A DNA stretch of 64,000 nt, taken from contig JARLGU010000015.1 of the NCBI GenBank assembly GCA_031292625.1, forward strand, positions 186,001 to 250,000. The letters run 5' to 3'. How positions within the stretch are numbered: position 1 is the stretch's first letter; each line of letters opens with the position of its first letter. The notes under the pieces are model-generated. The model had not been told where the DNA came from and did no database searches. It saw only the letters and a list, made by a program, of their open reading frames with translations. Position numbers and translations under genes: made by a program. This stretch comes from Capsulimonadaceae bacterium. GTDB taxonomy: Bacteria; Armatimonadota; Armatimonadia; Armatimonadales; Capsulimonadaceae. Shown here in pieces: positions 1 through 64,000 of this stretch.

Positions 1-55
1 GAACGACTGGGAAGGTATCGGTTCCGTACTATTAGTTGAACGAGAATTGGTAGGG

Positions 56-853
56 CTATCGCGCGCCGCAGGCTTGTAGACAGGCCTGCATGTGCCCGCG
101 CGATTCGGCCGCGATTACGCAGCACTGTTCGAGCGAGTACTCCTTTGCTCCAATCACTTCCAGGTCGACCGGTCCGGTGTAGCCGGCTTCGTGGAGCACG
201 CGAAGGTAACCCAGAAGATCGATGTCGCCGCGGCCGTTCGCCTGCATTTCCGGCTTGCCGGGACCCTGCTGGCTACCCTTGCAGTCGCGGATATGGACGT
301 GTTTGACGCGAGAGACGACGGCGTGCAGGGCTTCTACCGGGTTTTCGCCAGCACGGTGGATATGCGAAGGGTCCATGTCGATGCCTAGGTGAGGCGACGA
401 GATCTCCTTCATGACGCGCAATGTCGTCGGCGTGTTGAAGATGGCCGCGCCGACGTGCGCCTTGACGCAAAGCGTCACGCCGTATCGGCCAGCCATGTCT
501 GCAAGCTTGCCGAGCGAGTCGATGCTTGCGACGAGGGTTGCCTCTTCGCCGCTCTTGCCGCCTGGGCCGCAGTTGATTATCGGAATGCCGATTTCGACAG
601 CGGCCTGGAATGCTGCTTCCATTATTGCGGGGTCTTGCGACGGCTGCTCCATCGCGAGGAGTTCGAGGCCGTAGTCGGCGCTGAGCTTCTTGATCGTGGG
701 CGCGATCTCGCGCCATCGATCGATGACAAGGTGTTCGCTCATGCCTCCGATTGCCGAAAGCTCGATGCCGTCGTATCCGGCCATTGCCAGATGCTTAAAG
801 GCTGCTTCGAGGTCATATCCGCCGAATAGGACGGAATTAGCTCCTAACTTCAT
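56..853 (-). CDS. Sugar phosphate isomerase/epimerase (xylose isomerase-like TIM barrel)
   Basis: This 265-residue protein has the pattern of the AP endonuclease 2/xylose isomerase-like TIM-barrel superfamily. Its N-terminus (MKLGANSVLFGG) is followed by the GYDGIELSA motif near residue 30, and metal-ligand-like segments VKAHVG, GIDMDPSHIHRAG and VKHVHIRDCKG lie between about residues 130 and 195. Family members interconvert sugars, sugar acids or inosose, using a divalent metal; the substrate here cannot be told. The ATG has a GGAGAG ribosome binding site just upstream. It lies 28 bases downstream of the sulfotransferase-like gene on the same strand, so the two are probably co-transcribed. 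A second family member lies at 8685-9479. Cytoplasmic, with no signal peptide. Confidence 0.85.
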   Translation of the reverse strand: MKLGANSVLFGGYDLEAAFKHLAMAGYDGIELSAIGGMSEHLVIDRWREIAPTIKKLSADYGLELLAMEQPSQDPAIMEAAFQAAVEIGIPIINCGPGGKSGEEATLVASIDSLGKLADMAGRYGVTLCVKAHVGAAIFNTPTTLRVMKEISSPHLGIDMDPSHIHRAGENPVEALHAVVSRVKHVHIRDCKGSQQGPGKPEMQANGRGDIDLLGYLRVLHEAGYTGPVDLEVIGAKEYSLEQCCVIAAESRGHMQACLQACGAR

Positions 854-881
854 TGTCTCTCCTTATTTTATATGTGCCGCG

Positions 882-1640
882 TCAGCGGCTTGAAATCGTC
901 TGGTGATTGAAATCGTGCGAAACAGGGACAGCGTCTAACGGGTAGTACGCGTCCCTCGGCAAAAAATCGAAATCGACCTTCTCTTCGGAGACGCGCCAGC
1001 GGCCGACCGAATCGGGGCGAACCTCTATTCGGGCGAGCGGAACGCCCGTAAACTCCTCAAGGCGGCTCAGCGTTTCCTCTTGGTGAAGGACAAAATCCTC
1101 AAAGCGGACATCGGTCCGGTATTGCGGCGGCGGCGTCGCTTGCATAATCTGATGCTGGTATTGCCAGCTGATTGCGCGACGGCGAAGCAGGTCGTCCGTA
1201 TGGTTGTAGGGCACGCCAAAGTCCGCGAGATCGTCGGTGACGTGACTTCCGAGGATCGAGTCGCGCGGGTCTCGCGACCAGTAGATGTAGTGAATCTCGG
1301 GGAATAGGCGGACGATCCACGGCAGGATGAGAGTCGTCTCTGGGAGCTTCCAACCCTTTCGGCCGGAAGCGTTGTCTAGCACGGACCGCAGGTAAGACTC
1401 GACGAGACGGGTGAACGCCGGATCGATGGGCATTGTGTGCAGCTGGGTAAAATCCCAATGCACTCCGCCGAGGTGCACGACGTGCCTAGCCATAACGCGA
1501 CAGGCTTCGTAAAGGTCGTCCGGCGGGACAAGATCGCCGGAATTGTTGATTTCGGCCCCCATGAAGAAACCGCTTGCGGTGAGGGTATGCGATATCGCTC
1601 TGGTGCCCGAATGTCCGCGTCCGATGACGGTAATAATCAT
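882..1640 (-). CDS. Sulfotransferase-like P-loop protein
   Basis: The 252-residue product starts MIITVIGRGHSGT. This Gly-rich turn at residues 7-13 resembles the 5'-phosphosulfate-binding loop of PAPS-dependent sulfotransferases. A second family-like segment, YIYWSRDPRDSILGS, lies around residue 120 and resembles the 3'-phosphate-binding motif (RDPRD). The likely reaction is transfer of sulfate from PAPS to a carbohydrate or other acceptor, but the acceptor is unknown and the assignment rests on these two motifs. It is upstream of and probably co-transcribed with the isomerase gene at 56-853. It diverges from the AraC regulator at 1783, so the 142-base gap holds both promoters. No clear Shine-Dalgarno is seen; a GAGG lies about 14 bases before the ATG. 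Confidence 0.7.
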   Translation of the reverse strand: MIITVIGRGHSGTRAISHTLTASGFFMGAEINNSGDLVPPDDLYEACRVMARHVVHLGGVHWDFTQLHTMPIDPAFTRLVESYLRSVLDNASGRKGWKLPETTLILPWIVRLFPEIHYIYWSRDPRDSILGSHVTDDLADFGVPYNHTDDLLRRRAISWQYQHQIMQATPPPQYRTDVRFEDFVLHQEETLSRLEEFTGVPLARIEVRPDSVGRWRVSEEKVDFDFLPRDAYYPLDAVPVSHDFNHQTISSR

Positions 1641-1782
1641 TGTGACGGTTAACCTCGCTGTTCTTGCGAATGTTGAGGTCCATTATGGAGGAGATCGCCT
1701 CAACGGTCCATAAATATCGGGTCAAGTATTAGCATAATATGGCCAAAGTCGCCATGGGCGCGGCTTTTGAGAGGATCGGCCG

Positions 1783-2655
1783 GTGAGTTTAATCATATCA
1801 GCTCCTACAACGGGCAACGGGACATTCTTCGAGGCGCTCCCGCTTAACGTCATTCATATACAACATCATGGAAACACGCGGTTGCATCAACATACGTTTT
1901 CCGAGATGGTCATCATACTTCAGGGCAGCGGAGTGCACATCAGTCCGGGCGGAGAGCATCCGATTGCGGCAGGCGATGTTTTCATCGTTCATGAAGGCCA
2001 GCCGCATGGCTATCGAAATTCTTCGTCCATGGATCTCGTAAACATTCTCTTCCTGATGGACAAGCTCGCGTTATCCCTGCGCGATATCGAGGACATGCAG
2101 GGATTTAACGCCCTCATTTCCGATCGGCGGCCGCGTTCCCCAGGCGTTTTCGACAGCCGGGTTCGCCTGTCCGCGGAGCGGCTTGGACGCGTTGCGGACC
2201 GGATCAACGAGATGATCGTCGAACAAAAGACGCGTCCGGCAGGATGGAAGTTTGCGATGGTCGCCCAGTTTATGTTGATCATAACGGAGCTTTGTCGCGC
2301 GCATTCGGAACGCGACAACCCAGCGATGCGCGCTCTGACCCGGCTCTCGGGCGTGATCGGATACATACACGCTCATTACGCCGAAGACTTGACTCTCGAT
2401 GACCTCGCCGGGGTCGCGAGCATGTCGAGGCGCACGTTGACGCGGGAGTTTCGCAACGCTCTTGGGGTATCCCCGATCGACTACCTGATCCGTGAACGTA
2501 TTAACCGCGCAATGGACTTGCTTCGATCGGGCGATATGACCGTCACCGAGGCGGCGTACCTCGTCGGGTTTCAGGACAGCAACTACTTTACGCGGCAGTT
2601 CAGGGCGCTTGTCGGCTGCAGTCCGCGCGACGCGAGAAAGCTGAGCGTCTTGTGA
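1783..2655 (+). CDS. AraC family transcriptional regulator (cupin plus HTH)
   Basis: The protein has 290 residues with a GTG start, preceded by GAGAGGA at a suitable distance. Residues about 20-90 form an AraC-type cupin with His-rich strands (HIQHHGNTRLHQHTF), the usual sugar-sensing domain. Residues about 190-290 hold two helix-turn-helix motifs, including LTLDDLAGVASMSRRTLTREF and the family signature VGFQDSNYFTRQFRALVGCSPRD. The architecture is like RhaS/RhaR. It diverges from the sulfotransferase-isomerase pair and converges with the beta-mannosidase gene, leaving 33 bases between the stops. It may control the divergent pair or the mannosidase, but the effector is unknown. Confidence 0.9.
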   Translation: MSLIISAPTTGNGTFFEALPLNVIHIQHHGNTRLHQHTFSEMVIILQGSGVHISPGGEHPIAAGDVFIVHEGQPHGYRNSSSMDLVNILFLMDKLALSLRDIEDMQGFNALISDRRPRSPGVFDSRVRLSAERLGRVADRINEMIVEQKTRPAGWKFAMVAQFMLIITELCRAHSERDNPAMRALTRLSGVIGYIHAHYAEDLTLDDLAGVASMSRRTLTREFRNALGVSPIDYLIRERINRAMDLLRSGDMTVTEAAYLVGFQDSNYFTRQFRALVGCSPRDARKLSVL

Positions 2656-2688
2656 ACGGGCATCTCACGGATAGGGATATTGCGTTGC

Positions 2689-5196
2689 TTACCTGACCGT
2701 TGGGAGTTCCTGCGAACACATATTGCCGGCGTAGAGTATTTTCGGCGGCGACGTTCCGCACCACGGGAGTTCGTAGGGCATTTCGGGATAGAGATCGAAG
2801 AAATTGTCGGGCAGGCGCTCTTCGCCATTGAGATCGAGGCAGACCCCGAGGACGAATGCGCTGCTGTCGAAGATCGCTTTCTCGCCTTCCAGTCGAACAC
2901 GGACATTTGCCTTCTCTAGGGCGAGATCCTTAAGGAATGGGAGAAACAAGCGGTTTCGCGAGATCAATTGGCCGTCTCGCGATAGGATGGCAAATGCGCC
3001 CGTCTTGGTCGCCGCAGGATCACACTGGCGCCAGTCGCGACGTGGGAATGCCGCGATGCGGGTAGACGCGTTTGCCGCAAGCTCGACGTGAGCCGTTACA
3101 TCCAGAGGATAGCCGCCACGAGTGTTGAATATCCCGTACCGCAACTCACCGCTGATCGGATGGCTTCCGTCATTGATACCGAAGACTACGACGTCGTCAC
3201 CGTCCTCGGCCACGACGACGCTGACAGGCTGAAAGGCGCGGCGCACGGGATGGAATGCCGGAGTGCGGCGAAGGTAGTAGTCGACTGTGGTCCAGCTTCG
3301 CGTCGCGGGCCAGGTGTCGTTGTACATCCAGAACACGGCTGACGCGGAATCGAACATTCGCCGTCTGAAATTGTCGCAGTATTCGCGCAATCCCTCGCCT
3401 TGAACCAGGCCAGCCCAGTACGCAAATTCTTCTATGTCAAGCTTGGTGTCGTCCTTGCCTACCCATTGGCGTATTATCGAATCGGCGCCGCTCGGGTCTC
3501 CATAGGATGCAATGGAATTGTCGTGTGTCATCCAAGCAAAGGAATGAATGCGCCGCTGTCCTTCGGGCAGGCAAGCAAGCATGGTCGGCAGGCTTGTGGG
3601 GCCTAATATGCCGCCTTCGTTTGGAAAGCGGCAATCCATTTTGCGATAATCGCGGAAGTCCGTATTAGCGAATCCGACACTCCACGGATGCTGATCGCCG
3701 ACGTTATTGGCGTTAGGATTCACAACGCCGGGAGAAAAGGGCGAACTCGCCTGGTAGTATCGGGTTGGGTCTTCTTGATCGAGCAGGCGTGGAATCGTTA
3801 AATGAAAGAAGGAGTAATCCGGATATACGATTCCCTTATCGAACCCCCAATCCCAGTTGCCCCATTCCATTTCATTGTTGCCGCACCATATGGCGAGGCT
3901 TGCGTGGGATGCCAGACGTCGAATGTGATAGACCGCCTCCGCCTTGACGTTTTCGTGAAAGGCTTCGTCGGTCATCGGGTACTTCTTGCAGGCGAAAATG
4001 AACTCTTGCCAAACGAGGATGCCTTTCTCGTCGCACATATCGTAGAAGCTGTCAGCTTCGTAAAGACCTCCGCCCCAGACGCGCAGCATGTTGAAATTGG
4101 ATTCGAGCGCGAGGTCTGTCAGCTTATCGTAGCGTTCGCTATCGATGCGGGAAAAGATCATGTCCGCTGGAACAAAATTGCCGCCTTTGGCAAAGATCTT
4201 CTTGCCGTTGACCTCGATGACGAAATAGCGGCCCCCTTTTGGGTGCGGATCCTGTAGAACCTTGATGTTGCGGAAACCGATCCGCGCTTGAGTGGTTCCT
4301 AATTGAGCTCCGTCAACCTCCAACTCGGCAACGACTTCGTAGAGGGGCTGTGCCCCATGACCGACCGGCCACCAGAGCTCCGGATGATCGATCTCAATGC
4401 GAATTTCATAAGGATGAAGTCCAGGCTTGATATCGATTCGATTCGTTGCGACCGCCTCGCCGACTCGAACGCGTAGGAGGCCTGACTTTGTTTCTGGCTC
4501 AAACCCCTCTATAAACTGTCTGACCCGCACCCATCCTCGCTGCAGATCATCGGAGGCTTCGGCCAACGGAACAAGGCGATCGACGCGAGCAGGGGCATCG
4601 GTCCACTCCACGCACACCGATCCCGTGATCCCAACGTTTAGAAGACGCGGGGCCCAATCCCAACCGAACGAGCTCTGTGGCTTGCGCAGCCATTGCGGCT
4701 TAGTCAGGCGGTGATCGAGGTTTGCGCTGTATGGCGTCGTCGGCTTATCGGCAACGTCGTGCAGACCCGACTCGATGTGCACGATCAGGGTATTCTTGCC
4801 AATCGCGGCTTTTCCCGTTACCTCGAATCGACAGGGCGTAAAGCTGTTAGCGTGGCGGCCGATTTCTTCGCCATTGAATCTTATGGACGCCGCGAGATCG
4901 AGACCATCGAAGTGCAGCCAGCACCTGCCGTTGAGTGCGTCTGGCGGCAGATCAAAGTCCAGCCGGTACGTCCAATAGAACTCCTCAACCCAGCGGGCCT
5001 TCAGGACGTTCGTTCCGACGTAAGGATCGTCGATTAGGCCAAGGCGCCATAAATCGAGGTGAATTTCGCCAGGTACGCAGGCATCGATCCATCGGTCGTA
5101 GTTTGGCGAAGCGATTTCGGCGTTTGACAACTGACTGCCGCGCTGCGCGTCCATCCATCGTAGTTTCCACGTTCCGTCCAAACTCAATTTCTTCAT
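2689..5196 (-). CDS. Beta-mannosidase, glycoside hydrolase family 2
   Basis: The product is 835 residues from the ATG at 5196. An upstream in-frame extension exists, but only 5196 gives the usual beginning MKKLSLDGTWKLRW with AAAGGA about 11 bases upstream. The GH2 order is visible: a jelly-roll sugar-binding domain (DDPYVGTNVLKARWVEEFYW near residue 60), an immunoglobulin-like domain, then the TIM barrel. The barrel holds the acid/base segment WCGNNEMEWGNW and a probable nucleophile region LDIEEFAYW. The family removes terminal beta-mannose from mannan oligosaccharides or glycoproteins. No signal peptide is seen, so it probably acts in the cytoplasm on imported oligosaccharides. The promoter region carries a LacI-type palindrome. 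Together with the GH38 alpha-mannosidase at 48318 this suggests mannoside use. Confidence 0.9.
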   Translation of the reverse strand: MKKLSLDGTWKLRWMDAQRGSQLSNAEIASPNYDRWIDACVPGEIHLDLWRLGLIDDPYVGTNVLKARWVEEFYWTYRLDFDLPPDALNGRCWLHFDGLDLAASIRFNGEEIGRHANSFTPCRFEVTGKAAIGKNTLIVHIESGLHDVADKPTTPYSANLDHRLTKPQWLRKPQSSFGWDWAPRLLNVGITGSVCVEWTDAPARVDRLVPLAEASDDLQRGWVRVRQFIEGFEPETKSGLLRVRVGEAVATNRIDIKPGLHPYEIRIEIDHPELWWPVGHGAQPLYEVVAELEVDGAQLGTTQARIGFRNIKVLQDPHPKGGRYFVIEVNGKKIFAKGGNFVPADMIFSRIDSERYDKLTDLALESNFNMLRVWGGGLYEADSFYDMCDEKGILVWQEFIFACKKYPMTDEAFHENVKAEAVYHIRRLASHASLAIWCGNNEMEWGNWDWGFDKGIVYPDYSFFHLTIPRLLDQEDPTRYYQASSPFSPGVVNPNANNVGDQHPWSVGFANTDFRDYRKMDCRFPNEGGILGPTSLPTMLACLPEGQRRIHSFAWMTHDNSIASYGDPSGADSIIRQWVGKDDTKLDIEEFAYWAGLVQGEGLREYCDNFRRRMFDSASAVFWMYNDTWPATRSWTTVDYYLRRTPAFHPVRRAFQPVSVVVAEDGDDVVVFGINDGSHPISGELRYGIFNTRGGYPLDVTAHVELAANASTRIAAFPRRDWRQCDPAATKTGAFAILSRDGQLISRNRLFLPFLKDLALEKANVRVRLEGEKAIFDSSAFVLGVCLDLNGEERLPDNFFDLYPEMPYELPWCGTSPPKILYAGNMCSQELPTVR

Positions 5197-5299
5197 GAGG
5201 TATCTCATCCTTTTTGAAAGGGGTACGACCGCGCCGCTCGCTGAAAATCGCATCTCGGTTGTAGAGAGAATATCGCCTTGCTCGTCGTATCTACGCCGA

Positions 5300-5330
5300 A
5301 TTATACTGTAATCGATGATCGAGTCCGCAA
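5300..5330 (-). promoter_or_regulatory. Candidate promoter of the beta-mannosidase gene
   Basis: On the minus strand a perfect -10 hexamer TATAAT (plus-strand 5300-5305) is preceded by TTGCGG (5325-5330) with a 19-base spacer, longer than ideal. An imperfect operator-like sequence TGTAATCGATGATC (5307-5320) sits inside the spacer. Confidence 0.5.
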
Positions 5331-5346
5331 GTTTACGCTAATATAT

Positions 5347-5360
5347 TGAAATCGATTTCA
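5347..5360. promoter_or_regulatory. Perfect LacI-type palindromic operator
   Basis: TGAAATCGATTTCA is a 14-base perfect palindrome with a central CG, the form typical of LacI/GalR family operators. It lies about 150 bases upstream of the beta-mannosidase start and just upstream of its candidate promoter. A degenerate second copy lies at 5307-5320. No full LacI gene is in the immediate surroundings; a partial LacI-type gene lies at the far right edge of the window. Confidence 0.6.
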
Positions 5361-5431
5361 TGCAATTTAATCATCTGCCGGTTGAACCGGCCGGCACCGC
5401 CAACATTCTGCCAAGATCAGTTGCTTTGAGA

Positions 5432-6304
5432 CTAGCTGTGTTTCCGGATGTCCCGCGGCCGGACGCCGAATCGGGCCTTGAACTGCTTCGAGAAGTGGAA
5501 CGGATCATCGTATCCGACCTCGCGCGCGACATCGGCGACGGCTTTGTTGCCGTCGCGCAGCAGATAGGAGGCGGCGTGGAGACGAAGCTGAATGTGGTAC
5601 TCGATTGGCGAGACGCCAAACCAGCGTTTGAATTCGGCGCTAAAATGAGACGGCGACATGTTGACGCGTCGGGCCATGCAGGCGAGCGTAAGCGGCTCCT
5701 GGATGTTTTCGCCAAGCGAGTGGCGAAGCGCTAGGAGCTGCGCCGGCGGCGCGGGGACCTCTCCTGCTATCTGCCGTTCGATATCGGCGAGGAGGCTTGT
5801 CAGTGCGTTGATCGCAATTCGTTCACTCGGCGTTCCGTGTTCGGTTACTTCGCGATAGATTTCCAAAAGGTAATGGTTGACGATACCGGGGTTGCTCAGC
5901 GTAAACGGCGTATCGATTGGAACGTTCGCGGCGGCGAGCGCGTCTGCAACCGCGTCGCCGTCGCAGTGCATCCACGAATGCCGGTAGGGTGCGTTGGGGT
6001 TGCCGTAATACTGAGGCTGTCCGGGCTTCCAAATGATCATCGTATTGGCTGGCCAAGGCGCTGGAGCGGGAGGAGCCCGGATATAGGCCGGATCCAAATA
6101 GATCATCAGCAGGAAGTCGCCGGTGCCGTTTGGTCGATTGCAGACGACGGGCCTCATTGGTTCCGAGATGCCAAGGCCGTTGATTGACAGCGTTGGGCTG
6201 TTGATGGCTGGCGGTAGAAAGAAATGCTTGATTGATTGCATGGCGACCGTAAGATATTCCAGATTTGCGATAGAATGCTCCATTGGCGTACGGAACTCCT
6301 GCAT
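5432..6304 (-). CDS. AraC family transcriptional regulator
   Basis: The product is about 290 residues if the ATG at 6304 is used. A second ATG at 6283 has AGGAG 12 bases upstream and is equally possible. The N-terminal half is an AraC-type cupin: the segment around YYGNPNAPYRHSWMHCDGD carries the His/Asp pattern of the sugar-binding arm. The C-terminal 100 residues contain two helix-turn-helix motifs, ending with the signature VGYDDPFHFSKQFKARFGVRPRDIR. It is transcribed divergently from the tandem GH172 genes with under 50 bases between starts, so it is the obvious candidate regulator of those genes. Its inducer is unknown. Confidence 0.88.
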   Translation of the reverse strand: MQEFRTPMEHSIANLEYLTVAMQSIKHFFLPPAINSPTLSINGLGISEPMRPVVCNRPNGTGDFLLMIYLDPAYIRAPPAPAPWPANTMIIWKPGQPQYYGNPNAPYRHSWMHCDGDAVADALAAANVPIDTPFTLSNPGIVNHYLLEIYREVTEHGTPSERIAINALTSLLADIERQIAGEVPAPPAQLLALRHSLGENIQEPLTLACMARRVNMSPSHFSAEFKRWFGVSPIEYHIQLRLHAASYLLRDGNKAVADVAREVGYDDPFHFSKQFKARFGVRPRDIRKHS

Positions 6305-6347
6305 GGTAATCTTGAAAGGCCAGCTCAGATTGTAAAGGAGATTGCTA

Positions 6348-7451
6348 ATGACGGGAATTGCACATCTTGGAGGCGGGCTAGGAACCATCGACCGCCTTTC
6401 GACGGCGAAGACGCGCCTCATTACGGCGGAAAATGTCTACGGAGCAAAAGGGCAGGGCGGCAAGGCCGATCTTACCAAGGAGCCTCAAGCGGACGTCGAG
6501 AAGATCGGTCAGCATTGGGATGGGCCGAACACGTGCGCTCGTGAACTGGGAACGAAATGGAAGGTTCGTCCGTGCATCACGCTCCTTGCGGAGTCGACGA
6601 CGACGATCGCGGATATAGATGGTCCCGGCGCGTTTCAGCACATTTGGATCACCGTGGATCCAAAGCGCTATCGCGACCTCGTGCTTCGCATCTATTGGGA
6701 CGACGAGGCCACCCCAAGCGTCGAATCTCCGTTGGGCGATTTTTTCTGCAATGGATTTTGCACGCGGGTGAACATTCTTTCGTTGCCGATCAATGTCAAT
6801 CCGAGCGGCGGCTTCAATTGCTATTTTCCAATGCCGTTTCGCAAGCATGCTAGGGTTACGATCGAGAATCGACTTGGGGCGAATGTCGGCGGTTTCTTTT
6901 ATGCGATCACAGTGGCGCTTGGAGATGTCGCAGATGATTCCGCGTACTTTCACGCGCAATTCCGGCGAACGAATCCGTTGCCGTATGGCGAGGATTACGT
7001 GCTTCTCGATGGCGTAAAGGGCCAGGGGCAATATGTCGGCACGTATATGGCGTGGCAACAGAACAACGCTGGCTGGTGGGGCGAGGGCGAGATCAAGTTT
7101 TTCCTCGATGGCGACGGCGAATTTCCGACGCTGGCCGGGACCGGCACCGAGGATTACTTTGGCGGCGCCTGGGGCTTTGGATCGAACTTCTCCGCGCCGT
7201 TCCTGGGATATCCCCTTGGAGCGTGCGATAACCGGCCCGGCAATCGTCACGGGCTGTACCGGTTCCATATAATGGATCCTATCCGGTTCGAGGCGGAACT
7301 CAAGGTGACCATGCAGGCGATCGGGTGGCGCGGCGAAGGGCGGTATCTGCCGTTGCAAGACGACATTGCATCGGTGGCGTACTGGTACCAGACGGAGCCT
7401 CACGCGCCGTTCGCTCCGCTTGGGGACCGGAATGTGTTGGAAGTCATTTAG
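6348..7451 (+). CDS. GH172 (DUF2961) family protein, copy 1
   Basis: The product is 367 residues. I chose the ATG at 6348 over an in-frame TTG at 6342 because AAGGAG sits 7 bases upstream. The protein is full length for the DUF2961 family, now glycoside hydrolase family 172, whose characterised members act on fructofuranosides or arabinofuranosides. Family features include the IYWDD...PSVESPLGDFF segment near residue 120 and a Glu-rich region at about 245-270 (WWGEGEIKFF and GTGTEDYF) likely to hold the catalytic acids. There is no signal peptide, so it is probably cytoplasmic. It is followed 74 bases later by a close paralogue and diverges from an AraC regulator. The substrate cannot be told from sequence. 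Confidence 0.85.
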   Translation: MTGIAHLGGGLGTIDRLSTAKTRLITAENVYGAKGQGGKADLTKEPQADVEKIGQHWDGPNTCARELGTKWKVRPCITLLAESTTTIADIDGPGAFQHIWITVDPKRYRDLVLRIYWDDEATPSVESPLGDFFCNGFCTRVNILSLPINVNPSGGFNCYFPMPFRKHARVTIENRLGANVGGFFYAITVALGDVADDSAYFHAQFRRTNPLPYGEDYVLLDGVKGQGQYVGTYMAWQQNNAGWWGEGEIKFFLDGDGEFPTLAGTGTEDYFGGAWGFGSNFSAPFLGYPLGACDNRPGNRHGLYRFHIMDPIRFEAELKVTMQAIGWRGEGRYLPLQDDIASVAYWYQTEPHAPFAPLGDRNVLEVI

Positions 7452-7525
7452 CGCGCTGCGATGAGTGTTCATATGATTTTCCAGGTGTGGAAGTTTGAAA
7501 CGATTTGATAATGAGGAGAACATCG

Positions 7526-8614
7526 ATGACAGGTTTAGGCCTTGGCGCCATTGATCGGCTGTCGAATGCAAAGACGCGGCTGATTACGGCGGAGAACGTT
7601 TACGGAGAAAAAGGACAGGGCGGTCGCGCCGATCTTACCGATGAGCCACAAGCGGATGTGGCTCGAATTGGGCAGCTTTGGGAGGGACCGAACAAGTGCG
7701 CCCGCGATCTCGGCCAAAAGTGGAAGGTGAGACCCTGCATAACGCTGGCCGCTGGAAGTACGACAACCTTAGCGGATGTCAACGGTCCGGGCGCAATCCA
7801 GCACATATGGGTGACCGTGGACTCGAGGCGCTATCGCGACCTTATTCTCAGGATCTACTGGGACGGAGAAACTGTCCCAAGCGTCGAAGCTCCGCTAGGC
7901 GATTTTTTCTGCAACGGCTTTAACAAGCGCGCAAATATTCTCGCGCTGCCGATCAACGTTAACCCGAGCGGAGGCTTCAATTGCTATTTCCCGATGCCGT
8001 TTCGTAAGCATGCTCGCGTTACGATCGAAAACCGGCACGTCGAGAATGTCGGCGGCCTGTACTACGCGATTACGTTGGCTCTAGACTCGGTCGATGACGA
8101 TGCCGCCTATTTCCACGCACAGTTCCGAAGGACAAATCCCCTCCCATACGGTCAGGACTACGTCATCCTCGAAGGCGTTAAAGGGAAGGGCCATTATGTC
8201 GGCACGTATATGGCGTGGCAGCAGAACAACGCCGGCTGGTGGGGCGAGGGCGAAATCAAGTTCTTCTTAGATGGCGACGGCGAATTTCCGACGCTGGCCG
8301 GAACCGGCACCGAGGACTACTTCGGCGGCGCGTGGTGCTTCGGATCGAACTTCTCCGCGCCGTTCTTGGGCTATCCTCTCGGCGAGTGCGATAACCGGCC
8401 CGGCAACCGCCACGGGCTGTACCGGTTCCATATAATGGATCCTATCCGGTTCGAGGCGGACCTCAAGGTGACGATGCAGGCGATCGGATGGCGCAGCGAA
8501 GGGCGGTATCTGCCGTTGCAAGATGACATTGCATCTGTAGCGTACTGGTATCAGACGGAGCCTCACGCGCCGTTCGCCCGGCTTGGGGACCGGAATGCGC
8601 TGGAAGTCATTTAG
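7526..8614 (+). CDS. GH172 (DUF2961) family protein, copy 2
   Basis: The product is 362 residues. The ATG at 7526 is chosen because GAGGAG precedes it by 7 bases; the longer frame from 7505 would begin inside the leader. It is a tandem paralogue of the gene at 6348, with the same motifs (PSVEAPLGDFF, WWGEGEIKFF, GTGTEDYF). Differences concentrate in the first 230 residues, while the last third is almost identical in protein and partly in DNA: 50 bases at 8411-8460 match 7248-7297 exactly. This suggests recent duplication or gene conversion with a diverging N-terminal half. A strong terminator follows. The two copies may act on related substrates or form a hetero-oligomer (inference). Confidence 0.85.
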   Translation: MTGLGLGAIDRLSNAKTRLITAENVYGEKGQGGRADLTDEPQADVARIGQLWEGPNKCARDLGQKWKVRPCITLAAGSTTTLADVNGPGAIQHIWVTVDSRRYRDLILRIYWDGETVPSVEAPLGDFFCNGFNKRANILALPINVNPSGGFNCYFPMPFRKHARVTIENRHVENVGGLYYAITLALDSVDDDAAYFHAQFRRTNPLPYGQDYVILEGVKGKGHYVGTYMAWQQNNAGWWGEGEIKFFLDGDGEFPTLAGTGTEDYFGGAWCFGSNFSAPFLGYPLGECDNRPGNRHGLYRFHIMDPIRFEADLKVTMQAIGWRSEGRYLPLQDDIASVAYWYQTEPHAPFARLGDRNALEVI

Positions 8615-8630
8615 AGCTAGCCGTTCAAAC

Positions 8631-8669
8631 GAAGCCCCGCCCCCCGCTTTAAGGAGGGACCGGGGCTTC
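8631..8669. terminator. Hairpin terminator between the GH172 genes and the isomerase gene
   Basis: GAAGCCCCG (8631-8639) pairs with CGGGGCTTC (8661-8669). It lies between convergent stops at 8614 and 8685, so it can serve both strands. Confidence 0.7.
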
Positions 8670-8684
8670 GTAATTTGCGATAGC

Positions 8685-9479
8685 CTACAGTTTGAACTTG
8701 CTCAAAAATTCGTAGCTGGAGCGCATGCAATCGAACGGATCGCGGCGGCATTCGTCCTGCTCGACTGCGAACCACTTGGTTCCGGCCGCAGTGAGCGCGG
8801 GTAGCAACTCAGACCAGTCCAGGTTCCCTTCCCCGATCGGGGCCATCACCGGACCAGGATTCCAGCCAAGCACTTCCTTGTCCTTGATGTGGATGACGTC
8901 GAGACGCCCGTGAACGCGCTCGATGACGCGGACAGGGTTAACGCCGGCATGGTCGACCCAGTAGACGTCCATCTCGAGCTGCAACTCAGGACCGCCCTCG
9001 TCGATTAGGATGTCGTACAGCGTTTTCCGCTGCGCGCCGTAGCGCTCGAACTCAGCGGCGTGATTGTGAAAGCCGAACTTGATGCCTGCTGCATTCAGCT
9101 TTGCAATGACCGGCTTGGCGTCCTTGACCCAGGCCGAAAACCCTTCCGCTCCGCGCGAGAAGTAGTCGCCGGGAAGGCCGCCGATTGCGGCATAGTCGCA
9201 TCCGACTGCGTGATGGAAGTCAATCTCTTTCTGGGTATTTTTCGCTAAGTCGTCCCAGCTTCTGTGTGTCGCAATTGCCTTGATTCCATTGTCGTCAAGC
9301 ATCTTGCGGGCAAGCGCCGGGGACACCAGCGGATCATCGCCATTCATGGCGGCGACCGCGGACAACTGAACTGCCTTATAGCCGATCTTGGAAAGGCGAG
9401 CCAGCGTTTCGGCTAAGTCCTTCTCCGTCTTGACGAACTCGCGCACAGTGTACATCTGCGCTGCGATTTTCGATGACAT
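8685..9479 (-). CDS. Sugar phosphate isomerase/epimerase
   Basis: The 264-residue protein belongs to the xylose isomerase-like TIM-barrel superfamily. It begins MSSKIAAQMYTVREF and has the typical metal- and substrate-site pieces IKFGFHNHAAEFER (about residue 135), LQLEMDVYWVDHAG (about 170) and LDVIHIKDKE (about 195). Related proteins are inosose or hexulose isomerases or epimerases. It has a good AAAGGAG site 9 bases before the ATG. It converges with the GH172 pair across a shared terminator and diverges from the cobalamin operon. It is a distant paralogue of the protein at 56-853. Its substrate is unknown. Confidence 0.85.
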   Translation of the reverse strand: MSSKIAAQMYTVREFVKTEKDLAETLARLSKIGYKAVQLSAVAAMNGDDPLVSPALARKMLDDNGIKAIATHRSWDDLAKNTQKEIDFHHAVGCDYAAIGGLPGDYFSRGAEGFSAWVKDAKPVIAKLNAAGIKFGFHNHAAEFERYGAQRKTLYDILIDEGGPELQLEMDVYWVDHAGVNPVRVIERVHGRLDVIHIKDKEVLGWNPGPVMAPIGEGNLDWSELLPALTAAGTKWFAVEQDECRRDPFDCMRSSYEFLSKFKL

Positions 9480-9673
9480 ACGTTCTATCTCCTTTGGCGG
9501 GCGGCGCCCGCTACATAGCGTTGGTACGGCAAGTCAGCCTCTGGCCAAACGTTGCAGAACCGCTTATGTATAGTTCCGACGCGGACAGGCCGTAGTCCTT
9601 CCATATTTTTGCGTGCGATTCGACCACCGCGCGGCGCCGCGGCGGAAAAATCGAAATCGGCCGTCGCGTGGAC

Positions 9674-9702
9674 TTGACGTTTGTTGGGCGCAAGGTCATA
9701 CT
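9674..9702 (+). promoter_or_regulatory. Promoter of the cobalamin operon
   Basis: TTGACG (9674-9679) and CATACT (9697-9702) are separated by 17 bases. The predicted start near 9709 is just upstream of the riboswitch. Confidence 0.55.
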
Positions 9703-9711
9703 GGGCATTGT

Positions 9712-9887
9712 TCGATCGAATGCCGATCGATCTGATGATCGCAAGCGGGGAAGTCCGGTGCGCTGAACGGTCAGCTAATCCGGCGCTGTGACGCAACTGT
9801 GAAGAGAGAGCCAGGGCTTTCTCGAAGCCAGACTGCCGCCCGATACGTCATTTTCCGATCAAACCTGCGTTCCACAGGTGGAAAGGA
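9712..9887 (+). promoter_or_regulatory. Cobalamin (adenosylcobalamin-type) riboswitch
   Basis: Conserved blocks of the class appear in order: GGGGAAGTCCGGTGC (from 9747), AATCCGG, GACGCAACTGTGAAG and GAAGCCAGACTGCCGC. The hairpin GCTG(9762-9765)...CAGC(9772-9775) exposes GAACG. A downstream hairpin ACCTG(9863-9867)...CAGGT(9875-9879) exposes CGTTC at 9868-9872. These five bases are complementary and match the L5-L13 kissing loop of cobalamin riboswitches. The ribosome binding site AAAGGA follows within a few bases, so control is probably translational. It precedes a BtuF-like gene and four cob genes, as expected. The 5' and 3' edges are approximate. Confidence 0.9.
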
Positions 9888-9894
9888 TGCTCCA

Positions 9895-10818
9895 TTGCAT
9901 CACCCCGAATGTCGCCAATGCGTGCCGGCCTTTTGTCTGGCCCGCGCGTCTCGTTTTTTATTAATCGCCGTCGTCCTGATCTCCGCACTTCCTGGCCGTG
10001 CCGTTTCGTCGCAGCGTCTTGTCGATGATCTCGGCCGGGTCATTGTGCTGCCGTCTGGCGCTCGCCGTATCATCGCTCTTGATCCCACGTCGATCGAGGT
10101 TCTCTACGCCGTAGGAGCTGGAGCGCGGGTCGTTGCGACGAGCACTTTTTCTAACTATCCGCCACCCGTTAGGGCACTGCCAAAGCTGAATGCGATGGAT
10201 CCGAGCCGGGAAGTGCTTACCGGTCTGCGCCCCGACCTCATCGTCCTTTGCGATCAACAGATGACGCTCGCATCCGCCAACCAGAAGTCCCGCTTGTGGG
10301 GCATCCCAATCTACGTGACGAACTCGCGAACTTTCGAGGATGTCGAGCAAAAAATCGCGCGCTTGGGAGCGTACTTCGGAAATCCCGCGGCGACGAAGGC
10401 AGCGATTTCACGTATGCGCGAGGCAGCCCGATTCGTTCACTCCAGAGTAGCTGGACGTCGCCAGGTCGCGGTCTTCACCGTCGTTTGGCCCAAGCCTTTG
10501 ATGACGGCTGGAGCCGGGTCGTTTATCACGAGCCTCATCTCAATGGCGGGGGGACGTGATGTTGCGGCGCATGCAAAGCCTTACAGCGAGTATCCGGTCG
10601 AAAGGCTGCTGAGCGACAATCCGGACCTCGTGTTGACGGATAGCGAACAGCTGGAGCCGACGCGACGGGCGCTGTCCGGGCTGCATCTGCGGGCCATCGC
10701 CGATGGACGCTTGTGTGCTTATCCTGACGATCTAGTATCACGCGCGGGACCGAGGCTTGGCGACGGGCTGATTGCCATTGCGAAACTTATTCATCCGGAG
10801 GCTTTTAGCTCAAAATGA
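9895..10818 (+). CDS. BtuF-like periplasmic substrate-binding protein (cobalamin or iron-chelate ABC uptake)
   Basis: The product is 307 residues from a TTG start. TTG at 9895 has AAAGGA 7 bases upstream and lies just after the riboswitch; the longer frame beginning at 9799 would start inside the riboswitch. A signal peptide follows (RFLLIAVVLISALPGRAVSS, about residues 21-40). The mature protein begins QRLVDDLGRVIVLP, and the region ALDPTSIEVLYAVGAGARVV is typical of the class III (BtuF/FhuD) substrate-binding fold. The context of the riboswitch and cob genes points to corrinoid binding. No BtuC or BtuD gene is adjacent, so the permease must be elsewhere. It overlaps the next gene by 4 bases. 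Confidence 0.85.
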   Translation: MHHPECRQCVPAFCLARASRFLLIAVVLISALPGRAVSSQRLVDDLGRVIVLPSGARRIIALDPTSIEVLYAVGAGARVVATSTFSNYPPPVRALPKLNAMDPSREVLTGLRPDLIVLCDQQMTLASANQKSRLWGIPIYVTNSRTFEDVEQKIARLGAYFGNPAATKAAISRMREAARFVHSRVAGRRQVAVFTVVWPKPLMTAGAGSFITSLISMAGGRDVAAHAKPYSEYPVERLLSDNPDLVLTDSEQLEPTRRALSGLHLRAIADGRLCAYPDDLVSRAGPRLGDGLIAIAKLIHPEAFSSK

Positions 10819-11345
10819 ATAAGAATCAACAGGGACTTCTGATTGTCTATACCGGCAATGGCAAAGGCAAGACCACTGCGGCTCTTGGCATTGCAATGCG
10901 CTGCTGGGGCAGGGGCATGCGTGTCGCGATGATGCAGTTTATTAAGAAGCGTGAACTGAAAAGCGGCGAGCACCTTGCCGCGCGTTCGATGGACGGCATC
11001 GAGATCGTTCCGCTCGGGGATGGTTTTACGTGGCTTTCGGAGGATTTGAACCAGGATCGGAGCCGGGCGCAAGATGGTTGGGATCAATGCGTCGCGAGAC
11101 TGGAGAGCTCTGAATTGGATGTTGTGGTGCTCGATGAGCTCACTTACTGCCTCAACTTCGGCTGGCTGGCCGTGGACGATGTGTTGGATGCGTTGGCGCG
11201 TCGCCGGCCGGGCATGCACGTGGTTGTTACTGGGCGTGATGCGCCGCAAAAGTTGATCGAACGCGCGGATCTCGTTACGGAGATGCGAGAGATTAAGCAC
11301 CCCTATAGGCGTGGCGTCACCCCTCAGAAAGGGATCGATCTTTGA
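10815..11345 (+). CDS. cobA: Cob(I)yrinic acid a,c-diamide adenosyltransferase
   Basis: The 176-residue protein has the length and motifs of the CobA/CobO/BtuR family. The P-loop GNGKGKTT lies at about residues 14-21, and the Walker B-like VVVLDELTYCLNFGWL is near residue 100. The enzyme transfers the adenosyl group of ATP to the reduced cobalt of a corrinoid in the cytoplasm, making adenosylcobinamide or adenosylcobyrinate. It overlaps the BtuF-like gene by 4 bases (ATGA) and the cobU gene by 4 bases (TTGA), so the operon is translationally coupled. CobO and CobA names are both used for this family. Confidence 0.92.
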   Translation: MNKNQQGLLIVYTGNGKGKTTAALGIAMRCWGRGMRVAMMQFIKKRELKSGEHLAARSMDGIEIVPLGDGFTWLSEDLNQDRSRAQDGWDQCVARLESSELDVVVLDELTYCLNFGWLAVDDVLDALARRRPGMHVVVTGRDAPQKLIERADLVTEMREIKHPYRRGVTPQKGIDL

Positions 11346-11890
11346 GCGAATTGATATTGGTTTTGGGCGGGGCGCGTTCCGGCAAGAGCCGTTACGCCGA
11401 GCAACTTGCAGGATCGCTTGCCGGCGGTCGCCCCATCGCGTATATCGCCACGATGGTTCCGATCGATGACGAAACAATCGCTCGGATCGAACGGCACCGG
11501 AGGCAAAGGCCTGCGTCGTGGCGTACGATCGAGGAGCCGTTGAATGCCGCGGCGGCGCTGGGCTCCCGGACGGAGGGGGCCGGCGCTGTCGTTCTCGACT
11601 GCGTCACGCTGCTCGTGACAAACCACTTGATGGCAATGCAAGAGGGCGAAGAGAATGCGTTTGAAGCGCGTGTCGACGAGGAGATTGACGCATTGATCGA
11701 TGCCGCCCGGACCGCGCCGGCAAGCGTGGTCCTCGTATCGAACGAGGTCGGGCTAGGCCTCGTGCCAGAGTATCCGCTGGCACGTCTCTTCCGCGATGTC
11801 GCCGGGCGTGCGAACCAGCGTCTAGCGGCTGCGGCGAACCGAGTGGTTTTTATGGTCGCCGGAATTCCCATGGTGGTTAAACCGCAATGA
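11342..11890 (+). CDS. cobU: Adenosylcobinamide kinase / adenosylcobinamide-phosphate guanylyltransferase
   Basis: The 182-residue protein starts at TTG inside the TTGA overlap with cobA. MSELILVLGGARSGKSRYAE carries the CobU P-loop GGARSGKS. Other family pieces are PIAYIATMVPIDDE, ERHRRQRPASWRTIEEP (containing the GMP-accepting His) and VVLVSNEVGLGLVPEYPLARLFRDVAG. It phosphorylates adenosylcobinamide and then makes adenosylcobinamide-GDP. The stop overlaps the cobS start (ATGA). Together with cobS and cobT it forms the nucleotide loop assembly pathway. Confidence 0.94.
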   Translation: MSELILVLGGARSGKSRYAEQLAGSLAGGRPIAYIATMVPIDDETIARIERHRRQRPASWRTIEEPLNAAAALGSRTEGAGAVVLDCVTLLVTNHLMAMQEGEENAFEARVDEEIDALIDAARTAPASVVLVSNEVGLGLVPEYPLARLFRDVAGRANQRLAAAANRVVFMVAGIPMVVKPQ

Positions 11891-12678
11891 ATCAACTGTT
11901 AAGCTGGGTTTGGGCTCCGTTTATCGCGCTGCAATTTCTAACGCGCCTGCCGGTGACGTTCGTTCCGGCTTGGGTTTACGCGGGCGGACTCGGACAAAGA
12001 CGATCGCTCGTGTTCTTTCCGGCCGTCGGCATCGTTACCGGCGGCGTTGTGGCGTTGGCGATTGCGGCGGCGCGGGCGCTTGCACTGCCTCCCGTGGCGG
12101 CGGCCGCGATCGGCGTCGGCGCAGGGGCGCTTCTGACTGGCTGCTTTCACGAAGATGGACTTGCGGATACGGCCGACGCGATGGGCGTACCGGGCCGCGA
12201 CGACGCACTGAGGGTTATGCGGGATAGCCGGATTGGAACGTACGGCGCGGTCGCGTTGTGGTTCCTGCTCACGGTAAAGACGGGGTTGCTGAGCATGATG
12301 CCGACGCCGGCGCTTGCCGCGCTTCTAATCTCGGCGCATGCGCTGGGGAGATGGTCTTCCCTGCCTCTAGCGATGGCCTTGCCATACGCGCGCGAGGGTT
12401 CTGGACTCGGCGCGGGCATTGCGTCGATGATCTCGCCTGTTGAGGTGGCGCTCGGTACGATCGTGATGGTTCTCATTGTTTACGCAGCGCTCGGGTTTGA
12501 CGAAGCGCTGATTATGATCGGGGTTTCAATCTTGGTCTTGGCGCTCTCGGGGATGTTCTTTCGCTATCGATTCGGGGGAGTGACTGGAGACTGTCTTGGC
12601 GCGGCTAATCAGGCGATCGAGTTGGCCGTGCTGATTGTTGGGGTTGCGGCGCAGGCGACTCTATTCCGGCCGCTGTAA
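11887..12678 (+). CDS. cobS: Adenosylcobinamide-GDP ribazoletransferase (cobalamin synthase)
   Basis: This is a 263-residue integral membrane protein with several hydrophobic helices. The family motif FHEDGLADTADAMG lies near residue 90, and the C-terminal GGVTGDCLGAANQAIELAVL is conserved. It joins adenosylcobinamide-GDP with alpha-ribazole to form adenosylcobalamin. The ATG is in a 4-base overlap with cobU. The cobT gene that makes its second substrate follows after 38 bases. Confidence 0.94.
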   Translation: MNQLLSWVWAPFIALQFLTRLPVTFVPAWVYAGGLGQRRSLVFFPAVGIVTGGVVALAIAAARALALPPVAAAAIGVGAGALLTGCFHEDGLADTADAMGVPGRDDALRVMRDSRIGTYGAVALWFLLTVKTGLLSMMPTPALAALLISAHALGRWSSLPLAMALPYAREGSGLGAGIASMISPVEVALGTIVMVLIVYAALGFDEALIMIGVSILVLALSGMFFRYRFGGVTGDCLGAANQAIELAVLIVGVAAQATLFRPL

Positions 12679-12716
12679 TTGGATCTGATACATAACATCG
12701 TTTGAGGAGAAATGGA

Positions 12717-13790
12717 ATGACAGACTATCGTAAGGCGCTCACTGCGCTTGTCGGGAGTGTAGGGCCGCTCGATGAAGCGGCCGCGAAGGCGGCGGCGGAT
12801 CGTCAGCTTCAATTGACGAAGCCGACCGGAAGCCTTGGTCGCTTGGAAGAGCTTTCTGTTCAGCTCGCGGGGATTACGGGAAAGGCAATTCCCGATATCG
12901 AACCGCCAGTGATTCTCGTTTTTGCCGGAGATCACGGGGTCGCATCGGCTAGAGGGGTGAGCGCTTATCCGCCGGAAGTCACGGCGCAAATGGTGCTCAA
13001 CTATGCGGCCGGCGGCGCGGTCGTTTGCGTCCTCGCCAGGCAGGCCGGCGCGCGTGTCGCAGCTGTCGATATTGGCGTGATGAGCGAGCTTCCGCAAAAT
13101 GGGACGTACATCCACCGCCGCGTGAAGAGTGGCGCAGATGACTGGACCAAAGGGCCGGCGATGTCGGAAGAAGAGGCGCTCGCGGCCCTGATGGCCGGCG
13201 CGGACATCGTCGCCGAGCAGGCGACGAAGGGGCTCGGTTTGCTTGCGTTGGGCGAGATGGGGATTGGCAATACGGCGACGTCCTCGGCTCTGCTCGCTGC
13301 GCTTCTCGGCCTTGCGGCGGAGGATGTAACCGGGCGTGGAACTGGCGTCGACGATGCTGGGTATCAGCGCAAGATCGCGGCCGTCAAGGAAGGGCTGGCG
13401 CTGCATGCCGATGTCGTTCGTTCCGGAGATCCGGTGGCAATTCTGGCGGCGCTTGGAGGCCTTGAGATTGCCGGAATGTCCGGCGCAATGATCGCGGCGG
13501 CGTCGCGGCGCGTGCCAGTCATCGTGGACGGATTCATTTGCAGCGTCTCGGCCCTGATCGCGGTCCGGATCTGTCCCGCCGTTCGGGAATACCTGATTCC
13601 GTCGCACCGATCCGAAGAGTGCGGGCAGCGGTTGGCCCTTGAGGCGATTGGCCTTAAACCGTACTTCGATATGCAAATGCGGCTGGGCGAGGGCAGCGGC
13701 GCAGCGCTGGCGATTCCGATCGTTCGCTCGAGCGTCGCCGTGCTGCGCGAGACGGCGACGTTTGCCGAGGCAAGCGTGTCCGATCGTTGA
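12717..13790 (+). CDS. cobT: Nicotinate-nucleotide--dimethylbenzimidazole phosphoribosyltransferase
   Basis: The product is 357 residues from the ATG at 12717. GAGGAG lies 7 bases upstream, so the longer frame from 12702 is rejected. Family motifs include TKPTGSLGRLEEL (about residue 39), VFAGDHGVA (about 70), GEMGIGNTATSSAL (about 180) and GEGSGAALAI near the C-terminus. It transfers phosphoribose from nicotinate mononucleotide to the lower-ligand base, giving alpha-ribazole phosphate for CobS. The operon lacks cbiB, cbiP and corrin-ring genes, so from this window it looks like a salvage and lower-ligand assembly set. Confidence 0.94.
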   Translation: MTDYRKALTALVGSVGPLDEAAAKAAADRQLQLTKPTGSLGRLEELSVQLAGITGKAIPDIEPPVILVFAGDHGVASARGVSAYPPEVTAQMVLNYAAGGAVVCVLARQAGARVAAVDIGVMSELPQNGTYIHRRVKSGADDWTKGPAMSEEEALAALMAGADIVAEQATKGLGLLALGEMGIGNTATSSALLAALLGLAAEDVTGRGTGVDDAGYQRKIAAVKEGLALHADVVRSGDPVAILAALGGLEIAGMSGAMIAAASRRVPVIVDGFICSVSALIAVRICPAVREYLIPSHRSEECGQRLALEAIGLKPYFDMQMRLGEGSGAALAIPIVRSSVAVLRETATFAEASVSDR

Positions 13791-13959
13791 GAACGGCGTC
13801 TTGAGTTGGCGCGGCTGGAAGCGTTATATTCGCTTTTCGGCCGCGCCGTCGAAATCTCGTCAGTGGCGCTTGGCTGGATTTAGCATCTTCACGGGCGGAT
13901 CACCCTCGGCTTGCGCGCAATCGGCAAGGCCCGCTTGCGCGTGGTACAATACGGACGCC

Positions 13960-15078
13960 ATGTTGCAGCTCCCCGCTAACACGCGCGGCAAAGCGCCAAT
14001 CGATCTCCCGTTGCTTCTGTCCGTAATTGCGATCTCAATCGGCGGCGTTTTAGCGATTCGGAGTGTCGTGATTTCCGATCCTTCTGGCCCCCTTTTTATT
14101 CGCAAGCAGATCATCGGGATCGTTGCCGGCGTGATCGGCCTTTCGGTTTTCGCATTCAACGACTACAAGATCCTGTTGCCGCGGCTGTCGCTCTTTCTCT
14201 CCGTCGTGAACGTCGGATTGCTCGCGATTGTTTTCAAGTTGGGGCATGCCGCCAAGGGCGCGCAGCGGTGGATCCCTCTCGGACCGGTTCAGTTTCAGCC
14301 GTCGGAAGTTGCCAAGCTAGTGGTTATCATAGCCTTGGGTGTGTTTCTGGCGCGGCGGCGAGGCGAGATTACGCGCCCGAAAACGATGTTTGGGTCGCTC
14401 GGCGTCATACTTGCGCCGTTCGCGTTGATTTTCTTGCAGCCGGACCTTGGGACGGGCCTGGTCATCATCAGCATTTGGTTTGGCATGGTCTTTGTGGCGG
14501 GCATGCGCTTGCGCCATGTTGCGATCGTCGTCGCGGCTGGTTTGCTCCTATTTTCGGCGCTTTGGTCGACCGGAAAGATTAAGGACTATCAGAAGCAACG
14601 GTTGACGTCCTTCATCAATCCCGCAGCCGATCCGCGAGATACAGGCTACCACCTTCGCCAATCGCAGATCGCAATCGGGGCGGGGCAGGTGACCGGGCAG
14701 GGCTACGGCCGCGGCATGCAGGCGAGCGGTCATTTTATCCCCGAGCAGCACACGGATTTCATTTTTACGGTTGTAGGGGAAGAGGGCGGGTTCGTTGGAG
14801 CGATTTCGCTGCTTGCGTTGTACTTGTTTGCGCTGATGCGTTGCGTCTGGGTAATGGCGATGACGAAGGATTACTTTGGCCGCCTGCTCGTTGCCGGGGT
14901 CGTTTCGTTGCTTGGTTTTCACATTATCGTAAACATTGGCATGACGATGGGCGTAATGCCCGTCACCGGCGTCCCGTTGCCGTTCTTTTCTTACGGCCTA
15001 TCCGCGCTGCTTATCGACTTTAGCGCGATTGGGATCGTCCTCAGCGTCGCGCGCCGGACGCAGGATACCATATTTTAG
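13960..15078 (+). CDS. FtsW/RodA/SpoVE family peptidoglycan glycosyltransferase
   Basis: The product is 372 residues from the ATG at 13960. The frame is open further upstream to 13639, but that part overlaps cobT and does not look like the family. About ten membrane helices are visible. SEDS motifs include GAQRWIPLGPVQFQPSEVAKL near residue 100 and GYHLRQSQIAIGAGQVTGQGYG, HTDFIFTVVGEEGGF and MPVTGVPLPFFSYG in the second half. The length fits RodA better than FtsW, so rod-shape elongation is plausible, but no mreB, mrd or ftsI gene is near. A -10 like TACAAT lies at 13945-13950, only 9 bases before the ATG, with no Shine-Dalgarno, so the mRNA may be leaderless. Confidence 0.9.
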   Translation: MLQLPANTRGKAPIDLPLLLSVIAISIGGVLAIRSVVISDPSGPLFIRKQIIGIVAGVIGLSVFAFNDYKILLPRLSLFLSVVNVGLLAIVFKLGHAAKGAQRWIPLGPVQFQPSEVAKLVVIIALGVFLARRRGEITRPKTMFGSLGVILAPFALIFLQPDLGTGLVIISIWFGMVFVAGMRLRHVAIVVAAGLLLFSALWSTGKIKDYQKQRLTSFINPAADPRDTGYHLRQSQIAIGAGQVTGQGYGRGMQASGHFIPEQHTDFIFTVVGEEGGFVGAISLLALYLFALMRCVWVMAMTKDYFGRLLVAGVVSLLGFHIIVNIGMTMGVMPVTGVPLPFFSYGLSALLIDFSAIGIVLSVARRTQDTIF

Positions 15079-15205
15079 GGGCGCCATTTTAGGAACCTAG
15101 ACGGCGCGGCAATTCCTAGATTCCACGCCTCCCGCCTCGGAACGCTATCAAACAGGTCTTCGTTGCGTCCGTGTCGCGTCGCGGTGCGCCGATTAAGGTG
15201 CGCGG

Positions 15206-15214
15206 TGTTATAAT
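15206..15214 (+). promoter_or_regulatory. Extended -10 promoter upstream of uvrC
   Basis: TGTTATAAT at 15206-15214 contains a perfect TATAAT with the TGn extension. No good -35 is seen. The expected transcript start is about 30 bases before the uvrC ATG. Confidence 0.5.
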
Positions 15215-15252
15215 AGTTGCAAGCGCCTCTCTTGGAGCGGTGCGGCTCTATT

Positions 15253-17124
15253 ATGGCCCGATCCGAACTGCTGACCGAAAAGCTCAAATCTCTTCCAACG
15301 AACTCCGGCTGTTATCTGATGAAAGATGAGGCCGGTACGATCATTTACGTTGGCAAAGCGGTTAATTTGCGCAATCGCGTCCGGTCGTACTTCCAGAAAT
15401 CCTCTGCGCTCACGCCGAAGGTCAGACGTCTTGTCGCGCGCATCGTCGATCTCGACGTGATTGTGACCGACTCTGAGCTCGAGGCGCTGATCCTTGAATG
15501 CAACCTGATCAAGGAGCACAAGCCGCACTACAACGTTCGCCTGCGCGACGACAAGCAGTACCCGTATCTTGTTTTGACAACGAGCGAGCCGTTTCCGCGC
15601 TTGTTGATCACGCGCCGCGTTCGCCGGGGGGATGGCAATCGCTACTTCGGTCCCTATACGTCGTCGAAGGCCGTCTGGGAGACGTTGCGGCTGATCTACC
15701 GCCTGTTCCCGTTGGTGACCTGTCGCAAGCAATGGGATAACCGGCCGGTACAGCGTCCGTGCCTCTATCATCACATGGGACGCTGCACGCAAGCGCCGTG
15801 CGCCGGAAAAGCGGATCCGGCGGCGTATCAGGCTGCCGTATCCGACGTTGCCCTCTTCCTGGAAGGCAAGCAAGATATTTTGATGCGCAAGCTGCGCGCG
15901 GACATGGAAGCCGCGGCGGACGCTCTTGAGTTCGAACGGGCGGCGCGGCTACGCGATCAGATCCAGGCGGTGGAAACGCTTGTCGAGCGACAGAAAGTGG
16001 TTTCCACCCGGTCAGCCGACCAGGACGTCGTCGCGCTCGTGACGGACCAGGGGCTTACGGCCGTGCAGATGTTTTTCGTTCGGGGAGGCAAGCTGATCGG
16101 GCAAGAGCATTTTCTGCTCGACGGCCTGGAGTCCGACGACGATCTCGAAGAGGCGACTGCAGAGTTCATTAAACAGTACTATCAAGAAGCAAACTATGTT
16201 CCTAGCGAAGTCCTCGTCAATACTCGCATCGAGGAGAGCGAGATTATCGAGCAATGGCTGCGCGGCAAGCGAGGAACGAAGGTGACCATTGCCGCTCCTG
16301 AGCGCGGCGATAAGAAGAGCTTGTTGGAAATGGCCGCAAGCAACGCGAGGCTTGCGATCGATCAGATGCTTCAGCGCACCGCGACGGAGAACGACCGGAT
16401 CATGCATGCCCTGGCCGAGTTGCAGGAAGTCGTCGCGCTCGACGACCCTCCGGAGCGTATCGAAGCGTACGACATCTCGACCATCCAGGGGCGCTACAGC
16501 GTGGGCGGCATGGTTGTGTTCGAGCGAGGGAAGCCTGCCAAGGCCGAATACCGCCGTTTCCGCATCCAGATGCCGGAGACGACCGGGGAGCCGAACGACT
16601 TTGCGATGATGCGGGAAGTGATCTTGCGGCGTCTCACCGCCGCATCGAAGGGCGATCCGAAGTTCACGCGGCTGCCGGATCTGATGCTGATCGACGGCGG
16701 CAAGGGACAGCTATCATCGGCGATGGAGGCGGCGGCGGAGGCGGGGGCGCCTCAGATCGCGATGATTGGCCTGGCGAAGCAGTTCGAGCTGATCTTCCGG
16801 CCAGGTGAGTCCGTGCCGATCGCGCTCTCGCGCAATTCGCAGGCGCTGATGCTTCTGCTGCGGATCCGCGATGAGGTGCACCGGTATTCCGTCACATATC
16901 ACCGCAACGTGCGCGGCAAGAATAGCCTGGTGTCGGTGCTCGATACAGTGTCCGGGATCGGTCCGGCGCGTCGCCGGGAGTTGTTGAGGACGTTCGGCAG
17001 CGTCGATATGATGAAGCAGGCGACCGTCGACGAGATAGCAGGGGTGCCGTCGATGAATCGGAAGTCGGCGGAGGCGGTGTATAATATTCTTCACGTACCG
17101 GATACTCAAGGTGTTGGCGCGTAG
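15253..17124 (+). CDS. uvrC: Excinuclease ABC subunit C
   Basis: The product is 623 residues from the ATG at 15253; MARSELLTEKLKSLPTNSGCYL is the normal N-terminus. The GIY-YIG nuclease domain (GCYLMKDEAGTIIYVGKA) makes the 3' incision. The UVR/UvrB-binding motif is near residue 200 (MRKLRADMEAAADALEFERA). The RNase H-like nuclease domain with IEAYDISTIQGRYSVGGMVVFERG and LMLIDGGKGQL makes the 5' incision. The C-terminal helix-hairpin-helix pair is VSGIGPARRRELLRTFGS and VDEIAGVPSMNRKSAEAV. It acts in nucleotide excision repair with UvrA and UvrB. It may start a transcription unit running into the rapZ-yvcK genes. Confidence 0.96.
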   Translation: MARSELLTEKLKSLPTNSGCYLMKDEAGTIIYVGKAVNLRNRVRSYFQKSSALTPKVRRLVARIVDLDVIVTDSELEALILECNLIKEHKPHYNVRLRDDKQYPYLVLTTSEPFPRLLITRRVRRGDGNRYFGPYTSSKAVWETLRLIYRLFPLVTCRKQWDNRPVQRPCLYHHMGRCTQAPCAGKADPAAYQAAVSDVALFLEGKQDILMRKLRADMEAAADALEFERAARLRDQIQAVETLVERQKVVSTRSADQDVVALVTDQGLTAVQMFFVRGGKLIGQEHFLLDGLESDDDLEEATAEFIKQYYQEANYVPSEVLVNTRIEESEIIEQWLRGKRGTKVTIAAPERGDKKSLLEMAASNARLAIDQMLQRTATENDRIMHALAELQEVVALDDPPERIEAYDISTIQGRYSVGGMVVFERGKPAKAEYRRFRIQMPETTGEPNDFAMMREVILRRLTAASKGDPKFTRLPDLMLIDGGKGQLSSAMEAAAEAGAPQIAMIGLAKQFELIFRPGESVPIALSRNSQALMLLLRIRDEVHRYSVTYHRNVRGKNSLVSVLDTVSGIGPARRRELLRTFGSVDMMKQATVDEIAGVPSMNRKSAEAVYNILHVPDTQGVGA

Positions 17125-17205
17125 GTTCAAGAGCCGGACGTCGATCCGTGCGACTTTAGCCTCATTCGCACGATACCCGGCGTCGTCCGGCTAGGGGAGA
17201 CCGAC

Positions 17206-17598
17206 GTGAAGCATTTACTCTTACGCTGGGTAGCCAGCGCCGCGGCGCTGATTATAACCGTGTATCTCGGGCATGCGCTGAACCTGGGATTGGAGTTCCG
17301 CGCGACATCCGGCGGGGCGATCGTGGTTACTGCCTTTGAAGCGGCGCTGGCGTTCGGCCTGGTCAACGCGGTCATTCGTCCTATCGTCGAACTCGTCGCT
17401 CTGCCGATCACCTGCTTGACCCTGGGACTATTCTCACTGTTCGTAAACGCTTTGATGTTCTGGTTGACATCCGCGATCGTGCCGGGCTTTCGCGTTGAGG
17501 GTTTCGTCGCTGCGTTGTTTGGCTCGATTGCGATGTCATTGGTTTCGGGACCGCTGAACTGGCTGCTTTGTGCGGCTTTGGAAAGAGAGTCGGAATAA
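17206..17598 (+). CDS. Phage holin family 4 / YvlD-like membrane protein
   Basis: The 130-residue hydrophobic protein has four predicted membrane helices. LVNAVIRPIVELVALPITCLTLGLFSL, with its conserved N-x-x-I-R-P and P-I-x-x-L-T-L-G-L, is typical of the YvlD (PF04020) family. Despite the holin name, most members are chromosomal and of unknown function. It lies 3 bases before rapZ and is likely co-transcribed with it. Confidence 0.8.
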   Translation: MKHLLLRWVASAAALIITVYLGHALNLGLEFRATSGGAIVVTAFEAALAFGLVNAVIRPIVELVALPITCLTLGLFSLFVNALMFWLTSAIVPGFRVEGFVAALFGSIAMSLVSGPLNWLLCAALERESE

Positions 17599-17601
17599 GT
17601 A

Positions 17602-18483
17602 ATGGGGGCGAATGAAGTTCAACTGATTGTTATCACCGGACTGTCTGGCGCTGGAAAAGCGACGGCTGCGAGGGTTTTCGAGGATCTTGCGTTTAACGTA
17701 ATCGACAACCTCCCGCCGCACCTGTTGCCGCAACTTGTCCACGAGTTTCGCTCAGGCGCACGGGCCGCGAAGACCCCCAAGCTGGCCGTGGTGGTCGATG
17801 CGCGGTCCGGCCCCCTCCTTGCCGATTTGCCGGATAGCCTCGACGAGCTCGTGCGGAAGAAGTTTGACCCGCACGTGCTCTTTCTCGAATCTTCGGACGC
17901 CGTGTTGGTTCATCGCTTCAAAGAGACGAGGAGGCCGCATCCGCTGTTCAATGCAAACGGCGGAATCCTTGCCGGAATCGAGGCGGAGCGTATCGCGTTG
18001 CAGCGCATACGAGAGCGCGCAAGCAATGTTATCGACACGTCCGGCATGAACCCGCAGGAACTGCGCAACACAATCTACAACACCTACAGCGACTCGGACA
18101 AGAACGCCCGTCTGACGGTTACCGTCGAGGCGTTTGGGTTCAAGTACGGCGTTCCGCTCGACGCTGACCTTGTGTTCGACGTCCGGTTTTTGAAGAACCC
18201 GCACTACATTGACGAGTTGCGGCCCTTCGATGGCCGCGATAAGAAAATCGATGACTACGTTATGAGCGATCCGGATAGCCGGCCCTATCTCGACAAGCTC
18301 TTTGGATTGATCGAGTTCAGTCTTCCGCGGTATATCGAGGAAGGGAAGGCCTACTTGACGATTGCGATCGGGTGTACGGGCGGGCAGCATCGTAGCGTGG
18401 TTGTTGCGGAGCGGCTTGCCGTGTTTATCCGCGATAAGGGCTACTATGTGCTCGTGCATCACCGCGATTTGGCGAAGCCGTAA
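17602..18483 (+). CDS. rapZ: RapZ/YvcJ family P-loop nucleotide-binding protein
   Basis: The product is 293 residues, full length for RapZ. The N-terminal P-loop segment is GLSGAGKATAARVFEDLAF, followed by VIDNLPPHLLP. The C-terminal domain shows AFGFKYGVPLDADLVFDVRF and the hexosamine-phosphate-type site CTGGQHRSVVVAERLA. In enterobacteria RapZ adapts RNase E to the GlmZ sRNA; in Gram-positives YvcJ is an NTPase with envelope-related roles. The residue after the P-loop Lys (position 20) is Ala instead of the usual Ser or Thr, which should weaken Mg-nucleotide binding. It sits directly before a yvcK homologue, the common arrangement, but no whiA follows. Confidence 0.93.
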   Translation: MGANEVQLIVITGLSGAGKATAARVFEDLAFNVIDNLPPHLLPQLVHEFRSGARAAKTPKLAVVVDARSGPLLADLPDSLDELVRKKFDPHVLFLESSDAVLVHRFKETRRPHPLFNANGGILAGIEAERIALQRIRERASNVIDTSGMNPQELRNTIYNTYSDSDKNARLTVTVEAFGFKYGVPLDADLVFDVRFLKNPHYIDELRPFDGRDKKIDDYVMSDPDSRPYLDKLFGLIEFSLPRYIEEGKAYLTIAIGCTGGQHRSVVVAERLAVFIRDKGYYVLVHHRDLAKP

Positions 18484-18494
18484 ACGGTGATCCA

Positions 18495-19814
18495 ATGAGA
18501 CGCTTTCTAAACTGGGTGAAATGGCTCTATCCGGGCATGCGCGTGAAGCGATGGTTGCTTTTGACCGTCGTTGGCATTGCGCTCGTCGTCGTCGGTCTGG
18601 CGCTTCTCACGAACCTGAGCACGCTTGAGTTCTTTAACTGGCTTAATCAAGTCGCGGACGAAGCCTACACCAACTTTCACATCACCATTAAGCCGTACAG
18701 CATGTCGATCGGCGGAGGCATTGCAGTGCTTGGCCTGCTGGTGATCTTCGTTTCCTTCTGGCAGGTAAACCGCTCGATCATCGGCGCATTGCTTCCCGAC
18801 AGCGGCGGGCTGAGGACCGGCGATATTGCTAACCGCGTCTACCAGCGCCGCTCGCTTGCGCAGGGCCAGCGCATCGTCGTGATCGGCGGCGGGACGGGCT
18901 TGTCGACGATGCTGCGCGGGCTCAAGCAGCACACGAGCAACCTGGCAGCGATCGTCACCGTCACGGACAACGGCGGCTCATCCGGCCTGCTGACCGAGAG
19001 CACCGGCATTCTGCCTCCCGGAGACCTGCGCAACTGCATGGTCGCGCTGGCCGACGAAGAACCGACCCTCGCACGGGCCTTCAACTTCCGTTTCAACGGT
19101 CAGCACCCCAGCGGTTTGCATGGACACTCGCTCGGTAACCTCTTTATCGCGGCGATGACGGAGCTGAACGATGGCAATTACGAGAAGGCCATCGCGGATG
19201 CGTCCAAGATCCTCGCTATTCGCGGCAAGGTCTATCCATCCACGCTAACGAGCGTAACGCTCATTGGCGAGATGGTGGACGGCGAGTGTATCGAAGGGGA
19301 GATCCAGATCGCGCACAGCGGCAAGAAGATCGAGCGGATCTGGCTGCGACCCGAAAGCGCCCGTCCACTCGATGAATCCCTTGCGGCGATCAAACACGCC
19401 GACGCAATTATTCTGGGGCCCGGCAGCGTCTTCACCAGCGTCGCGCCCAATTTGCTCGTCGATGGTATCGCCGAGGCGATCGACCGTGCGCGCGCGGTTA
19501 AGATCTACGTCTGCAATGTCATGACGCAGCCGGGTGAAACAGATGGTTACACGGCGTCGGACCACGTCTGCGCGCTCGCCGCGCACGCCCCGGGGCAGCG
19601 CCTGTTTGACTACGTGCTCGTGAACCGCCAGCGTCCCGACCCCGCGCTGCTCGCCAAGTACGCAGGGGTCGGGCAGGAGTTCGTCGAGCCGGACGTCGAT
19701 AAGATCCGGGCCCTGGGCTATACGCCGATCCTAGGCGATTACATCTCCGAAACGAACGTCGTGCGCCACAACGCCGACGCCCTCGCCGACGCGATCTTCC
19801 GTGTGATTATCTAG
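18495..19814 (+). CDS. YvcK/CofD-like gluconeogenesis factor with N-terminal membrane anchor
   Basis: The 439-residue protein has two parts. Residues 1 to about 115 contain two strong membrane helices (WLLLTVVGIALVVVGLALL and IAVLGLLVIFVSFWQV). The YvcK domain then begins with the nucleotide-sugar-binding loop VVIGGGTGLSTMLRGLK. VTVTDNGGSSGLL, GILPPGDLRNCMVALAD and FNFRFNGQHPSGLHGHSLGNL are family motifs. YvcK proteins bind UDP-N-acetylglucosamine and help balance carbon flow into cell-wall precursors. The anchor adds about a quarter to the usual length. The stop overlaps the last 4 bases of the convergent ABC gene. Confidence 0.9.
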   Translation: MRRFLNWVKWLYPGMRVKRWLLLTVVGIALVVVGLALLTNLSTLEFFNWLNQVADEAYTNFHITIKPYSMSIGGGIAVLGLLVIFVSFWQVNRSIIGALLPDSGGLRTGDIANRVYQRRSLAQGQRIVVIGGGTGLSTMLRGLKQHTSNLAAIVTVTDNGGSSGLLTESTGILPPGDLRNCMVALADEEPTLARAFNFRFNGQHPSGLHGHSLGNLFIAAMTELNDGNYEKAIADASKILAIRGKVYPSTLTSVTLIGEMVDGECIEGEIQIAHSGKKIERIWLRPESARPLDESLAAIKHADAIILGPGSVFTSVAPNLLVDGIAEAIDRARAVKIYVCNVMTQPGETDGYTASDHVCALAAHAPGQRLFDYVLVNRQRPDPALLAKYAGVGQEFVEPDVDKIRALGYTPILGDYISETNVVRHNADALADAIFRVII

Positions 19815-20662
19815 GCCTGTTGCTCCTCATCCACGGCTTCAGCGGCAGCGGCTGAGTAGTAGCCATGGTGCTGTGTCAGCGCAATCCGCCAGCCAAATGC
19901 GGACGAAAGGTTTGCGGCGGTGAGCGTGGCCTTCTTTTCTCCCGTGGCCGCTATTTTCCCCTCGCGCAGTAAAACGACCCGGCTGATTTCGGGGATGATT
20001 TCCTGAACATGGTGAGTAACCAGGATAATCGTCGTGCCCGCGCGGGCGAGTCCTCGGATCGATTCCATGAAGCGCTGCTGTGCGACCATGTCGAGTCCGG
20101 TCGTGGGCTCGTCCAGGATGAGCGCCAGCGGCCGGCTGACCAGCGCCCGCGCGATCAAGCAGCGCCGCACCTCGCCCGTGGACATCTCGCCGATCGGCCG
20201 GTTTGCCAGGAAGCCGGCAGCCATGCGATCGAGTGCGTGCCGGGCAATCTCTCGTTGCTCATCGACGACGTGTTGGTGCGGCGCGATGCCCTTTGTCGCA
20301 AAAAATCCGGAGAGCGCGACATCGAAGCCGGTTAGCTCCGGCTCCGTCAAGAAGTCGTTGTGCAGGTCCGCCGATACGATCCCCAGCTGAGTGCGCAACT
20401 CGAAGATATTCCATCGATCCTTGCCGAGAATCCGTACGGTTGGCTGATCGTCGATCCGCGCAAGCGGATAATACTCGCGCGTGAGCAGCTTGATGAGCGA
20501 GGACTTGCCTGAGCCGTTGGGACCGATAATTGCAGTGTGGCCGCCAAGATGGATGGCGAGCGAGATGTCGTCCAGCACGCGCTTGCCGGATTTGACAACC
20601 GTAGCGTGTTCAATCGATAGGAGCGTTCCTTGCGGAGACTGTGTACAGGGGGCGTCTTTCAT
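19811..20662 (-). CDS. ABC transporter ATP-binding protein
   Basis: The 283-residue ATPase has the Walker A GPNGSGKSSLIKLL (about residue 48), the signature MSTGEVRRCLIARAL (about 160), the Walker B LALILDEPTTGLD and a switch His in ILVTHHVQEI. It resembles single ATPases of the YlmA/ModF kind often annotated for metal or molybdate transport. No permease or binding protein is adjacent, so the partner is unknown. It converges with yvcK with a 4-base overlap of the two coding ends, leaving no room for a terminator between them. No clear Shine-Dalgarno is present. Confidence 0.88.
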   Translation of the reverse strand: MKDAPCTQSPQGTLLSIEHATVVKSGKRVLDDISLAIHLGGHTAIIGPNGSGKSSLIKLLTREYYPLARIDDQPTVRILGKDRWNIFELRTQLGIVSADLHNDFLTEPELTGFDVALSGFFATKGIAPHQHVVDEQREIARHALDRMAAGFLANRPIGEMSTGEVRRCLIARALVSRPLALILDEPTTGLDMVAQQRFMESIRGLARAGTTIILVTHHVQEIIPEISRVVLLREGKIAATGEKKATLTAANLSSAFGWRIALTQHHGYYSAAAAEAVDEEQQA

Positions 20663-20682
20663 GTAGAACCATCCGATAGAAA

Positions 20683-20711
20683 CAGGACGCGGCTTGTGGC
20701 CGCGTCCTGTC
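20683..20711 (-). terminator. Terminator of the VWA gene
   Basis: A perfect 11-base stem (ACAGGACGCGG with CCGCGTCCTGT) and a 7-base loop are followed on the minus strand by TTTCTATC. It lies between the VWA gene and the ABC gene. The 180 bases from here to the VWA stop show no recognisable feature. Confidence 0.7.
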
Positions 20712-20890
20712 TTGCGATAAAAGGATTCTACCCGCTGAATGATGCCATTGCCGCGATGTAGAGCCGCGTGAAACGATATGCGCCGTTCGGGGATCGGCTT
20801 CCGAAGGCGATTTTGAGCTTATGCGTATGTCCGTAGAAGGGCGCATCGATAGGACTGAGCCCTGCTCCTGTGAACCTGTCTGATCGACGC

Positions 20891-22327
20891 TTACGCCTTT
20901 GGCGTGAGCTGTCTGGTCGATCCCGGGGCTTTTTCGCCGAGACGCCGGGTCGTAGCCTTGATTCGCTTGAGGCGAGACGGATCTTGGTCGGGATCGCCAA
21001 GGGTCTTAATCTGCGCCTCGAGCTCAGTTGCAAGTTCAGACTCTCCGAGCTTGTAAAGCTCCTTCGTGGCAGCGCCGAGCTTTTCTCGAGCGAGATCCAT
21101 ATCGCCCTTCTCCTGCGCTCGTTGGGCTTCGCGCTCGAACTTGAAGACTGTGAAACGGTCCACGAGGTCCTGGATCGCGGCATTGCGTTCGCCGAGCAGG
21201 GATGCTTTGTCCGTGAACTTGGCGGCAATGCTGGTAGACAACGACTTTTCTTCATCGCCCTCCTGCCATGCGATCTCAACGTTCGCGATCGTCGCGTCGC
21301 CTTGCTCATGGAGGGCGGGCGCGATTTGGATCAGAAGGCTAGTCGGCATATTGCTGGGAAGATCGCCGACGCGGGCCTTGACCCAGCCGCCGCCGCTTTC
21401 GAGTTCTTCAAATATGTTCATGTAAGGTTGCACCATGAACACGTCCTTGACAATATCGTCGCCGATGCCTGACGCCGTAACGTAAACTTGATGAATGGCG
21501 GTGGATTGGATCACGGTCAGTTCCGTGAGAAGCTTATCGGTGATCTCGTTGATATCGGCCGCATAATAATATGCGCCGCGCGTATTGTCGGCGACGCGCA
21601 TCAGAAATTCTTCGTCAAACTCATCGCCGACGCCCAGCGTCGTTATCGCGTAGCCCTCATGCTCGATCCGCGTGATGGCGGCCATGGTCGCCGGCTCGTC
21701 CTGAACGATGCCGTCGGAGATCACGATGATGCGATTTACGGTCTGGTTGGTAGCCGTATGTGCGAGAAGCTCGGAAGCGCTGTCGAGGGATGACGCCATG
21801 CGGGTTCCCATGCCGATGTCGATCGGCAGGCGCTGTTCGAGGAGTCGATCGAGCTCTCCGATGCAATGCTCTGGATCGTTCTCCCAGTCTTGATCGGTAA
21901 ACAGTGTGTGGGTTTTATCGGCGAACACAACGACGGATGCCTTGTCGCCGTGCTGGATTGACCGCAAAAGCTGCTTAAGAGCCTGTACGGCCATGGACAT
22001 CGGCTTGCGGACAGTGCCTTCCATCTCTTCGAGCGTTTGCCCGCTCCAATAGACGGCGTCGCGATCGTCCGCCTCTCCGCGCTCCATTTCGTTGCGTGAG
22101 ATTGCCAGGCTCATCCAGTACTCACGCTCGTCATCGGTGAGCTGGAAGTTGTACATCGTCGCGGAAGAGTCTACGACCAGGCACAAGTTCAAGGGGGCTC
22201 GCTGCGTGCTTCCAGCTTCCGCCTCTGGTTGGAGGGTCAGTACGGCGTAGATTGGCTCGTCGTCGTAGGTGGATGCGGGTGCATAAGGGCGATTCAATTC
22301 AGCGCTAAGTGATAGTCGATCTGACAT
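20891..22327 (-). CDS. von Willebrand factor type A domain protein
   Basis: The 478-residue protein has a VWA domain from about residue 45. The MIDAS sequence is VVDSSATM with Asp53, a DxSxT form; further metal-site parts are probably in MGTRMASSL and VISDGIVQDEPA. A beta-rich region follows. The last 100 residues are charged and helical, with QAQEKGDMDLAREKLG and LGESELATELEAQIKTL resembling the tail of VIT/VWA or chloride-channel-like proteins. There is no signal peptide or membrane segment, so it is probably cytoplasmic, and its partner is unknown. AGGAG lies 12 bases before the ATG. It diverges from pepF. Confidence 0.82.
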   Translation of the reverse strand: MSDRLSLSAELNRPYAPASTYDDEPIYAVLTLQPEAEAGSTQRAPLNLCLVVDSSATMYNFQLTDDEREYWMSLAISRNEMERGEADDRDAVYWSGQTLEEMEGTVRKPMSMAVQALKQLLRSIQHGDKASVVVFADKTHTLFTDQDWENDPEHCIGELDRLLEQRLPIDIGMGTRMASSLDSASELLAHTATNQTVNRIIVISDGIVQDEPATMAAITRIEHEGYAITTLGVGDEFDEEFLMRVADNTRGAYYYAADINEITDKLLTELTVIQSTAIHQVYVTASGIGDDIVKDVFMVQPYMNIFEELESGGGWVKARVGDLPSNMPTSLLIQIAPALHEQGDATIANVEIAWQEGDEEKSLSTSIAAKFTDKASLLGERNAAIQDLVDRFTVFKFEREAQRAQEKGDMDLAREKLGAATKELYKLGESELATELEAQIKTLGDPDQDPSRLKRIKATTRRLGEKAPGSTRQLTPKA

Positions 22328-22426
22328 ATTCGGATGAGACTCCTGCGTACCTTTCCTGCGACAGCGCCATTGCAGTCAAACAAGCGCAATCACATTCGCT
22401 ACGCGCTGACGTGAATCCTGCCTTGC

Positions 22427-22455
22427 TTGACTTTTGGTTAGGGCTGCGGTATCCT
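22427..22455 (+). promoter_or_regulatory. Promoter of pepF, with ATG 7 bases after the -10
   Basis: TTGACT (22427-22432), a 17-base spacer and TATCCT (22450-22455) precede an ATG at 22463. Transcription would start at or next to the ATG, and no Shine-Dalgarno exists, so a leaderless mRNA is predicted. Confidence 0.6.
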
Positions 22456-22462
22456 CCGCTTC

Positions 22463-24283
22463 ATGACGGATGTGAATGGTATCCCTAATGACATTGTTTG
22501 GGACCTGAGCGACCTTTTTGCCGGTCCCGACGATCCTCTAATCGAGCACGTTATTGCCGATGCCGTCTTGCGCGCAAAGCGATTTGAGCAGGACTACAAA
22601 GGCAAAATTGATTCTCCCCGGCTGACCGCCAAGCTTCTTGGCGATGCCATACGCGAGTACGAGGCAATTGCCCAGGCGGCCGCAAAACCGGCCGCTTATG
22701 CAAGCCTTCGTCACGCCGCGGATACCAGCGATCCGGCGCGCGGAGCGTTGCTTCAGCGCATGATGGAAAAAGGGACGCAAGTTTCTCTTGCGATGCTCTT
22801 CTTCGATCTCGAACTCGCGGCGGCGGCCGATTCGGTTATCGGACCGCTTTTAGAAGATCCTTATGTTAAGCCGTACAGACATTATATCGAAAATGAGCGC
22901 CGTTCGCGAGAGTTTCTGCTCTCCGAGGCCGAAGAACGAATTCTCGAAGAAACGGCCAATACGGGCTCGCGGGCATTCAGGCGACTTTTTGAAGAGATCG
23001 TATCGCGGACGACGTTCCGCGTCGGAGAGGACGATCTATCTCAGTCTCAGACACTAGCGCTACTGTACTCTCCCGACCGCGAGCGGCGCCGCGAGGGAGC
23101 GGCTGCTCTATCCGCGGGTCTGGGCGAACAGGTCAACACGGTTGCCTATATCTTCAATACGCTCCTGCAGGACAAGGCGGTTAAAGATCGGCTGAGACGG
23201 TATGACTATCCGGAACAGAGCCGGCATCTGTCGAACGAACTCGACCGCGAGACCGTTGAAATTGTCGTAAATGCCTGTACAAGCAACTTCAGCGTCGTCA
23301 ATCGATATTATAGCCTCAAGCGCCAGATTTTAGGGGTCTCCGAGCTTACTCATTTCGACCGGTACGCGCCACTTTTTGCAAGCGAGGATAATGTCACGTG
23401 GGATCAGGCTCGCGAGATCGTTCTTGAAGCGTTCGGAGAGTTTTCCTCTGAGATGCGCGCGGCGGCAAGCGAGTTCTTCGAGAAGCGTTGGATCGATGCC
23501 GCGCCGCGAAAGGGGAAACGCGGCGGCGCGTTCTGCTCGTACGTCACTCCGGACCTGCATCCGTTCATACTTCAGTCGTATTTGGGGCGAGGCAAGGACG
23601 TTACGACTCTTGCGCACGAGCTTGGGCATGGCGTGCACTCCTCCGTTTCACGGGGGCAGTCCTACCTGAACTTTCACGGTACGCTGCCGATGGCGGAACT
23701 CGCCAGCACGTTCGGTGAGATGCTTGTATTTGATAAGCTGCAAAAAAGTGCGTCGCTCAAGGAAAGGCTCGCCCTCTATGCGGACAAGATCGAGGGCTCG
23801 TTTGCGACGATCTTCCGGCAAGCGGCTATGTTCCGGTTCGAGCAGGCGATCCACAAGCACCGCCGGGAGCACGGCGAGTTGACCGTCGAGGATTTCGGGA
23901 ACTATTGGCAAACGAACATTCAGGCGATGTTCGGAGACTCGGTCATACTGGGCGAGGAACATAAGTCCTGGTGGTCGTACGTCAATCACTTTGTGGCGTC
24001 GCCATTCTACGTTTACGCGTATTCGGTGGGCGAACTCCTTGTCTTGTCGCTCTATCGGAAATATAAGAACGAAGGACCAGGCTTCGCGGTTAAATATTTC
24101 GACCTGCTTCGGGCAGGCGGCTCGCTCTCGCCTCAACAGCTTATGGATAAGGTTGGCGTGGACCTGCACGATCCGCAATTCTGGGCGGATGGCATTAAGA
24201 TTCTCGACGACGAAGTGAGCCAGTTCGAGGCTATTCTAACTGAGTGCGGGCGCGAGGGAGGCTTAGTGGTTCCTGGGGGATAA
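22463..24283 (+). CDS. pepF: Oligoendopeptidase F, M3B family metallopeptidase
   Basis: The 606-residue protein has the normal length for PepF. The zinc motif is TTLAHELGHGVHS, with His385, Glu386 and His389. A downstream GTLPMAELASTFGEMLVFDK supplies the third zinc ligand (Glu). The N-terminus (NDIVWDLSDLF) is typical. It cleaves short peptides in the cytoplasm. The gene stands alone between a divergent VWA gene and a small ORF. Its start codon follows the promoter so closely that translation is probably leaderless. Confidence 0.94.
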   Translation: MTDVNGIPNDIVWDLSDLFAGPDDPLIEHVIADAVLRAKRFEQDYKGKIDSPRLTAKLLGDAIREYEAIAQAAAKPAAYASLRHAADTSDPARGALLQRMMEKGTQVSLAMLFFDLELAAAADSVIGPLLEDPYVKPYRHYIENERRSREFLLSEAEERILEETANTGSRAFRRLFEEIVSRTTFRVGEDDLSQSQTLALLYSPDRERRREGAAALSAGLGEQVNTVAYIFNTLLQDKAVKDRLRRYDYPEQSRHLSNELDRETVEIVVNACTSNFSVVNRYYSLKRQILGVSELTHFDRYAPLFASEDNVTWDQAREIVLEAFGEFSSEMRAAASEFFEKRWIDAAPRKGKRGGAFCSYVTPDLHPFILQSYLGRGKDVTTLAHELGHGVHSSVSRGQSYLNFHGTLPMAELASTFGEMLVFDKLQKSASLKERLALYADKIEGSFATIFRQAAMFRFEQAIHKHRREHGELTVEDFGNYWQTNIQAMFGDSVILGEEHKSWWSYVNHFVASPFYVYAYSVGELLVLSLYRKYKNEGPGFAVKYFDLLRAGGSLSPQQLMDKVGVDLHDPQFWADGIKILDDEVSQFEAILTECGREGGLVVPGG

Positions 24284-24333
24284 TGCGATTTCTTGCGTGT
24301 CCAGACCATTGCAATAAACAGCAAAATTCCCGT

Positions 24334-24358
24334 GTGATTTTCCTGAGTGGACGGGTAT
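24334..24358 (+). promoter_or_regulatory. Candidate SigB-type promoter
   Basis: GGGTAT (24353-24358) within ACGGGTATAT matches the -10 seen at 42461 and 44292. The -35 position, GTGATT after a 13-base spacer, is weaker than the GTTT form. It lies 36 bases before the small gene at 24394. Confidence 0.4.
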
Positions 24359-24393
24359 ATAGGAATTGAAACCGTCCAAAGGAGGGCGCAACA

Positions 24394-24549
24394 TTGACAC
24401 AGGATAAGACCGTCGTTACCAACGAGCATTTAAAGCAAAACTCTTCGTCCGATACGCCGGATGATGTCCGGCAACGCCGCCGGCTCGCGGAACTGGATGC
24501 AGAGCATGCGAAGGAGCATAAGGCGGAGACCAAGAAGGACAAGAAGTAG
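24394..24549 (+). CDS. Small charged hydrophilic protein (51 aa, TTG start)
   Basis: This unannotated frame begins MTQDKTVVTN and ends EHKAETKKDKK. It starts with TTG, preceded by a near-perfect AAAGGAGGG site at a 7-base spacing. It is very rich in Lys, Glu, Asp and Arg and has no hydrophobic stretch. A strong hairpin terminator follows 14 bases after the stop, and a SigB-like -10 precedes it. The strong ribosome binding site, compact transcription unit and composition resemble small stress proteins. I do not recognise a family. Confidence 0.6.
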   Translation: MTQDKTVVTNEHLKQNSSSDTPDDVRQRRRLAELDAEHAKEHKAETKKDKK

Positions 24550-24563
24550 ATTGGAAGGCTCAT

Positions 24564-24594
24564 CAGCCCCCGTGCGTTGCTCGTGCGGGGGCTG
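24564..24594. terminator. Hairpin terminator
   Basis: CAGCCCCCG (24564-24572) pairs with CGGGGGCTG (24586-24594). It separates the small plus-strand gene from the convergent sbcD gene. Confidence 0.7.
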
Positions 24595-24612
24595 AACTAT
24601 CTGCGCCGTGCG

Positions 24613-25860
24613 CTACGCCGGCTCACTCCCCTCGGCCGCCAGCGCGCGCGCGAGGGCGAGCAGCTCTTCCTTGCGCGGACGCAACGTCTCCCGGGTGTCG
24701 ATATAGGATCCAAGCGCGGCAATCGGATCAAGCGATTCGCGGAGGACGCGGGAACGGTCGCGAGTGTCATCGCGGACGACGTCCTTATGAATCGACACGA
24801 CCAGAAACGCATCGCTGAGCGCCGCACGGATTTCGGGCTCGCGCAGCAATGGAGCGTCCGCTGAGTTGATTCGATACGTGAGCTTTACGATGGCGCTGCG
24901 AATGTCCTTTGCGACGATTGCCTCGAGCACGCGGTTTGTCGGATCCCCTTCGCCGCGCGTCAAGTCCACGTCGATCTCAATAAACGGGCGCGCATTGCCT
25001 TCCACGAAACGGTAGGGTGCGTTGCCGCGCGAAAGGTCCACAAGAACGCAGCCTTTCGCTTCGTTGCGCTCCCCGAAATCGATGCGTTCGATGCTGCCGC
25101 AGTACACGACGGGCGGATGGTGTCCGCGGTTGAGGTCCTGGAACTTATGGATGTGTCCGAGCGCGACGTAGTCGAAGTCGGGAGTGGCAAGATCGCCAAT
25201 TGGGACTTGAGGTTCGTTTGTGAGGTAGCTCGCCTGGGTTGCTCCGATTGTCGCGTTCGTTACGGAGAAGTGCCCCATTAGCACGGTCGGGAGGTCGGGT
25301 TCCTCGCGGCACTCGCGGACGAGCGAAGCAATGACGGCGCTATACTTCTTGACGACTGCATCGGTCGTGTCCGCCACGCCCATCTCGCTGGCGTCCCCTC
25401 GCGCAATCTGGCTGCTCTTCGTGAGATACGGAAGGCCTGCGATCTGGACTGTCGAGCCGCCTCGCGTTGTTATTCGCTTGACCTGCGGGCGGTCCATGAC
25501 GTGGACAATATCGCCTGCAAGCGCCGCGAAGATTTCGATCGCGTTGGCGCGTCCGCGCGTATTGGGGACGTCATGATTTCCGGCGAGCAAAACGACGGGT
25601 ACGCCTTGCTCGGTGAGACGTCGAATGCAGGCGGCAAACTCACGCTGATGGGTTTGGCTCGGGTCGCGCGTTTTATAGGCGTCCCCCGTAAAAAGTGCGA
25701 TCTCGACGCCGGCTTCGAGGGCTTTGTCGATGGCGGAAATCAGGGCGTCTCGAAAGTCGATCAGGCGGGTGTTGAGCCCGGTTTGCGGATCGAAGCGGCC
25801 GTAGTTTTCGACGCCGAAGTGGACGTCGGAAAAGTGCATGAGACAGATAGGCTTATTCAT
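24613..25860 (-). CDS. sbcD: Exonuclease SbcCD subunit D (Mre11-like nuclease)
   Basis: The 415-residue protein carries the metallophosphoesterase motifs in order: LMHFSDVHFG (Asp11, His13), ALFTGDAYKT, VVLLAGNHDVPN, VLMGHFSVT and VALGHIHKFQ. These bind two Mn ions in SbcD/Mre11. The C-terminal region (about 300-415) is the capping domain. SbcD normally works with the SMC-like ATPase SbcC on DNA ends and hairpins, yet no sbcC is adjacent: downstream is a terminator and upstream a 470-base gap. Confidence 0.87.
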   Translation of the reverse strand: MNKPICLMHFSDVHFGVENYGRFDPQTGLNTRLIDFRDALISAIDKALEAGVEIALFTGDAYKTRDPSQTHQREFAACIRRLTEQGVPVVLLAGNHDVPNTRGRANAIEIFAALAGDIVHVMDRPQVKRITTRGGSTVQIAGLPYLTKSSQIARGDASEMGVADTTDAVVKKYSAVIASLVRECREEPDLPTVLMGHFSVTNATIGATQASYLTNEPQVPIGDLATPDFDYVALGHIHKFQDLNRGHHPPVVYCGSIERIDFGERNEAKGCVLVDLSRGNAPYRFVEGNARPFIEIDVDLTRGEGDPTNRVLEAIVAKDIRSAIVKLTYRINSADAPLLREPEIRAALSDAFLVVSIHKDVVRDDTRDRSRVLRESLDPIAALGSYIDTRETLRPRKEELLALARALAAEGSEPA

Positions 25861-26329
25861 AGGTGAACTGGTCGGTGTTCGTCGCGGAGTTGCTTACTCT
25901 TTGCTGTACAGGGCAATCGCATCTATTCAGATCAACGATTGTCACCGATATTGGCGCGTTTTCCGGCCGTGAACGACCGTCCTGAGATGTCAAACCCCAT
26001 CAATGGGGCTGCCGGATCATGAAAATGCTGGTCGTTTACCGAGTAGGCCGTTCACGGGCTTTCTCAACACCGTACGGCCCTTTCAGGACCGGACTCGCGC
26101 CGCTGTTAACAGTTATAAATGCGATCGCCCTGCTTTGCTATATTTTACCCCTTTCGCTTTTCGCTGATGGCGCGTATAATGCGTTTGGAGGCAAGACGGT
26201 GCTTTGTCGCCCCCGCGGATTGGTTCGAGCGCCTCTCCAAGACTCGCGCTCCGTCGACCTCACTCATGATTCGCCCCACGCAAGACGCTTGAAGGGCTCT
26301 GGCGGCGATCGCCGTGTGCCCGTTATCGC
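25861..26329. other. 470-base intergenic region
   Basis: No convincing gene is present. It holds the divergent starts of sbcD and the TPR gene. CCGTGAACG near 25973 is repeated in inverted form as CGTTCACGG near 26050. CCCCATCAATGGGG near 25995 can form a small hairpin. A TATAAT lies at 26175-26180 with a weak -35. The 104-residue frame at 26019-26333 has a hydrophobic patch but looks non-coding. Confidence 0.5.
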
Positions 26330-28447
26330 ATGATGGAAACCAGCAATTCACTATTTGACCTGCCTACGAACTCCGACGCCGTGGACGGCGGACGCCAGCT
26401 TTACGCCACAGCCCTCGAGCTTGCGGCGGAGTGCAAGTGGCAGGACGCTCTTCAGTGCTGGACGGAGTTTTTCTCAGCCTGCGAGGGAGATGGACAGGCT
26501 TATTATCACCTTGGCGTGGCCCTCGACCATCTCGACCATAAGGAGCAAGCTCGCGCGGCCTTTGAGGAGGCTGTTCGCCGCGATCCTGCCAATAGCTTGG
26601 CACACGCGAGACTCGGTTACCTGAATTCCGGGATGCGCCGCCATGTTGATGCGATTGTCTGCTTTACGGCAGCCTTGAAGGCAAATCCCAGGCTAACTCT
26701 CGCGCGCAAGGGACTGGCCGTTGCGCGTCTTGAGCACGGACAGGATCTCATGCGGCGCGGAGATGTCGATGGAGCTATCCGCGAATACTCCGATGCTCTT
26801 CGTAGCGACGCTCAGGCAGGAGCGCGGGCGCACTATCTGCTCGGTTTGGCCTACGTCCGGAAGGGACATACGGGCCGGGCGATCAGGTCTTATCGCCACG
26901 CGGTGGAGATTGACAGTTCGGATCCGCAAATCCATTATGTGCTTGGCTTGGCGCTTGCCGGTAAGAAGCGTGACGCTGAGGCGCTCGAAGAGTACGCTTT
27001 AGCAGCCTCCCTCGACCCCGGCGATGTTCGCATCCGGTTCAACATGGGGCTGTCGCAGCTGAAAGTTGGCGATTACAGCGGCGCCGTGGGCTCCTTCGAT
27101 GCCGTACTCAAGATTGATCCCAGCGATGCGCAGGCGCACGGGAAGCTCGGAATTGCGCTGCTGAAGACGGGGGATCTGGAACGATCCGCCAGGGAATTGC
27201 GAGCCGCCGCGGCTCTAAAGCCGGATGACGCGGCAAGCAACCGGCTGCTTGGTGAAGTTCTAGCGCGCAAGGGAGAGGGAATGGCGGCCATCGAGGCCTG
27301 GTATGCCGCAATACAAGCCGACCCGAATAATGCGGACCTCTACTATAACCTGGGCGTTGCGTACGATGGATTGGGACGTCTCGACGAGGCCATCGAAAAC
27401 TTTCGGTACGCGCTTCGTCTGGATCCGATGAACGCCAGGGCTTTGAACAATCTCGGCTGTTCGTTAGCCAAGGATGGGAGATCGGACGAGGCGATTGACG
27501 CCTATCGCGCCGCGTTGCAATTGTCGCCGTCGGACGCCTTTGCGTGCCTTAACCTTGGTCAGTTGTACATGGATGCCGGGCAGATCGATGAGGCGATTGG
27601 CGAGCTTCGACTGGCGGTGCGGCTGGGAAGCAAGGATCCCGCGGCTCACGCGCGCCTGGGGCGGGCGCTCGATTCTAAGGGTGATGTCGACGGGGCAATA
27701 GAGGCGTATATGCGCGCTCTGCATCTAAGGCCGCACGATGAATTGACGCGCTGCAATTTAAGCCTGTGCTATGCGTCGAAAGCGCTTCCGCTCGAGCGCG
27801 GTCAAGCCTACCGCGAGGCAATCGCTTTGTTGGAAAAGGCCGTGGGACTTGATCCGGAATCTCCGGGAGTTCGCCAGCGTCTCGGCGTTTGCTATTGGGC
27901 GACCGGAGACCTGCGGGCTGCCTTGCACGAAGCGCGCACGGCGGTTCGTTTGCGCCCGGCTCAGGCGGACGCGCATGATCTGCTTGGCGGCATTTATGCG
28001 GACCTTGGACGGAAGATCGAGGCGGAAAAGGCCTATCGCGAGGCGATTCGATTGGATCCGGCCTTCGGCGGAGCGTTCAATAATCTCGGCGTCCTGCTGC
28101 TGGAATCCAGCGCCTACGACGAAGCCCGAGAATGCTTCCGCAGGGCCACTCAGCTAGGACCCAAGTGCGGACCCGCTCACCGGAACTTTGGCGAACTCCT
28201 CAGGCGGGAAGGGCAGATCGACCTTGCCGTAACCGAGTTTCTAGAGGCGTTGCGTTTGGATCCGGGCGATCATGGCGCTCGCCTTAACTTGGGATTGGCG
28301 CTGCGCGAACATGGACTGATCGAATCCGCGATGTCGCAGTGGCGTGTTGTCGTTCGCGACGGCGGCGAGGAGATGGCTAGCGCTGCCAAGCGTCTGCTTG
28401 CCGCCGATAGCAACCCGCGCTCGTCGTCCTCCTCGCTGGAAGCGTAG
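26330..28447 (+). CDS. Tetratricopeptide repeat protein
   Basis: The 705-residue protein consists almost entirely of TPR units of 34 residues, for example AYYHLGVALDHLDHKEQARAAFEEAVRRDP and later YNLGVAYDGLGRLDEAIENFRYALRLDP. Roughly 17-19 units can be counted. There is no signal peptide or catalytic domain, so it is a likely cytoplasmic scaffold. The repeats resemble the TPR part of O-GlcNAc transferases, but no glycosyltransferase domain follows. No good ribosome binding site precedes ATGATG at 26330, so the start is uncertain. Confidence 0.88.
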   Translation: MMETSNSLFDLPTNSDAVDGGRQLYATALELAAECKWQDALQCWTEFFSACEGDGQAYYHLGVALDHLDHKEQARAAFEEAVRRDPANSLAHARLGYLNSGMRRHVDAIVCFTAALKANPRLTLARKGLAVARLEHGQDLMRRGDVDGAIREYSDALRSDAQAGARAHYLLGLAYVRKGHTGRAIRSYRHAVEIDSSDPQIHYVLGLALAGKKRDAEALEEYALAASLDPGDVRIRFNMGLSQLKVGDYSGAVGSFDAVLKIDPSDAQAHGKLGIALLKTGDLERSARELRAAAALKPDDAASNRLLGEVLARKGEGMAAIEAWYAAIQADPNNADLYYNLGVAYDGLGRLDEAIENFRYALRLDPMNARALNNLGCSLAKDGRSDEAIDAYRAALQLSPSDAFACLNLGQLYMDAGQIDEAIGELRLAVRLGSKDPAAHARLGRALDSKGDVDGAIEAYMRALHLRPHDELTRCNLSLCYASKALPLERGQAYREAIALLEKAVGLDPESPGVRQRLGVCYWATGDLRAALHEARTAVRLRPAQADAHDLLGGIYADLGRKIEAEKAYREAIRLDPAFGGAFNNLGVLLLESSAYDEARECFRRATQLGPKCGPAHRNFGELLRREGQIDLAVTEFLEALRLDPGDHGARLNLGLALREHGLIESAMSQWRVVVRDGGEEMASAAKRLLAADSNPRSSSSSLEA

Positions 28448-28567
28448 ATTGCCGATCACTTCGGCTAATCGGCGCCGCTTGGACCGGCGGTCGCGGAGGC
28501 CGGAACGATGTGATCGTTTATTGCGCACAAACGTTTGTTTTTGCTTGTCTCCCGGCGTCTCGGACGC

Positions 28568-28596
28568 TTGCCTTTGACTGTGAAATGTGCTATAAT
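28568..28596 (+). promoter_or_regulatory. Promoter of gyrB
   Basis: TTGCCT (28568-28573), a 17-base spacer and a perfect TATAAT (28591-28596) lie about 70 bases before the gyrB start. Confidence 0.7.
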
Positions 28597-28643
28597 AATG
28601 CAGGCTTTGACGCAAGTTATTGTGAGTTGATGACAGACTTTAA

Positions 28644-30818
<2,175 letters not shown>

Positions 30819-30833
30819 TCGCAAGCCTGCACA

Positions 30834-30872
30834 ACAGCCTCCGCCGTGCAGTTTTAGCGCGGCGGGGGCTGT
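30834..30872 (+). terminator. Terminator of gyrB
   Basis: ACAGCCTCCGCCG pairs with CGGCGGGGGCTGT (13 pairs including one G-T), just after the gyrB stop. Confidence 0.7.
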
Positions 30873-30909
30873 CTGTCATTTGGGCCGGCAGTTGACCGGG
30901 ACGGTTTGC

Positions 30910-31782
30910 TCACTTTGCGTTGCGAGAGAAATCGGTTCGGAATTGCTCCAAACGGGCCTCCAGCTCGCACGTCAGCGATTCGAGGAGAGGCTCGCGGCTT
31001 AATACTGGCGCGGCGGATCTGCTGACGCGAGCCAGATCGTTCCTGGCGATGCGCGATCGGACGTTGTAGCGGAGGCGGCGCAGCGGCGCGAGAGGATCTC
31101 CGTCGGCATGGCGGCAGTTGGAAACCGGATGGATTCTTTGCGGGGCATATGGGAGATCGACCGATGCGCACCAATCCTGCCACTTAAAAGCCAGCACGTT
31201 GCTGGTCGTTGCAATTGGAATCCATGGAACTCGAAGGACGTCCGCGGCAATGGCCCCGTGCATCGCTTCGGCAAGCACGACCTCGGTCTCATTGATCTGC
31301 CGCAGGATATCGGCAATCGAGCTTCGTGGGTCGATGTATCCAAAGCCGAGATCGGAGCAGATTTCGGTCCAAGCTTCATCCGCAACTCCGGTGATGTGGG
31401 GCATGAAGGAAAACTTGAACGTCTTGCGGAACGGTGGCAGCGCAAACCTCTTTATGAGCAAGGCTCCGTCGCTGACCGCCGCGGTTGAGGGAAGCCCGAG
31501 CGCCTGCGCCGAGAGCGGTCCGCGTACACAGTAAACCTTGTCGTTTTCAGCGAGAACGAGAGGCCCGCCTCCATAACCGACGCCGCTGCTGAAGATGATG
31601 CGACGGTGTGCGAGCGGTATCTTGGAGGGGAGTTCGTCATTGAGAATCGTGCCGATTCCAATGAATGTGGTTTCGTCATCGTCGTCGAACATCCCGGGCA
31701 GGAGTTCGTTCCATAAGTAAACATTGAGATTATCGCCAAAGTTTGACGCGCCGCCGGTGAATTTCTCGTAAAACAATCGCAT
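30910..31782 (-). CDS. Polysaccharide pyruvyl transferase family protein
   Basis: The product is 290 residues from the ATG at 31782. This start gives MRLFYEKFTGGASNFGDNLNVYLWN, the normal beginning of the family; longer frames up to 31992 add unlike sequence. The Gly-rich IFSSGVGYGGGPLVL region, the VRGPLSAQALGL segment and EVVLAEAMHGAIAADVLRVPWI are typical. Members transfer pyruvate ketals to exopolysaccharide or wall sugars, or are inactive relatives. No other polysaccharide genes are adjacent. No Shine-Dalgarno is seen. It follows the cysteine desulfurase by 145 bases on the same strand. Confidence 0.8.
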   Translation of the reverse strand: MRLFYEKFTGGASNFGDNLNVYLWNELLPGMFDDDDETTFIGIGTILNDELPSKIPLAHRRIIFSSGVGYGGGPLVLAENDKVYCVRGPLSAQALGLPSTAAVSDGALLIKRFALPPFRKTFKFSFMPHITGVADEAWTEICSDLGFGYIDPRSSIADILRQINETEVVLAEAMHGAIAADVLRVPWIPIATTSNVLAFKWQDWCASVDLPYAPQRIHPVSNCRHADGDPLAPLRRLRYNVRSRIARNDLARVSRSAAPVLSREPLLESLTCELEARLEQFRTDFSRNAK

Positions 31783-31927
31783 TGACGTATACCGTTTAAG
31801 TGCAGCGTGCGCGCGAGTCCTTGCCGTCGAGGAACCGATACCCGGAGATACAGGCGGGCGACGAAACGCCGGATTGGCGAGTGTCAAGCCCATTACATGA
31901 GTGCCGGGCCATGTTGCGCACTGCCGG

Positions 31928-33094
31928 CTAAACGGCCGCGAGATTGTGAGCCGCCATCTGACGGAGGCGGGCGCAGGTCTTCTCCAGGACATCGAGCATT
32001 TCGCTGATGTCGGCCTCTCGCGTCAATCGCCCCAGGCTCATACGCAACGCGCTGCGCAGGTAAACCGGCGCTAAGCCGATCGCCTGAAGGACGTGCGATG
32101 GTTCGACGCTGCCGGCGGAACACGCTGAGCCCGACGATGCAGCGATCCCCGCCAAATCCAGATTAAGCAGGAGCGCTTGAGCTTCGACGCCGGGATAGCT
32201 ATAGTTGATGTTGTTTGGCAGTCGTTCAGTAGGATGCCCATTGAGTTTGACATCCGGAATTCGTCGCTCAATCTCAAATCTTATGAGCTCGCGAAGCATG
32301 CGCAGGCGATTTGATTCCTTCTCGCGCACGGTCAGCAGGATCCGCGCGGCTTCGCCAAAGCCGACGATTCCGGCGACATTCTCCGTACCAGAGCGACGGT
32401 CGCGTTCCTGTCCGCCGCCGAACAGAATCGGCTCGATGGGCGTGCCGCTGCGGACGTAGAGCGCCCCGAGGCCCTTGGGTCCATAGATTTTGTGTGACGA
32501 AATGGTTAGCAGGTCTACGCCCAAGCCATCGACGGTCACGGGGAGTTGGCCGAATGTCTGCACCGCGTCGCTGTGGAACAAGACTCCCTTTGCGCGAGTG
32601 ATCTTTGAGATCTCCTCGATGGGCTGGATAGTCCCGATTTCGTTGTTTGCGTGCATCACGGAGACGAGAACCGTATCGTCCTCGATTGCGTCGGCGACCT
32701 GCTGCGCGCTTACTTGACCGAACTCGTCGACGGGAAGATAGGTTACACGGTAACCGATCTCCTCAAGGAAGCGGGCCGAGTGCAGAATAGCGTCGTGCTC
32801 GATTTTCGTCGTGATCAGATGGTTTCCGCGCTTCTTATTGGCGCGCATGGCGCCGATGATCGCCAGGTTGTCGGCCTCGGTTCCGCCGCTGGTGAACGTG
32901 ATTTCAGACGAATCAGCGTTGATCGCGCCGGCGATCGTGTCCCGCGCGTTGTCGAGCGCGGCCTTAGCCTCCTGACCATATCCGTGGATAGAGGAGGGAT
33001 TGCCGAACGACACGGTGAAAAACGGTTCCATAGCCGCCACAACTTCCGGTCTCATTGGCGTGGTGGCCGCGTAATCAAGATAGATGCGAAGCAT
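31928..33094 (-). CDS. Cysteine desulfurase (NifS/IscS family)
   Basis: The product is 388 residues from the ATG at 33094 (MLRIYLDYAATTPMRPEV). The PLP lysine lies in TISSHKIYGPKGLGALYV. Other motifs are FTSGGTEADNLAI, VSVMHANNEIGTIQP and FHSDAVQTFGQ. The mobile active-site Cys segment SSGSACSAGSVEPSHVL is present, with the short loop of the NifS/IscS group. It takes sulfur from cysteine for Fe-S clusters or tRNA thiolation. No iscU, nifU or mnmA is adjacent. TATAAT lies 7 bases before this ATG, so the mRNA may be leaderless; an alternative ATG at 33103 overlaps that hexamer. Confidence 0.93.
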   Translation of the reverse strand: MLRIYLDYAATTPMRPEVVAAMEPFFTVSFGNPSSIHGYGQEAKAALDNARDTIAGAINADSSEITFTSGGTEADNLAIIGAMRANKKRGNHLITTKIEHDAILHSARFLEEIGYRVTYLPVDEFGQVSAQQVADAIEDDTVLVSVMHANNEIGTIQPIEEISKITRAKGVLFHSDAVQTFGQLPVTVDGLGVDLLTISSHKIYGPKGLGALYVRSGTPIEPILFGGGQERDRRSGTENVAGIVGFGEAARILLTVREKESNRLRMLRELIRFEIERRIPDVKLNGHPTERLPNNINYSYPGVEAQALLLNLDLAGIAASSGSACSAGSVEPSHVLQAIGLAPVYLRSALRMSLGRLTREADISEMLDVLEKTCARLRQMAAHNLAAV

Positions 33095-33101
33095 GACGTA
33101 C

Positions 33102-33107
33102 ATTATA
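33102..33107 (-). promoter_or_regulatory. Candidate -10 of the cysteine desulfurase gene
   Basis: TATAAT on the minus strand ends 7 bases before the ATG at 33094. No clear -35 is visible. This placement predicts transcription starting at the ATG. Confidence 0.4.
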
Positions 33108-33332
33108 CCCTTTCGTCAACCTCGGCGTTGTAAAAATTCGGTCGGATTCACTGTTTTTCATCTTCCCTATCGGCAATGTGGTCTTTTAGAATCGGCGGTA
33201 TCGCATTTCGGGCGCAGGCGTTAAGTATCGTGGGAACGGCAGGGCGGCTGCCGCTTGTTCATCAGGCAATGAACCGCGTCAAATGATGCGCGGTCGTAAT
33301 TCGGGCATAGTTCGAGAGGAGAGCTGGACGAG

Positions 33333-36236
33333 ATGACATTGATTCATGGTTTCGAGTTGCTGGAGGAGAGGTTCATCGCGGAACTCAACATTAAGGCGAC
33401 GCTGTATCGGCACGCTGGGACCGGGGCCGAACTCCTCTCGCTTGAGGCTGACGACGAAAACAAGGCATTCAATATTACATTTCGGACGCCGCCGACGGAT
33501 TCGACCGGGGTTCCGCATATTCTTGAGCACAGCGTACTTTGCGGTTCGCGGAAGTATCGCTCGAAAGAACCGTTTATTGAGTTGGTTAAAGGTTCCCTTA
33601 AGACGTTCGTCAACGCGATGACCGGCGGCGAGGCGACCTACTATCCGGTCGCAAGCACAAACCTGCAGGATTTCTACAATTTAATCGATGTTTATCTCGA
33701 CTGCGTTTTACATCCGTTGCTCACCGAGCAAGCGTTTCACCAGGAGGGCTGGCGATACGATCTGGAGAGCGAGGGCGACGAGCTTACTTACAAGGGCGTT
33801 GTGTTTAACGAGATGAAGGGGTATTACGCATCGCCCGATCTGCATCTTCAAAATCGGATGCAGCAGACGATCATGCCGGACACAATCTTCGCGCACGATT
33901 CCGGCGGCGAGCCATCCTGCATCCCGAATTTGAGTTACAGCGATTTCGTCAAGTTTCACGAACGCTACTACCACCCGTCGAATTCGCGGATCCTGTTTTA
34001 CGGCGACGATCCGCCGGTCCGCCGCCTTGCGACCATGAACGAATGGCTATCTGAGTTCGACAGGCGGGAAATCGACTCGCGCGTGGCGTTGCAGCCGCGC
34101 TTTAGCGAGCCGCGCAGCTTCGTATTTCCGTATCCAGCAGGCGAGGAGGGCGCGGCCGAGGCGAAGAGCCATATCGCCGTGAGCTGGTTGATCGAGGGCG
34201 GTCTCGATGCGGCCGCCCTTCTTGCGCATGAGATCCTTGCCTACGCGCTCATCCGGTCTTCTGCTGCGCCGCTGCGTAAGGCTCTCCTCGATTCCGGACT
34301 TGGCGAAGAGGTGGTTGGCGGGCTTTCCGATGGTCCGCAGATGATGTTTTCCGCCGGGCTAAAGGGCGTGTCGCGCGAAAACTGCGACGCCGTGCAGGCT
34401 CTGGTACTGGAAACCCTGGGGCGTCTCGCTGTCGAGGGGATCGATCCTGAGATGATCGCGGCAGCGTTGAATACGGTTGAGTTTTCGCTCCGGGAAAACA
34501 ACACCGGCTCGTTTCCCAAGGGCTTATCCATTGGGTTCCGGGCCCTGCAGTTCTGGCTTTACGATGCGGATCCGCTCGGAAATGTCGCGTTTGAGGAGCC
34601 TTTGAATGCAGTGAAGGAGGCCGCCAAGTCCGGCCGGTACTTCTCCGATCTCATTCAGACAAGCCTGCTTGCGAACCAGCACCGCGTCACCGTAATCGTT
34701 GAACCCGATCCGGAAATGAGCGAGCGCGAGAACCGGATTGAGCGAGAGCGTCTCGATCGCGAGCGCGCCGCAATGTCTCCTGAGCGGATCGCGGAGATTA
34801 TCGCTGAAACTCACGAGTTGCGCCTCAAGCAGGAAACCCCGGATTCACCCGAAGTCCTTGCCGCAATTCCCACGCTAACCCTTGCCGATCTCGATAGCAA
34901 GATTAAGACGACGCCGACCGATGAGTGCGCCATTGGCGACGGGACGCTGTTCTATCATGATCTCGCAACAAGCGGCATCGTTTACCTCGATCTCGGCTTC
35001 GATCTGCATAACGTTCCGTTCGACCTGCTGCCGTATATTCCATTGCTTGGCAGCGCGCTCACGCAGCTTGGCGCGGCGGGGGACGACTCGGTGCGGTTGA
35101 TTCAGCGGATCGGCCAAAAGACCGGGGGCATTTGGACCTCGCCGTTTGCGTCGGCGGTCTATGGATCCTCGATTGCGGCCTCCCGGCTGTTTTTGCGTGC
35201 GAAGGCCTTGCCATCCCAGGCTTCGGATCTTTTGGCGATCTTGAGCGACATTCTAACTGCCGTCCGTCTCGATAACAGGGAACGCTTGCGCCAGATGGTG
35301 CTCGAGCGCAAGGCCTATTATGAGAGCAGTCTTGCTGGCTCGGCAGCGGGCTACGTCTCCGCGCGGCTCGGTTCGCGATTCGGAGAGTCAGGCTCGGCGT
35401 CCGCCAAAATGGGCGGCATCGATGCCTACTTCTTCACTCGCGACCTCGTTTCCCGCATCGACAACGACTGGGCAGGGGTGGAGGCCGACTTGCGACGGTT
35501 GCTTGCACTGCTCGTCAACCAGCAGGCGACCATCGTCAATGTAACGCTTGACGCGAAGCATTGGGAGGATTTCGCGCCTGCGCTGACCGAGTTTGTGCAA
35601 TCCCTGCCGTCGTCGGCGACGTCCGTGGAGGCATGGCAGGCGGGCTCGGGACCTCGCTACGAGGGCCTTACGATCCCGACACAGGTGAATGCTGTCGGCA
35701 AGGCGGCGAACCTCTACGAGACCGGCTTCGAGCGCGATGGGAGCGCGGCGGTGGTCACGAAGTATCTCCGGACGACGTGGCTGTGGGAGCAAGTCCGAAT
35801 GCGCGGCGGGGCGTATGGCGCGAACTGCAGCTTCGATCCGCGGTCCGGCATTTTGAGCTTCAGTTCGTCACAAGATCCGAATGTCGCTGCGACGCTCGCA
35901 ATCTATGATAAGACGTCCGCATTCCTGCGCAACGTTTCTTTGACTGACCACGATGTCACGAGGACCATTATCGGGGTCGTCAGCGACTTGGACTTTTACG
36001 AGCTTCCGGACGCGCGCGGCTACTCGGCAATGCTTCGACGACTGATCGGCGAAACCGATGAGCGTCGCCAGCTGGTGCGCGATCAGGTTCTGGCGACATC
36101 GCAACAGAGCTTTCGGGCGTTTGCGGACGTTCTTGACGCTGCAAAGGAGCAGTCATTCGTCGTCGCAATGGGATCGAACAAGGCGATCGAGGAAGCGGCG
36201 AGATCTCTGCCGTTCCAGGTTACGCCGGTATTGTGA
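33333..36236 (+). CDS. M16C family zinc peptidase (presequence protease / Cym1-like)
   Basis: The 967-residue protein has the length and layout of the M16C group: four M16 domains in one chain. The inverted zinc motif is HILEH (His62, Glu65, His66), followed by LCGSRKYRSKEPFIELVKGS and the third ligand region near residue 140. YYHPSNSRILFYGDD and the second-half GAYGANCSFD match the family. A charged helical linker (about 450-490, SERENRIERERLDRERAAM) is also typical. Members degrade unfolded peptides inside a closed chamber. There is no signal peptide, so it is probably cytoplasmic. GAGAGGAGAG precedes the ATG. Confidence 0.92.
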   Translation: MTLIHGFELLEERFIAELNIKATLYRHAGTGAELLSLEADDENKAFNITFRTPPTDSTGVPHILEHSVLCGSRKYRSKEPFIELVKGSLKTFVNAMTGGEATYYPVASTNLQDFYNLIDVYLDCVLHPLLTEQAFHQEGWRYDLESEGDELTYKGVVFNEMKGYYASPDLHLQNRMQQTIMPDTIFAHDSGGEPSCIPNLSYSDFVKFHERYYHPSNSRILFYGDDPPVRRLATMNEWLSEFDRREIDSRVALQPRFSEPRSFVFPYPAGEEGAAEAKSHIAVSWLIEGGLDAAALLAHEILAYALIRSSAAPLRKALLDSGLGEEVVGGLSDGPQMMFSAGLKGVSRENCDAVQALVLETLGRLAVEGIDPEMIAAALNTVEFSLRENNTGSFPKGLSIGFRALQFWLYDADPLGNVAFEEPLNAVKEAAKSGRYFSDLIQTSLLANQHRVTVIVEPDPEMSERENRIERERLDRERAAMSPERIAEIIAETHELRLKQETPDSPEVLAAIPTLTLADLDSKIKTTPTDECAIGDGTLFYHDLATSGIVYLDLGFDLHNVPFDLLPYIPLLGSALTQLGAAGDDSVRLIQRIGQKTGGIWTSPFASAVYGSSIAASRLFLRAKALPSQASDLLAILSDILTAVRLDNRERLRQMVLERKAYYESSLAGSAAGYVSARLGSRFGESGSASAKMGGIDAYFFTRDLVSRIDNDWAGVEADLRRLLALLVNQQATIVNVTLDAKHWEDFAPALTEFVQSLPSSATSVEAWQAGSGPRYEGLTIPTQVNAVGKAANLYETGFERDGSAAVVTKYLRTTWLWEQVRMRGGAYGANCSFDPRSGILSFSSSQDPNVAATLAIYDKTSAFLRNVSLTDHDVTRTIIGVVSDLDFYELPDARGYSAMLRRLIGETDERRQLVRDQVLATSQQSFRAFADVLDAAKEQSFVVAMGSNKAIEEAARSLPFQVTPVL

Positions 36237-36343
36237 GGGTAAGTGAAGTGCAAGGTCTTGTTTCCGATGCGATTCCAATGATGAATTCCATCGCGTCGGG
36301 GGCAACCAGCATGGTCGGTTGGACTGAGGAGTAAAACACGAAG

Positions 36344-37372
36344 ATGGGTGACACTGTGCGCGCAGTCCTGGTGGGCTGCGGCGGAATGAGTGCGGCGTGG
36401 TTGAACGCCGTACGCAACATAGGCGGCATAGAAATGGTCGGCTTTGTCGATTTGGACGAAGAAGCGGCCGCGAAGCGCAGGGATGAGTACGGATGGACCA
36501 GCGTTGCGACGGGAACCGATTTGGCGTCGTTGCTTAGCGCCGTGAGCGCTGATTGTGTTTTCGACTGTACGATCCCGGATGCGCATTATGGCATCACGAT
36601 GACGGCGCTCTCCCGAGGGCTGCACGTGCTTGGAGAAAAGCCGCTCGCGGACACAATGGCGCACGCGAGAGAGATGGTGGATGCGGCTGCGAAGGCGCGG
36701 AAGATATTTGCGGTGATCCAGAATCGCCGCTATATGCCCATCATTCGCCGCTACAGGGATCTGGTGCAGTCGGGCGCGATCGGCGAGATAACGACGGTCA
36801 ACAGCGACTTTTACATTGGCGCGCATTTTGGCGGCTTCCGCGACCGGATGAAGCACGTCCTTTTGCTCGATATGGCGATTCACACGTTTGATCAGGCGAG
36901 GTTGATTTCCGGAAGCGATGCGTCGAAGGTGTTTTGCAAGGAATGGAATCCCGCTGGTTCGTGGTACGACCACGATGCGTCGGCAATTGCCATATTTACA
37001 ATGAAAAATGGCGCGGTGTATACATACCGCGGAAGTTGGTGCTCAGAGGGGCTGAACACGAGCTGGGAATGCGAATGGCGCGTCATAGGATCGCGCGGCT
37101 CGGCCATCTGGGACGGCCGCGAAGGAATTCGCGCGAGTGCGGCGTCGGAGGAGGACGGGTTCATCCGGCCGCAAGCCGATGTCTCGGTCCCCGACTTGCG
37201 GGAGACGACAAAGGAAGGCGGCCATCAAGGTCTGCTTCGAGAGTTTGTCGCCGCAATCAGAACCGGGCAGGTTCCTGAGACGGCTGCTTCTGATAACATC
37301 AAGAGCCTCGCGATGGTTTTCGCCGCGATTGAAAGCGCGGAGGCCGGGCGAGAAGTCGAAGTGCAGGCGTAA
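36344..37372 (+). CDS. Gfo/Idh/MocA family oxidoreductase
   Basis: The 342-residue protein has an N-terminal Rossmann fold: RAVLVGCGGMSAAWLNAV carries the nucleotide loop and VGFVDLDEEAA the acidic end of the second strand. VFDCTIPDAHYGITMTAL and HVLGEKPLADTMAHAREM contain the conserved EKP lysine. LDMAIHTFDQARLISG supplies the catalytic His-like position. Members oxidise or epimerise sugars, inositol or amino sugars with NAD(P). No pathway gene is adjacent, so the substrate is unknown. A strong terminator follows. Confidence 0.9.
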   Translation: MGDTVRAVLVGCGGMSAAWLNAVRNIGGIEMVGFVDLDEEAAAKRRDEYGWTSVATGTDLASLLSAVSADCVFDCTIPDAHYGITMTALSRGLHVLGEKPLADTMAHAREMVDAAAKARKIFAVIQNRRYMPIIRRYRDLVQSGAIGEITTVNSDFYIGAHFGGFRDRMKHVLLLDMAIHTFDQARLISGSDASKVFCKEWNPAGSWYDHDASAIAIFTMKNGAVYTYRGSWCSEGLNTSWECEWRVIGSRGSAIWDGREGIRASAASEEDGFIRPQADVSVPDLRETTKEGGHQGLLREFVAAIRTGQVPETAASDNIKSLAMVFAAIESAEAGREVEVQA

Positions 37373-37391
37373 CGTTTCCTCTTAACACGAT

Positions 37392-37425
37392 AAGCCCCGT
37401 CTGCAATAAAGCAGGCGGGGCTTTT
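37392..37425 (+). terminator. Rho-independent terminator of the oxidoreductase gene
   Basis: AAGCCCCGTCTGC (37392-37404) pairs with GCAGGCGGGGCTT with one G-T pair and an AATAAA loop, followed by TTTTCGTTT. Confidence 0.85.
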
Positions 37426-37483
37426 CGTTTGAGCGTCCGGCGGTGCGCGCTTATGCCTAATACCACCGGCGCTGCGATCTTTC

Positions 37484-37509
37484 GTTTGCGTTGTATCCGC
37501 GGAGGGTAA
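37484..37509 (+). promoter_or_regulatory. SigB-type promoter before the secreted protein gene
   Basis: GTTTGC (37484-37489), a 14-base spacer and GGGTAA (37504-37509) match the GTTT-N13-15-GGGTAW pattern seen repeatedly in the island. The predicted leader is about 115 bases and contains the conserved element. Confidence 0.5.
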
Positions 37510-37564
37510 AACTACACAAGGTGATCGATGCGGCATCGCATGCCGCGCAGCGCCTGACGTCTTG

Positions 37565-37629
37565 TCCTCCCGGATCAATTCGCCCTCTCAATTTCCACGT
37601 AGCCGGGTGCGCCTGAAAGGCTAACGCCC
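37565..37629 (+). promoter_or_regulatory. Conserved leader RNA element, copy 1
   Basis: This element is shared with 44350-44412: the block TCCTCCCGGA, exactly 20 variable bases, the identical CCACGTAGCCGGGTGCGCC, then AAAGGC. CCGGG (37603-37607) can pair with the upstream CCCGG (37569-37573). Alternatively GGGTG (37605-37609) pairs with CGCCC (37625-37629), together with the inner GCC/GGC, enclosing the AAAGG ribosome binding site at 37616-37620. The two pairings exclude each other. I infer a cis-acting translational switch; no known riboswitch class could be assigned by eye. Confidence 0.6.
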
Positions 37630-37633
37630 AATT

Positions 37634-38575
37634 ATGTTGAACCCGAATTTACCGAGCCGCGCGCATCGGCGGCTTCCAATTTCCAAGTGTTTCGTTCGAT
37701 ACTCAATTGCCTTGGCGATAGTTGCGACGACGTCGCTATCCGCGACCACTGGACTGCGAGCTCAAACCGTAGCCGCCGCGAACACGGACAGAATGACGCT
37801 GGCGAGCGGGACGATTATCCCGGTGATCCTCGACACCGAGTTGTCGACGAATAAGAGCTTTTGGGGCGACACCTTCACCGCGTCCATCGACAAGAGCCGG
37901 GAAGCCTACTGCAATATCTTGCCGGGTGCGTCCATCAAGGGCGTCGTACGCGTGTCGTCGTCGCTAAATGGCAACGATCCTGGCATACTCGAGCTTGCCT
38001 TCACGAGTATGCGCATGGCTGACGGAACAACATACCCCTTGTCCGGATCGGTTATGAACATGGACGCCGGGCAGTTCACGATCAGCAGTAAGGGCCTATT
38101 GCTGGCCAAGAGCCCAGGCCAGAATAGACGTCTTACGTTCGTCGGCGTCGGTTATGGCTCATCAGCGCTTGTAAGCGCCCCGGATGGGGGAAAGCTATCG
38201 CTTAAGGATCTCGCAATGGTTGGTATCGCGGATTACGATGCGCACTCCGCTCTCGCGAACCCGGATCGTTTGCACGACGTCGATTTGAAACCAGGAACGC
38301 CGATGGGAGTTCTCCTTATAGATCAGCTTAGCTTTTCTCTTGGAGCAAAGGTGAACGCATCGACTCCGATGTACCATCGCATTGCCGTACGAGATGGCAC
38401 GAAGTACTATCAGTTCCACGGACGTTCCTGGGCGCTGGATTTGGCGACGGGAGACCGGTATCCTACGTCGAGCGTTGCTCCGGTCATGGGGATGCCTAAC
38501 GGCAAGTACTACAGCTTTCTGGGCCACGCTTACTACATGGACCCCGATACGGGCGAACGTACGCAACTCGATTAA
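37634..38575 (+). CDS. Secreted protein of unknown function with TrbI-like beta domain
   Basis: The 313-residue protein has a signal peptide (FVRYSIALAIVATTSLSATTGLRAQ, about residues 20-44). The following domain, MTLASGTIIPVILDTELSTNKSFWGDTFTASI...LPGASIKGVVRVS, resembles the small beta-barrel seen in TrbI/VirB10-type proteins and in secreted proteins of several phyla; this is a loose match. The C-terminus holds two similar units, KYYQFHGRSWALDLATGDRY and KYYSFLGHAYYMDPDTGERT. It is preceded by a SigB-like promoter and a leader element shared with the SPFH gene. A strong terminator follows. Probably exported; role unknown. Confidence 0.75.
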   Translation: MLNPNLPSRAHRRLPISKCFVRYSIALAIVATTSLSATTGLRAQTVAAANTDRMTLASGTIIPVILDTELSTNKSFWGDTFTASIDKSREAYCNILPGASIKGVVRVSSSLNGNDPGILELAFTSMRMADGTTYPLSGSVMNMDAGQFTISSKGLLLAKSPGQNRRLTFVGVGYGSSALVSAPDGGKLSLKDLAMVGIADYDAHSALANPDRLHDVDLKPGTPMGVLLIDQLSFSLGAKVNASTPMYHRIAVRDGTKYYQFHGRSWALDLATGDRYPTSSVAPVMGMPNGKYYSFLGHAYYMDPDTGERTQLD

Positions 38576-38590
38576 TATTTACATGATTAA

Positions 38591-38625
38591 ACGCCTTCGG
38601 CCAGACTGGCCGAAGGGCGTCTTTT
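38591..38625. terminator. Rho-independent terminator
   Basis: ACGCCTTCGGCCAG pairs with CTGGCCGAAGGGCGT (one bulged G) and is followed by CTTTTTGGGT. It ends the secreted-protein gene and lies next to the convergent NRAMP stop. Confidence 0.85.
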
Positions 38626-38635
38626 TGGGTATGCT

Positions 38636-39964
38636 TCATTTGCCCCAAGTCGCGAACAACCCGATCGCCGCCGCTCCCATGACGAAGGTTGCGGCCCAGC
38701 CGAGAACTCTGCTCCTTCGCCCCAACGTAAATTGCCCCATGATTTTCTGGCTCTGGCCCATTAGCATCATGATAAACATGATAGGGGCTGCGACGACGCC
38801 GTTGATGACCGCGGACCAAAACAGGGCTTTGATTGGGTTCAGGTCGAAGAAATCGAGCGCGAGGCCGATGAACATCGAGACCGCAATAACCGCGTAGAAA
38901 CGTTTCGCATGCGGGAATGTCTTGCTCAAACCGACTCTCCACTGCAACGCTTCGCCGACAGCGTATGCCGCCGATCCTGCAAGCACGGGCAACGCCAGCA
39001 AGCCGGTGCCGATGATTCCCAATGAGAAGAGAAGAAACGCAAAATGACCCGCGATCGGTCGAAGAGCTTCCGCGGCCTGGGTCGAAGTCTGGATGTCCGT
39101 GATCCCATGCAAGTGAAGAGTCACCGCCGTTGTCAGAATGATGAAAAACGACACAAGGTTAGAGAATGCCATCCCCGCATAGGTGTCCACGCGAATCCGG
39201 TGCAGCTGAACTTGGGCCTGTCGTGGCGCTTGCTTTAGCGGATGCTCCTTCGGGTTTGCCTTCTCGATCTCGACCTCTTCCTGGGCCTGCCAGAAGAAGA
39301 GGTACGGACTGATCGTTGTTCCCAATACAGCGACAATGCTCGTCACGGCGGCGACGTTTAGCGCCAATGACGGCACCACGGTCGCGCGCAGCGCCGCTCC
39401 CCACGGCACGTGGACGACGAACACGGTTGCCACGTACGCGAAGAGCGCAGCGCACATCCACTTCAATACGCCCGCGTATTTTTCATACGCCATCACCGTT
39501 TCGAGCGCGGCCGATCCGAGTGCGAAGAGCGCAGCGTAGATGAGTGCGGAACCGCCTATTAGGAGCTTCATTGCCGCTCCCATCGCGCCGATGTCAGCGC
39601 CGAGATTGATGATGTTGGCGATTAGCATCAGGTTGACAAGAATGAATAGCACATTGGGCGGGTAGTACAGACGCAGGTTTCCCGCGATGCCTCGTCCAGT
39701 TACGCGGCCGATCTGCCCGCTGATTTCCTGAATCCCGCACATCAACGGATACGAAAACAGCATCACCCAAAGCATCGAAAACCCGAATTGCGCGCCGACC
39801 TGCGAGTACGTTGCGATCCCGCTTGGGTCGTCATCGGCAGCGCCTGTAATCAGGCCAGGCCCGAGGCTTCGCAGCAATCCTCCTTTGGTAACGCCCTTTG
39901 AAAGAGTCGGATGGGTGAAATCGTTTGGACTGTGTTCCGGATATAGAGGGTCTGTTGACGACAT
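38636..39964 (-). CDS. NRAMP family divalent metal transporter, divergent subfamily
   Basis: The product is 442 residues from the ATG at 39964 (MSSTDPLYPEHS), with a longer frame rejected because GGAA fits this start. About eleven membrane helices follow. Helix 1 carries GAADDDPSGIATYSQ, where canonical NRAMP proteins have DPGN. Helix 6 carries GTTISPYLFFWQAQEE, where canonical proteins have an MPH motif whose Met favours Mn and Fe over Mg and Ca. Both changes place it in a divergent branch whose metal is uncertain; Mg or a broader divalent range is possible. It lies downstream of the Gln-rich lipoprotein gene on the same strand, separated by a terminator. Confidence 0.85.
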   Translation of the reverse strand: MSSTDPLYPEHSPNDFTHPTLSKGVTKGGLLRSLGPGLITGAADDDPSGIATYSQVGAQFGFSMLWVMLFSYPLMCGIQEISGQIGRVTGRGIAGNLRLYYPPNVLFILVNLMLIANIINLGADIGAMGAAMKLLIGGSALIYAALFALGSAALETVMAYEKYAGVLKWMCAALFAYVATVFVVHVPWGAALRATVVPSLALNVAAVTSIVAVLGTTISPYLFFWQAQEEVEIEKANPKEHPLKQAPRQAQVQLHRIRVDTYAGMAFSNLVSFFIILTTAVTLHLHGITDIQTSTQAAEALRPIAGHFAFLLFSLGIIGTGLLALPVLAGSAAYAVGEALQWRVGLSKTFPHAKRFYAVIAVSMFIGLALDFFDLNPIKALFWSAVINGVVAAPIMFIMMLMGQSQKIMGQFTLGRRSRVLGWAATFVMGAAAIGLFATWGK

Positions 39965-40007
39965 GAAGGGTTCCAGTTGAAGAAAGTCGGTGCATGAGAC
40001 ACCAAAG

Positions 40008-40033
40008 GCCGGGGATCTCAATGTCTCCCCGGC
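40008..40033 (-). terminator. Terminator of the Gln-rich lipoprotein gene
   Basis: GCCGGGGA and TCCCCGGC form a perfect 8-base stem, followed on the minus strand by CTTTGGTG. It lies 30 bases past the lipoprotein stop. Confidence 0.6.
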
Positions 40034-40062
40034 TATATTGCGGCGCCATTTAGCCTCGATTC

Positions 40063-42273
40063 TCAATGATCGTTAGGCCGCCGATCTCCGCCTTGCTGTT
40101 GCGGCGCCTGTTTTTGCTGTTGCTGCTGCTGCTGTTGTGGCGCTTGCTGCCTCGGCTGCTGTTGTCGTTGCTGTTGCTGTTGCTGTTGCTGCTGAGGCGC
40201 TTGTTGCCTCGGCTGCTGTTGTTGCTGCTGTGGTGCTTGCTGCCTCGGCTGCTGTTGTCGTTGCTGTTGCTGCTGTGGTGCTTGCTGCCTCGGCTGCTGC
40301 TGTCGTTGCTGTTGCTGCTGCTGTGGCGCTTGTTGCCGCTGAGCTTGCTGATGTTGCTGCGGCGCTTGTTGGCGCTGAGGCGCTTGCTGCCTCGGCTGCT
40401 GTTGGTGTTGCTGTTGCTGCTGAGGCGCTTGTTGCCTCGGCTGCTGTTGTCGTTGCCGTTGCTGCTGAGGCGCTTGTTGCCTCGGCTGCTGTTGTCGTTG
40501 CTGTTGCTGTTGCGCTTGTTGCCTCGGCTGCTGTTGTCGTTGCTGTTGCTGTGGTGCTTGCTGTCTCGGCTGCTGTTGGTGTTGCTGAGGCGCTTGCTGC
40601 CGCTGAGCTTGCTGGTGTTGCTGCTCGCCTTGCTGCCTCGGCTGCTGCTGCCGTTGCTGTTGCTGCTGCTGACCTTGTTGTCGCTGAGCTTGCTGGTGTT
40701 GCTGCTGGTGTTGCTGCTGACCTTGTTGTCGCTGAGCTTGCTGGTGTTGCTGCTGACCTTGCTGCCGCTGAGCTTGCTGGTGTTGCTGCTGACCTTGCTG
40801 CCGCTGAGCTTGCTGGTGTTGCTGCTGGTGTTGCTGCTGACCTTGCTGCCGCTGAGCTTGCTGGTGCTGCTGTGGCGCTTGTTGCTGTTGCTGCTCGCCT
40901 TGCTGCCTCGGCTGCTGCTGCCGTTGCTGTTGCTGCTGCTGACCTTGTTGGCGCTGAGCTTGCTGATGTTGCTGCTCGCCTTGCTGGCGCTGAGCTTGCT
41001 GGCCCTGCTGCTGGCCTTGTTGGCGCTGAGCCTGCTGGTGTTGTTGCGGCGCTTGTGGTCGCTGGGTCTGCTGGCGCTGCTGCGGCGCTTGTTGTCGCTG
41101 AGCTTGCTGGTGTTGCTGTTGCTGCTGCTGACCTTGTTGTCGCTGAGCTTGCTGGTGCTGCTGCTGACCTTGCTGCCTCGGCTGCTGCTGTCGTTGCTGT
41201 TGCTGACCTTGTTGGCGCTGAGCTTGCTGGTTCTGCTGAGGCGCTTGTGGTCGCTGGGTCTGCTGGCGCTGCGGATTGTTGCCGGCGGCGTTGTGCTCTG
41301 GATTTACCCCGGGCATCTCGTGCGCTTGGCCTTGATGCGTCGCGCCGGAGTTGCGATCTCCGGAAGGGCCCGCTGCGGCATTGGGACGCGGCGAATTCTC
41401 GTCGTGCCACGCTCGAGCTGGCGACCGGTGGTCGCTGTAGACCTTCTCGTCATGAGCCCACTGCTGGCGGGGGACCATTGCTTCCGCCGGCGGGGTGACG
41501 GTGACGTAAGCCGTCGTTCGGTGCCCGTTTTGTTCGTAGGAAATGGGCACGCGACGATTTTCCTGGCGGTATGGCCAGCGCTCAGTGCGGTTGTTGCCCT
41601 GATAGCCGTAGTACCACGCGGGACCGGAGCCCTCGTTTTCGTTGAGCACGAAATAGGCGCCGATCAGGATGGGGACGGAGACCAACCAGTCGTTATGGCG
41701 CCAGTGCCGGTCGTATTTGTTGGGATCGCTGTAGTACGCCGGCTCATTGTGGATCGTAAAGGACACGTCGCCATCGTCGATCACGGGGCAGTCGTCCTGG
41801 TCAGGATCGTAGCGGCTGTAGTCGCCGTCCCGGTCGCAGTCGTAGTAGCGGTCGGACTGGTCGTCGACGAAGTTCATATAGTAGCGGTCGCGATGGCGCA
41901 ATACACGATAGTAGCGGTCGCGGGTGTGATCGTAATAGAGCGGATAGTTTTGCTCGGTGACTTTATCGTAATAAGCGGGATAGATGTGTCCGCGCGCATC
42001 GCGGCCGATATGGTAATACCGGCCGTCGTCGTCTGTTAGATAAGGAAGACCGTTCCGGTGGACGATGTGTAGATAGCGGTGTTTGTGAGGCGCAACCGCA
42101 GGTTTCGGCGCGGTTTGCTCAACCAGGTCGTAAGGCTGGAAATCCGGCGCCGGGGCTGCCGCGGTATTGACGGTTACTTGGGGATTGACGGGTGTGACTG
42201 TGCTGTGATGTGTACAGCCTGCCACGCTCAATCCCGCGACGCTGATAACAGCGCCGATCAAAATACGTTTCAT
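40063..42273 (-). CDS. Lipoprotein with Tyr-rich domain and long Gln-rich repeat tail
   Basis: The product is 736 residues from the ATG at 42273, with CGGAG 8-9 bases upstream. MKRILIGAVISVAGLSVAGC ends in a lipobox, so the mature protein is lipid-anchored at Cys20. Residues about 50-170 are rich in Tyr, His, Arg and Asp with repeated YY or RYY pairs (DGRYYHIGRD, RDRYYRVLRHRDRYYMN). A hydrophobic segment (WLVSVPILIGAYFVLNENEG) lies near residue 215. From about residue 340 to the end the chain is nearly pure Gln, Arg, Pro, His and Ala in QQ, QAQRQQG and QQPRQQAP units, about 400 residues of likely disorder. Only the minus frame has a signal, lipobox and varied N-domain, so I trust it over the long open plus frames. 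Function unknown; an envelope or matrix role is possible. Confidence 0.78.
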   Translation of the reverse strand: MKRILIGAVISVAGLSVAGCTHHSTVTPVNPQVTVNTAAAPAPDFQPYDLVEQTAPKPAVAPHKHRYLHIVHRNGLPYLTDDDGRYYHIGRDARGHIYPAYYDKVTEQNYPLYYDHTRDRYYRVLRHRDRYYMNFVDDQSDRYYDCDRDGDYSRYDPDQDDCPVIDDGDVSFTIHNEPAYYSDPNKYDRHWRHNDWLVSVPILIGAYFVLNENEGSGPAWYYGYQGNNRTERWPYRQENRRVPISYEQNGHRTTAYVTVTPPAEAMVPRQQWAHDEKVYSDHRSPARAWHDENSPRPNAAAGPSGDRNSGATHQGQAHEMPGVNPEHNAAGNNPQRQQTQRPQAPQQNQQAQRQQGQQQQRQQQPRQQGQQQHQQAQRQQGQQQQQQHQQAQRQQAPQQRQQTQRPQAPQQHQQAQRQQGQQQGQQAQRQQGEQQHQQAQRQQGQQQQQQRQQQPRQQGEQQQQQAPQQHQQAQRQQGQQQHQQQHQQAQRQQGQQQHQQAQRQQGQQQHQQAQRQQGQQQHQQQHQQAQRQQGQQQQQQRQQQPRQQGEQQHQQAQRQQAPQQHQQQPRQQAPQQQQRQQQPRQQAQQQQQRQQQPRQQAPQQQRQRQQQPRQQAPQQQQQHQQQPRQQAPQRQQAPQQHQQAQRQQAPQQQQQQRQQQPRQQAPQQQQQRQQQPRQQAPQQQQQQPRQQAPQQQQQQQQQRQQQPRQQAPQQQQQQQQKQAPQQQGGDRRPNDH
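40095..41285. repeat. In-frame tandem repeat coding Gln-rich tail
   Basis: This is a low-complexity tract built from 12-base subunits. In its middle part the word GACCTTG recurs at 40671, 40719, 40755, 40791 and 40839, giving steps of 48, 36, 36 and 48 bases, all multiples of 12. All six frames are open for long stretches because stop codons are excluded by composition, which explains the spurious Leu-rich and Ala-rich frames here. Length changes in multiples of 12 would stay in frame. Confidence 0.85.
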
Positions 42274-42338
42274 ATGTCCATCTCCGTGTTGCCGTCGCAC
42301 AACAGACCACGGGGAGGGTTGTCGATGCACGTCCTATC

Positions 42339-42364
42339 TTACCCATTCCGCCGGTAGCTCAAGC
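42339..42364 (-). promoter_or_regulatory. Weak SigB-type promoter candidate for the Gln-rich lipoprotein
   Basis: On the minus strand GCTTGA, a 14-base spacer and GGGTAA lie about 70 bases before the ATG. The -35 differs from GTTT at the second base. Confidence 0.3.
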
Positions 42365-42441
42365 GAGCCTCCCTCGCACCGTGTCGGCGCTGCCGTTCAA
42401 TTTCCCGCTCAGTGCTTCTCCAACATTCAGAATGCGCCAAT

Positions 42442-42466
42442 GTTTCAATCGCGGGGACACGGGTAT
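42442..42466 (+). promoter_or_regulatory. SigB-type promoter
   Basis: GTTTCA (42442-42447), 13 bases, then GGGTAT (42461-42466) extended to GGGTATAT. It lies 38 bases before the small secreted-protein gene at 42504. Confidence 0.55.
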
Positions 42467-42503
42467 ATGCAATACACAGGATGCTCAAAATATATAAAAT
42501 ACA

Positions 42504-42758
42504 ATGAAAATTTCGAAAAACACGATTCTTGTATGGGCCATTCTGATGACTGGATGCGTGCTTGCAATGGCAGATTCAGTCAGTTCCGGGGCTACGCCGC
42601 GAAGGGGCGTTGCCGCGCAAGCTGGGGCTCCCGTACCGCGCACTCGGGTTTTCGCTGCCTCATCCGCGAAAGACGATAACTCCGCGAGTTGGAACCATCG
42701 TTATCGTCATCGGAGCAAGCATTGTCACCGGCACTCGTTGCTCACGCTCCGGTTCTAG
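42504..42758 (+). CDS. Small secreted protein with His/Arg-rich tail (84 aa)
   Basis: The protein begins MKISKNTILVWAILMTGCVLAMADS, a signal peptide (a lipobox-like TGC is present, but its position is not ideal). The mature part is Ala/Ser-rich and ends with a His/Arg cluster, NHRYRHRSKHCHRH. It resembles the product at 43992-44195 in its MKIS start, Ala/Ser middle and Trp followed by a His/Arg tail. A SigB-type promoter precedes it; the ribosome binding site is poor. The tail could bind metal or acidic polymers (inference). Confidence 0.6.
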   Translation: MKISKNTILVWAILMTGCVLAMADSVSSGATPRRGVAAQAGAPVPRTRVFAASSAKDDNSASWNHRYRHRSKHCHRHSLLTLRF

Positions 42759-42851
42759 AGGTGACTGGCTTTCCGTAAGTCCATTTCTCTGCGAAATGGG
42801 CGAGGGGAGGCCGCTGTCGTATGTTACGAAAAGTTAAGGAGGGCTACTACA

Positions 42852-43046
42852 ATGCCCAATAAAGATGTTGTAAAGGGTTTGATCAAGCAAGGAGAAGGTC
42901 GCGTCCAGGAGTTTGTCGGCAACCTGATCGATGATCCCAATTTAATGGCCAAGGGCGAAGCGAACGAGGAGACGGGCAAGGCTCAGGAGACGGTGGGCCA
43001 TCTCAAGGAAGCGGTTCATTCGGCGACGCGCACAGGCAAGCCATAA
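42852..43046 (+). CDS. CsbD family stress protein
   Basis: The 64-residue protein MPNKDVVKGLIKQGEGRVQE... is hydrophilic and helical, with the CsbD pattern G-E-x-x-K/R-x-x-V-G-x-x-x-D/N near residues 14-27 and the repeated GKAQETVGHLKEA. CsbD-like proteins are abundant stress proteins in many bacteria, and CsbD of Bacillus subtilis belongs to the SigB regulon. AAGGAGG lies 9 bases before the ATG. It may form an operon with the small gene at 43090. Confidence 0.85.
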   Translation: MPNKDVVKGLIKQGEGRVQEFVGNLIDDPNLMAKGEANEETGKAQETVGHLKEAVHSATRTGKP

Positions 43047-43089
43047 AGATATTCTCATTGCGGCTACGCTAGCATCGGAGGCAAACACA

Positions 43090-43263
43090 TTGGCAGACAA
43101 ACACGATAAACGAAAGCACCTTAAGGCGAAGGCCTCCAAAGCTATCCAGGGTCCCGAAGGAAATCTGGCGCTCATCGAAAACGAAATCAAGGCGGCAGCG
43201 GGGAATGCTCAGCAAGAGCTCGGTAAGCAACGAGCATCCGGCAATCGATCCCATCGGGGTTAA
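43090..43263 (+). CDS. Small basic hydrophilic protein (57 aa, TTG start)
   Basis: This frame starts MADKHDKRKHLKAKASKAIQ from TTG, with GGAGG 8 bases upstream, and ends in GNRSHRG. It is highly charged and without hydrophobic segments, like the CsbD protein 44 bases before it. It is followed by a strong terminator, so CsbD and this gene probably form one unit. I do not recognise a family, although the QGPEGNLALIENEIKAAAG region has a helical pattern. Confidence 0.6.
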   Translation: MADKHDKRKHLKAKASKAIQGPEGNLALIENEIKAAAGNAQQELGKQRASGNRSHRG

Positions 43264-43288
43264 CGATGCCGGTCTATCATGATAATTC

Positions 43289-43337
43289 GCGCCCACGATT
43301 CATCCATGAGAATCTGGGCGCTGAATCGTTTAGGTTT
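43289..43337 (+). terminator. Terminator after the CsbD unit
   Basis: GCGCCCA and GATTC pair with GAATC and TGGGCGC (12 pairs with one bulge, 43289-43321), followed by GTTTAGGTTTTTC. A second hairpin, TTAAGCCC/GGGCTTAA, lies at 43359-43377 in the leader of the next gene. Confidence 0.7.
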
Positions 43338-43404
43338 TTCTCTGTTAGAAGTTGCTCTTTAAGCCCGACGGGCTTAATGGAGCGTAAGGAAGATTGGCAA
43401 TGCC

Positions 43405-43902
43405 ATGATATTGCGGCTATCGCTTGACCTTCCTGAAGACGCAGCCTATATTCGCACGACGAGGAATCTTGGCCGATGTCTTCTGGAAGACTTGAAGGTT
43501 ACCGAGAGTACGATTCTTGACGTGGAAAACATTGTGGGCGAACTGTGCTCAAACGTAATTCGCCATGCCCAGTCGAAGGCTATGCACTTTCTGGTGACTC
43601 TTGAGTACTACAAGCCCAAAGTCGTTATTACCGTCAAGGATAACGGACTGGGATTCGTTATGGACGACATGCTACCGGTCGGCGCATTGCGCTCAGACGG
43701 AAATGGCGGCGAGCGCTTGGGCGGCTACGGAATGATCCTTCTCGAAGGGCTGTCCGACAGACTCGACTTCACTGAGACAGACCCGCATGGGACGACGGTG
43801 CGGGTTGAAAAGAATCTGCGCTACGAGTCGCAGGGGGACGCTGATGCCGCGACGAGGCGAGACACCGGTCATGCCGGGTTTGCGACGGTAAGCTTAGAAT
43901 GA
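43405..43902 (+). CDS. RsbW-like anti-sigma factor / serine kinase ATPase
   Basis: The 165-residue protein is a single GHKL ATPase domain of the HATPase_c_2 type. The N-box is IVGELCSNVIRHAQ (about residues 48-61), the G1 box VKDNGLGF (about 79-86), and a later GGYGMILLEGLSD forms the G2-like lid. Such proteins bind a sigma factor or phosphorylate a STAS-domain anti-anti-sigma factor in partner-switching systems. The PAS-SpoIIE phosphatase at 47012 is a natural opposing enzyme. No sigma factor or STAS gene is present in the window. Confidence 0.8.
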   Translation: MILRLSLDLPEDAAYIRTTRNLGRCLLEDLKVTESTILDVENIVGELCSNVIRHAQSKAMHFLVTLEYYKPKVVITVKDNGLGFVMDDMLPVGALRSDGNGGERLGGYGMILLEGLSDRLDFTETDPHGTTVRVEKNLRYESQGDADAATRRDTGHAGFATVSLE

Positions 43903-43938
43903 GTAGGAAACGGGCAAAGAGCGCGTGGATATTGAAAC

Positions 43939-43985
43939 GAACGCCCACAATCCCCTCTCGGGAATTTGGGCGTTCTTGCCTAACC
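43939..43985. terminator. Bidirectional terminator
   Basis: GAACGCCCA pairs perfectly with TGGGCGTTC. It sits between the convergent RsbW-like gene and the small His-tail gene. Confidence 0.7.
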
Positions 43986-43991
43986 AAGTGA

Positions 43992-44195
43992 CTACAGCCG
44001 AATGATAATGCCGCCGCCGTGACGGTGGTGGCGATGCTGATGGTGACGCCAGTTCGTGGAGCCATCAGAGGCTACTCTCGCAGCAGCAAAACTTGTGGCG
44101 CTAGAGGGGGCGGCAGCAACCGGTCCGTCGATCGCGAAAGCGCTCATAAGAGTCAACAGGAACGAGGCAACTACCAAGATTCTTGAAATTTTCAT
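43992..44195 (-). CDS. Small secreted protein with His-rich tail (67 aa)
   Basis: The ATG at 44195 has GGAG 5 bases upstream; longer frames to 44261 are not needed. MKISRILVVASFLLTLMSAFA is a signal peptide. The mature part is short, Ala/Ser-rich, and ends NWRHHQHRHHRHGGGIIIRL with seven His residues in about eleven positions. It is related in layout to the proteins at 42504 and 46451. A SigB-type promoter lies about 40 bases upstream, divergent from that of the SPFH gene. Metal binding in the envelope is a reasonable inference. Confidence 0.7.
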   Translation of the reverse strand: MKISRILVVASFLLTLMSAFAIDGPVAAAPSSATSFAAARVASDGSTNWRHHQHRHHRHGGGIIIRL

Positions 44196-44234
44196 CGTTT
44201 CTCCATTTTTTTGAATACGTCGGTAGTTTAAATA

Positions 44235-44259
44235 TATCCCGTTAGCAAGCAATCGAAAC
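44235..44259 (-). promoter_or_regulatory. SigB-type promoter, minus strand
   Basis: GTTTCG, a 13-base spacer and GGGATATAT on the minus strand. The -10 differs from GGGTAT by exchange of T and A. Confidence 0.45.
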
Positions 44260-44270
44260 ATGCGGCCGCC

Positions 44271-44297
44271 GTTTTGCGGCGTATGGTAAACGGGTAT
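44271..44297 (+). promoter_or_regulatory. SigB-type promoter of the SPFH operon
   Basis: GTTTTG (44271-44276), 15 bases, then GGGTAT (44292-44297) extended to GGGTATAT. The leader is about 110 bases and contains the conserved element. Confidence 0.55.
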
Positions 44298-44349
44298 ATC
44301 CCAATAGGTAACAGGAAGCTGGGGTCGCTTCTAATGCTCTTCGGTATGG

Positions 44350-44412
44350 TCCTCCCGGAACAACACCGTCCTTCAAATTCCACGTAGCCGGGTGCGCCAT
44401 AAAGGCAACCCG
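44350..44412 (+). promoter_or_regulatory. Conserved leader RNA element, copy 2
   Basis: The block is collinear with 37565-37629. CCCGG (44354-44358) can pair with CCGGG (44388-44392). Alternatively CGGGT (44389-44393) pairs with ACCCG (44408-44412), with the inner GCC/GGC, trapping AAAGG at 44401-44405, which is 8 bases before the ATG. The lower stem differs in sequence from copy 1 but remains fully paired. Confidence 0.6.
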
Positions 44413-44413
44413 T

Positions 44414-45391
44414 ATGAAATCGGCAAGTTCGTTATCAGTTCTCGTATTCGTAATCGTCCTGGGCGCTGGGCTCGGAGTTGACTACGCCTTGCGTGGAAGC
44501 ATTCCCGGGTGGGGGGCAAATGCGGGAGGCGTGTTGGCATTGATCGTTGCGATGGTCGTGGCGTCGTCCGTGCAGGTCGCCAATCAATGGGATCGTGCTG
44601 TCGTATTGCGTATGGGGCGGTTCCAGGCCCTTCAGGGACCGGGCCTGTTCTTCATCATTCCGATTTTCGACTCGGTTGCGATTTGGATCGATACGCGTGT
44701 CATAACGATGTCTTTCAAAGCGGAGAAGACGCTGACGAAGGATACGGTCCCGGTGGATGTCGACGCGGTGCTCTTCTGGAAGGTTCTCGATCCCAAGAAA
44801 GCGGCGCTCGATGTCGCGGACTATCAGGTAGCGATTGGATGGGCGTGCCAAACCGCACTGCGCGACGTGATTGGCAAGACGATGCTTGCGGACATGTTGG
44901 AAGGGCGGGACGCGATCAGCGGCCAGCTACAGACCATTATCGATGCACGCACGGAGCCGTGGGGAATCTCTGTTATTTCCGTTGAGGTCAAGGACGTATT
45001 GATCCCGGCATCGCTGGAAAGCGCTATGTCGATGCAGGCTCAGGCGGAGCGCGAGCGCCAGGCGAGGGTGATTCTTGGCGACTCGGAGCGGCAGGTTGCG
45101 GAGAAGTTCGGCGAGGCGTCGAAGACCTATGCGAACAACCCGGTGGCGTTCCACCTTCGTGCGATGAACATGCTCTACGAGGGCCTCAAGCAGAACTCGA
45201 CGATCGTAATCGTTCCCAGCACGGCGGTCGAGTCGATGCAGCTAGGCGGCCTCGCGGGATTGACCGCGCTCACGATGGGAATCGGGCAGGAAGGCTCGAA
45301 TGCCGACCAACGGCAGCCAACCTCGCCGACAATCGTGAACGGACTGCTTTCGACAAACGGCGTTACGACGCCGACGGGCGCCGAGGTGTAG
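44414..45391 (+). CDS. SPFH domain (slipin/stomatin-like) membrane protein
   Basis: The 325-residue protein has two N-terminal hydrophobic segments (about 8-25 and 37-55). The SPFH/band 7 domain follows: VANQWDRAVVLRMGRFQALQGPGLFFIIPIFDSVAIWIDTR is the slipin hallmark. IGKTMLADMLEGRDAISGQLQTIIDARTEPWGISVISVEVKDVLIPASL and the helical AMSMQAQAERERQARVILGDSERQVAEKF complete it. Slipins scaffold membrane microdomains and often pair with NfeD proteases, but none is adjacent. It is followed by the general-stress protein gene with a good ribosome binding site, so the two form an operon. Confidence 0.92.
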   Translation: MKSASSLSVLVFVIVLGAGLGVDYALRGSIPGWGANAGGVLALIVAMVVASSVQVANQWDRAVVLRMGRFQALQGPGLFFIIPIFDSVAIWIDTRVITMSFKAEKTLTKDTVPVDVDAVLFWKVLDPKKAALDVADYQVAIGWACQTALRDVIGKTMLADMLEGRDAISGQLQTIIDARTEPWGISVISVEVKDVLIPASLESAMSMQAQAERERQARVILGDSERQVAEKFGEASKTYANNPVAFHLRAMNMLYEGLKQNSTIVIVPSTAVESMQLGGLAGLTALTMGIGQEGSNADQRQPTSPTIVNGLLSTNGVTTPTGAEV

Positions 45392-45437
45392 GCCCGCGCC
45401 GCGCCAAGGTACTTCGAATTACAAGGAGTTAAGGCAA

Positions 45438-46013
45438 ATGGTCAGCATGTTAGACGACAAAGAGGTAGGGTTCGATCAGGCGGTCGTGGCGAGTTACAGG
45501 AGCCACGCCGAAGCAGAGACGGCAATCCGCCGCCTAGCCGCCGATGGTCTGCCGGTAGAAACGATTTCAATTATTGGTCGCAACTTTGAGACGTACGAAG
45601 ATGTCCAGGGTTTCTATCTTCCAGGGGATGCGGCTCGCGACGGCGCTGGGCAAGGAGCCTGGCTTGGCGGCATTTTTGGCTTCATGGCGGGGGCGATGGG
45701 CTTTTTCGTCTTTCCTGGGTTCGGCGCGCTCATGGTTTTGGGACCGCTCGCCGGATTGATCGCCGGGGCAGTGGGAGGCGCTGGAGTGGGGGCGCTCATC
45801 AACGGACTGATAGCTGCGGGGATTCCAAAGGAGCATGCGATCAAATACCAGGAGCGGCTCCAGGCAGGCGAGTTCTTACTCGTCGTCCACGGCAACGCTG
45901 ACGAAGTCAAGAGAGCGCACGAGATTCTCGAAGGCACCGGGCAGACCCATCTCGTTCTGCACAGTCCGGAAACGAATCAATTGCAGGCGTCGAAAGATGT
46001 CTCGACCTGGTGA
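45438..46013 (+). CDS. General stress protein (YflT/17M-like) with glycine-zipper membrane segment
   Basis: The 191-residue protein has an N-terminal YflT-type domain (VVASYRSHAEAETAIRRLAADGLPVETISIIGRNF). A Gly/Ala-rich membrane hairpin (GAWLGGIFGFMAGAMGFFVFPGFGAL and IAGAVGGAGVGALINGLIAAGI) and a second alpha-beta unit (YQERLQAGEFLLVVHGNADEVKRAHEIL) follow. The 17M family is controlled by SigB in Bacillus subtilis. AAGGAG lies 9 bases upstream. It is second in the SPFH operon. Confidence 0.85.
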   Translation: MVSMLDDKEVGFDQAVVASYRSHAEAETAIRRLAADGLPVETISIIGRNFETYEDVQGFYLPGDAARDGAGQGAWLGGIFGFMAGAMGFFVFPGFGALMVLGPLAGLIAGAVGGAGVGALINGLIAAGIPKEHAIKYQERLQAGEFLLVVHGNADEVKRAHEILEGTGQTHLVLHSPETNQLQASKDVSTW

Positions 46014-46066
46014 TCGTTATCGTGAGGCATCCTGGATCAGGGCGCCGCACACGAAAGTTGATATCC

Positions 46067-46339
46067 ATGCTCCATAGGTTGATGTTTTTCTTGAAGAAGT
46101 TATTCTCGCGCGAGTTCAAGGTTAAGGCGGAACTTGAACGGATCGCGCAACTTCAGCGCGCGGCGGCCGATCGGCGAGCGGAATACGCCGCGATCGAGGC
46201 TCGGGGAGCTGAACCGCGGGATATACGCCTCTCGAAGTCGTTGTCATTCAGCCGGAAGCAAATGCAAGAAGCTGAGACGGCTTATATGACAGTGCTTCAA
46301 ACCTGGGAGAACAAGCAATCCCGGCAGAAGTCGCACTAA
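46067..46339 (+). CDS. Small basic helical protein (about 90 aa)
   Basis: From the ATG at 46067 the product begins MLHRLMFFLKKLFSREFKVKAELERIAQ. A frame continuing back to a GTG at 46010, overlapping the previous stop, would be translationally coupled but adds unlike sequence, so the start is uncertain. It has a short hydrophobic-basic N-terminus, then two charged helices (AELERIAQLQRAAADRRAEYAAIEAR and SFSRKQMQEAETAYMTVLQTWENK) likely to form a coiled coil. No family is recognised. It is third in the stress operon and followed by a terminator. Confidence 0.55.
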   Translation: MLHRLMFFLKKLFSREFKVKAELERIAQLQRAAADRRAEYAAIEARGAEPRDIRLSKSLSFSRKQMQEAETAYMTVLQTWENKQSRQKSH

Positions 46340-46343
46340 CGCA

Positions 46344-46380
46344 ATGAGCCGCGTGAGGACTATTCCCCCATGCGGCTCAT
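46344..46380 (+). terminator. Hairpin terminator after the stress operon
   Basis: ATGAGCCGC (46344-46352) pairs with GCGGCTCAT (46372-46380). Confidence 0.55.
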
Positions 46381-46398
46381 CTCGTCCGGATTGGGAAT
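46374..46398 (+). promoter_or_regulatory. Weak SigB-type promoter candidate
   Basis: GGCTCA, 13 bases, GGGAAT before the gene at 46451. Two mismatches in the -35 make it doubtful. The leader also contains the hairpin GCCTGAAAGGC, a word present in leader copy 1. Confidence 0.3.
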
Positions 46399-46450
46399 AG
46401 AGAAATAACGCCGTTTGCCTGAAAGGCAATTGATACGGCTAGGAGTTGCA

Positions 46451-46762
46451 TTGAATACAAACAATAAGATTATAGCCGCGTTCGCAATCGCGGCGCTGCT
46501 GACGGCAGGCGCAGGAACAGTGGCGCAAGCCCACGATAGCAACACGCTTCACAAACTCGGCAAGGCTATTCAGTACCCGGTCCGCAAGGCCGGTGAAAAC
46601 CTCGATGTCGATATTCACCGTTCCGAGCACAAGAAGTCGGTCGAGGTCGACCGGAATCGCCACGAGAAGTTCGTCATCAAGCCGAACGGCCAAAAGGTGT
46701 TCAAAAGCAACTATGGCAGCTACCACCACCATTATCGCCATCACCACGCGCGGACGCGGTAG
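46451..46762 (+). CDS. Small secreted protein with His-rich C-terminus (103 aa)
   Basis: A TTG start at 46451 is chosen because AGGAG lies 5 bases before it and it gives a clean signal peptide (NNKIIAAFAIAALLTAGAGTVAQA). The frame is open upstream to 46415, but that part is leader. The mature protein has a charged region, ENLDVDIHRSEHKKSVEVDRNRHEKFV, and ends YGSYHHHYRHHHARTR. It is the third small exported protein in this island with a terminal His/Arg cluster. Function unknown; metal or polyanion binding is possible. Confidence 0.7.
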   Translation: MNTNNKIIAAFAIAALLTAGAGTVAQAHDSNTLHKLGKAIQYPVRKAGENLDVDIHRSEHKKSVEVDRNRHEKFVIKPNGQKVFKSNYGSYHHHYRHHHARTR

Positions 46763-46801
46763 GCGATTATAAGCAGGAAATAGAGACGGATATTTGCACA
46801 G

Positions 46802-46840
46802 CCGTAAAGCTGGCGTCGCGTGACGCCAGCTTTACGGTTG
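46802..46840 (+). terminator. Strong terminator hairpin
   Basis: A perfect 16-base stem (46802-46817 with 46822-46837) with loop GCGT ends the His-tail gene unit. Confidence 0.8.
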
Positions 46841-47011
46841 TATGGAGTTCTTACGTCGCGAGCGCCAGACGGCGGCTTTCAACCAGAAGCAGGTAATATA
46901 CTTCACCTGTAACCGCGAATGTTAGGGATCATCTCTTTGTTCGCGACGATTCAACTATCGAGCTACATCAAGCCGATCTGAAAGAAAACGTCGAAAGCGG
47001 AGTCCTGCCTC

Positions 47012-48235
47012 ATGCCCGATCCTTCGTATCACACGCCTTCCGCTCTCGAAGCGGCACAGGCTAGTCAGGCGTCCGCCGAAACATTGGCGGACTCTTTGCG
47101 TATTTCGGAGCTGCGATACCGCCGCCTTTTTGAGGCGGCCCGCGACGGCATCCTCATTTTGGATGTTGGCTCTGGGAAGATCATCGATGCCAACCCCTTT
47201 ATGAGCGAACTGCTCGGGTACTCGTATGAGGAGCTGCTTGGCAAGGAACTCTGGGAAATCGGCCTGCTCGAGGACAAAAAGGCCGGGCAGAAGGCGTTTC
47301 GGCGGCTGAGGCGCGACGGCTATATCCGCTATGACGATTTGCCCCTTGAGAGCCGCAATGGCGGCCGGCGAGAGGTTGAGTTTATCTGCAACGCCTATCG
47401 TGAGAGCGGCTTTTCGGTTATCCAGTGCAATATTCGCGACGTCACCGATCGCAAACGCATCGAGGCGGCCCTGGCAATTGAGGCGCTCAAGAACGAGCGC
47501 ATTGCCGAGACTTTGCAAAGGTCCATGCTTCAAACGCCGGTGGCTGGCCGATTCCCGAAACTGGCCGTGGAAACTCTCTACCAGGCTGCGTTGAACGAGG
47601 CCGAGGTCGGCGGCGATTTCTTCGACGCCTTCGCTATCCGCGGGGGGAAGGTCGCCTTGGTTGTCGGCGACGTATCGGGGAAGGGCCTCATCGCCGCCGC
47701 GCGAACGGCGGAGGTAAAGTACGCCTTGCGCGCGTTTCTCCACATTTGCCCCGCTCCCGAGATCGCCCTCCAGCATCTGAACGAATTTATCTGCGAGGAG
47801 CACGACCAGGATCTAGATGACCAGGAAACATTCATTATCCTGTCCGTGGCGCTGCTGGATCCCGCCACTGGAGAGGTCGCTTGCGCCGCGGCGGGCGCTG
47901 AGCCATCCATTGTCCTCCGGGCAAGCGGCAAATCGGAGCTGGTTGAAGTGAGCGGAAGTCCGCTTGGCGTCATTCGTGCCGCGACATACGCACCTAAGTC
48001 GCTTCTGCTCGCGCATGGCGAGACGCTTCTCATGGCGACCGATGGTATCACCGAGGCGCGACATGACCACTCCTTCCTTGGCGTCGAGGGCATGGCCAAT
48101 CTGGCGGAGAAAGCCGGACCGTCCTCAACGTTGCAGGAGCTAAGCGCAGCCATCTATACGGGTGCGCGGGACTATGCTCACGGCGCCCTGCGCGACGATG
48201 TATGCCTACTCCTTGCTCGTCGGCAACAGCCTTAG
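47012..48235 (+). CDS. PAS domain plus SpoIIE-type PP2C phosphatase (RsbU/RsbP-like)
   Basis: The 407-residue protein has a PAS domain at about residues 35-155 (LFEAARDGILILDVGSGKIIDANPFMSELLGYSYEELLGKELWEIG) and a short helical linker (RIAETLQRSMLQTP). The SpoIIE phosphatase domain follows from about 190. Metal-site motifs are EVGGDFFDAFAIRGGKVALVVGDVSGKGLIAA and LLMATDGITEARHD. Such proteins dephosphorylate STAS anti-anti-sigma factors and thus release a stress sigma factor. Its probable antagonist is the RsbW-like ATPase at 43405. The sensor ligand is unknown. Confidence 0.9.
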   Translation: MPDPSYHTPSALEAAQASQASAETLADSLRISELRYRRLFEAARDGILILDVGSGKIIDANPFMSELLGYSYEELLGKELWEIGLLEDKKAGQKAFRRLRRDGYIRYDDLPLESRNGGRREVEFICNAYRESGFSVIQCNIRDVTDRKRIEAALAIEALKNERIAETLQRSMLQTPVAGRFPKLAVETLYQAALNEAEVGGDFFDAFAIRGGKVALVVGDVSGKGLIAAARTAEVKYALRAFLHICPAPEIALQHLNEFICEEHDQDLDDQETFIILSVALLDPATGEVACAAAGAEPSIVLRASGKSELVEVSGSPLGVIRAATYAPKSLLLAHGETLLMATDGITEARHDHSFLGVEGMANLAEKAGPSSTLQELSAAIYTGARDYAHGALRDDVCLLLARRQQP

Positions 48236-48317
48236 CGCATATTCACGTTGTCGATTTTTGGGACGCTGTTCGGCGGCGCGAAAGCCGTGCTCCACGCCTC
48301 CGGCAAACTAAGTCAGC

Positions 48318-51300
48318 TTACCGAAACGCTATCTTGAATGTCCGGATCTCGTAGGGTCCGTAAGAGAACACCAGGTCAGCGCCGTCCACGGCGGGATCCG
48401 TTCCGTCTGGTTCATCTTCGATCAGGTTCACGGAACGCGCCGCCTTGACCGGTCGCGCGAACGTAAGACGGCCGATGCCGCGCTGATTGTATTCGTCGTG
48501 GACGCGGACAATGATGTCGCCGTCGTCCTCCGCCTTCTTAACCGTTTCCACGATTAGGTTGGGGCTATCGACGGATACAAACGACATTTCGCGAGGGAGA
48601 CTTCCGCTTCCTTTCGTCACCTTCGCAAAATGAACGGGAACGTTGAGTTCGTACGCCCGGCGGACCGTCTCGGCCTCGCGCCACGACCCCGGATGCGGCA
48701 TGAGCGAGTACGTGAATCGGTGTTCGCCCTTGTCGGCGAGCGGATCCGGATAGATCGGCGATTTAATGAGCGTCAACCGCATGACGTTTCCCTTGATGTC
48801 CCATCCGTACTTGCTATCCGATAGCAGGGAGACGCCGTAGTTCCCTTCGCTAAGGTCGGCCCACTTATGGCCGCAGACCTCGAACCGCGCCCAATCCCAG
48901 CTCGTGTTCCAATGAGTCGGCCGCTCGACATTTCCAAACTGAATGTCATAGGTCGCCTGGCTGGCGTTGACGGTGACCGGAAACGCCGCCTTCAGGAGCC
49001 TTTCCTGCTCATGCCAATCGGCCAGGGTGACGAAATCAATTCGGGGCAGGTCGCGGTAGATGCAAATGCGCTGTTTGATTGTGGAGCCGCGTCCGTCGAC
49101 GCGCCGAACAAGCTCGACAGCCGCCCGGATCGGCCCTCTTTCCACGACCTCGATTGAGGCAAGATCGGTAATCGGGTAAGTCTTGTCTTCGTAATAAATG
49201 TCGATATCCCAGGCATCGTTCTTCATCGGCTTGTCTTCGAACGATAGGAGCGCGTTGCCCTTGCAATACGACGTCTCGTCGATCACCTGGCGGCCCGTTC
49301 TTTTGTCGGTCAATGAGGCGATCTCTCCGTTGCCGTCAAGGTCGATCGCAAAGAACCTGTTTTCGAGCCGCTTCGTGGACGCAGCGAGATCGCCGCTTTC
49401 GACGACGTCGGGCGCGGAGTAAACAGCGTAGCCAACGGACGGCAGCGAATCGCGCAAGTCCACCACGGTGACTGGCAGCCCATCGATCGATGTCGCGGCT
49501 TGACCGGTCATGCCGGTCGACGCGGACACCTCGGCAACGTCCTGTCGCGGCCACGATAGGGGGTTGTATGCCGCGACGGCTCCATCCGGCGCATCGATAT
49601 GCGCCGCGAGTTCGCTGAGTCCGTTGTCAATCGCACCGTTTCCAATTTGAGCCGCTTCGTCGTAGTCGCGCTTGGCGTCCTGGTATACCTCTGTAATCGA
49701 CGAGCCAGGAATGATGTCATGGAATTGGTTTAGCAGCACAAGTTTCCAGGCGTGCTCGATCGGCTTTGCCGGATAGACGCCAAGCCCAAGCGCGTGGCAA
49801 AGCGATGAGACCTGCTCCGCGGCCAGGAGCTGGTACTCAGCCTGGCGGTTGAGGCGCTTGTATTTTCCCTGGGATGTGTACGTGCCGCGATGAAGTTCTA
49901 GGTAAATCTCGCCGCGCCATGACGGAACATTGGATTTGCCTTCGGTCTGGCGAGCAAGGTCGTCAAAAAAGTCTTCCGGCGATGCGAGCTTAACCTTGGG
50001 GAGCCCTGGAAAGTCTTTCGCCCGGCGAGCGTACTCGAGCATGCCGGACGTTGGGCCTCCGCCGCCGTCACCGTAACCGTAAAGGAAGAGACAGCTGTCC
50101 GTGAGTTGCTTCTGGTCGTACGAGTCCCAATTGCGACGCAGCAAGCTGGGTGAGATCTTCTCATTGTAAACGCCAAGGGGACAGTAGTGCGTGAATACCC
50201 GGCTACCGTCGATGCCTTCCCAATTGAACGTTTGATAGGGCGGCCTGTTGATGCGGTTGCAGAAGATCTTGATCGTCATAAAATATGTCATGCCCGCCTT
50301 GCGAATGATCTGCGGAAGCGCCGCGGAATAACCGAACACGTCCGGCAGCCAGAGAACCCGGCTACGAAAACCGAGCTCGCTCTGCGTGTAGCGAACGCCG
50401 TAAAGAAGCTGGCGCACGAGCGATTCGCCGCCCGCAATGTTGCAGTCCGGTTCGATCCACATGCCGCCAACCGGAACCCAGTTGCCTGACTTGACTGCGG
50501 ATTTGATCCTTTCGTAAAGCTCGGGATAGTCTTCCTTGACATATTGATATTGCTGGGGTTGCGAGCAAGAAAAAATGAAGTCGGGATACCGGTCGATCAG
50601 ATCCATCTGCGTGAGAAATGTTCGCTGGCACTTCTTGCGGGTGTGCGCGATGCGCCACAACCAGGCCGTGTCGATATGCGAATTGCCGCAAGCCCACTCG
50701 ATGGGCGCGAGATCGCCTGCGCCGTGCCTGTCGTAAAGCTCGGATCGTAAACACTTGGCGGCTTCGTCGACGCTGGAGCGGAACCGCTGATCCGAGCCAA
50801 CCCCTCGGAAGTCCAGGATGTTGATCGATTTCTCGATAGCGTCGAGAATCAAGCCGTACTCCCGGGCGTTCTTGTCGATGGTGCGCAGCGCTTCGTAAGC
50901 GAACTCGATGTCTATCGAGTAGGCGCGAACAGCAGGATCGATCAGCCGGTATTCCGCCGCCTTGAACCGGTGTTCGCCATCGCGCGGCATCACGCCCGTG
51001 TGCCGCGGATACGCGCTCAGCCTGCCGAGCCCGCTGTAGGCTTCGAAGACGATGCTGTGCGTTGCGCCTGGCGCGGCCCGATCGGCGACCGTCACGTCGA
51101 AGTGGTTGTGCGTATCGAGCGAAGACGCCGGCTTGCCATCCACGTAGACGATTGTCTCGCAGTCCTGGCTCTCGACGTGTACCTCAATCGTGCCGTCGCT
51201 CCAATCGGCGGGAACGGTGAAGGACGTTCGGAGCCATGTCGTGATCTCCGGCTCCGTTCCCCACGAGCGCGTATCCGGCAGAACATCCCACGCGGCATCG

Positions 51301-51446
51301 TCATAGTTTGGCGCCGAAATCGTCTCGCGCGGCAGGTCGCCGACCCGGTATCGTACCGAAGCGAGCGGCCGCTCGTCCATTGCCGCCATTGACCTTAGGT
51401 CGTCGATTATTCGCTCGATTTTTTGCTCAGTGAATTTCCAGCTCAT
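48318..51446 (-). CDS. Alpha-mannosidase, glycoside hydrolase family 38
   Basis: The 1042-residue protein has the complete GH38 layout. An N-terminal beta domain is followed by the catalytic barrel starting at WACGNSHIDTAWLWRIAHT (His257, Asp259, zinc ligands). The nucleophile is Asp369 in WLPDVFGYSAALPQI. A helical domain and a long C-terminal beta-sandwich region complete it. GH38 enzymes remove alpha-linked mannose. There is no signal peptide. GGGAG lies 6 bases before the ATG. With the GH2 beta-mannosidase at 2689 it suggests use of mannose-containing glycans. The gene is monocistronic, convergent with the phosphatase gene. Confidence 0.95.
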   Translation of the reverse strand: MSWKFTEQKIERIIDDLRSMAAMDERPLASVRYRVGDLPRETISAPNYDDAAWDVLPDTRSWGTEPEITTWLRTSFTVPADWSDGTIEVHVESQDCETIVYVDGKPASSLDTHNHFDVTVADRAAPGATHSIVFEAYSGLGRLSAYPRHTGVMPRDGEHRFKAAEYRLIDPAVRAYSIDIEFAYEALRTIDKNAREYGLILDAIEKSINILDFRGVGSDQRFRSSVDEAAKCLRSELYDRHGAGDLAPIEWACGNSHIDTAWLWRIAHTRKKCQRTFLTQMDLIDRYPDFIFSCSQPQQYQYVKEDYPELYERIKSAVKSGNWVPVGGMWIEPDCNIAGGESLVRQLLYGVRYTQSELGFRSRVLWLPDVFGYSAALPQIIRKAGMTYFMTIKIFCNRINRPPYQTFNWEGIDGSRVFTHYCPLGVYNEKISPSLLRRNWDSYDQKQLTDSCLFLYGYGDGGGGPTSGMLEYARRAKDFPGLPKVKLASPEDFFDDLARQTEGKSNVPSWRGEIYLELHRGTYTSQGKYKRLNRQAEYQLLAAEQVSSLCHALGLGVYPAKPIEHAWKLVLLNQFHDIIPGSSITEVYQDAKRDYDEAAQIGNGAIDNGLSELAAHIDAPDGAVAAYNPLSWPRQDVAEVSASTGMTGQAATSIDGLPVTVVDLRDSLPSVGYAVYSAPDVVESGDLAASTKRLENRFFAIDLDGNGEIASLTDKRTGRQVIDETSYCKGNALLSFEDKPMKNDAWDIDIYYEDKTYPITDLASIEVVERGPIRAAVELVRRVDGRGSTIKQRICIYRDLPRIDFVTLADWHEQERLLKAAFPVTVNASQATYDIQFGNVERPTHWNTSWDWARFEVCGHKWADLSEGNYGVSLLSDSKYGWDIKGNVMRLTLIKSPIYPDPLADKGEHRFTYSLMPHPGSWREAETVRRAYELNVPVHFAKVTKGSGSLPREMSFVSVDSPNLIVETVKKAEDDGDIIVRVHDEYNQRGIGRLTFARPVKAARSVNLIEDEPDGTDPAVDGADLVFSYGPYEIRTFKIAFR

Positions 51447-51956
51447 GTCAATCTCCCAAGGAATGTTTTGCGGAATTCGCGGCGCGCCGCCATTTCTTCT
51501 CGATCAAAGATACCCATTGTCGTTCCAAGGACTGGCGGACGGCGCCAATTGTTGGAATACCGCCATGCTCTCTCGAACGCGACGCGTTGAGGGGCACTGA
51601 CGAGTGATGGAATGTGCAGATTAGGAAAGCGGCGTAGTCTCTCTCATGACAATACAATTATGGCGAAAGTAGCGGTCTTAGAAGCACGATCCGATCAATG
51701 TGCAGGGAAATGGTCACATGCTGATCGATTCGATTCACGGCCGCGAGCGCGCTAACAAGCTTGATCCAGACACGTGAAGGCGGATGCCAGTATGAAACGG
51801 GATTCTGAGAAGACGCGGATAAACGTGCCGTGTCCCGCCTAGATTATCTGTGTGCGTATATTGGGATAGGGGATTCGGTCAGATTGGCAGGAACCATGAC
51901 GGATGGTCGCGAATGTCCAAATGAGCGCAGCTCGATGGGCGCTGGAGGTTCGAACG
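51447..51956. other. 510-base intergenic region between divergent genes
   Basis: It contains the promoters of the GH38 gene and the UroD-family gene. I see no reliable hexamer pair, operator palindrome, structured RNA or coding frame. The 69-residue minus frame at 51448-51657 does not look coding. Confidence 0.45.
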
Positions 51957-52976
51957 TTGAAGTTAGATACCAGTTCCATCTCAAAGCGTGACGTTATTAA
52001 ATGCGTAATCGCAGGTGAACGTCCGCCCTATGTTCCGTGGTCGTTTGGTTTTACCGCTGAGGCGTCGGAAAAGCTCGCCGCGCACTTCGGACCGGATTAC
52101 GAAAAGGCGCTTGGCAACCATTTGCTTGGTCTGGGCAACGGCATCGGCTTCTTTACGGACATTGCCCCGGGCGTCGTACGCGATGTGTTTGGCGTTGAGT
52201 GGGACCGGAGCGTGGACAAGGATATCGGCGTCGTCTGCAATCGCGTATTGCCTGAGCCGACCATTGAATCGTACGCGTTTCCGGATCCGCTTGCCGATCA
52301 GTTTTTTGCCGATATTCCGGGAAAGATCGCCGCTTACGGCGACCGGTATCGGATATTTTCGATTGGGTTTTCTTTGTACGAGCGCGCGTGGACGTTGCGC
52401 GGCATGGAAAATCTGATGATGGATTTCTACGATAATCCGGATTTCGTGCACGCTCTTCTCGGCGCGATTGCCGATTACAATCTAGCTCAGGTGGAAAAGG
52501 CGCTGACGTACGATATTGATGCCGTCTATTTTGGCGACGATTGGGGGCAACAAGACGGACTGCAGATGGGCCGCCGGACCTGGATGACATTCATATATCC
52601 GCAGCTCAAGCGCATGTACGGCGCAGTGCGCGATGCCGGCAAGGCCGTATTCATCCATTCGTGCGGGGACGTCGATGAGCTGTTCGACGATCTTATAGGG
52701 ATCGGTTTGAGCTGCTTCAATCCGTTCCAACCGGAAGTCATGGACGTGCATGCCCTGCTCGATCAATACCGGGGGCGTCTCGCGTTTCACGGCGGCTTAT
52801 CGACGCAAAAGACGCTCCCGTTTGGCTGCGTCGACGACGTTCGAGCGGAGACTCGGCGTTTGCTTGCGGCCGGAGCGGCTGGCAGCTATATCCTGTCGCC
52901 GGCGCACGCCGTGGAGGGCGATGTGCCGCTTGAGAACATGTTGGCGTTTATCGAAGAGGCGCAGCAGCAAGGATAG
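51957..52976 (+). CDS. Uroporphyrinogen decarboxylase family protein (methyltransferase-like)
   Basis: The product is 339 residues from TTG at 51957, chosen because GGAGG lies 8 bases upstream and MKLDTSSISKRDVIKCVIAGE fits the family start. Upstream ATG codons at 51903 and 51921 lack sites. The UroD-fold barrel is recognisable. FIHSCGDVDELF carries the HxCG zinc motif of corrinoid/coenzyme M-type methyltransferases (MtaA, CmuA), and GGLSTQKTLPFG and SYILSPAHAVEGDVPLENM are also typical. It is therefore probably not the haem enzyme HemE. A corrinoid-linked methyl transfer would fit the cobalamin genes elsewhere in the window, but the substrate is unknown. Confidence 0.8.
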   Translation: MKLDTSSISKRDVIKCVIAGERPPYVPWSFGFTAEASEKLAAHFGPDYEKALGNHLLGLGNGIGFFTDIAPGVVRDVFGVEWDRSVDKDIGVVCNRVLPEPTIESYAFPDPLADQFFADIPGKIAAYGDRYRIFSIGFSLYERAWTLRGMENLMMDFYDNPDFVHALLGAIADYNLAQVEKALTYDIDAVYFGDDWGQQDGLQMGRRTWMTFIYPQLKRMYGAVRDAGKAVFIHSCGDVDELFDDLIGIGLSCFNPFQPEVMDVHALLDQYRGRLAFHGGLSTQKTLPFGCVDDVRAETRRLLAAGAAGSYILSPAHAVEGDVPLENMLAFIEEAQQQG

Positions 52977-52979
52977 AGC

Positions 52980-54110
52980 TTAGGGCTCGCTCATTCCTTC
53001 CTGCTCATCGTGTTTAATGGGCTGATCACATGACGCATCATCCGTTTCGGCCTGGGTCGCCGTCGCTTGATGGCGTCTGGCCTTCGTGCGCGCGACGTTG
53101 TACGGTACGTGGAGTGGTTCGAGTGAGTTGCCGTTTATACCGACCGCTTTGATCCAGCGTCGCGGTTTGTCGCCTTCGGGCTCGAGTTCGTTCAGAATCA
53201 GCCTGTCCAGTTCCTCGCGAAGCCTGGCTTCTTCCGCCTCAAGCCGAAGGCGCTCCGCCGAAATGTGCGGATCGCCCGGAAGATCGAAGATAAGGGGGTT
53301 GAATGCGTCCAGCACTTTTTCGGTCTGCTCGTCGGTTTGCCTGGCTTCATCGCCCAACGTCTCCATTGCGTGGAGCACATCGACCAGCTCTCGCCGGATG
53401 CGCTCGATCTCGCGTTCGTGGCCGCGGTTCGGACCAAGCGCCTTCCAGACCCCGAGCAGGCGTCGACGGGTCATCGCGAGCGGACCGCGCTTGCTGCTTT
53501 TGCCCCCCGTTGCCATCCTTGCGGCTTTCGCCTGGGCTACCCGCCAGGGCGTTGCTGCCTGCCGGGCGTCCAGGTCCGCAGCGGTTGACGTGTCCGCTTC
53601 GCACGCCATATAGCGATCGATGTCCTCGCTGAGCGTAGCGAGAGGCCTCCAGCACGCGACGATGTTGCTGCCAAGCCACGCCCATCCATCGTTATCGGCC
53701 TCAAAATAGTGCAGGTAGGGGTGATAGTCGGCCCAATCGTACCACGGAATGACGGATCCGTTGAGACCAAAGCTGCGCACGAGGGGCATCCTGCCTTCGT
53801 GGATCGCCTCGACCTCAGTGGGGAGTGCGTGGACCATGCGGAGGGACTCGCCGATCGGGACATTGATCGCAATCAGAACAGTATCGGAAGCGGGCATCGA
53901 GGTGAAGAAGGAAAGACCGCGATGTTCGACCGGGATTTCGTCGACCTCTTCCTGGGATTTGGGGATGCCGATCGGCGGCCGTTTGGGTACGGGCATGTTG
54001 TCCACGTACACGACATACGACGATTGCTCAACGGGCTGGTCTTCCTCGGCTGTTAGATCATACCGCAGCATTCGTCGTGCGCCACGCACTTTTGGGCCAT
54101 CGTTACGCAT
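52980..54110 (-). CDS. Hypothetical protein with C-terminal coiled coil
   Basis: I do not recognise this 376-residue protein. Residues 1-170 form a mixed domain with many aromatic residues (GLNGSVIPWYDWADYHPYLHYFEADNDGWAWLGSN). A basic stretch around 205-225 (GKSSKRGPLAMTRRRLLG) and a charged helical region at about 230-330 (HEREIERIRRELVDVLHAMETLGDEARQ, AERLRLEAEEARLREELDRLIL) likely form a coiled coil. The tail is polar. There is no signal peptide or membrane helix. GGGAAG lies close before the ATG. It converges with the UroD-family gene with only 3 bases between the stops. Confidence 0.65.
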   Translation of the reverse strand: MRNDGPKVRGARRMLRYDLTAEEDQPVEQSSYVVYVDNMPVPKRPPIGIPKSQEEVDEIPVEHRGLSFFTSMPASDTVLIAINVPIGESLRMVHALPTEVEAIHEGRMPLVRSFGLNGSVIPWYDWADYHPYLHYFEADNDGWAWLGSNIVACWRPLATLSEDIDRYMACEADTSTAADLDARQAATPWRVAQAKAARMATGGKSSKRGPLAMTRRRLLGVWKALGPNRGHEREIERIRRELVDVLHAMETLGDEARQTDEQTEKVLDAFNPLIFDLPGDPHISAERLRLEAEEARLREELDRLILNELEPEGDKPRRWIKAVGINGNSLEPLHVPYNVARTKARRHQATATQAETDDASCDQPIKHDEQEGMSEP

Positions 54111-54229
54111 GGGTCTTCCCTAGATCATCGCTTCACTATATAGTTAGGATACCGTATGAATAGACGGATTTGTGTGTGAAGCGTTCAGTGGATCGCGCTC
54201 TAGAACCGCAGGCAAATACGTGAACGAGA

Positions 54230-54259
54230 TTCATCTGGCGCATAAAGCGCCTGGATGAA
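54230..54259. terminator. Hairpin downstream of the GH3 gene
   Basis: TTCATC and GGCGC pair with GCGCC and GATGAA around an ATAAA loop. A second hairpin, GGCGGC/GCCGCC, lies near 54325-54350. Either may end GH3 transcription on the minus strand. Confidence 0.45.
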
Positions 54260-54379
54260 GGACGTCGCGCTGATAGAGGAGATCAGGTCCACAAGAGAAA
54301 ATCGTCACAGCCGGTGTATTGTGTGGCGGCAGGATAATTGTGACGCCGCCGGTTGATTCTCCCATTGGCTCGCTCCTCG

Positions 54380-56473
54380 CTAGGCCGTTCGCCTCACCGT
54401 TGCCGCGATGACCGGCGCATCGGTACCCGGCTGGCCGCCGCCGGCCGAGATGGCAATTCGTCCCACAATCGGATGCTGCTCGCCGTCAATCTCCGTGCGC
54501 AGTAGCTGCGCGGGCGGGATGCTGAGAGCCACGCGCTGAGTGAGCCCCGCTCCCAGCGTGACGCGTGCAAAGGCCTTTAGCTCGCGGATTGGGGCGTCTG
54601 CGGGCGAATCGAGGTCGGTGATATAGACCTGGACCACCTCGTCGCCGGGGATCTCGGACGCGTTCGTGACGTTAATCGACACCTCCAACGGCGCCGCAGA
54701 CGCGGACATGGCCGTGACTTGGAGCGAATCGTACGTGAAGCGGGAATAGCTGAGCCCATAGCCGAACGGATAGAGCGGCTCTTTTGAGAAGTAGCGATAT
54801 GTCCGCCCGGCCATGTTGTAATCGCGAAAATCAGGGACATCGCCGAGTGACTTGTAGAACGTCACCGGGAGACGTCCGGCTGGGTTGTAATCGCCGAACA
54901 GTATGTCCGCGACGCCGTTGCCGCCCTCTTCGCCGGGGTACCAGACGTAAAGCAGCGCGTCCGCGTTTTCCTTCGCCCAGTTGAGTGCGATCGCGGATCC
55001 TCCGGTGACGACAACAACCAGCGGCTTACCGCTTTCTTTCAGCTTCTTCAGCAGATCCTCTTGCGAGCCTGGCAGATCGATATGACGCCGGTCTCCGCCG
55101 CCGTCCGAATCCGCCACTTCGCCTTCTTCGCCTTCCAAGCGAGGCGATAGGCCAACGACCGCGACGATTACGTCGGACAGACTCGCGTGCCACAGCGCGG
55201 TTCCCGAGACGCCAGAATGTTGCGCAAGCGGAACGCCTTCCGACCAGTGGATGGCCGTGCCAGCGCTGACCTTTCCGCAGATCCCCTCAAGGATCGTGAT
55301 GAGGCGGGAACTGAGGCCGTTGTAGTTTGCGAGAAGAACGTCCGTCGATGCCGCGTTCGGTCCCGTAACTTGCACGGCGCGAAGATCTTTGCGCAGCGGC
55401 AGAACACCGTTGTTCTTCAGCAGGACGATCGATTCGCGAGCTGCCTGCCGCGCCAACTCACGATGCGCGGGGCTCGCGTTGACGGATGCGGCGATGCCGG
55501 CATAGGGAACGCGCGCGGGATCGTCAAAGAAGCCGAGCTTGATGCGCGTTGCGAATAGCCGGGTAACCGCCGTGTCGATCTCCGCCTCGCCGATCAATCC
55601 TTCGGCGACCGCCTGATGGAGCGCATGGTAGGTTTCGCCGCAGTTGAGGTCGCAACCGTTCTTGACAGCGAGCGCGGATGACTCCGCCGGGGTGTCCGTA
55701 ATTTTGTGATGCAGGTGAAAGTCGCAGACGGCCCCGCAGTCCGACACGACGTGGCCATCGAATCCCCACTCGCCGCGCAGGATATCGGCGAGCAGAGTTT
55801 TGCTTCCGCAGCAAACCTCGCCGTTCGTGCGGTTGTACGCGCCCATGACGCTTTCGACGCGGGCTTCCTGGACAAGCGCTTTGAACGCCGGCAAGTAGGT
55901 TTCGCGAAGATCCTTTTGGCTAACGACCGCGTCGAACGTGTGCCGCTCGGTTTCCGGTCCCGAGTGAACCGCGAAATGCTTCGCGTTGGCCGCCGTCTTG
56001 AGATAGGTAGGGTGGTCACCCTGAAGCGCCTTCACGAAGGTGACTCCCATGCGCGATGTCAAAAATGGGTCTTCGCCGTAGGTTTCGTGGCCGCGCCCCC
56101 ATCTTGGGTCCCGGAAGATATTGATGTTGGGCGTCCAGAAGGTTAACCCGAAGTACTGATCGCGATTGCCATTCCGGACCGCCTCGTGATGCTTTGCGCG
56201 CGCCTCGTCGCTGATCGCCGTTGCGACGCGGTCGATCAAGGGCGTGTTCCATGTCGCCGCCAATCCGATTGCCTGGGGAAATACCGTCGCGACGCCGGCT
56301 CTGGCGACGCCGTGAAGGCACTCGTTCCACCAATTGTAGGCCGGTATCCCGAGCCGATCGATCGCCGGTGATTCGTGCAGCATTTGGGATATCTTCTCAT
56401 CCAGAGTTAGCCTGGAAACGAGATCGCGAGCGCGGTCTTTTAGCGGAACGTTCGGGTCAAGATATGCAGGCAT
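54380..56473 (-). CDS. Glycoside hydrolase family 3 (beta-glucosidase/beta-xylosidase-like)
   Basis: The 697-residue protein has the GH3 N-terminal barrel with NWWNECLHGVARAG and TFWTPNINIFRDPRWGRGHETYGEDP. The nucleophile segment is HVVSDCGAVCDF (Asp245). The second alpha/beta domain (ESIVLLKNNGVLPL, VVVTGGSAIALNW) and a C-terminal fibronectin-like domain (YPFGYGLSYSRF onward) follow. The WNECLHG form is common in the beta-xylosidase branch, so xylo-oligosaccharides are a reasonable guess beside beta-glucosides. No signal peptide. AAAGGGG lies 6 bases before the ATG. Confidence 0.92.
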   Translation of the reverse strand: MPAYLDPNVPLKDRARDLVSRLTLDEKISQMLHESPAIDRLGIPAYNWWNECLHGVARAGVATVFPQAIGLAATWNTPLIDRVATAISDEARAKHHEAVRNGNRDQYFGLTFWTPNINIFRDPRWGRGHETYGEDPFLTSRMGVTFVKALQGDHPTYLKTAANAKHFAVHSGPETERHTFDAVVSQKDLRETYLPAFKALVQEARVESVMGAYNRTNGEVCCGSKTLLADILRGEWGFDGHVVSDCGAVCDFHLHHKITDTPAESSALAVKNGCDLNCGETYHALHQAVAEGLIGEAEIDTAVTRLFATRIKLGFFDDPARVPYAGIAASVNASPAHRELARQAARESIVLLKNNGVLPLRKDLRAVQVTGPNAASTDVLLANYNGLSSRLITILEGICGKVSAGTAIHWSEGVPLAQHSGVSGTALWHASLSDVIVAVVGLSPRLEGEEGEVADSDGGGDRRHIDLPGSQEDLLKKLKESGKPLVVVVTGGSAIALNWAKENADALLYVWYPGEEGGNGVADILFGDYNPAGRLPVTFYKSLGDVPDFRDYNMAGRTYRYFSKEPLYPFGYGLSYSRFTYDSLQVTAMSASAAPLEVSINVTNASEIPGDEVVQVYITDLDSPADAPIRELKAFARVTLGAGLTQRVALSIPPAQLLRTEIDGEQHPIVGRIAISAGGGQPGTDAPVIAATVRRTA

Positions 56474-56602
56474 GGACTGCCCCTTTCACGATCGCCGCTA
56501 GTAGGAAATGGGCGATGGCTATTTGGTCCATTTCCGTGCGGCGTAATTTGTTATCCGGTTAGATTTAGGCAATGGGAAGCGGAATCCTTCTTCGCCTAAA
56601 AT

Positions 56603-56640
56603 AACCAGCTTCACGAATCGCGTGATTCGTGAAGCTGGTT
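56603..56640 (-). terminator. Terminator of the DEAD-box helicase gene
   Basis: A perfect 17-base stem with loop GCGT (56603-56619 with 56624-56640) is followed on the minus strand by TATTTTAGG. Confidence 0.85.
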
Positions 56641-56678
56641 TCTCAGGCGCCCTCTGAGCGCCTCGGCCGCGCGTGCGA

Positions 56679-58850
56679 CTAATGTCGTTCCTTGGCCACG
56701 CGCACGGGGATCTTTCGGCCGCGGTAGCGGACGTTGGCGAGGACATCGACGATCGCGGGGGCGTCCGCAGCCGGGACTTCAACAAACGTAACCTTGTCCA
56801 GGATGTCGATTGTGCCTATCGCGCGACCGGTCAGGCCCAGCTCGCGCTGGATGACGCCGACAATGTCGGCAGGACGCAATCCGTCGATGCGGCCGGCGCC
56901 GATAAAGACCCGGAGCATGCCATGCTCGGTCCGGTCTTCCTGGGTTGCGACTGCGGCGTCGATCTCTTCCGGCGACGTTGACCAGCTCTTCCAGAGCACC
57001 TTGAGCGAAGCGGCCGCAACGTCCGCCGGATCGTACGCGTGCGACAAGTCCGATACGATGTCAAGGTAGGCGTCGTAGTCCGCGGCGTCGAGCGTTTCCG
57101 TAAGCATCTCAACAAACCGCTGACGGCGGCGGGCGGCGATGTCGGCTGCCGTCGGGACGCGCGCGGGGGTCATCTTGACGCCGATTTGCTGCTCGATGAA
57201 GTAGAGCTGGCGGCGTTGGCGCGGTTCGACCAGCGTGATCGCGTCGCCCGTGCGCCCCGCGCGGCCCGTTCGGCCGATGCGATGGATATACTGTTCGACA
57301 TCCCATGGAATGTCGTAATTGATGACGTGGGTCACCGTCTCGATGTCGAGACCGCGCGCTGCCACATCGGTGGCGATCAGCAGATCCGCCTGACCGTCGC
57401 GGAAACGCTTGAGCACGCGCTCGCGTTCGGTCTGCCCCATATCTCCGTTAAGCGACTCCGCCGCATAGCCGCGCACGCGAAGCGCCTCGGCAAGTTCCTC
57501 CGTCTCGATGCGCGTCCGGCAGAAAACGATTGTCGGGCCAGGGGTTTCCATGTCGAGAACCCTGGCGAGTGCGTCCTGCTTCTTGCCCGGAACGACATCG
57601 TAGTAAGTCTGCTTGGTCGTCTCCACCGTCCGTCGCTTGCTCTCGATCTGGACGATAAAGGGATCATTCAGGTACTTGCCTGACAGCGCCATGACGCGAT
57701 CCTGCATGGTGGCGGAAAAGAGCGCGGTTTGGCGTTGCGCGGGCAGCTCGGCGAGTATGGCTTCGACCTCTTCAAGAAACCCGAGCGCGAGCATCTCGTC
57801 AGCTTCGTCGAGCACGCAGAATTTCACCGATGCGAGACTAAGCGTCTCGCGGCGCATATGGTCGAGTACTCGGCCGGGCGTGCCGACCACAATGTGCGCG
57901 CCGCTCTTCAACGCACGAAACTGGCGGTCAATTGGCTGCCCGCCGTAGACGGCGGTCACGCGTGCGCCGGTGCTGTTTGCAAAGACCTGAACCTCGGCGG
58001 CAACTTGGATGGCAAGTTCGCGCGTCGGAGCCAGGATAATCACTTGCGTGGTTGCGGCGGAGACATCGACTATCTGAATGGCGGGCAGGGCGAATGCGGC
58101 AGTCTTTCCGGTTCCCGTTTGTGCCTGCCCGATCAGATCGCGGCCAGACAGAAGAACTGGAATTCCGCCTGCCTGAATGGGGGTGGGCGACTCGTAACCT
58201 GCTTTGACCACGGCGGCCCGCATCGCGTCGCTTAGCCCAAGCTCATCAAACGTCGGTCCCTGGGGCGTCTCTACTTCGGAAGCGGCTTCAACTGGCTCGT
58301 CGATGCGTAGGGGGGCATCTGCCTTCGCCGCCTCAGTCTTGGCGCGCTTGGGCCGATCCCGCTTCTTTGGAGCATCGATCGGGGGCTGCGCGTATCGAGA
58401 TGCGTCAATCTCCTGGCGATCGGCGTTTCGTATGCGGGTTGTGCGGGGGGCGTCTCCGGACGGAGGGACGAACTTCCCCTTGGGCCCCGTGAAGCGCGGC
58501 GGGACCTCGTTTGGCGCAGCTGCCGGATCGTCCATCCATGGCCGCGACGGCTTGGATGGTTTGCCCGGATGAGGGCGGCCTGTCGCTTTTGCTTTGACAT
58601 CGCGGCTTGTTTCGCGCTTTGCGCGGATCGCCGCCGGCTCGTTGCGCCATCGTTTCTTTATTCGGCCGCCTGGGACGTTTTCAGCGGACCGGTCGGTACT
58701 GGAAGCGCGGGGCTTTTCCGCGCGATCGCCTGGAAGTGAATCGCTCGAGCCAAAGTTCGGTCTACCGGGCTTTTTAGTACGCTCGTCGGTAGACTGACGC
58801 CGCGCGGGGCGTTGCGAATTCGAATCTGTTGCACGTTTAGGTTTTGCCAT
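56679..58850 (-). CDS. DEAD-box ATP-dependent RNA helicase with DbpA-type C-terminal domain
   Basis: The product is 723 residues from the ATG at 58850 (MAKPKRATDSNS). The first 200 residues are basic, Pro/Arg-rich and probably disordered. The helicase core then shows the Q motif (FDELGLSDAMRAAVVKAGYESPTPIQ), AQTGTGKTAAF, APTRELAIQ, VLDEADEML, FSATM and HRIGRTGRAGRTGDAI. The last 75 residues (LRVFIGAGRIDGLRPADIVGVIQ...VRVAKERH) match the DbpA RNA-binding domain found in DeaD/CsdA. It probably unwinds RNA in ribosome assembly or cold response. GATAAT lies 6 bases before the ATG without a Shine-Dalgarno, so the mRNA may be leaderless. Confidence 0.93.
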   Translation of the reverse strand: MAKPKRATDSNSQRPARRQSTDERTKKPGRPNFGSSDSLPGDRAEKPRASSTDRSAENVPGGRIKKRWRNEPAAIRAKRETSRDVKAKATGRPHPGKPSKPSRPWMDDPAAAPNEVPPRFTGPKGKFVPPSGDAPRTTRIRNADRQEIDASRYAQPPIDAPKKRDRPKRAKTEAAKADAPLRIDEPVEAASEVETPQGPTFDELGLSDAMRAAVVKAGYESPTPIQAGGIPVLLSGRDLIGQAQTGTGKTAAFALPAIQIVDVSAATTQVIILAPTRELAIQVAAEVQVFANSTGARVTAVYGGQPIDRQFRALKSGAHIVVGTPGRVLDHMRRETLSLASVKFCVLDEADEMLALGFLEEVEAILAELPAQRQTALFSATMQDRVMALSGKYLNDPFIVQIESKRRTVETTKQTYYDVVPGKKQDALARVLDMETPGPTIVFCRTRIETEELAEALRVRGYAAESLNGDMGQTERERVLKRFRDGQADLLIATDVAARGLDIETVTHVINYDIPWDVEQYIHRIGRTGRAGRTGDAITLVEPRQRRQLYFIEQQIGVKMTPARVPTAADIAARRRQRFVEMLTETLDAADYDAYLDIVSDLSHAYDPADVAAASLKVLWKSWSTSPEEIDAAVATQEDRTEHGMLRVFIGAGRIDGLRPADIVGVIQRELGLTGRAIGTIDILDKVTFVEVPAADAPAIVDVLANVRYRGRKIPVRVAKERH

Positions 58851-59064
58851 AGGTCTATTATCGTACCCGGCATCGCGTGGTCTCCTCGCGTTTGTGCAAC
58901 ATTGCCTTGCCATACGACGTCAACACGCGTACGGCCTTTTGCCGCCAGCGTCCGATTCCAGCGCACATCGTGAAGCAGTGAAACCGCTGTGACGGCCCTT
59001 TTTCAAAAACGGCCACGGCGGCCGCAGAGCTTCTTATAGGACCTTTCAACTAATCGATACGCTT

Positions 59065-62000
59065 TCAGAATGCCGTCAGCGACCGGTAGTCCGTTTCGGA
59101 CAATAGGTAACGCGGACTCGACGTAACGTGTACTGAGGCGTCGCCGGACGCCGGCACCGTGATCAGGGTAACGCGGCCGACGACATCGACGGCGAGCCAT
59201 CTCTTTGCCGGATCGAGATGGACTACAGCGCTCTGCGCAGCGCCTGTCGTCCAGAGCATGGTCGTTGGTCCGAAGCGGGCAGCCTGGATTCCGGCGCCGA
59301 GATCGAGGCGGCTGTAAGGAAGACCGTCGATCAGCGCGCCTGCGGTGTAGTATGACGCCTCTGCCGGCATGTGACCGGCCTCGATATCGCCGAGTGACGA
59401 TTCAGCCCGGGCGTAGTTCCACGGAATGAGAAAGCCAATCCGCTCAAAGTCGCGGCGGCTGTTGGCGCAAGCTGCCATTTTCGCCACCATGTCCGCCTGC
59501 CAGCGTCGCGCATCTGCCCCGTGGCATGACCGCGCGCCAGTTTCGCCTATCCAGAACGGTTTGTCGTTGCCCCGTCCCAGCTCCGCGTAACATTTGAGCA
59601 GTCCCAACTCGGTTTCAGTTTCGCTATTGGACATCGAACCTTCTAGGATGGGCGCGTTCTTTGGATAGCAATGAACGTCCCAAACGTCGACATATCTGTC
59701 GATACCCAGTGCAAGGCAATCCTTGAACCACGAATCGGCTGCGGGGCGGACGAGGCTCGCGCTAAGAACAAGCGCTTTGGGCGATGCCGCTTTGACCGCT
59801 TCGTAGTGGGCTCGCGTGACGGCCGTCCAATGCTCCGCCGTGCCCCTCACGTTTGGAACGATATCAACCTCGTTAAACGATTTGAACGAATCGACATAGG
59901 GCGAAATCTTGGAGACGGTGTCGTTGACCGTATCCGGCGAATCGAAAGACCAGAGATCGCCTGCGAGGTGAAGCCCGCGTCGAGAAGCTTCGCGATATAG
60001 GTCGACGCAAGGACCGGGATTGCCTCCGACGTTACGATAGAAGCCCATGCGCTCCATATACGGGAAGTATAAGGTAGACGATCGTCCGTCATCCATCCAA
60101 TAATAGGTCGTTGCCATCTTCTTGGCGGTCGCGCGCGCCTTCTGCGCTGCCGTTCCCGCGATTACGCTGAAACCGTCTGGCGGATACGCGGCGATCTGCG
60201 CGCCGTTTGGCGTCGTCAGGCTCAGGTGGACGGAATAGTATCCGGTTGGCGGGGCCGCTCCCATGTCGAAGTCCGCGATCCCGGGGAACACGATTGTGGC
60301 GGCTCGCCGCGCAATGCTCTTGCCGTCATAGTCGCGAATGTCCACTGCGAGGCGGGCGCGGATCGAGATCAGCGGTATGACCGGAGCAGTCTCGTTAGCC
60401 GTAGCAAGGCGCTTGAGCGAGACGCGCAGGCGAAGGGGATGTCCGGAGTAGACAAGGTTAAACGGCGCATCGGTTGTGATGATGGGTTGAACGCGATTCG
60501 CTTCGTCATGCAGCGCGGAGGGCTCGCTGGTGTTGACTTGTGACGTACGCAGGGAGGTTGCCGGGGCGCCCGTGTGCGTGGTCAAGCGTGCGCGGAAGAA
60601 GAAGGCTTCGCCGTCGCGGTTCTGCATAATGAGCTTAACGAGAAGCCGATTCCAACCCGGATTTAACGGAACGCGTGCGTAGACAGGTCCTTCGGGATGC
60701 GCGGGCCTGACATGTATCCGATTGCCCTGATCCGTTGTCGAAACCGTCTCCGTGGTCGATGAGCCGAGGGGCAGGGGAGTTGCGGCGGCGCTGGCGTCAC
60801 GTTGGAACGATAGCTGCTGACCATTGATCCAGCCTGCGGTTTCGACGCCGGATTGGCTGAGGTGAAGCGTGATGTCGCGTTCACGCTCCGGCTTCAGGTA
60901 GATGCACGCGTAGGCCGTGCCCTTTGACCACACAAAATCGCGCGTCGCTGGATCGATGACCACAATCCCGTCATTGCCTGGCGTTCGCGATTGCCAGGAA
61001 GTGTGGATCACCGTGTCGAACTGCAGAGCAATGCAAGGATCGTTCAGGCTAGGCGCTGTTTCCGCCTCCGCATCGAGGCCCCAGAGCGATAGACCGCTCG
61101 GCCCGCACCACTCGCCAGCGACAATCCATGCGTTTGGGCTGCCGTCCGCGTTCAACTCAGCGCCGTTGCCTGATTCTGCGCGCGCCTTGGGAACGTCGAC
61201 GTCGAGCGGCGTATTGGCTTGAAGCGCGGCCTCGATGCGCTTGGACGAATCCGACGGGCGGCATATTGCACGGATCCCGTAGGCGTCATCCATGACGATC
61301 AGGGCGGGGAGGGCGGCGATCCCGATCTTGTCCGCGATGAAACGCGCCTGAGCGGCCTGGTAAACTCGTGCGCTCGTTACGGTCTGCAGCGAATTGGCCT
61401 GTTGATGGATTTCCTCGCACAACCTCGCGGCGGTAGAAGCCTTGTCGCCTTCCAGTAGGTAGAGCCGGCGCGAAACCTGCGCCGGACGCCACGATTCCAT
61501 CTCGGCCCGGATCGTTCCATCGTGTTCGTCCATGTCGCCTGGCAGATTGGCAACGCGCGATAGGACGACGGCTACGATCTGCTTGTGCCCCGACGCCATG
61601 CCGGACTCGCGGATCGTCAGCGCGCGATCTTGCGGGTATATGGTGATTTGCGGACCCGCCTTGCGCCAGTCGAGCTGCCACGAGACGCCGTTAGATTGCT
61701 TCCATGTCGCTCGTTCGGTTGCAGTCGCTTCGCTCCCGCCAGCGCTTAGATGAAACTCCTGCTCGGCGACGCCGCCAAGGGTGAACGCTGTCCAAATTTC
61801 GTAGACGCCTGGGGCGGGGGCGTTTAGTGCGTAACGGATTGAGACCCTGGAGCTATCGTAACCTGCGTGAGCGACGGACAGGCTATCCGATGGCGGAATG
61901 ACCGCGCTCGCGCCGTTGACCTGAAGCGCAACCGGCGGAACGACGCGCGCACCGGCCGCTTCCCCCGCAAGCGTGTACGAGCCGCTTGCCGGAAAAACGA

Positions 62001-62142
62001 TTGCGCTCGCCGCCGCGACTCCCGGCGGGAGGGAAGCCAGAGGGGCGGCGTCGCATTTTTGGGGCGCTGAAAGCGTCCACGGAGTGAGTAAGCAAAGGGC
62101 GGCGCATGCATGCCGCGCAAGTTTCATCCATGCCGAATACAT
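59065..62142 (-). CDS. Large secreted putative glycoside hydrolase (clan A-like C-terminal barrel)
   Basis: The 1025-residue protein has an N-terminal signal peptide (LARHACAALCLLTPWTLSA). Residues about 45-650 are beta-rich, with several probable sandwich or carbohydrate-binding-like domains (GVYEIWTAFTLGGVAEQEFHLSAGG; GWNRLLVKLIMQNRDGEAFFFRARL). From about 680 a barrel-like region shows FKSFNEVDIVPN with Glu758 and FWIGETGARS with Glu867, which fits the acid/base and nucleophile strands 4 and 7 of GH-A enzymes; VDVWDVHCYP lies between them. I cannot name a GH family. It follows the pseudopilin gene by 23 bases and is probably co-transcribed with it. The start at 62142 has AAGGGA 11 bases upstream; an ATG at 62127 is possible. 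Confidence 0.75.
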   Translation of the reverse strand: MYSAWMKLARHACAALCLLTPWTLSAPQKCDAAPLASLPPGVAAASAIVFPASGSYTLAGEAAGARVVPPVALQVNGASAVIPPSDSLSVAHAGYDSSRVSIRYALNAPAPGVYEIWTAFTLGGVAEQEFHLSAGGSEATATERATWKQSNGVSWQLDWRKAGPQITIYPQDRALTIRESGMASGHKQIVAVVLSRVANLPGDMDEHDGTIRAEMESWRPAQVSRRLYLLEGDKASTAARLCEEIHQQANSLQTVTSARVYQAAQARFIADKIGIAALPALIVMDDAYGIRAICRPSDSSKRIEAALQANTPLDVDVPKARAESGNGAELNADGSPNAWIVAGEWCGPSGLSLWGLDAEAETAPSLNDPCIALQFDTVIHTSWQSRTPGNDGIVVIDPATRDFVWSKGTAYACIYLKPERERDITLHLSQSGVETAGWINGQQLSFQRDASAAATPLPLGSSTTETVSTTDQGNRIHVRPAHPEGPVYARVPLNPGWNRLLVKLIMQNRDGEAFFFRARLTTHTGAPATSLRTSQVNTSEPSALHDEANRVQPIITTDAPFNLVYSGHPLRLRVSLKRLATANETAPVIPLISIRARLAVDIRDYDGKSIARRAATIVFPGIADFDMGAAPPTGYYSVHLSLTTPNGAQIAAYPPDGFSVIAGTAAQKARATAKKMATTYYWMDDGRSSTLYFPYMERMGFYRNVGGNPGPCVDLYREASRRGLHLAGDLWSFDSPDTVNDTVSKISPYVDSFKSFNEVDIVPNVRGTAEHWTAVTRAHYEAVKAASPKALVLSASLVRPAADSWFKDCLALGIDRYVDVWDVHCYPKNAPILEGSMSNSETETELGLLKCYAELGRGNDKPFWIGETGARSCHGADARRWQADMVAKMAACANSRRDFERIGFLIPWNYARAESSLGDIEAGHMPAEASYYTAGALIDGLPYSRLDLGAGIQAARFGPTTMLWTTGAAQSAVVHLDPAKRWLAVDVVGRVTLITVPASGDASVHVTSSPRYLLSETDYRSLTAF

Positions 62143-62165
62143 TGTTGATCGAATCCCTTGACAAC

Positions 62166-63020
62166 CTATATTTTGCTAAACGTAATCTGCGCACCGTTGT
62201 TTTGAGTACCGGATGCGGTGTGGTTGGTCACCGAAGCTGCCGCGCCGGATGACGAGGCATCGTAGCCAGGCGAGACGTTGTTGCCGAGCATCCATTTGAC
62301 GTGCCCGTCTACCATGAGATAGTTTGAACCCTTGGAATGCGGACCGTCCTGTCCGGAGACGCCCATATTGCTGCTGCAACCGGTTCCCGTGCCGCTGCCC
62401 AATCCCTGGAGATAGCCCGTGGCGTACTTGACGGTGCTATTCCAGCAGCCGTTCGGGGTGTTGGAAAGCGTATAGCCGTTGCCCGTTGCGGAAAGCCCCG
62501 CGCCGCTCGCCTGATAGCAGTAGTCGATCCGGCAGTTGTTTCCGGTAACTTCCGCAAGGTTTACCGTGGCGGCTGGCGAGGAAAACTTGGAAAGCGACGC
62601 CCCCATCTCGTTGTAATCGCTGGTTGCGACGTTCAGGTTGTAGGCGTACGAAATTACGTCTGGATACGAGTTGTGTAATGTGGTCAGGTCATCGGGACAG
62701 GCGTAGACGTTCGTCGATTTGACATACGAATAGACTTGCCCGGCCCATCCCTGTCCGACACAGTATTGGTAGTTCCACGACGCGGTCATCCCAGTGTTCG
62801 GGACGCCCGGCACGGACACCTCGTCATAGTCTTGTTCGTATTGCAGGAACGCAGCGCCAAGCTGTTTCAGGTTCGAGGAGCAACTGCTCTGCCGCGCCTT
62901 CTCGCGCGCCGTCGCGAATACCGGAAATAGTATAGCCGCAAGAATCGCGATGATGGCGATAACAACGAGTAACTCAATTAATGTGAATGCGTTTTGGGTT
63001 TTAGTCTTCTGGCTTTTCAT
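62166..63020 (-). CDS. DUF1559-type pseudopilin with type IV prepilin N-terminus
   Basis: The product is 284 residues from the ATG at 63020 ([36 protein letters not shown]). The prepilin signal is cleaved before Phe in NAFTLIELL, and a hydrophobic assembly helix follows. [29 protein letters not shown] is the conserved start of the globular domain. The C-terminal [19 protein letters not shown] fits the H-X9-DG pattern common in Planctomycetes and Armatimonadota. Many such paralogues occur per genome and probably form secretion-like pseudopili. It is the first gene of a two-gene unit with the large secreted putative glycosidase. Confidence 0.9.
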
Positions 63021-63068
63021 AGGATCCTTCCAATTGCCTGAGAGCGTGCGAAACATATCCGCCCTGTC

Positions 63069-63157
63069 GCCCGCGGGCTAGACCCGCGGCCGGTAAGCGA
63101 CGTAAGCCCGTTGAAGCGGTAGCCCTAAGTCCGCTTTAGCGGACTCCTCATTTTTTC
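63069..63157. repeat. Cluster of palindromes, REP-like
   Basis: CCGCGGG-CTAGA-CCCGCGG (63071-63089) and AGTCCGC-TTTA-GCGGACT (63128-63145, followed by CCTCATTTTTT) lie close together between the LacI-type gene and the pseudopilin gene. The second could terminate plus-strand transcripts, but no plus-strand gene is near. The layout resembles repetitive extragenic palindromes. Confidence 0.4.
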
Positions 63158-63234
63158 CGGACACGTACTTCAGTGCGTGGCGCGAGCGGAGTGCATTCAT
63201 CACACGCGCTCCAAGAAAGCTGTTTCCGGGTCTA

Positions 63235-64000
63235 TTAGTGGTTGTCATGCGCAAAAATGGCTTCCCGCATGGACGACCGAACGATCAGGTTCGACTTCAA
63301 GCGGATTTGCAGCACATCCGCCTCGCCTTCGATTAAATTGACGATCATTTTCGCCGCTTCGCGCCCAATGGTTTCGAGAGGCGGGCGCATGCTGCTAATG
63401 CCCGCCATCGCGGCCTGCGGCAGATCGTCGAAGCCGATCAAGAGGTAGTGTTTGCCTGCTAACCGCCCGGACTTTCTTGAGACGCTCGCAAGCCCCATAG
63501 CGACGAAATCGTTGATCGCAATGATGGCTGTCGCATTTGGCCGCTCGGCAAACAACGCGGTACCGGCGATCTTGCCTGCTTCGAGTTGGTCTATGTCATC
63601 GGTTGAGCCTGGTTCGGGACCGGTCCAAACATACAATGCGTCAGCCGGCAAGCCCGCGTGTTGGACTGCCTTCTCGATTCCCGCGAGGCGCTCGCGCACC
63701 CAAAAGTTGTTGAACGGGGCCGCAACTACGATTTCCCGCGCGCCGACTTGTATCAAGTGCAGAGCCGCATCGAAGCCCGCGGCAAAGCTGTCGTAGTAAA
63801 TTTGGGGGACCGGCACTTCGATCTGCCGGGATGACGTCACGAGCATTGGGATGGAGAGCGACATCTTCAGCCGCGCAAGGCTGTCGAAATCGCCGATCGT
63901 ATCCGCGAAGAGGATAACAATCGCGTCCAACCCTGCAACATCGAGCATATCCACCGCATTCTCGATCGAGACGGGCGGAGCTCCTCGCGGAACGCTTCGC
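63235..64000 (-). CDS. LacI/GalR-type transcriptional regulator, partial (5' end outside the window)
   Basis: The frame is open to the window edge, giving at least 255 residues. The visible part is the periplasmic-binding-protein-like effector domain: LDAIVILFADTIGDF, AAGFDAALHLIQVGAREIVVAA, NATAIIAINDFVAMGLASVSR, YLLIGFDDLPQAAMAGISSMRPPLETIGREAAKMIVNLIEG and the terminal LIVRSSMRE. This is the standard LacI layout. The DNA-binding domain must lie beyond base 64000, and a GntR-LacI hybrid cannot be excluded. It is upstream of the pseudopilin-glycosidase unit on the same strand. Confidence 0.85.
   Translation of the reverse strand, partial: RSVPRGAPPVSIENAVDMLDVAGLDAIVILFADTIGDFDSLARLKMSLSIPMLVTSSRQIEVPVPQIYYDSFAAGFDAALHLIQVGAREIVVAAPFNNFWVRERLAGIEKAVQHAGLPADALYVWTGPEPGSTDDIDQLEAGKIAGTALFAERPNATAIIAINDFVAMGLASVSRKSGRLAGKHYLLIGFDDLPQAAMAGISSMRPPLETIGREAAKMIVNLIEGEADVLQIRLKSNLIVRSSMREAIFAHDNH

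Follow-up and report, generated by a model that had tools for sequence, protein, structure and literature searches.

What does it mean that two genes about 7 kb apart carry almost the same sequence directly in front of their start codons? In the window, by which we mean the whole 64-kb stretch of DNA analysed here, this is so for a gene encoding a secreted-type protein (gene A) and for one encoding an SPFH protein (gene B). A sequence-only reading had taken the two leaders for copies of an unassigned RNA with mutually exclusive pairings around the ribosome binding site. Here we ask whether the shared sequence is a control element, at what level it may act and how it would be recognized.

The shared leader and its further copies

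Direct reading placed TCCTCCCGGA at 37565-37574 and at 44350-44359, followed in both leaders by a 20-nt spacer, the 19-mer CCACGTAGCCGGGTGCGCC (37595-37613 and 44380-44398) and AAAGGC (37616-37621 and 44401-44406), so that the common blocks, their equal spacing and the identical 19-base block lie exactly where they had been reported. Because chance would produce only about 0.013 repeats of a 19-mer on the same strand in 64 kb of the window's composition, and because a second block recurs at equal spacing, chance is excluded for this pair; the dissimilar flanks of copies A and B likewise rule out a recent segmental duplication.

Table 1. Genes, leader motif copies, hairpins and promoters located in the window
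Feature	Position	Strand	Details
SigB-type promoter, copy A	37484..37509	+	GTTTGC, 14-nt spacer, GGGTAA (-10 37504-37509)
Leader motif, copy A	37567..37611	+	block 1 CTCCCGG 37567-37573, spacer, block 2 CAATTTCCACGTAGCCGGGTGCG 37589-37611
3' hairpin, copy A	37605..37629	+	GGGTG 37605-37609 / CGCCC 37625-37629 (one G-U), encloses AAAGG 37616-37620
Gene A, 313-aa secreted-type protein	37634..38575	+	no Pfam or NCBIfam match
SigB-type promoter, copy B	44271..44297	+	GTTTTG, 15-nt spacer, GGGTAT (-10 44292-44297)
Leader motif, copy B	44352..44396	+	block 1 CTCCCGG 44352-44358; block 2 CAAATTCCACGTAGCCGGGTGCG 44374-44396
3' hairpin, copy B	44389..44412	+	CGGGT 44389-44393 / ACCCG 44408-44412, encloses AAAGG 44401-44405
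Gene B, SPFH/Band_7 protein, distant HflK/HflC-like	44414..45391	+	Pfam PF01145 E=4e-37; ATG 44414
YflT-domain stress protein, downstream of SPFH	45438..46013	+	PF11181 E=3e-11

The window lies on contig C41 of a 5.8-Mb assembly (G000), in which no 16S was found. A search of related genomes gave four further copies, from two other genera within the family and thus six in total (two in G000, three in G003 and one in G002). A covariance model built from five copies (R1) and a sequence-only model built from six (R2) each returned exactly these six as convincing among the seven family genomes, where R2 gave the six copies at least 44 bits and everything else at most 14 bits. Copy A scored 73.5 bits with R1 and 53.9 bits with R2, and copy B 71.7 and 52.3 bits. 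No further convincing copy was found among the 291 Armatimonadota genomes searched, the next-best R1 matches reaching 29-30 bits and lying within coding frames. The leaders of the window's genome held no other copy at up to three mismatches, and single-block copies (CGYARCCGGGTGCG, one mismatch) were not enriched over a reversed-pattern control.

The pattern was also scanned for in 84,980 species with block 2 required to match exactly, so that diverged relatives may have been missed; G002 is absent from the matches listed, and records close to others may have been omitted from them. Apart from those in G003 (contigs of the bog_944 assembly), the matches were only coding or in unrelated contexts. 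Most off-family matches fell inside long open frames, one on a viral contig was unrelated, and a Streptomyces match upstream of a molybdopterin oxidoreductase resembled a GTAAC repeat, which we take to be of the GlnR type. On present data, the motif is restricted to one Armatimonadota family. Nothing in Rfam 15 matched the window at the gathering threshold, and a relaxed E-value gave only unrelated sub-threshold matches, so that the description of the leader as unassigned stands.

The six copies define a two-block consensus, CYCCCGG-N(14-17)-CAAnnTCCACGYARCCGGGTGCG, with a total length of 43-46 nt, an inter-block spacing that varies by 3 nt and a non-palindromic block 2. Substitutions at the conserved positions (Y, Y and R) are all transitions; these three would fit base pairing with an RNA that tolerates G-U, but prove nothing.

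Compared pairwise, the six copies agree on average at 95% of positions within block 1 and at 91% within block 2. Identity is far lower around the blocks, namely 30% upstream of the motif, 46% within the spacer, 33% downstream of the motif and 34% over the first codons, which indicates that the blocks themselves are under selection. The leader motif is very probably a real, hitherto undescribed control element.

Genes and promoters beside the motif

Three of the six copies stand before orthologous SPFH genes, two (both in G003) before small genes that lie ahead of YflT-domain genes, and one before the secreted-protein gene; examination of the genes that follow the matches, also suggested by the sequence-only reading, thus yields a stress and envelope set. 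The SPFH orthologs (77-78% identical) occur only in the order's two other motif-bearing genomes, and all three copies are motif-preceded. Homologs of gene A were found within the family only in G002 and G006, at 40-41% identity and in both cases without the motif. Downstream of the SPFH gene, both G000 and G002 have a YflT gene and a PAS-SpoIIE phosphatase gene, a SigB-pathway neighbourhood, with the YflT gene of G002 coming after a PRC-barrel-like gene. The SPFH and YflT genes together suggest a membrane- or envelope-stress input.

A SigB-type promoter (GTTT-N14/15-GGGTA) is present upstream of four of the six copies at p values of 0.01 or less (p=0.007 for copy A against shuffled upstream sequence and p=0.01 for copy B against shuffles), and in these four the -10 starts 55-63 nt before the motif. 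The SPFH copy of G003 has a weak SigB-type promoter in the same place, and consensus scoring made none evident upstream of the SPFH copy of G002. By the looser promoter pattern GTTT-N12-15-GGGTA, both window copies, and again four of six overall, belong to a SigB-type regulon. The 115-125 bases that the sequence-only reading had counted from the -10 hold for the start codons but not for the motif, which starts some 60 nt downstream of the -10. SigB-family sigma factors are encoded in all seven family genomes, motif-less ones included; the motif therefore adds a layer and does not mark SigB as such.

The distance from the motif end to the start codon is 17 nt for the SPFH genes of G000, G003 and G002 (ACG in the last) and for G003_Y1, 16 nt for G003_Y2 and 22 nt for copy A. 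In the SPFH gene of G002, the expected ATG is ACG and codon 6 is TAG, with the motif intact.

The motif might also be a DNA element, either a transcription-factor operator or a second, non-SigB promoter into the same genes. The inverted CCCGG...CCGGG would suit an operator, and if a promoter ended in the motif, the 17 nt up to the start codon could plausibly serve as its short leader. However, the block spacing varies by 3 nt, which together with the non-palindromic block 2 argues against a phased dimeric operator, and wherever a SigB-type promoter is recognizable the motif lies inside the transcript, about 45-100 nt past its start. Read as -35 and -10, the blocks would be 20-23 nt apart, a spacing that to our knowledge fits no common sigma class. 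We consider a DNA element unlikely.

Structure and coding potential of the leader

RNAalifold found a single helix in the six leaders, the 5-bp CCCGG/CCGGG pairing, which is invariant and has a covariation term of zero (likewise with five copies). Its probability does not exceed 0.10 in five of the six single-sequence ensembles and is 0.65 in the full-length G002 leader, values that describe nested folds only. The upstream pairing of CCGGG put forward in the sequence-only reading is thus possible in all copies, but it is invariant and predicted to be weak. No covarying pair was found for any helix, at the low power that six copies with invariant blocks afford; the lack of such pairs had been named beforehand, jointly with an absence of further copies, as a sign of chance or simple duplication, and the count of zero comes from copies that are few and very similar in their blocks. 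The leaders fold no better than shuffles except for G003_Y2, owing to an upstream hairpin, and dinucleotide shuffles of the two window leaders are about as stable as the leaders themselves (z -1.2 and -0.4). The probability that the Shine-Dalgarno (SD) sequence is unpaired ranges from 0.01 to 0.60 across copies, with differing partners.

Two further candidate pairings were rejected. CCTCCC as an internal anti-SD gave p=0.78; a hairpin of variable sequence, located 5' of the motif, came first among the window pairs of an unbiased scan (z -3.3), but windows at p<0.01 made up only the 0.6% that chance gives.

These data bear directly on a small metabolite- or ion-sensing riboswitch, in which CCCGG would pair with CCGGG in an H-type-pseudoknot-like aptamer, a second helix would capture the SD, and the conserved CAAnnTCCACGYAR loop plus UGCG would form the pocket. 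The first helix can form in six of six copies and is the only one that RNAalifold returns, conservation of the loop is strongly asymmetric, and the position beside the SD resembles that of translational pseudoknot riboswitches such as SAM-V (PMC6061858). Against this stand the absence of covarying pairs, the low probability of the first helix in nested folds, and a second helix, between spacer pyrimidines and the SD, that pairs no better when matched than when swapped between copies (p=0.79). The targets, moreover, are stress and envelope genes and point to no metabolic pathway. With no stable conserved fold beyond one invariant 5-bp helix, a bound linear site fits better than a folded aptamer, and we regard a riboswitch as rather improbable.

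The sequence-only reading had gone further and proposed a two-state translational switch, in which CCGGG pairs either upstream or with a downstream hairpin that traps AAAGG. Both 5-bp 3' hairpins do exist, and RNAfold forms them in the isolated window leaders, but they are absent from all four non-window copies and hence not conserved. Pairing of CCGGGTGCG with its own downstream sequence had no advantage over pairing with that of other copies (six copies, permutation p 0.9-1.0), so that a structure kept while its sequence changes is, on present evidence, a two-copy coincidence. The predicted ensembles of the window copies also favour the 3' hairpin over the upstream pairing and hence do not show two balanced states. 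With a copy-specific hairpin and a rarely populated upstream helix, mutually exclusive pairings are unsupported, and the switch is very unlikely. A leader peptide stalling ribosomes through block 2 (frame Q-x-P-R-[S/N]-R-V-R) would explain why each copy reads as much the same Arg-rich peptide, with two of the differences synonymous, but it is just as hard to credit, as copy B and G003_Y2 have no in-frame upstream ATG, GTG or TTG and so no conserved frame and start of the kind a leader-peptide attenuator has, block 1 changes frame between copies of 43-46 nt and most third positions are invariant. Another frame, PPGxxx..NFHV[A/T]GC, was rejected for missing starts and frame shifts.

A putative operator at the start of translation

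We favour, somewhat more often than we would doubt, the explanation that the motif is an mRNA operator in the 5' UTR, bound by a putative trans-acting protein or small RNA that alters translation of SigB-type stress genes. From position alone, we infer that the motif acts at the RNA level: it keeps a nearly fixed distance to the start codon although the intervening sequence is free to vary, and it lies inside the SigB transcript wherever a promoter is recognizable, both of which favour an action on translation initiation. Strictly conserved sequence with little structure is more readily explained by a trans factor that recognizes the motif than by a structured switch, and we infer both this factor and the translational effect. 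SigB-type transcription would yield a leader of about 110-120 nt, with the motif sitting directly upstream of the SD region and start codon. An RNA-binding protein or small RNA would then recognize mainly CAAnnTCCACGYARCCGGGTGCG, helped by CYCCCGG, and its binding would change ribosome access, with the result that the SPFH, YflT-operon and secreted-protein genes would come under a shared post-transcriptional check.

Several points count against an operator, namely the 22 nt that separate copy A from its ATG and, in G002, the ACG start, the TAG at codon 6 and the lack of an evident SigB-type promoter. No near-full-length antisense complement of the motif was found in the window's genome at up to three mismatches. 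What remains of the translational switch once attributed to two envelope genes is a stress and envelope leader element at the ribosome binding site, without its two states. A more far-reaching proposal, which we put forward only tentatively, is that the motif is the first recognized member of a new class of translational control RNA specific to Armatimonadota, which would act on SPFH and YflT stress genes downstream of SigB-type transcription, either as a compact pseudoknot aptamer or as an operator for a new RNA-binding regulator.

Comparison with known systems places the motif among cis-acting translational leader elements and, as far as the searches show, it is undescribed within that kind. 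Like the SAM-II, SAM-V and preQ1 riboswitches, it is a short conserved leader 5' of the SD with a possible helix and a long conserved loop; unlike them, it has no Rfam match, covariation, metabolic gene link or supported second helix. With RNA thermometers of the ROSE and fourU types it shares stress genes and an element beside the SD. Thermometers, however, conserve an SD-masking structure while their sequence varies, whereas here the sequence is conserved and the SD pairing is not, its partners differing between copies. CsrA-type operators and small-RNA target sites are similar in being short, conserved, single-stranded-type sites at the initiation region of several co-regulated mRNAs. The GGA core of CsrA/RsmA sites is nevertheless not retained, as the GGA after CCC is lost in the SPFH copy of G003 (CCCGGT) and block 2 contains none. 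A similar setting is that of SigB-type general stress regulons, with GTTT-N14/15-GGGTA promoters, YflT and SPFH genes, and RsbW-like and PAS-SpoIIE genes nearby. We know of no described SigB regulon with a shared sequence element beside the start codon, and it is such an element that the motif adds.

A literature search for 'Armatimonadetes' together with 'riboswitch' found no paper, and post-transcriptional control in Armatimonadota has apparently been little studied. For this phylum, a conserved element beside the start codons of stress genes provides a concrete, testable handle, and the six aligned copies show which bases to mutate.

Hairpin upstream of the leader motif

Several leaders carry a short hairpin 20-45 nt 5' of the two-block motif, the sequence of which varies between copies. 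The hairpin is very stable (z -3.5) in G003_Y2, a copy preceding a small gene that leads into a YflT-domain gene in a relative from another genus; across the leader set, the upstream hairpin showed no significance.

Features of the window and of G002
Feature	Location	Strand
Upstream hairpin	L085 (G003_Y2) leader; window 37515-37560; other copies	
369-aa ORF, tandem duplicate	window 6342-7451 and 7505-8614	
Lipoprotein-like ORF, 755 aa	window 40063-42330	minus
RsbW-like ATPase gene	window 43405-43902	
YflT protein gene	window 45438-46013	
PAS-SpoIIE phosphatase gene	window 47012-48235	
G002 SPFH leader (L012)	G002:C1 about 7115350-7115400	minus

Other ORFs of the window

The lipoprotein-like ORF has no Pfam match, and its C-terminal half is a long low-complexity, Gln-rich repeat (QQ/RQQ/HQQ). 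The two copies of the 369-aa ORF have stretches of identical DNA, displaced by 1163 bp from one copy to the other.

SPFH gene in the window and in G002

In the window, the SPFH gene clusters with the RsbW-like ATPase, YflT and PAS-SpoIIE phosphatase genes; the order SPFH-YflT-PAS/SpoIIE is conserved in G002, a relative from a further genus, with an inserted PRC-barrel-like gene. The G002 SPFH leader retains an intact motif, and no SigB-type promoter is evident upstream of this gene. ACG occupies the ATG position, and codon 6 is TAG. Because the rest of the frame is open, a downstream TTG may be the start.
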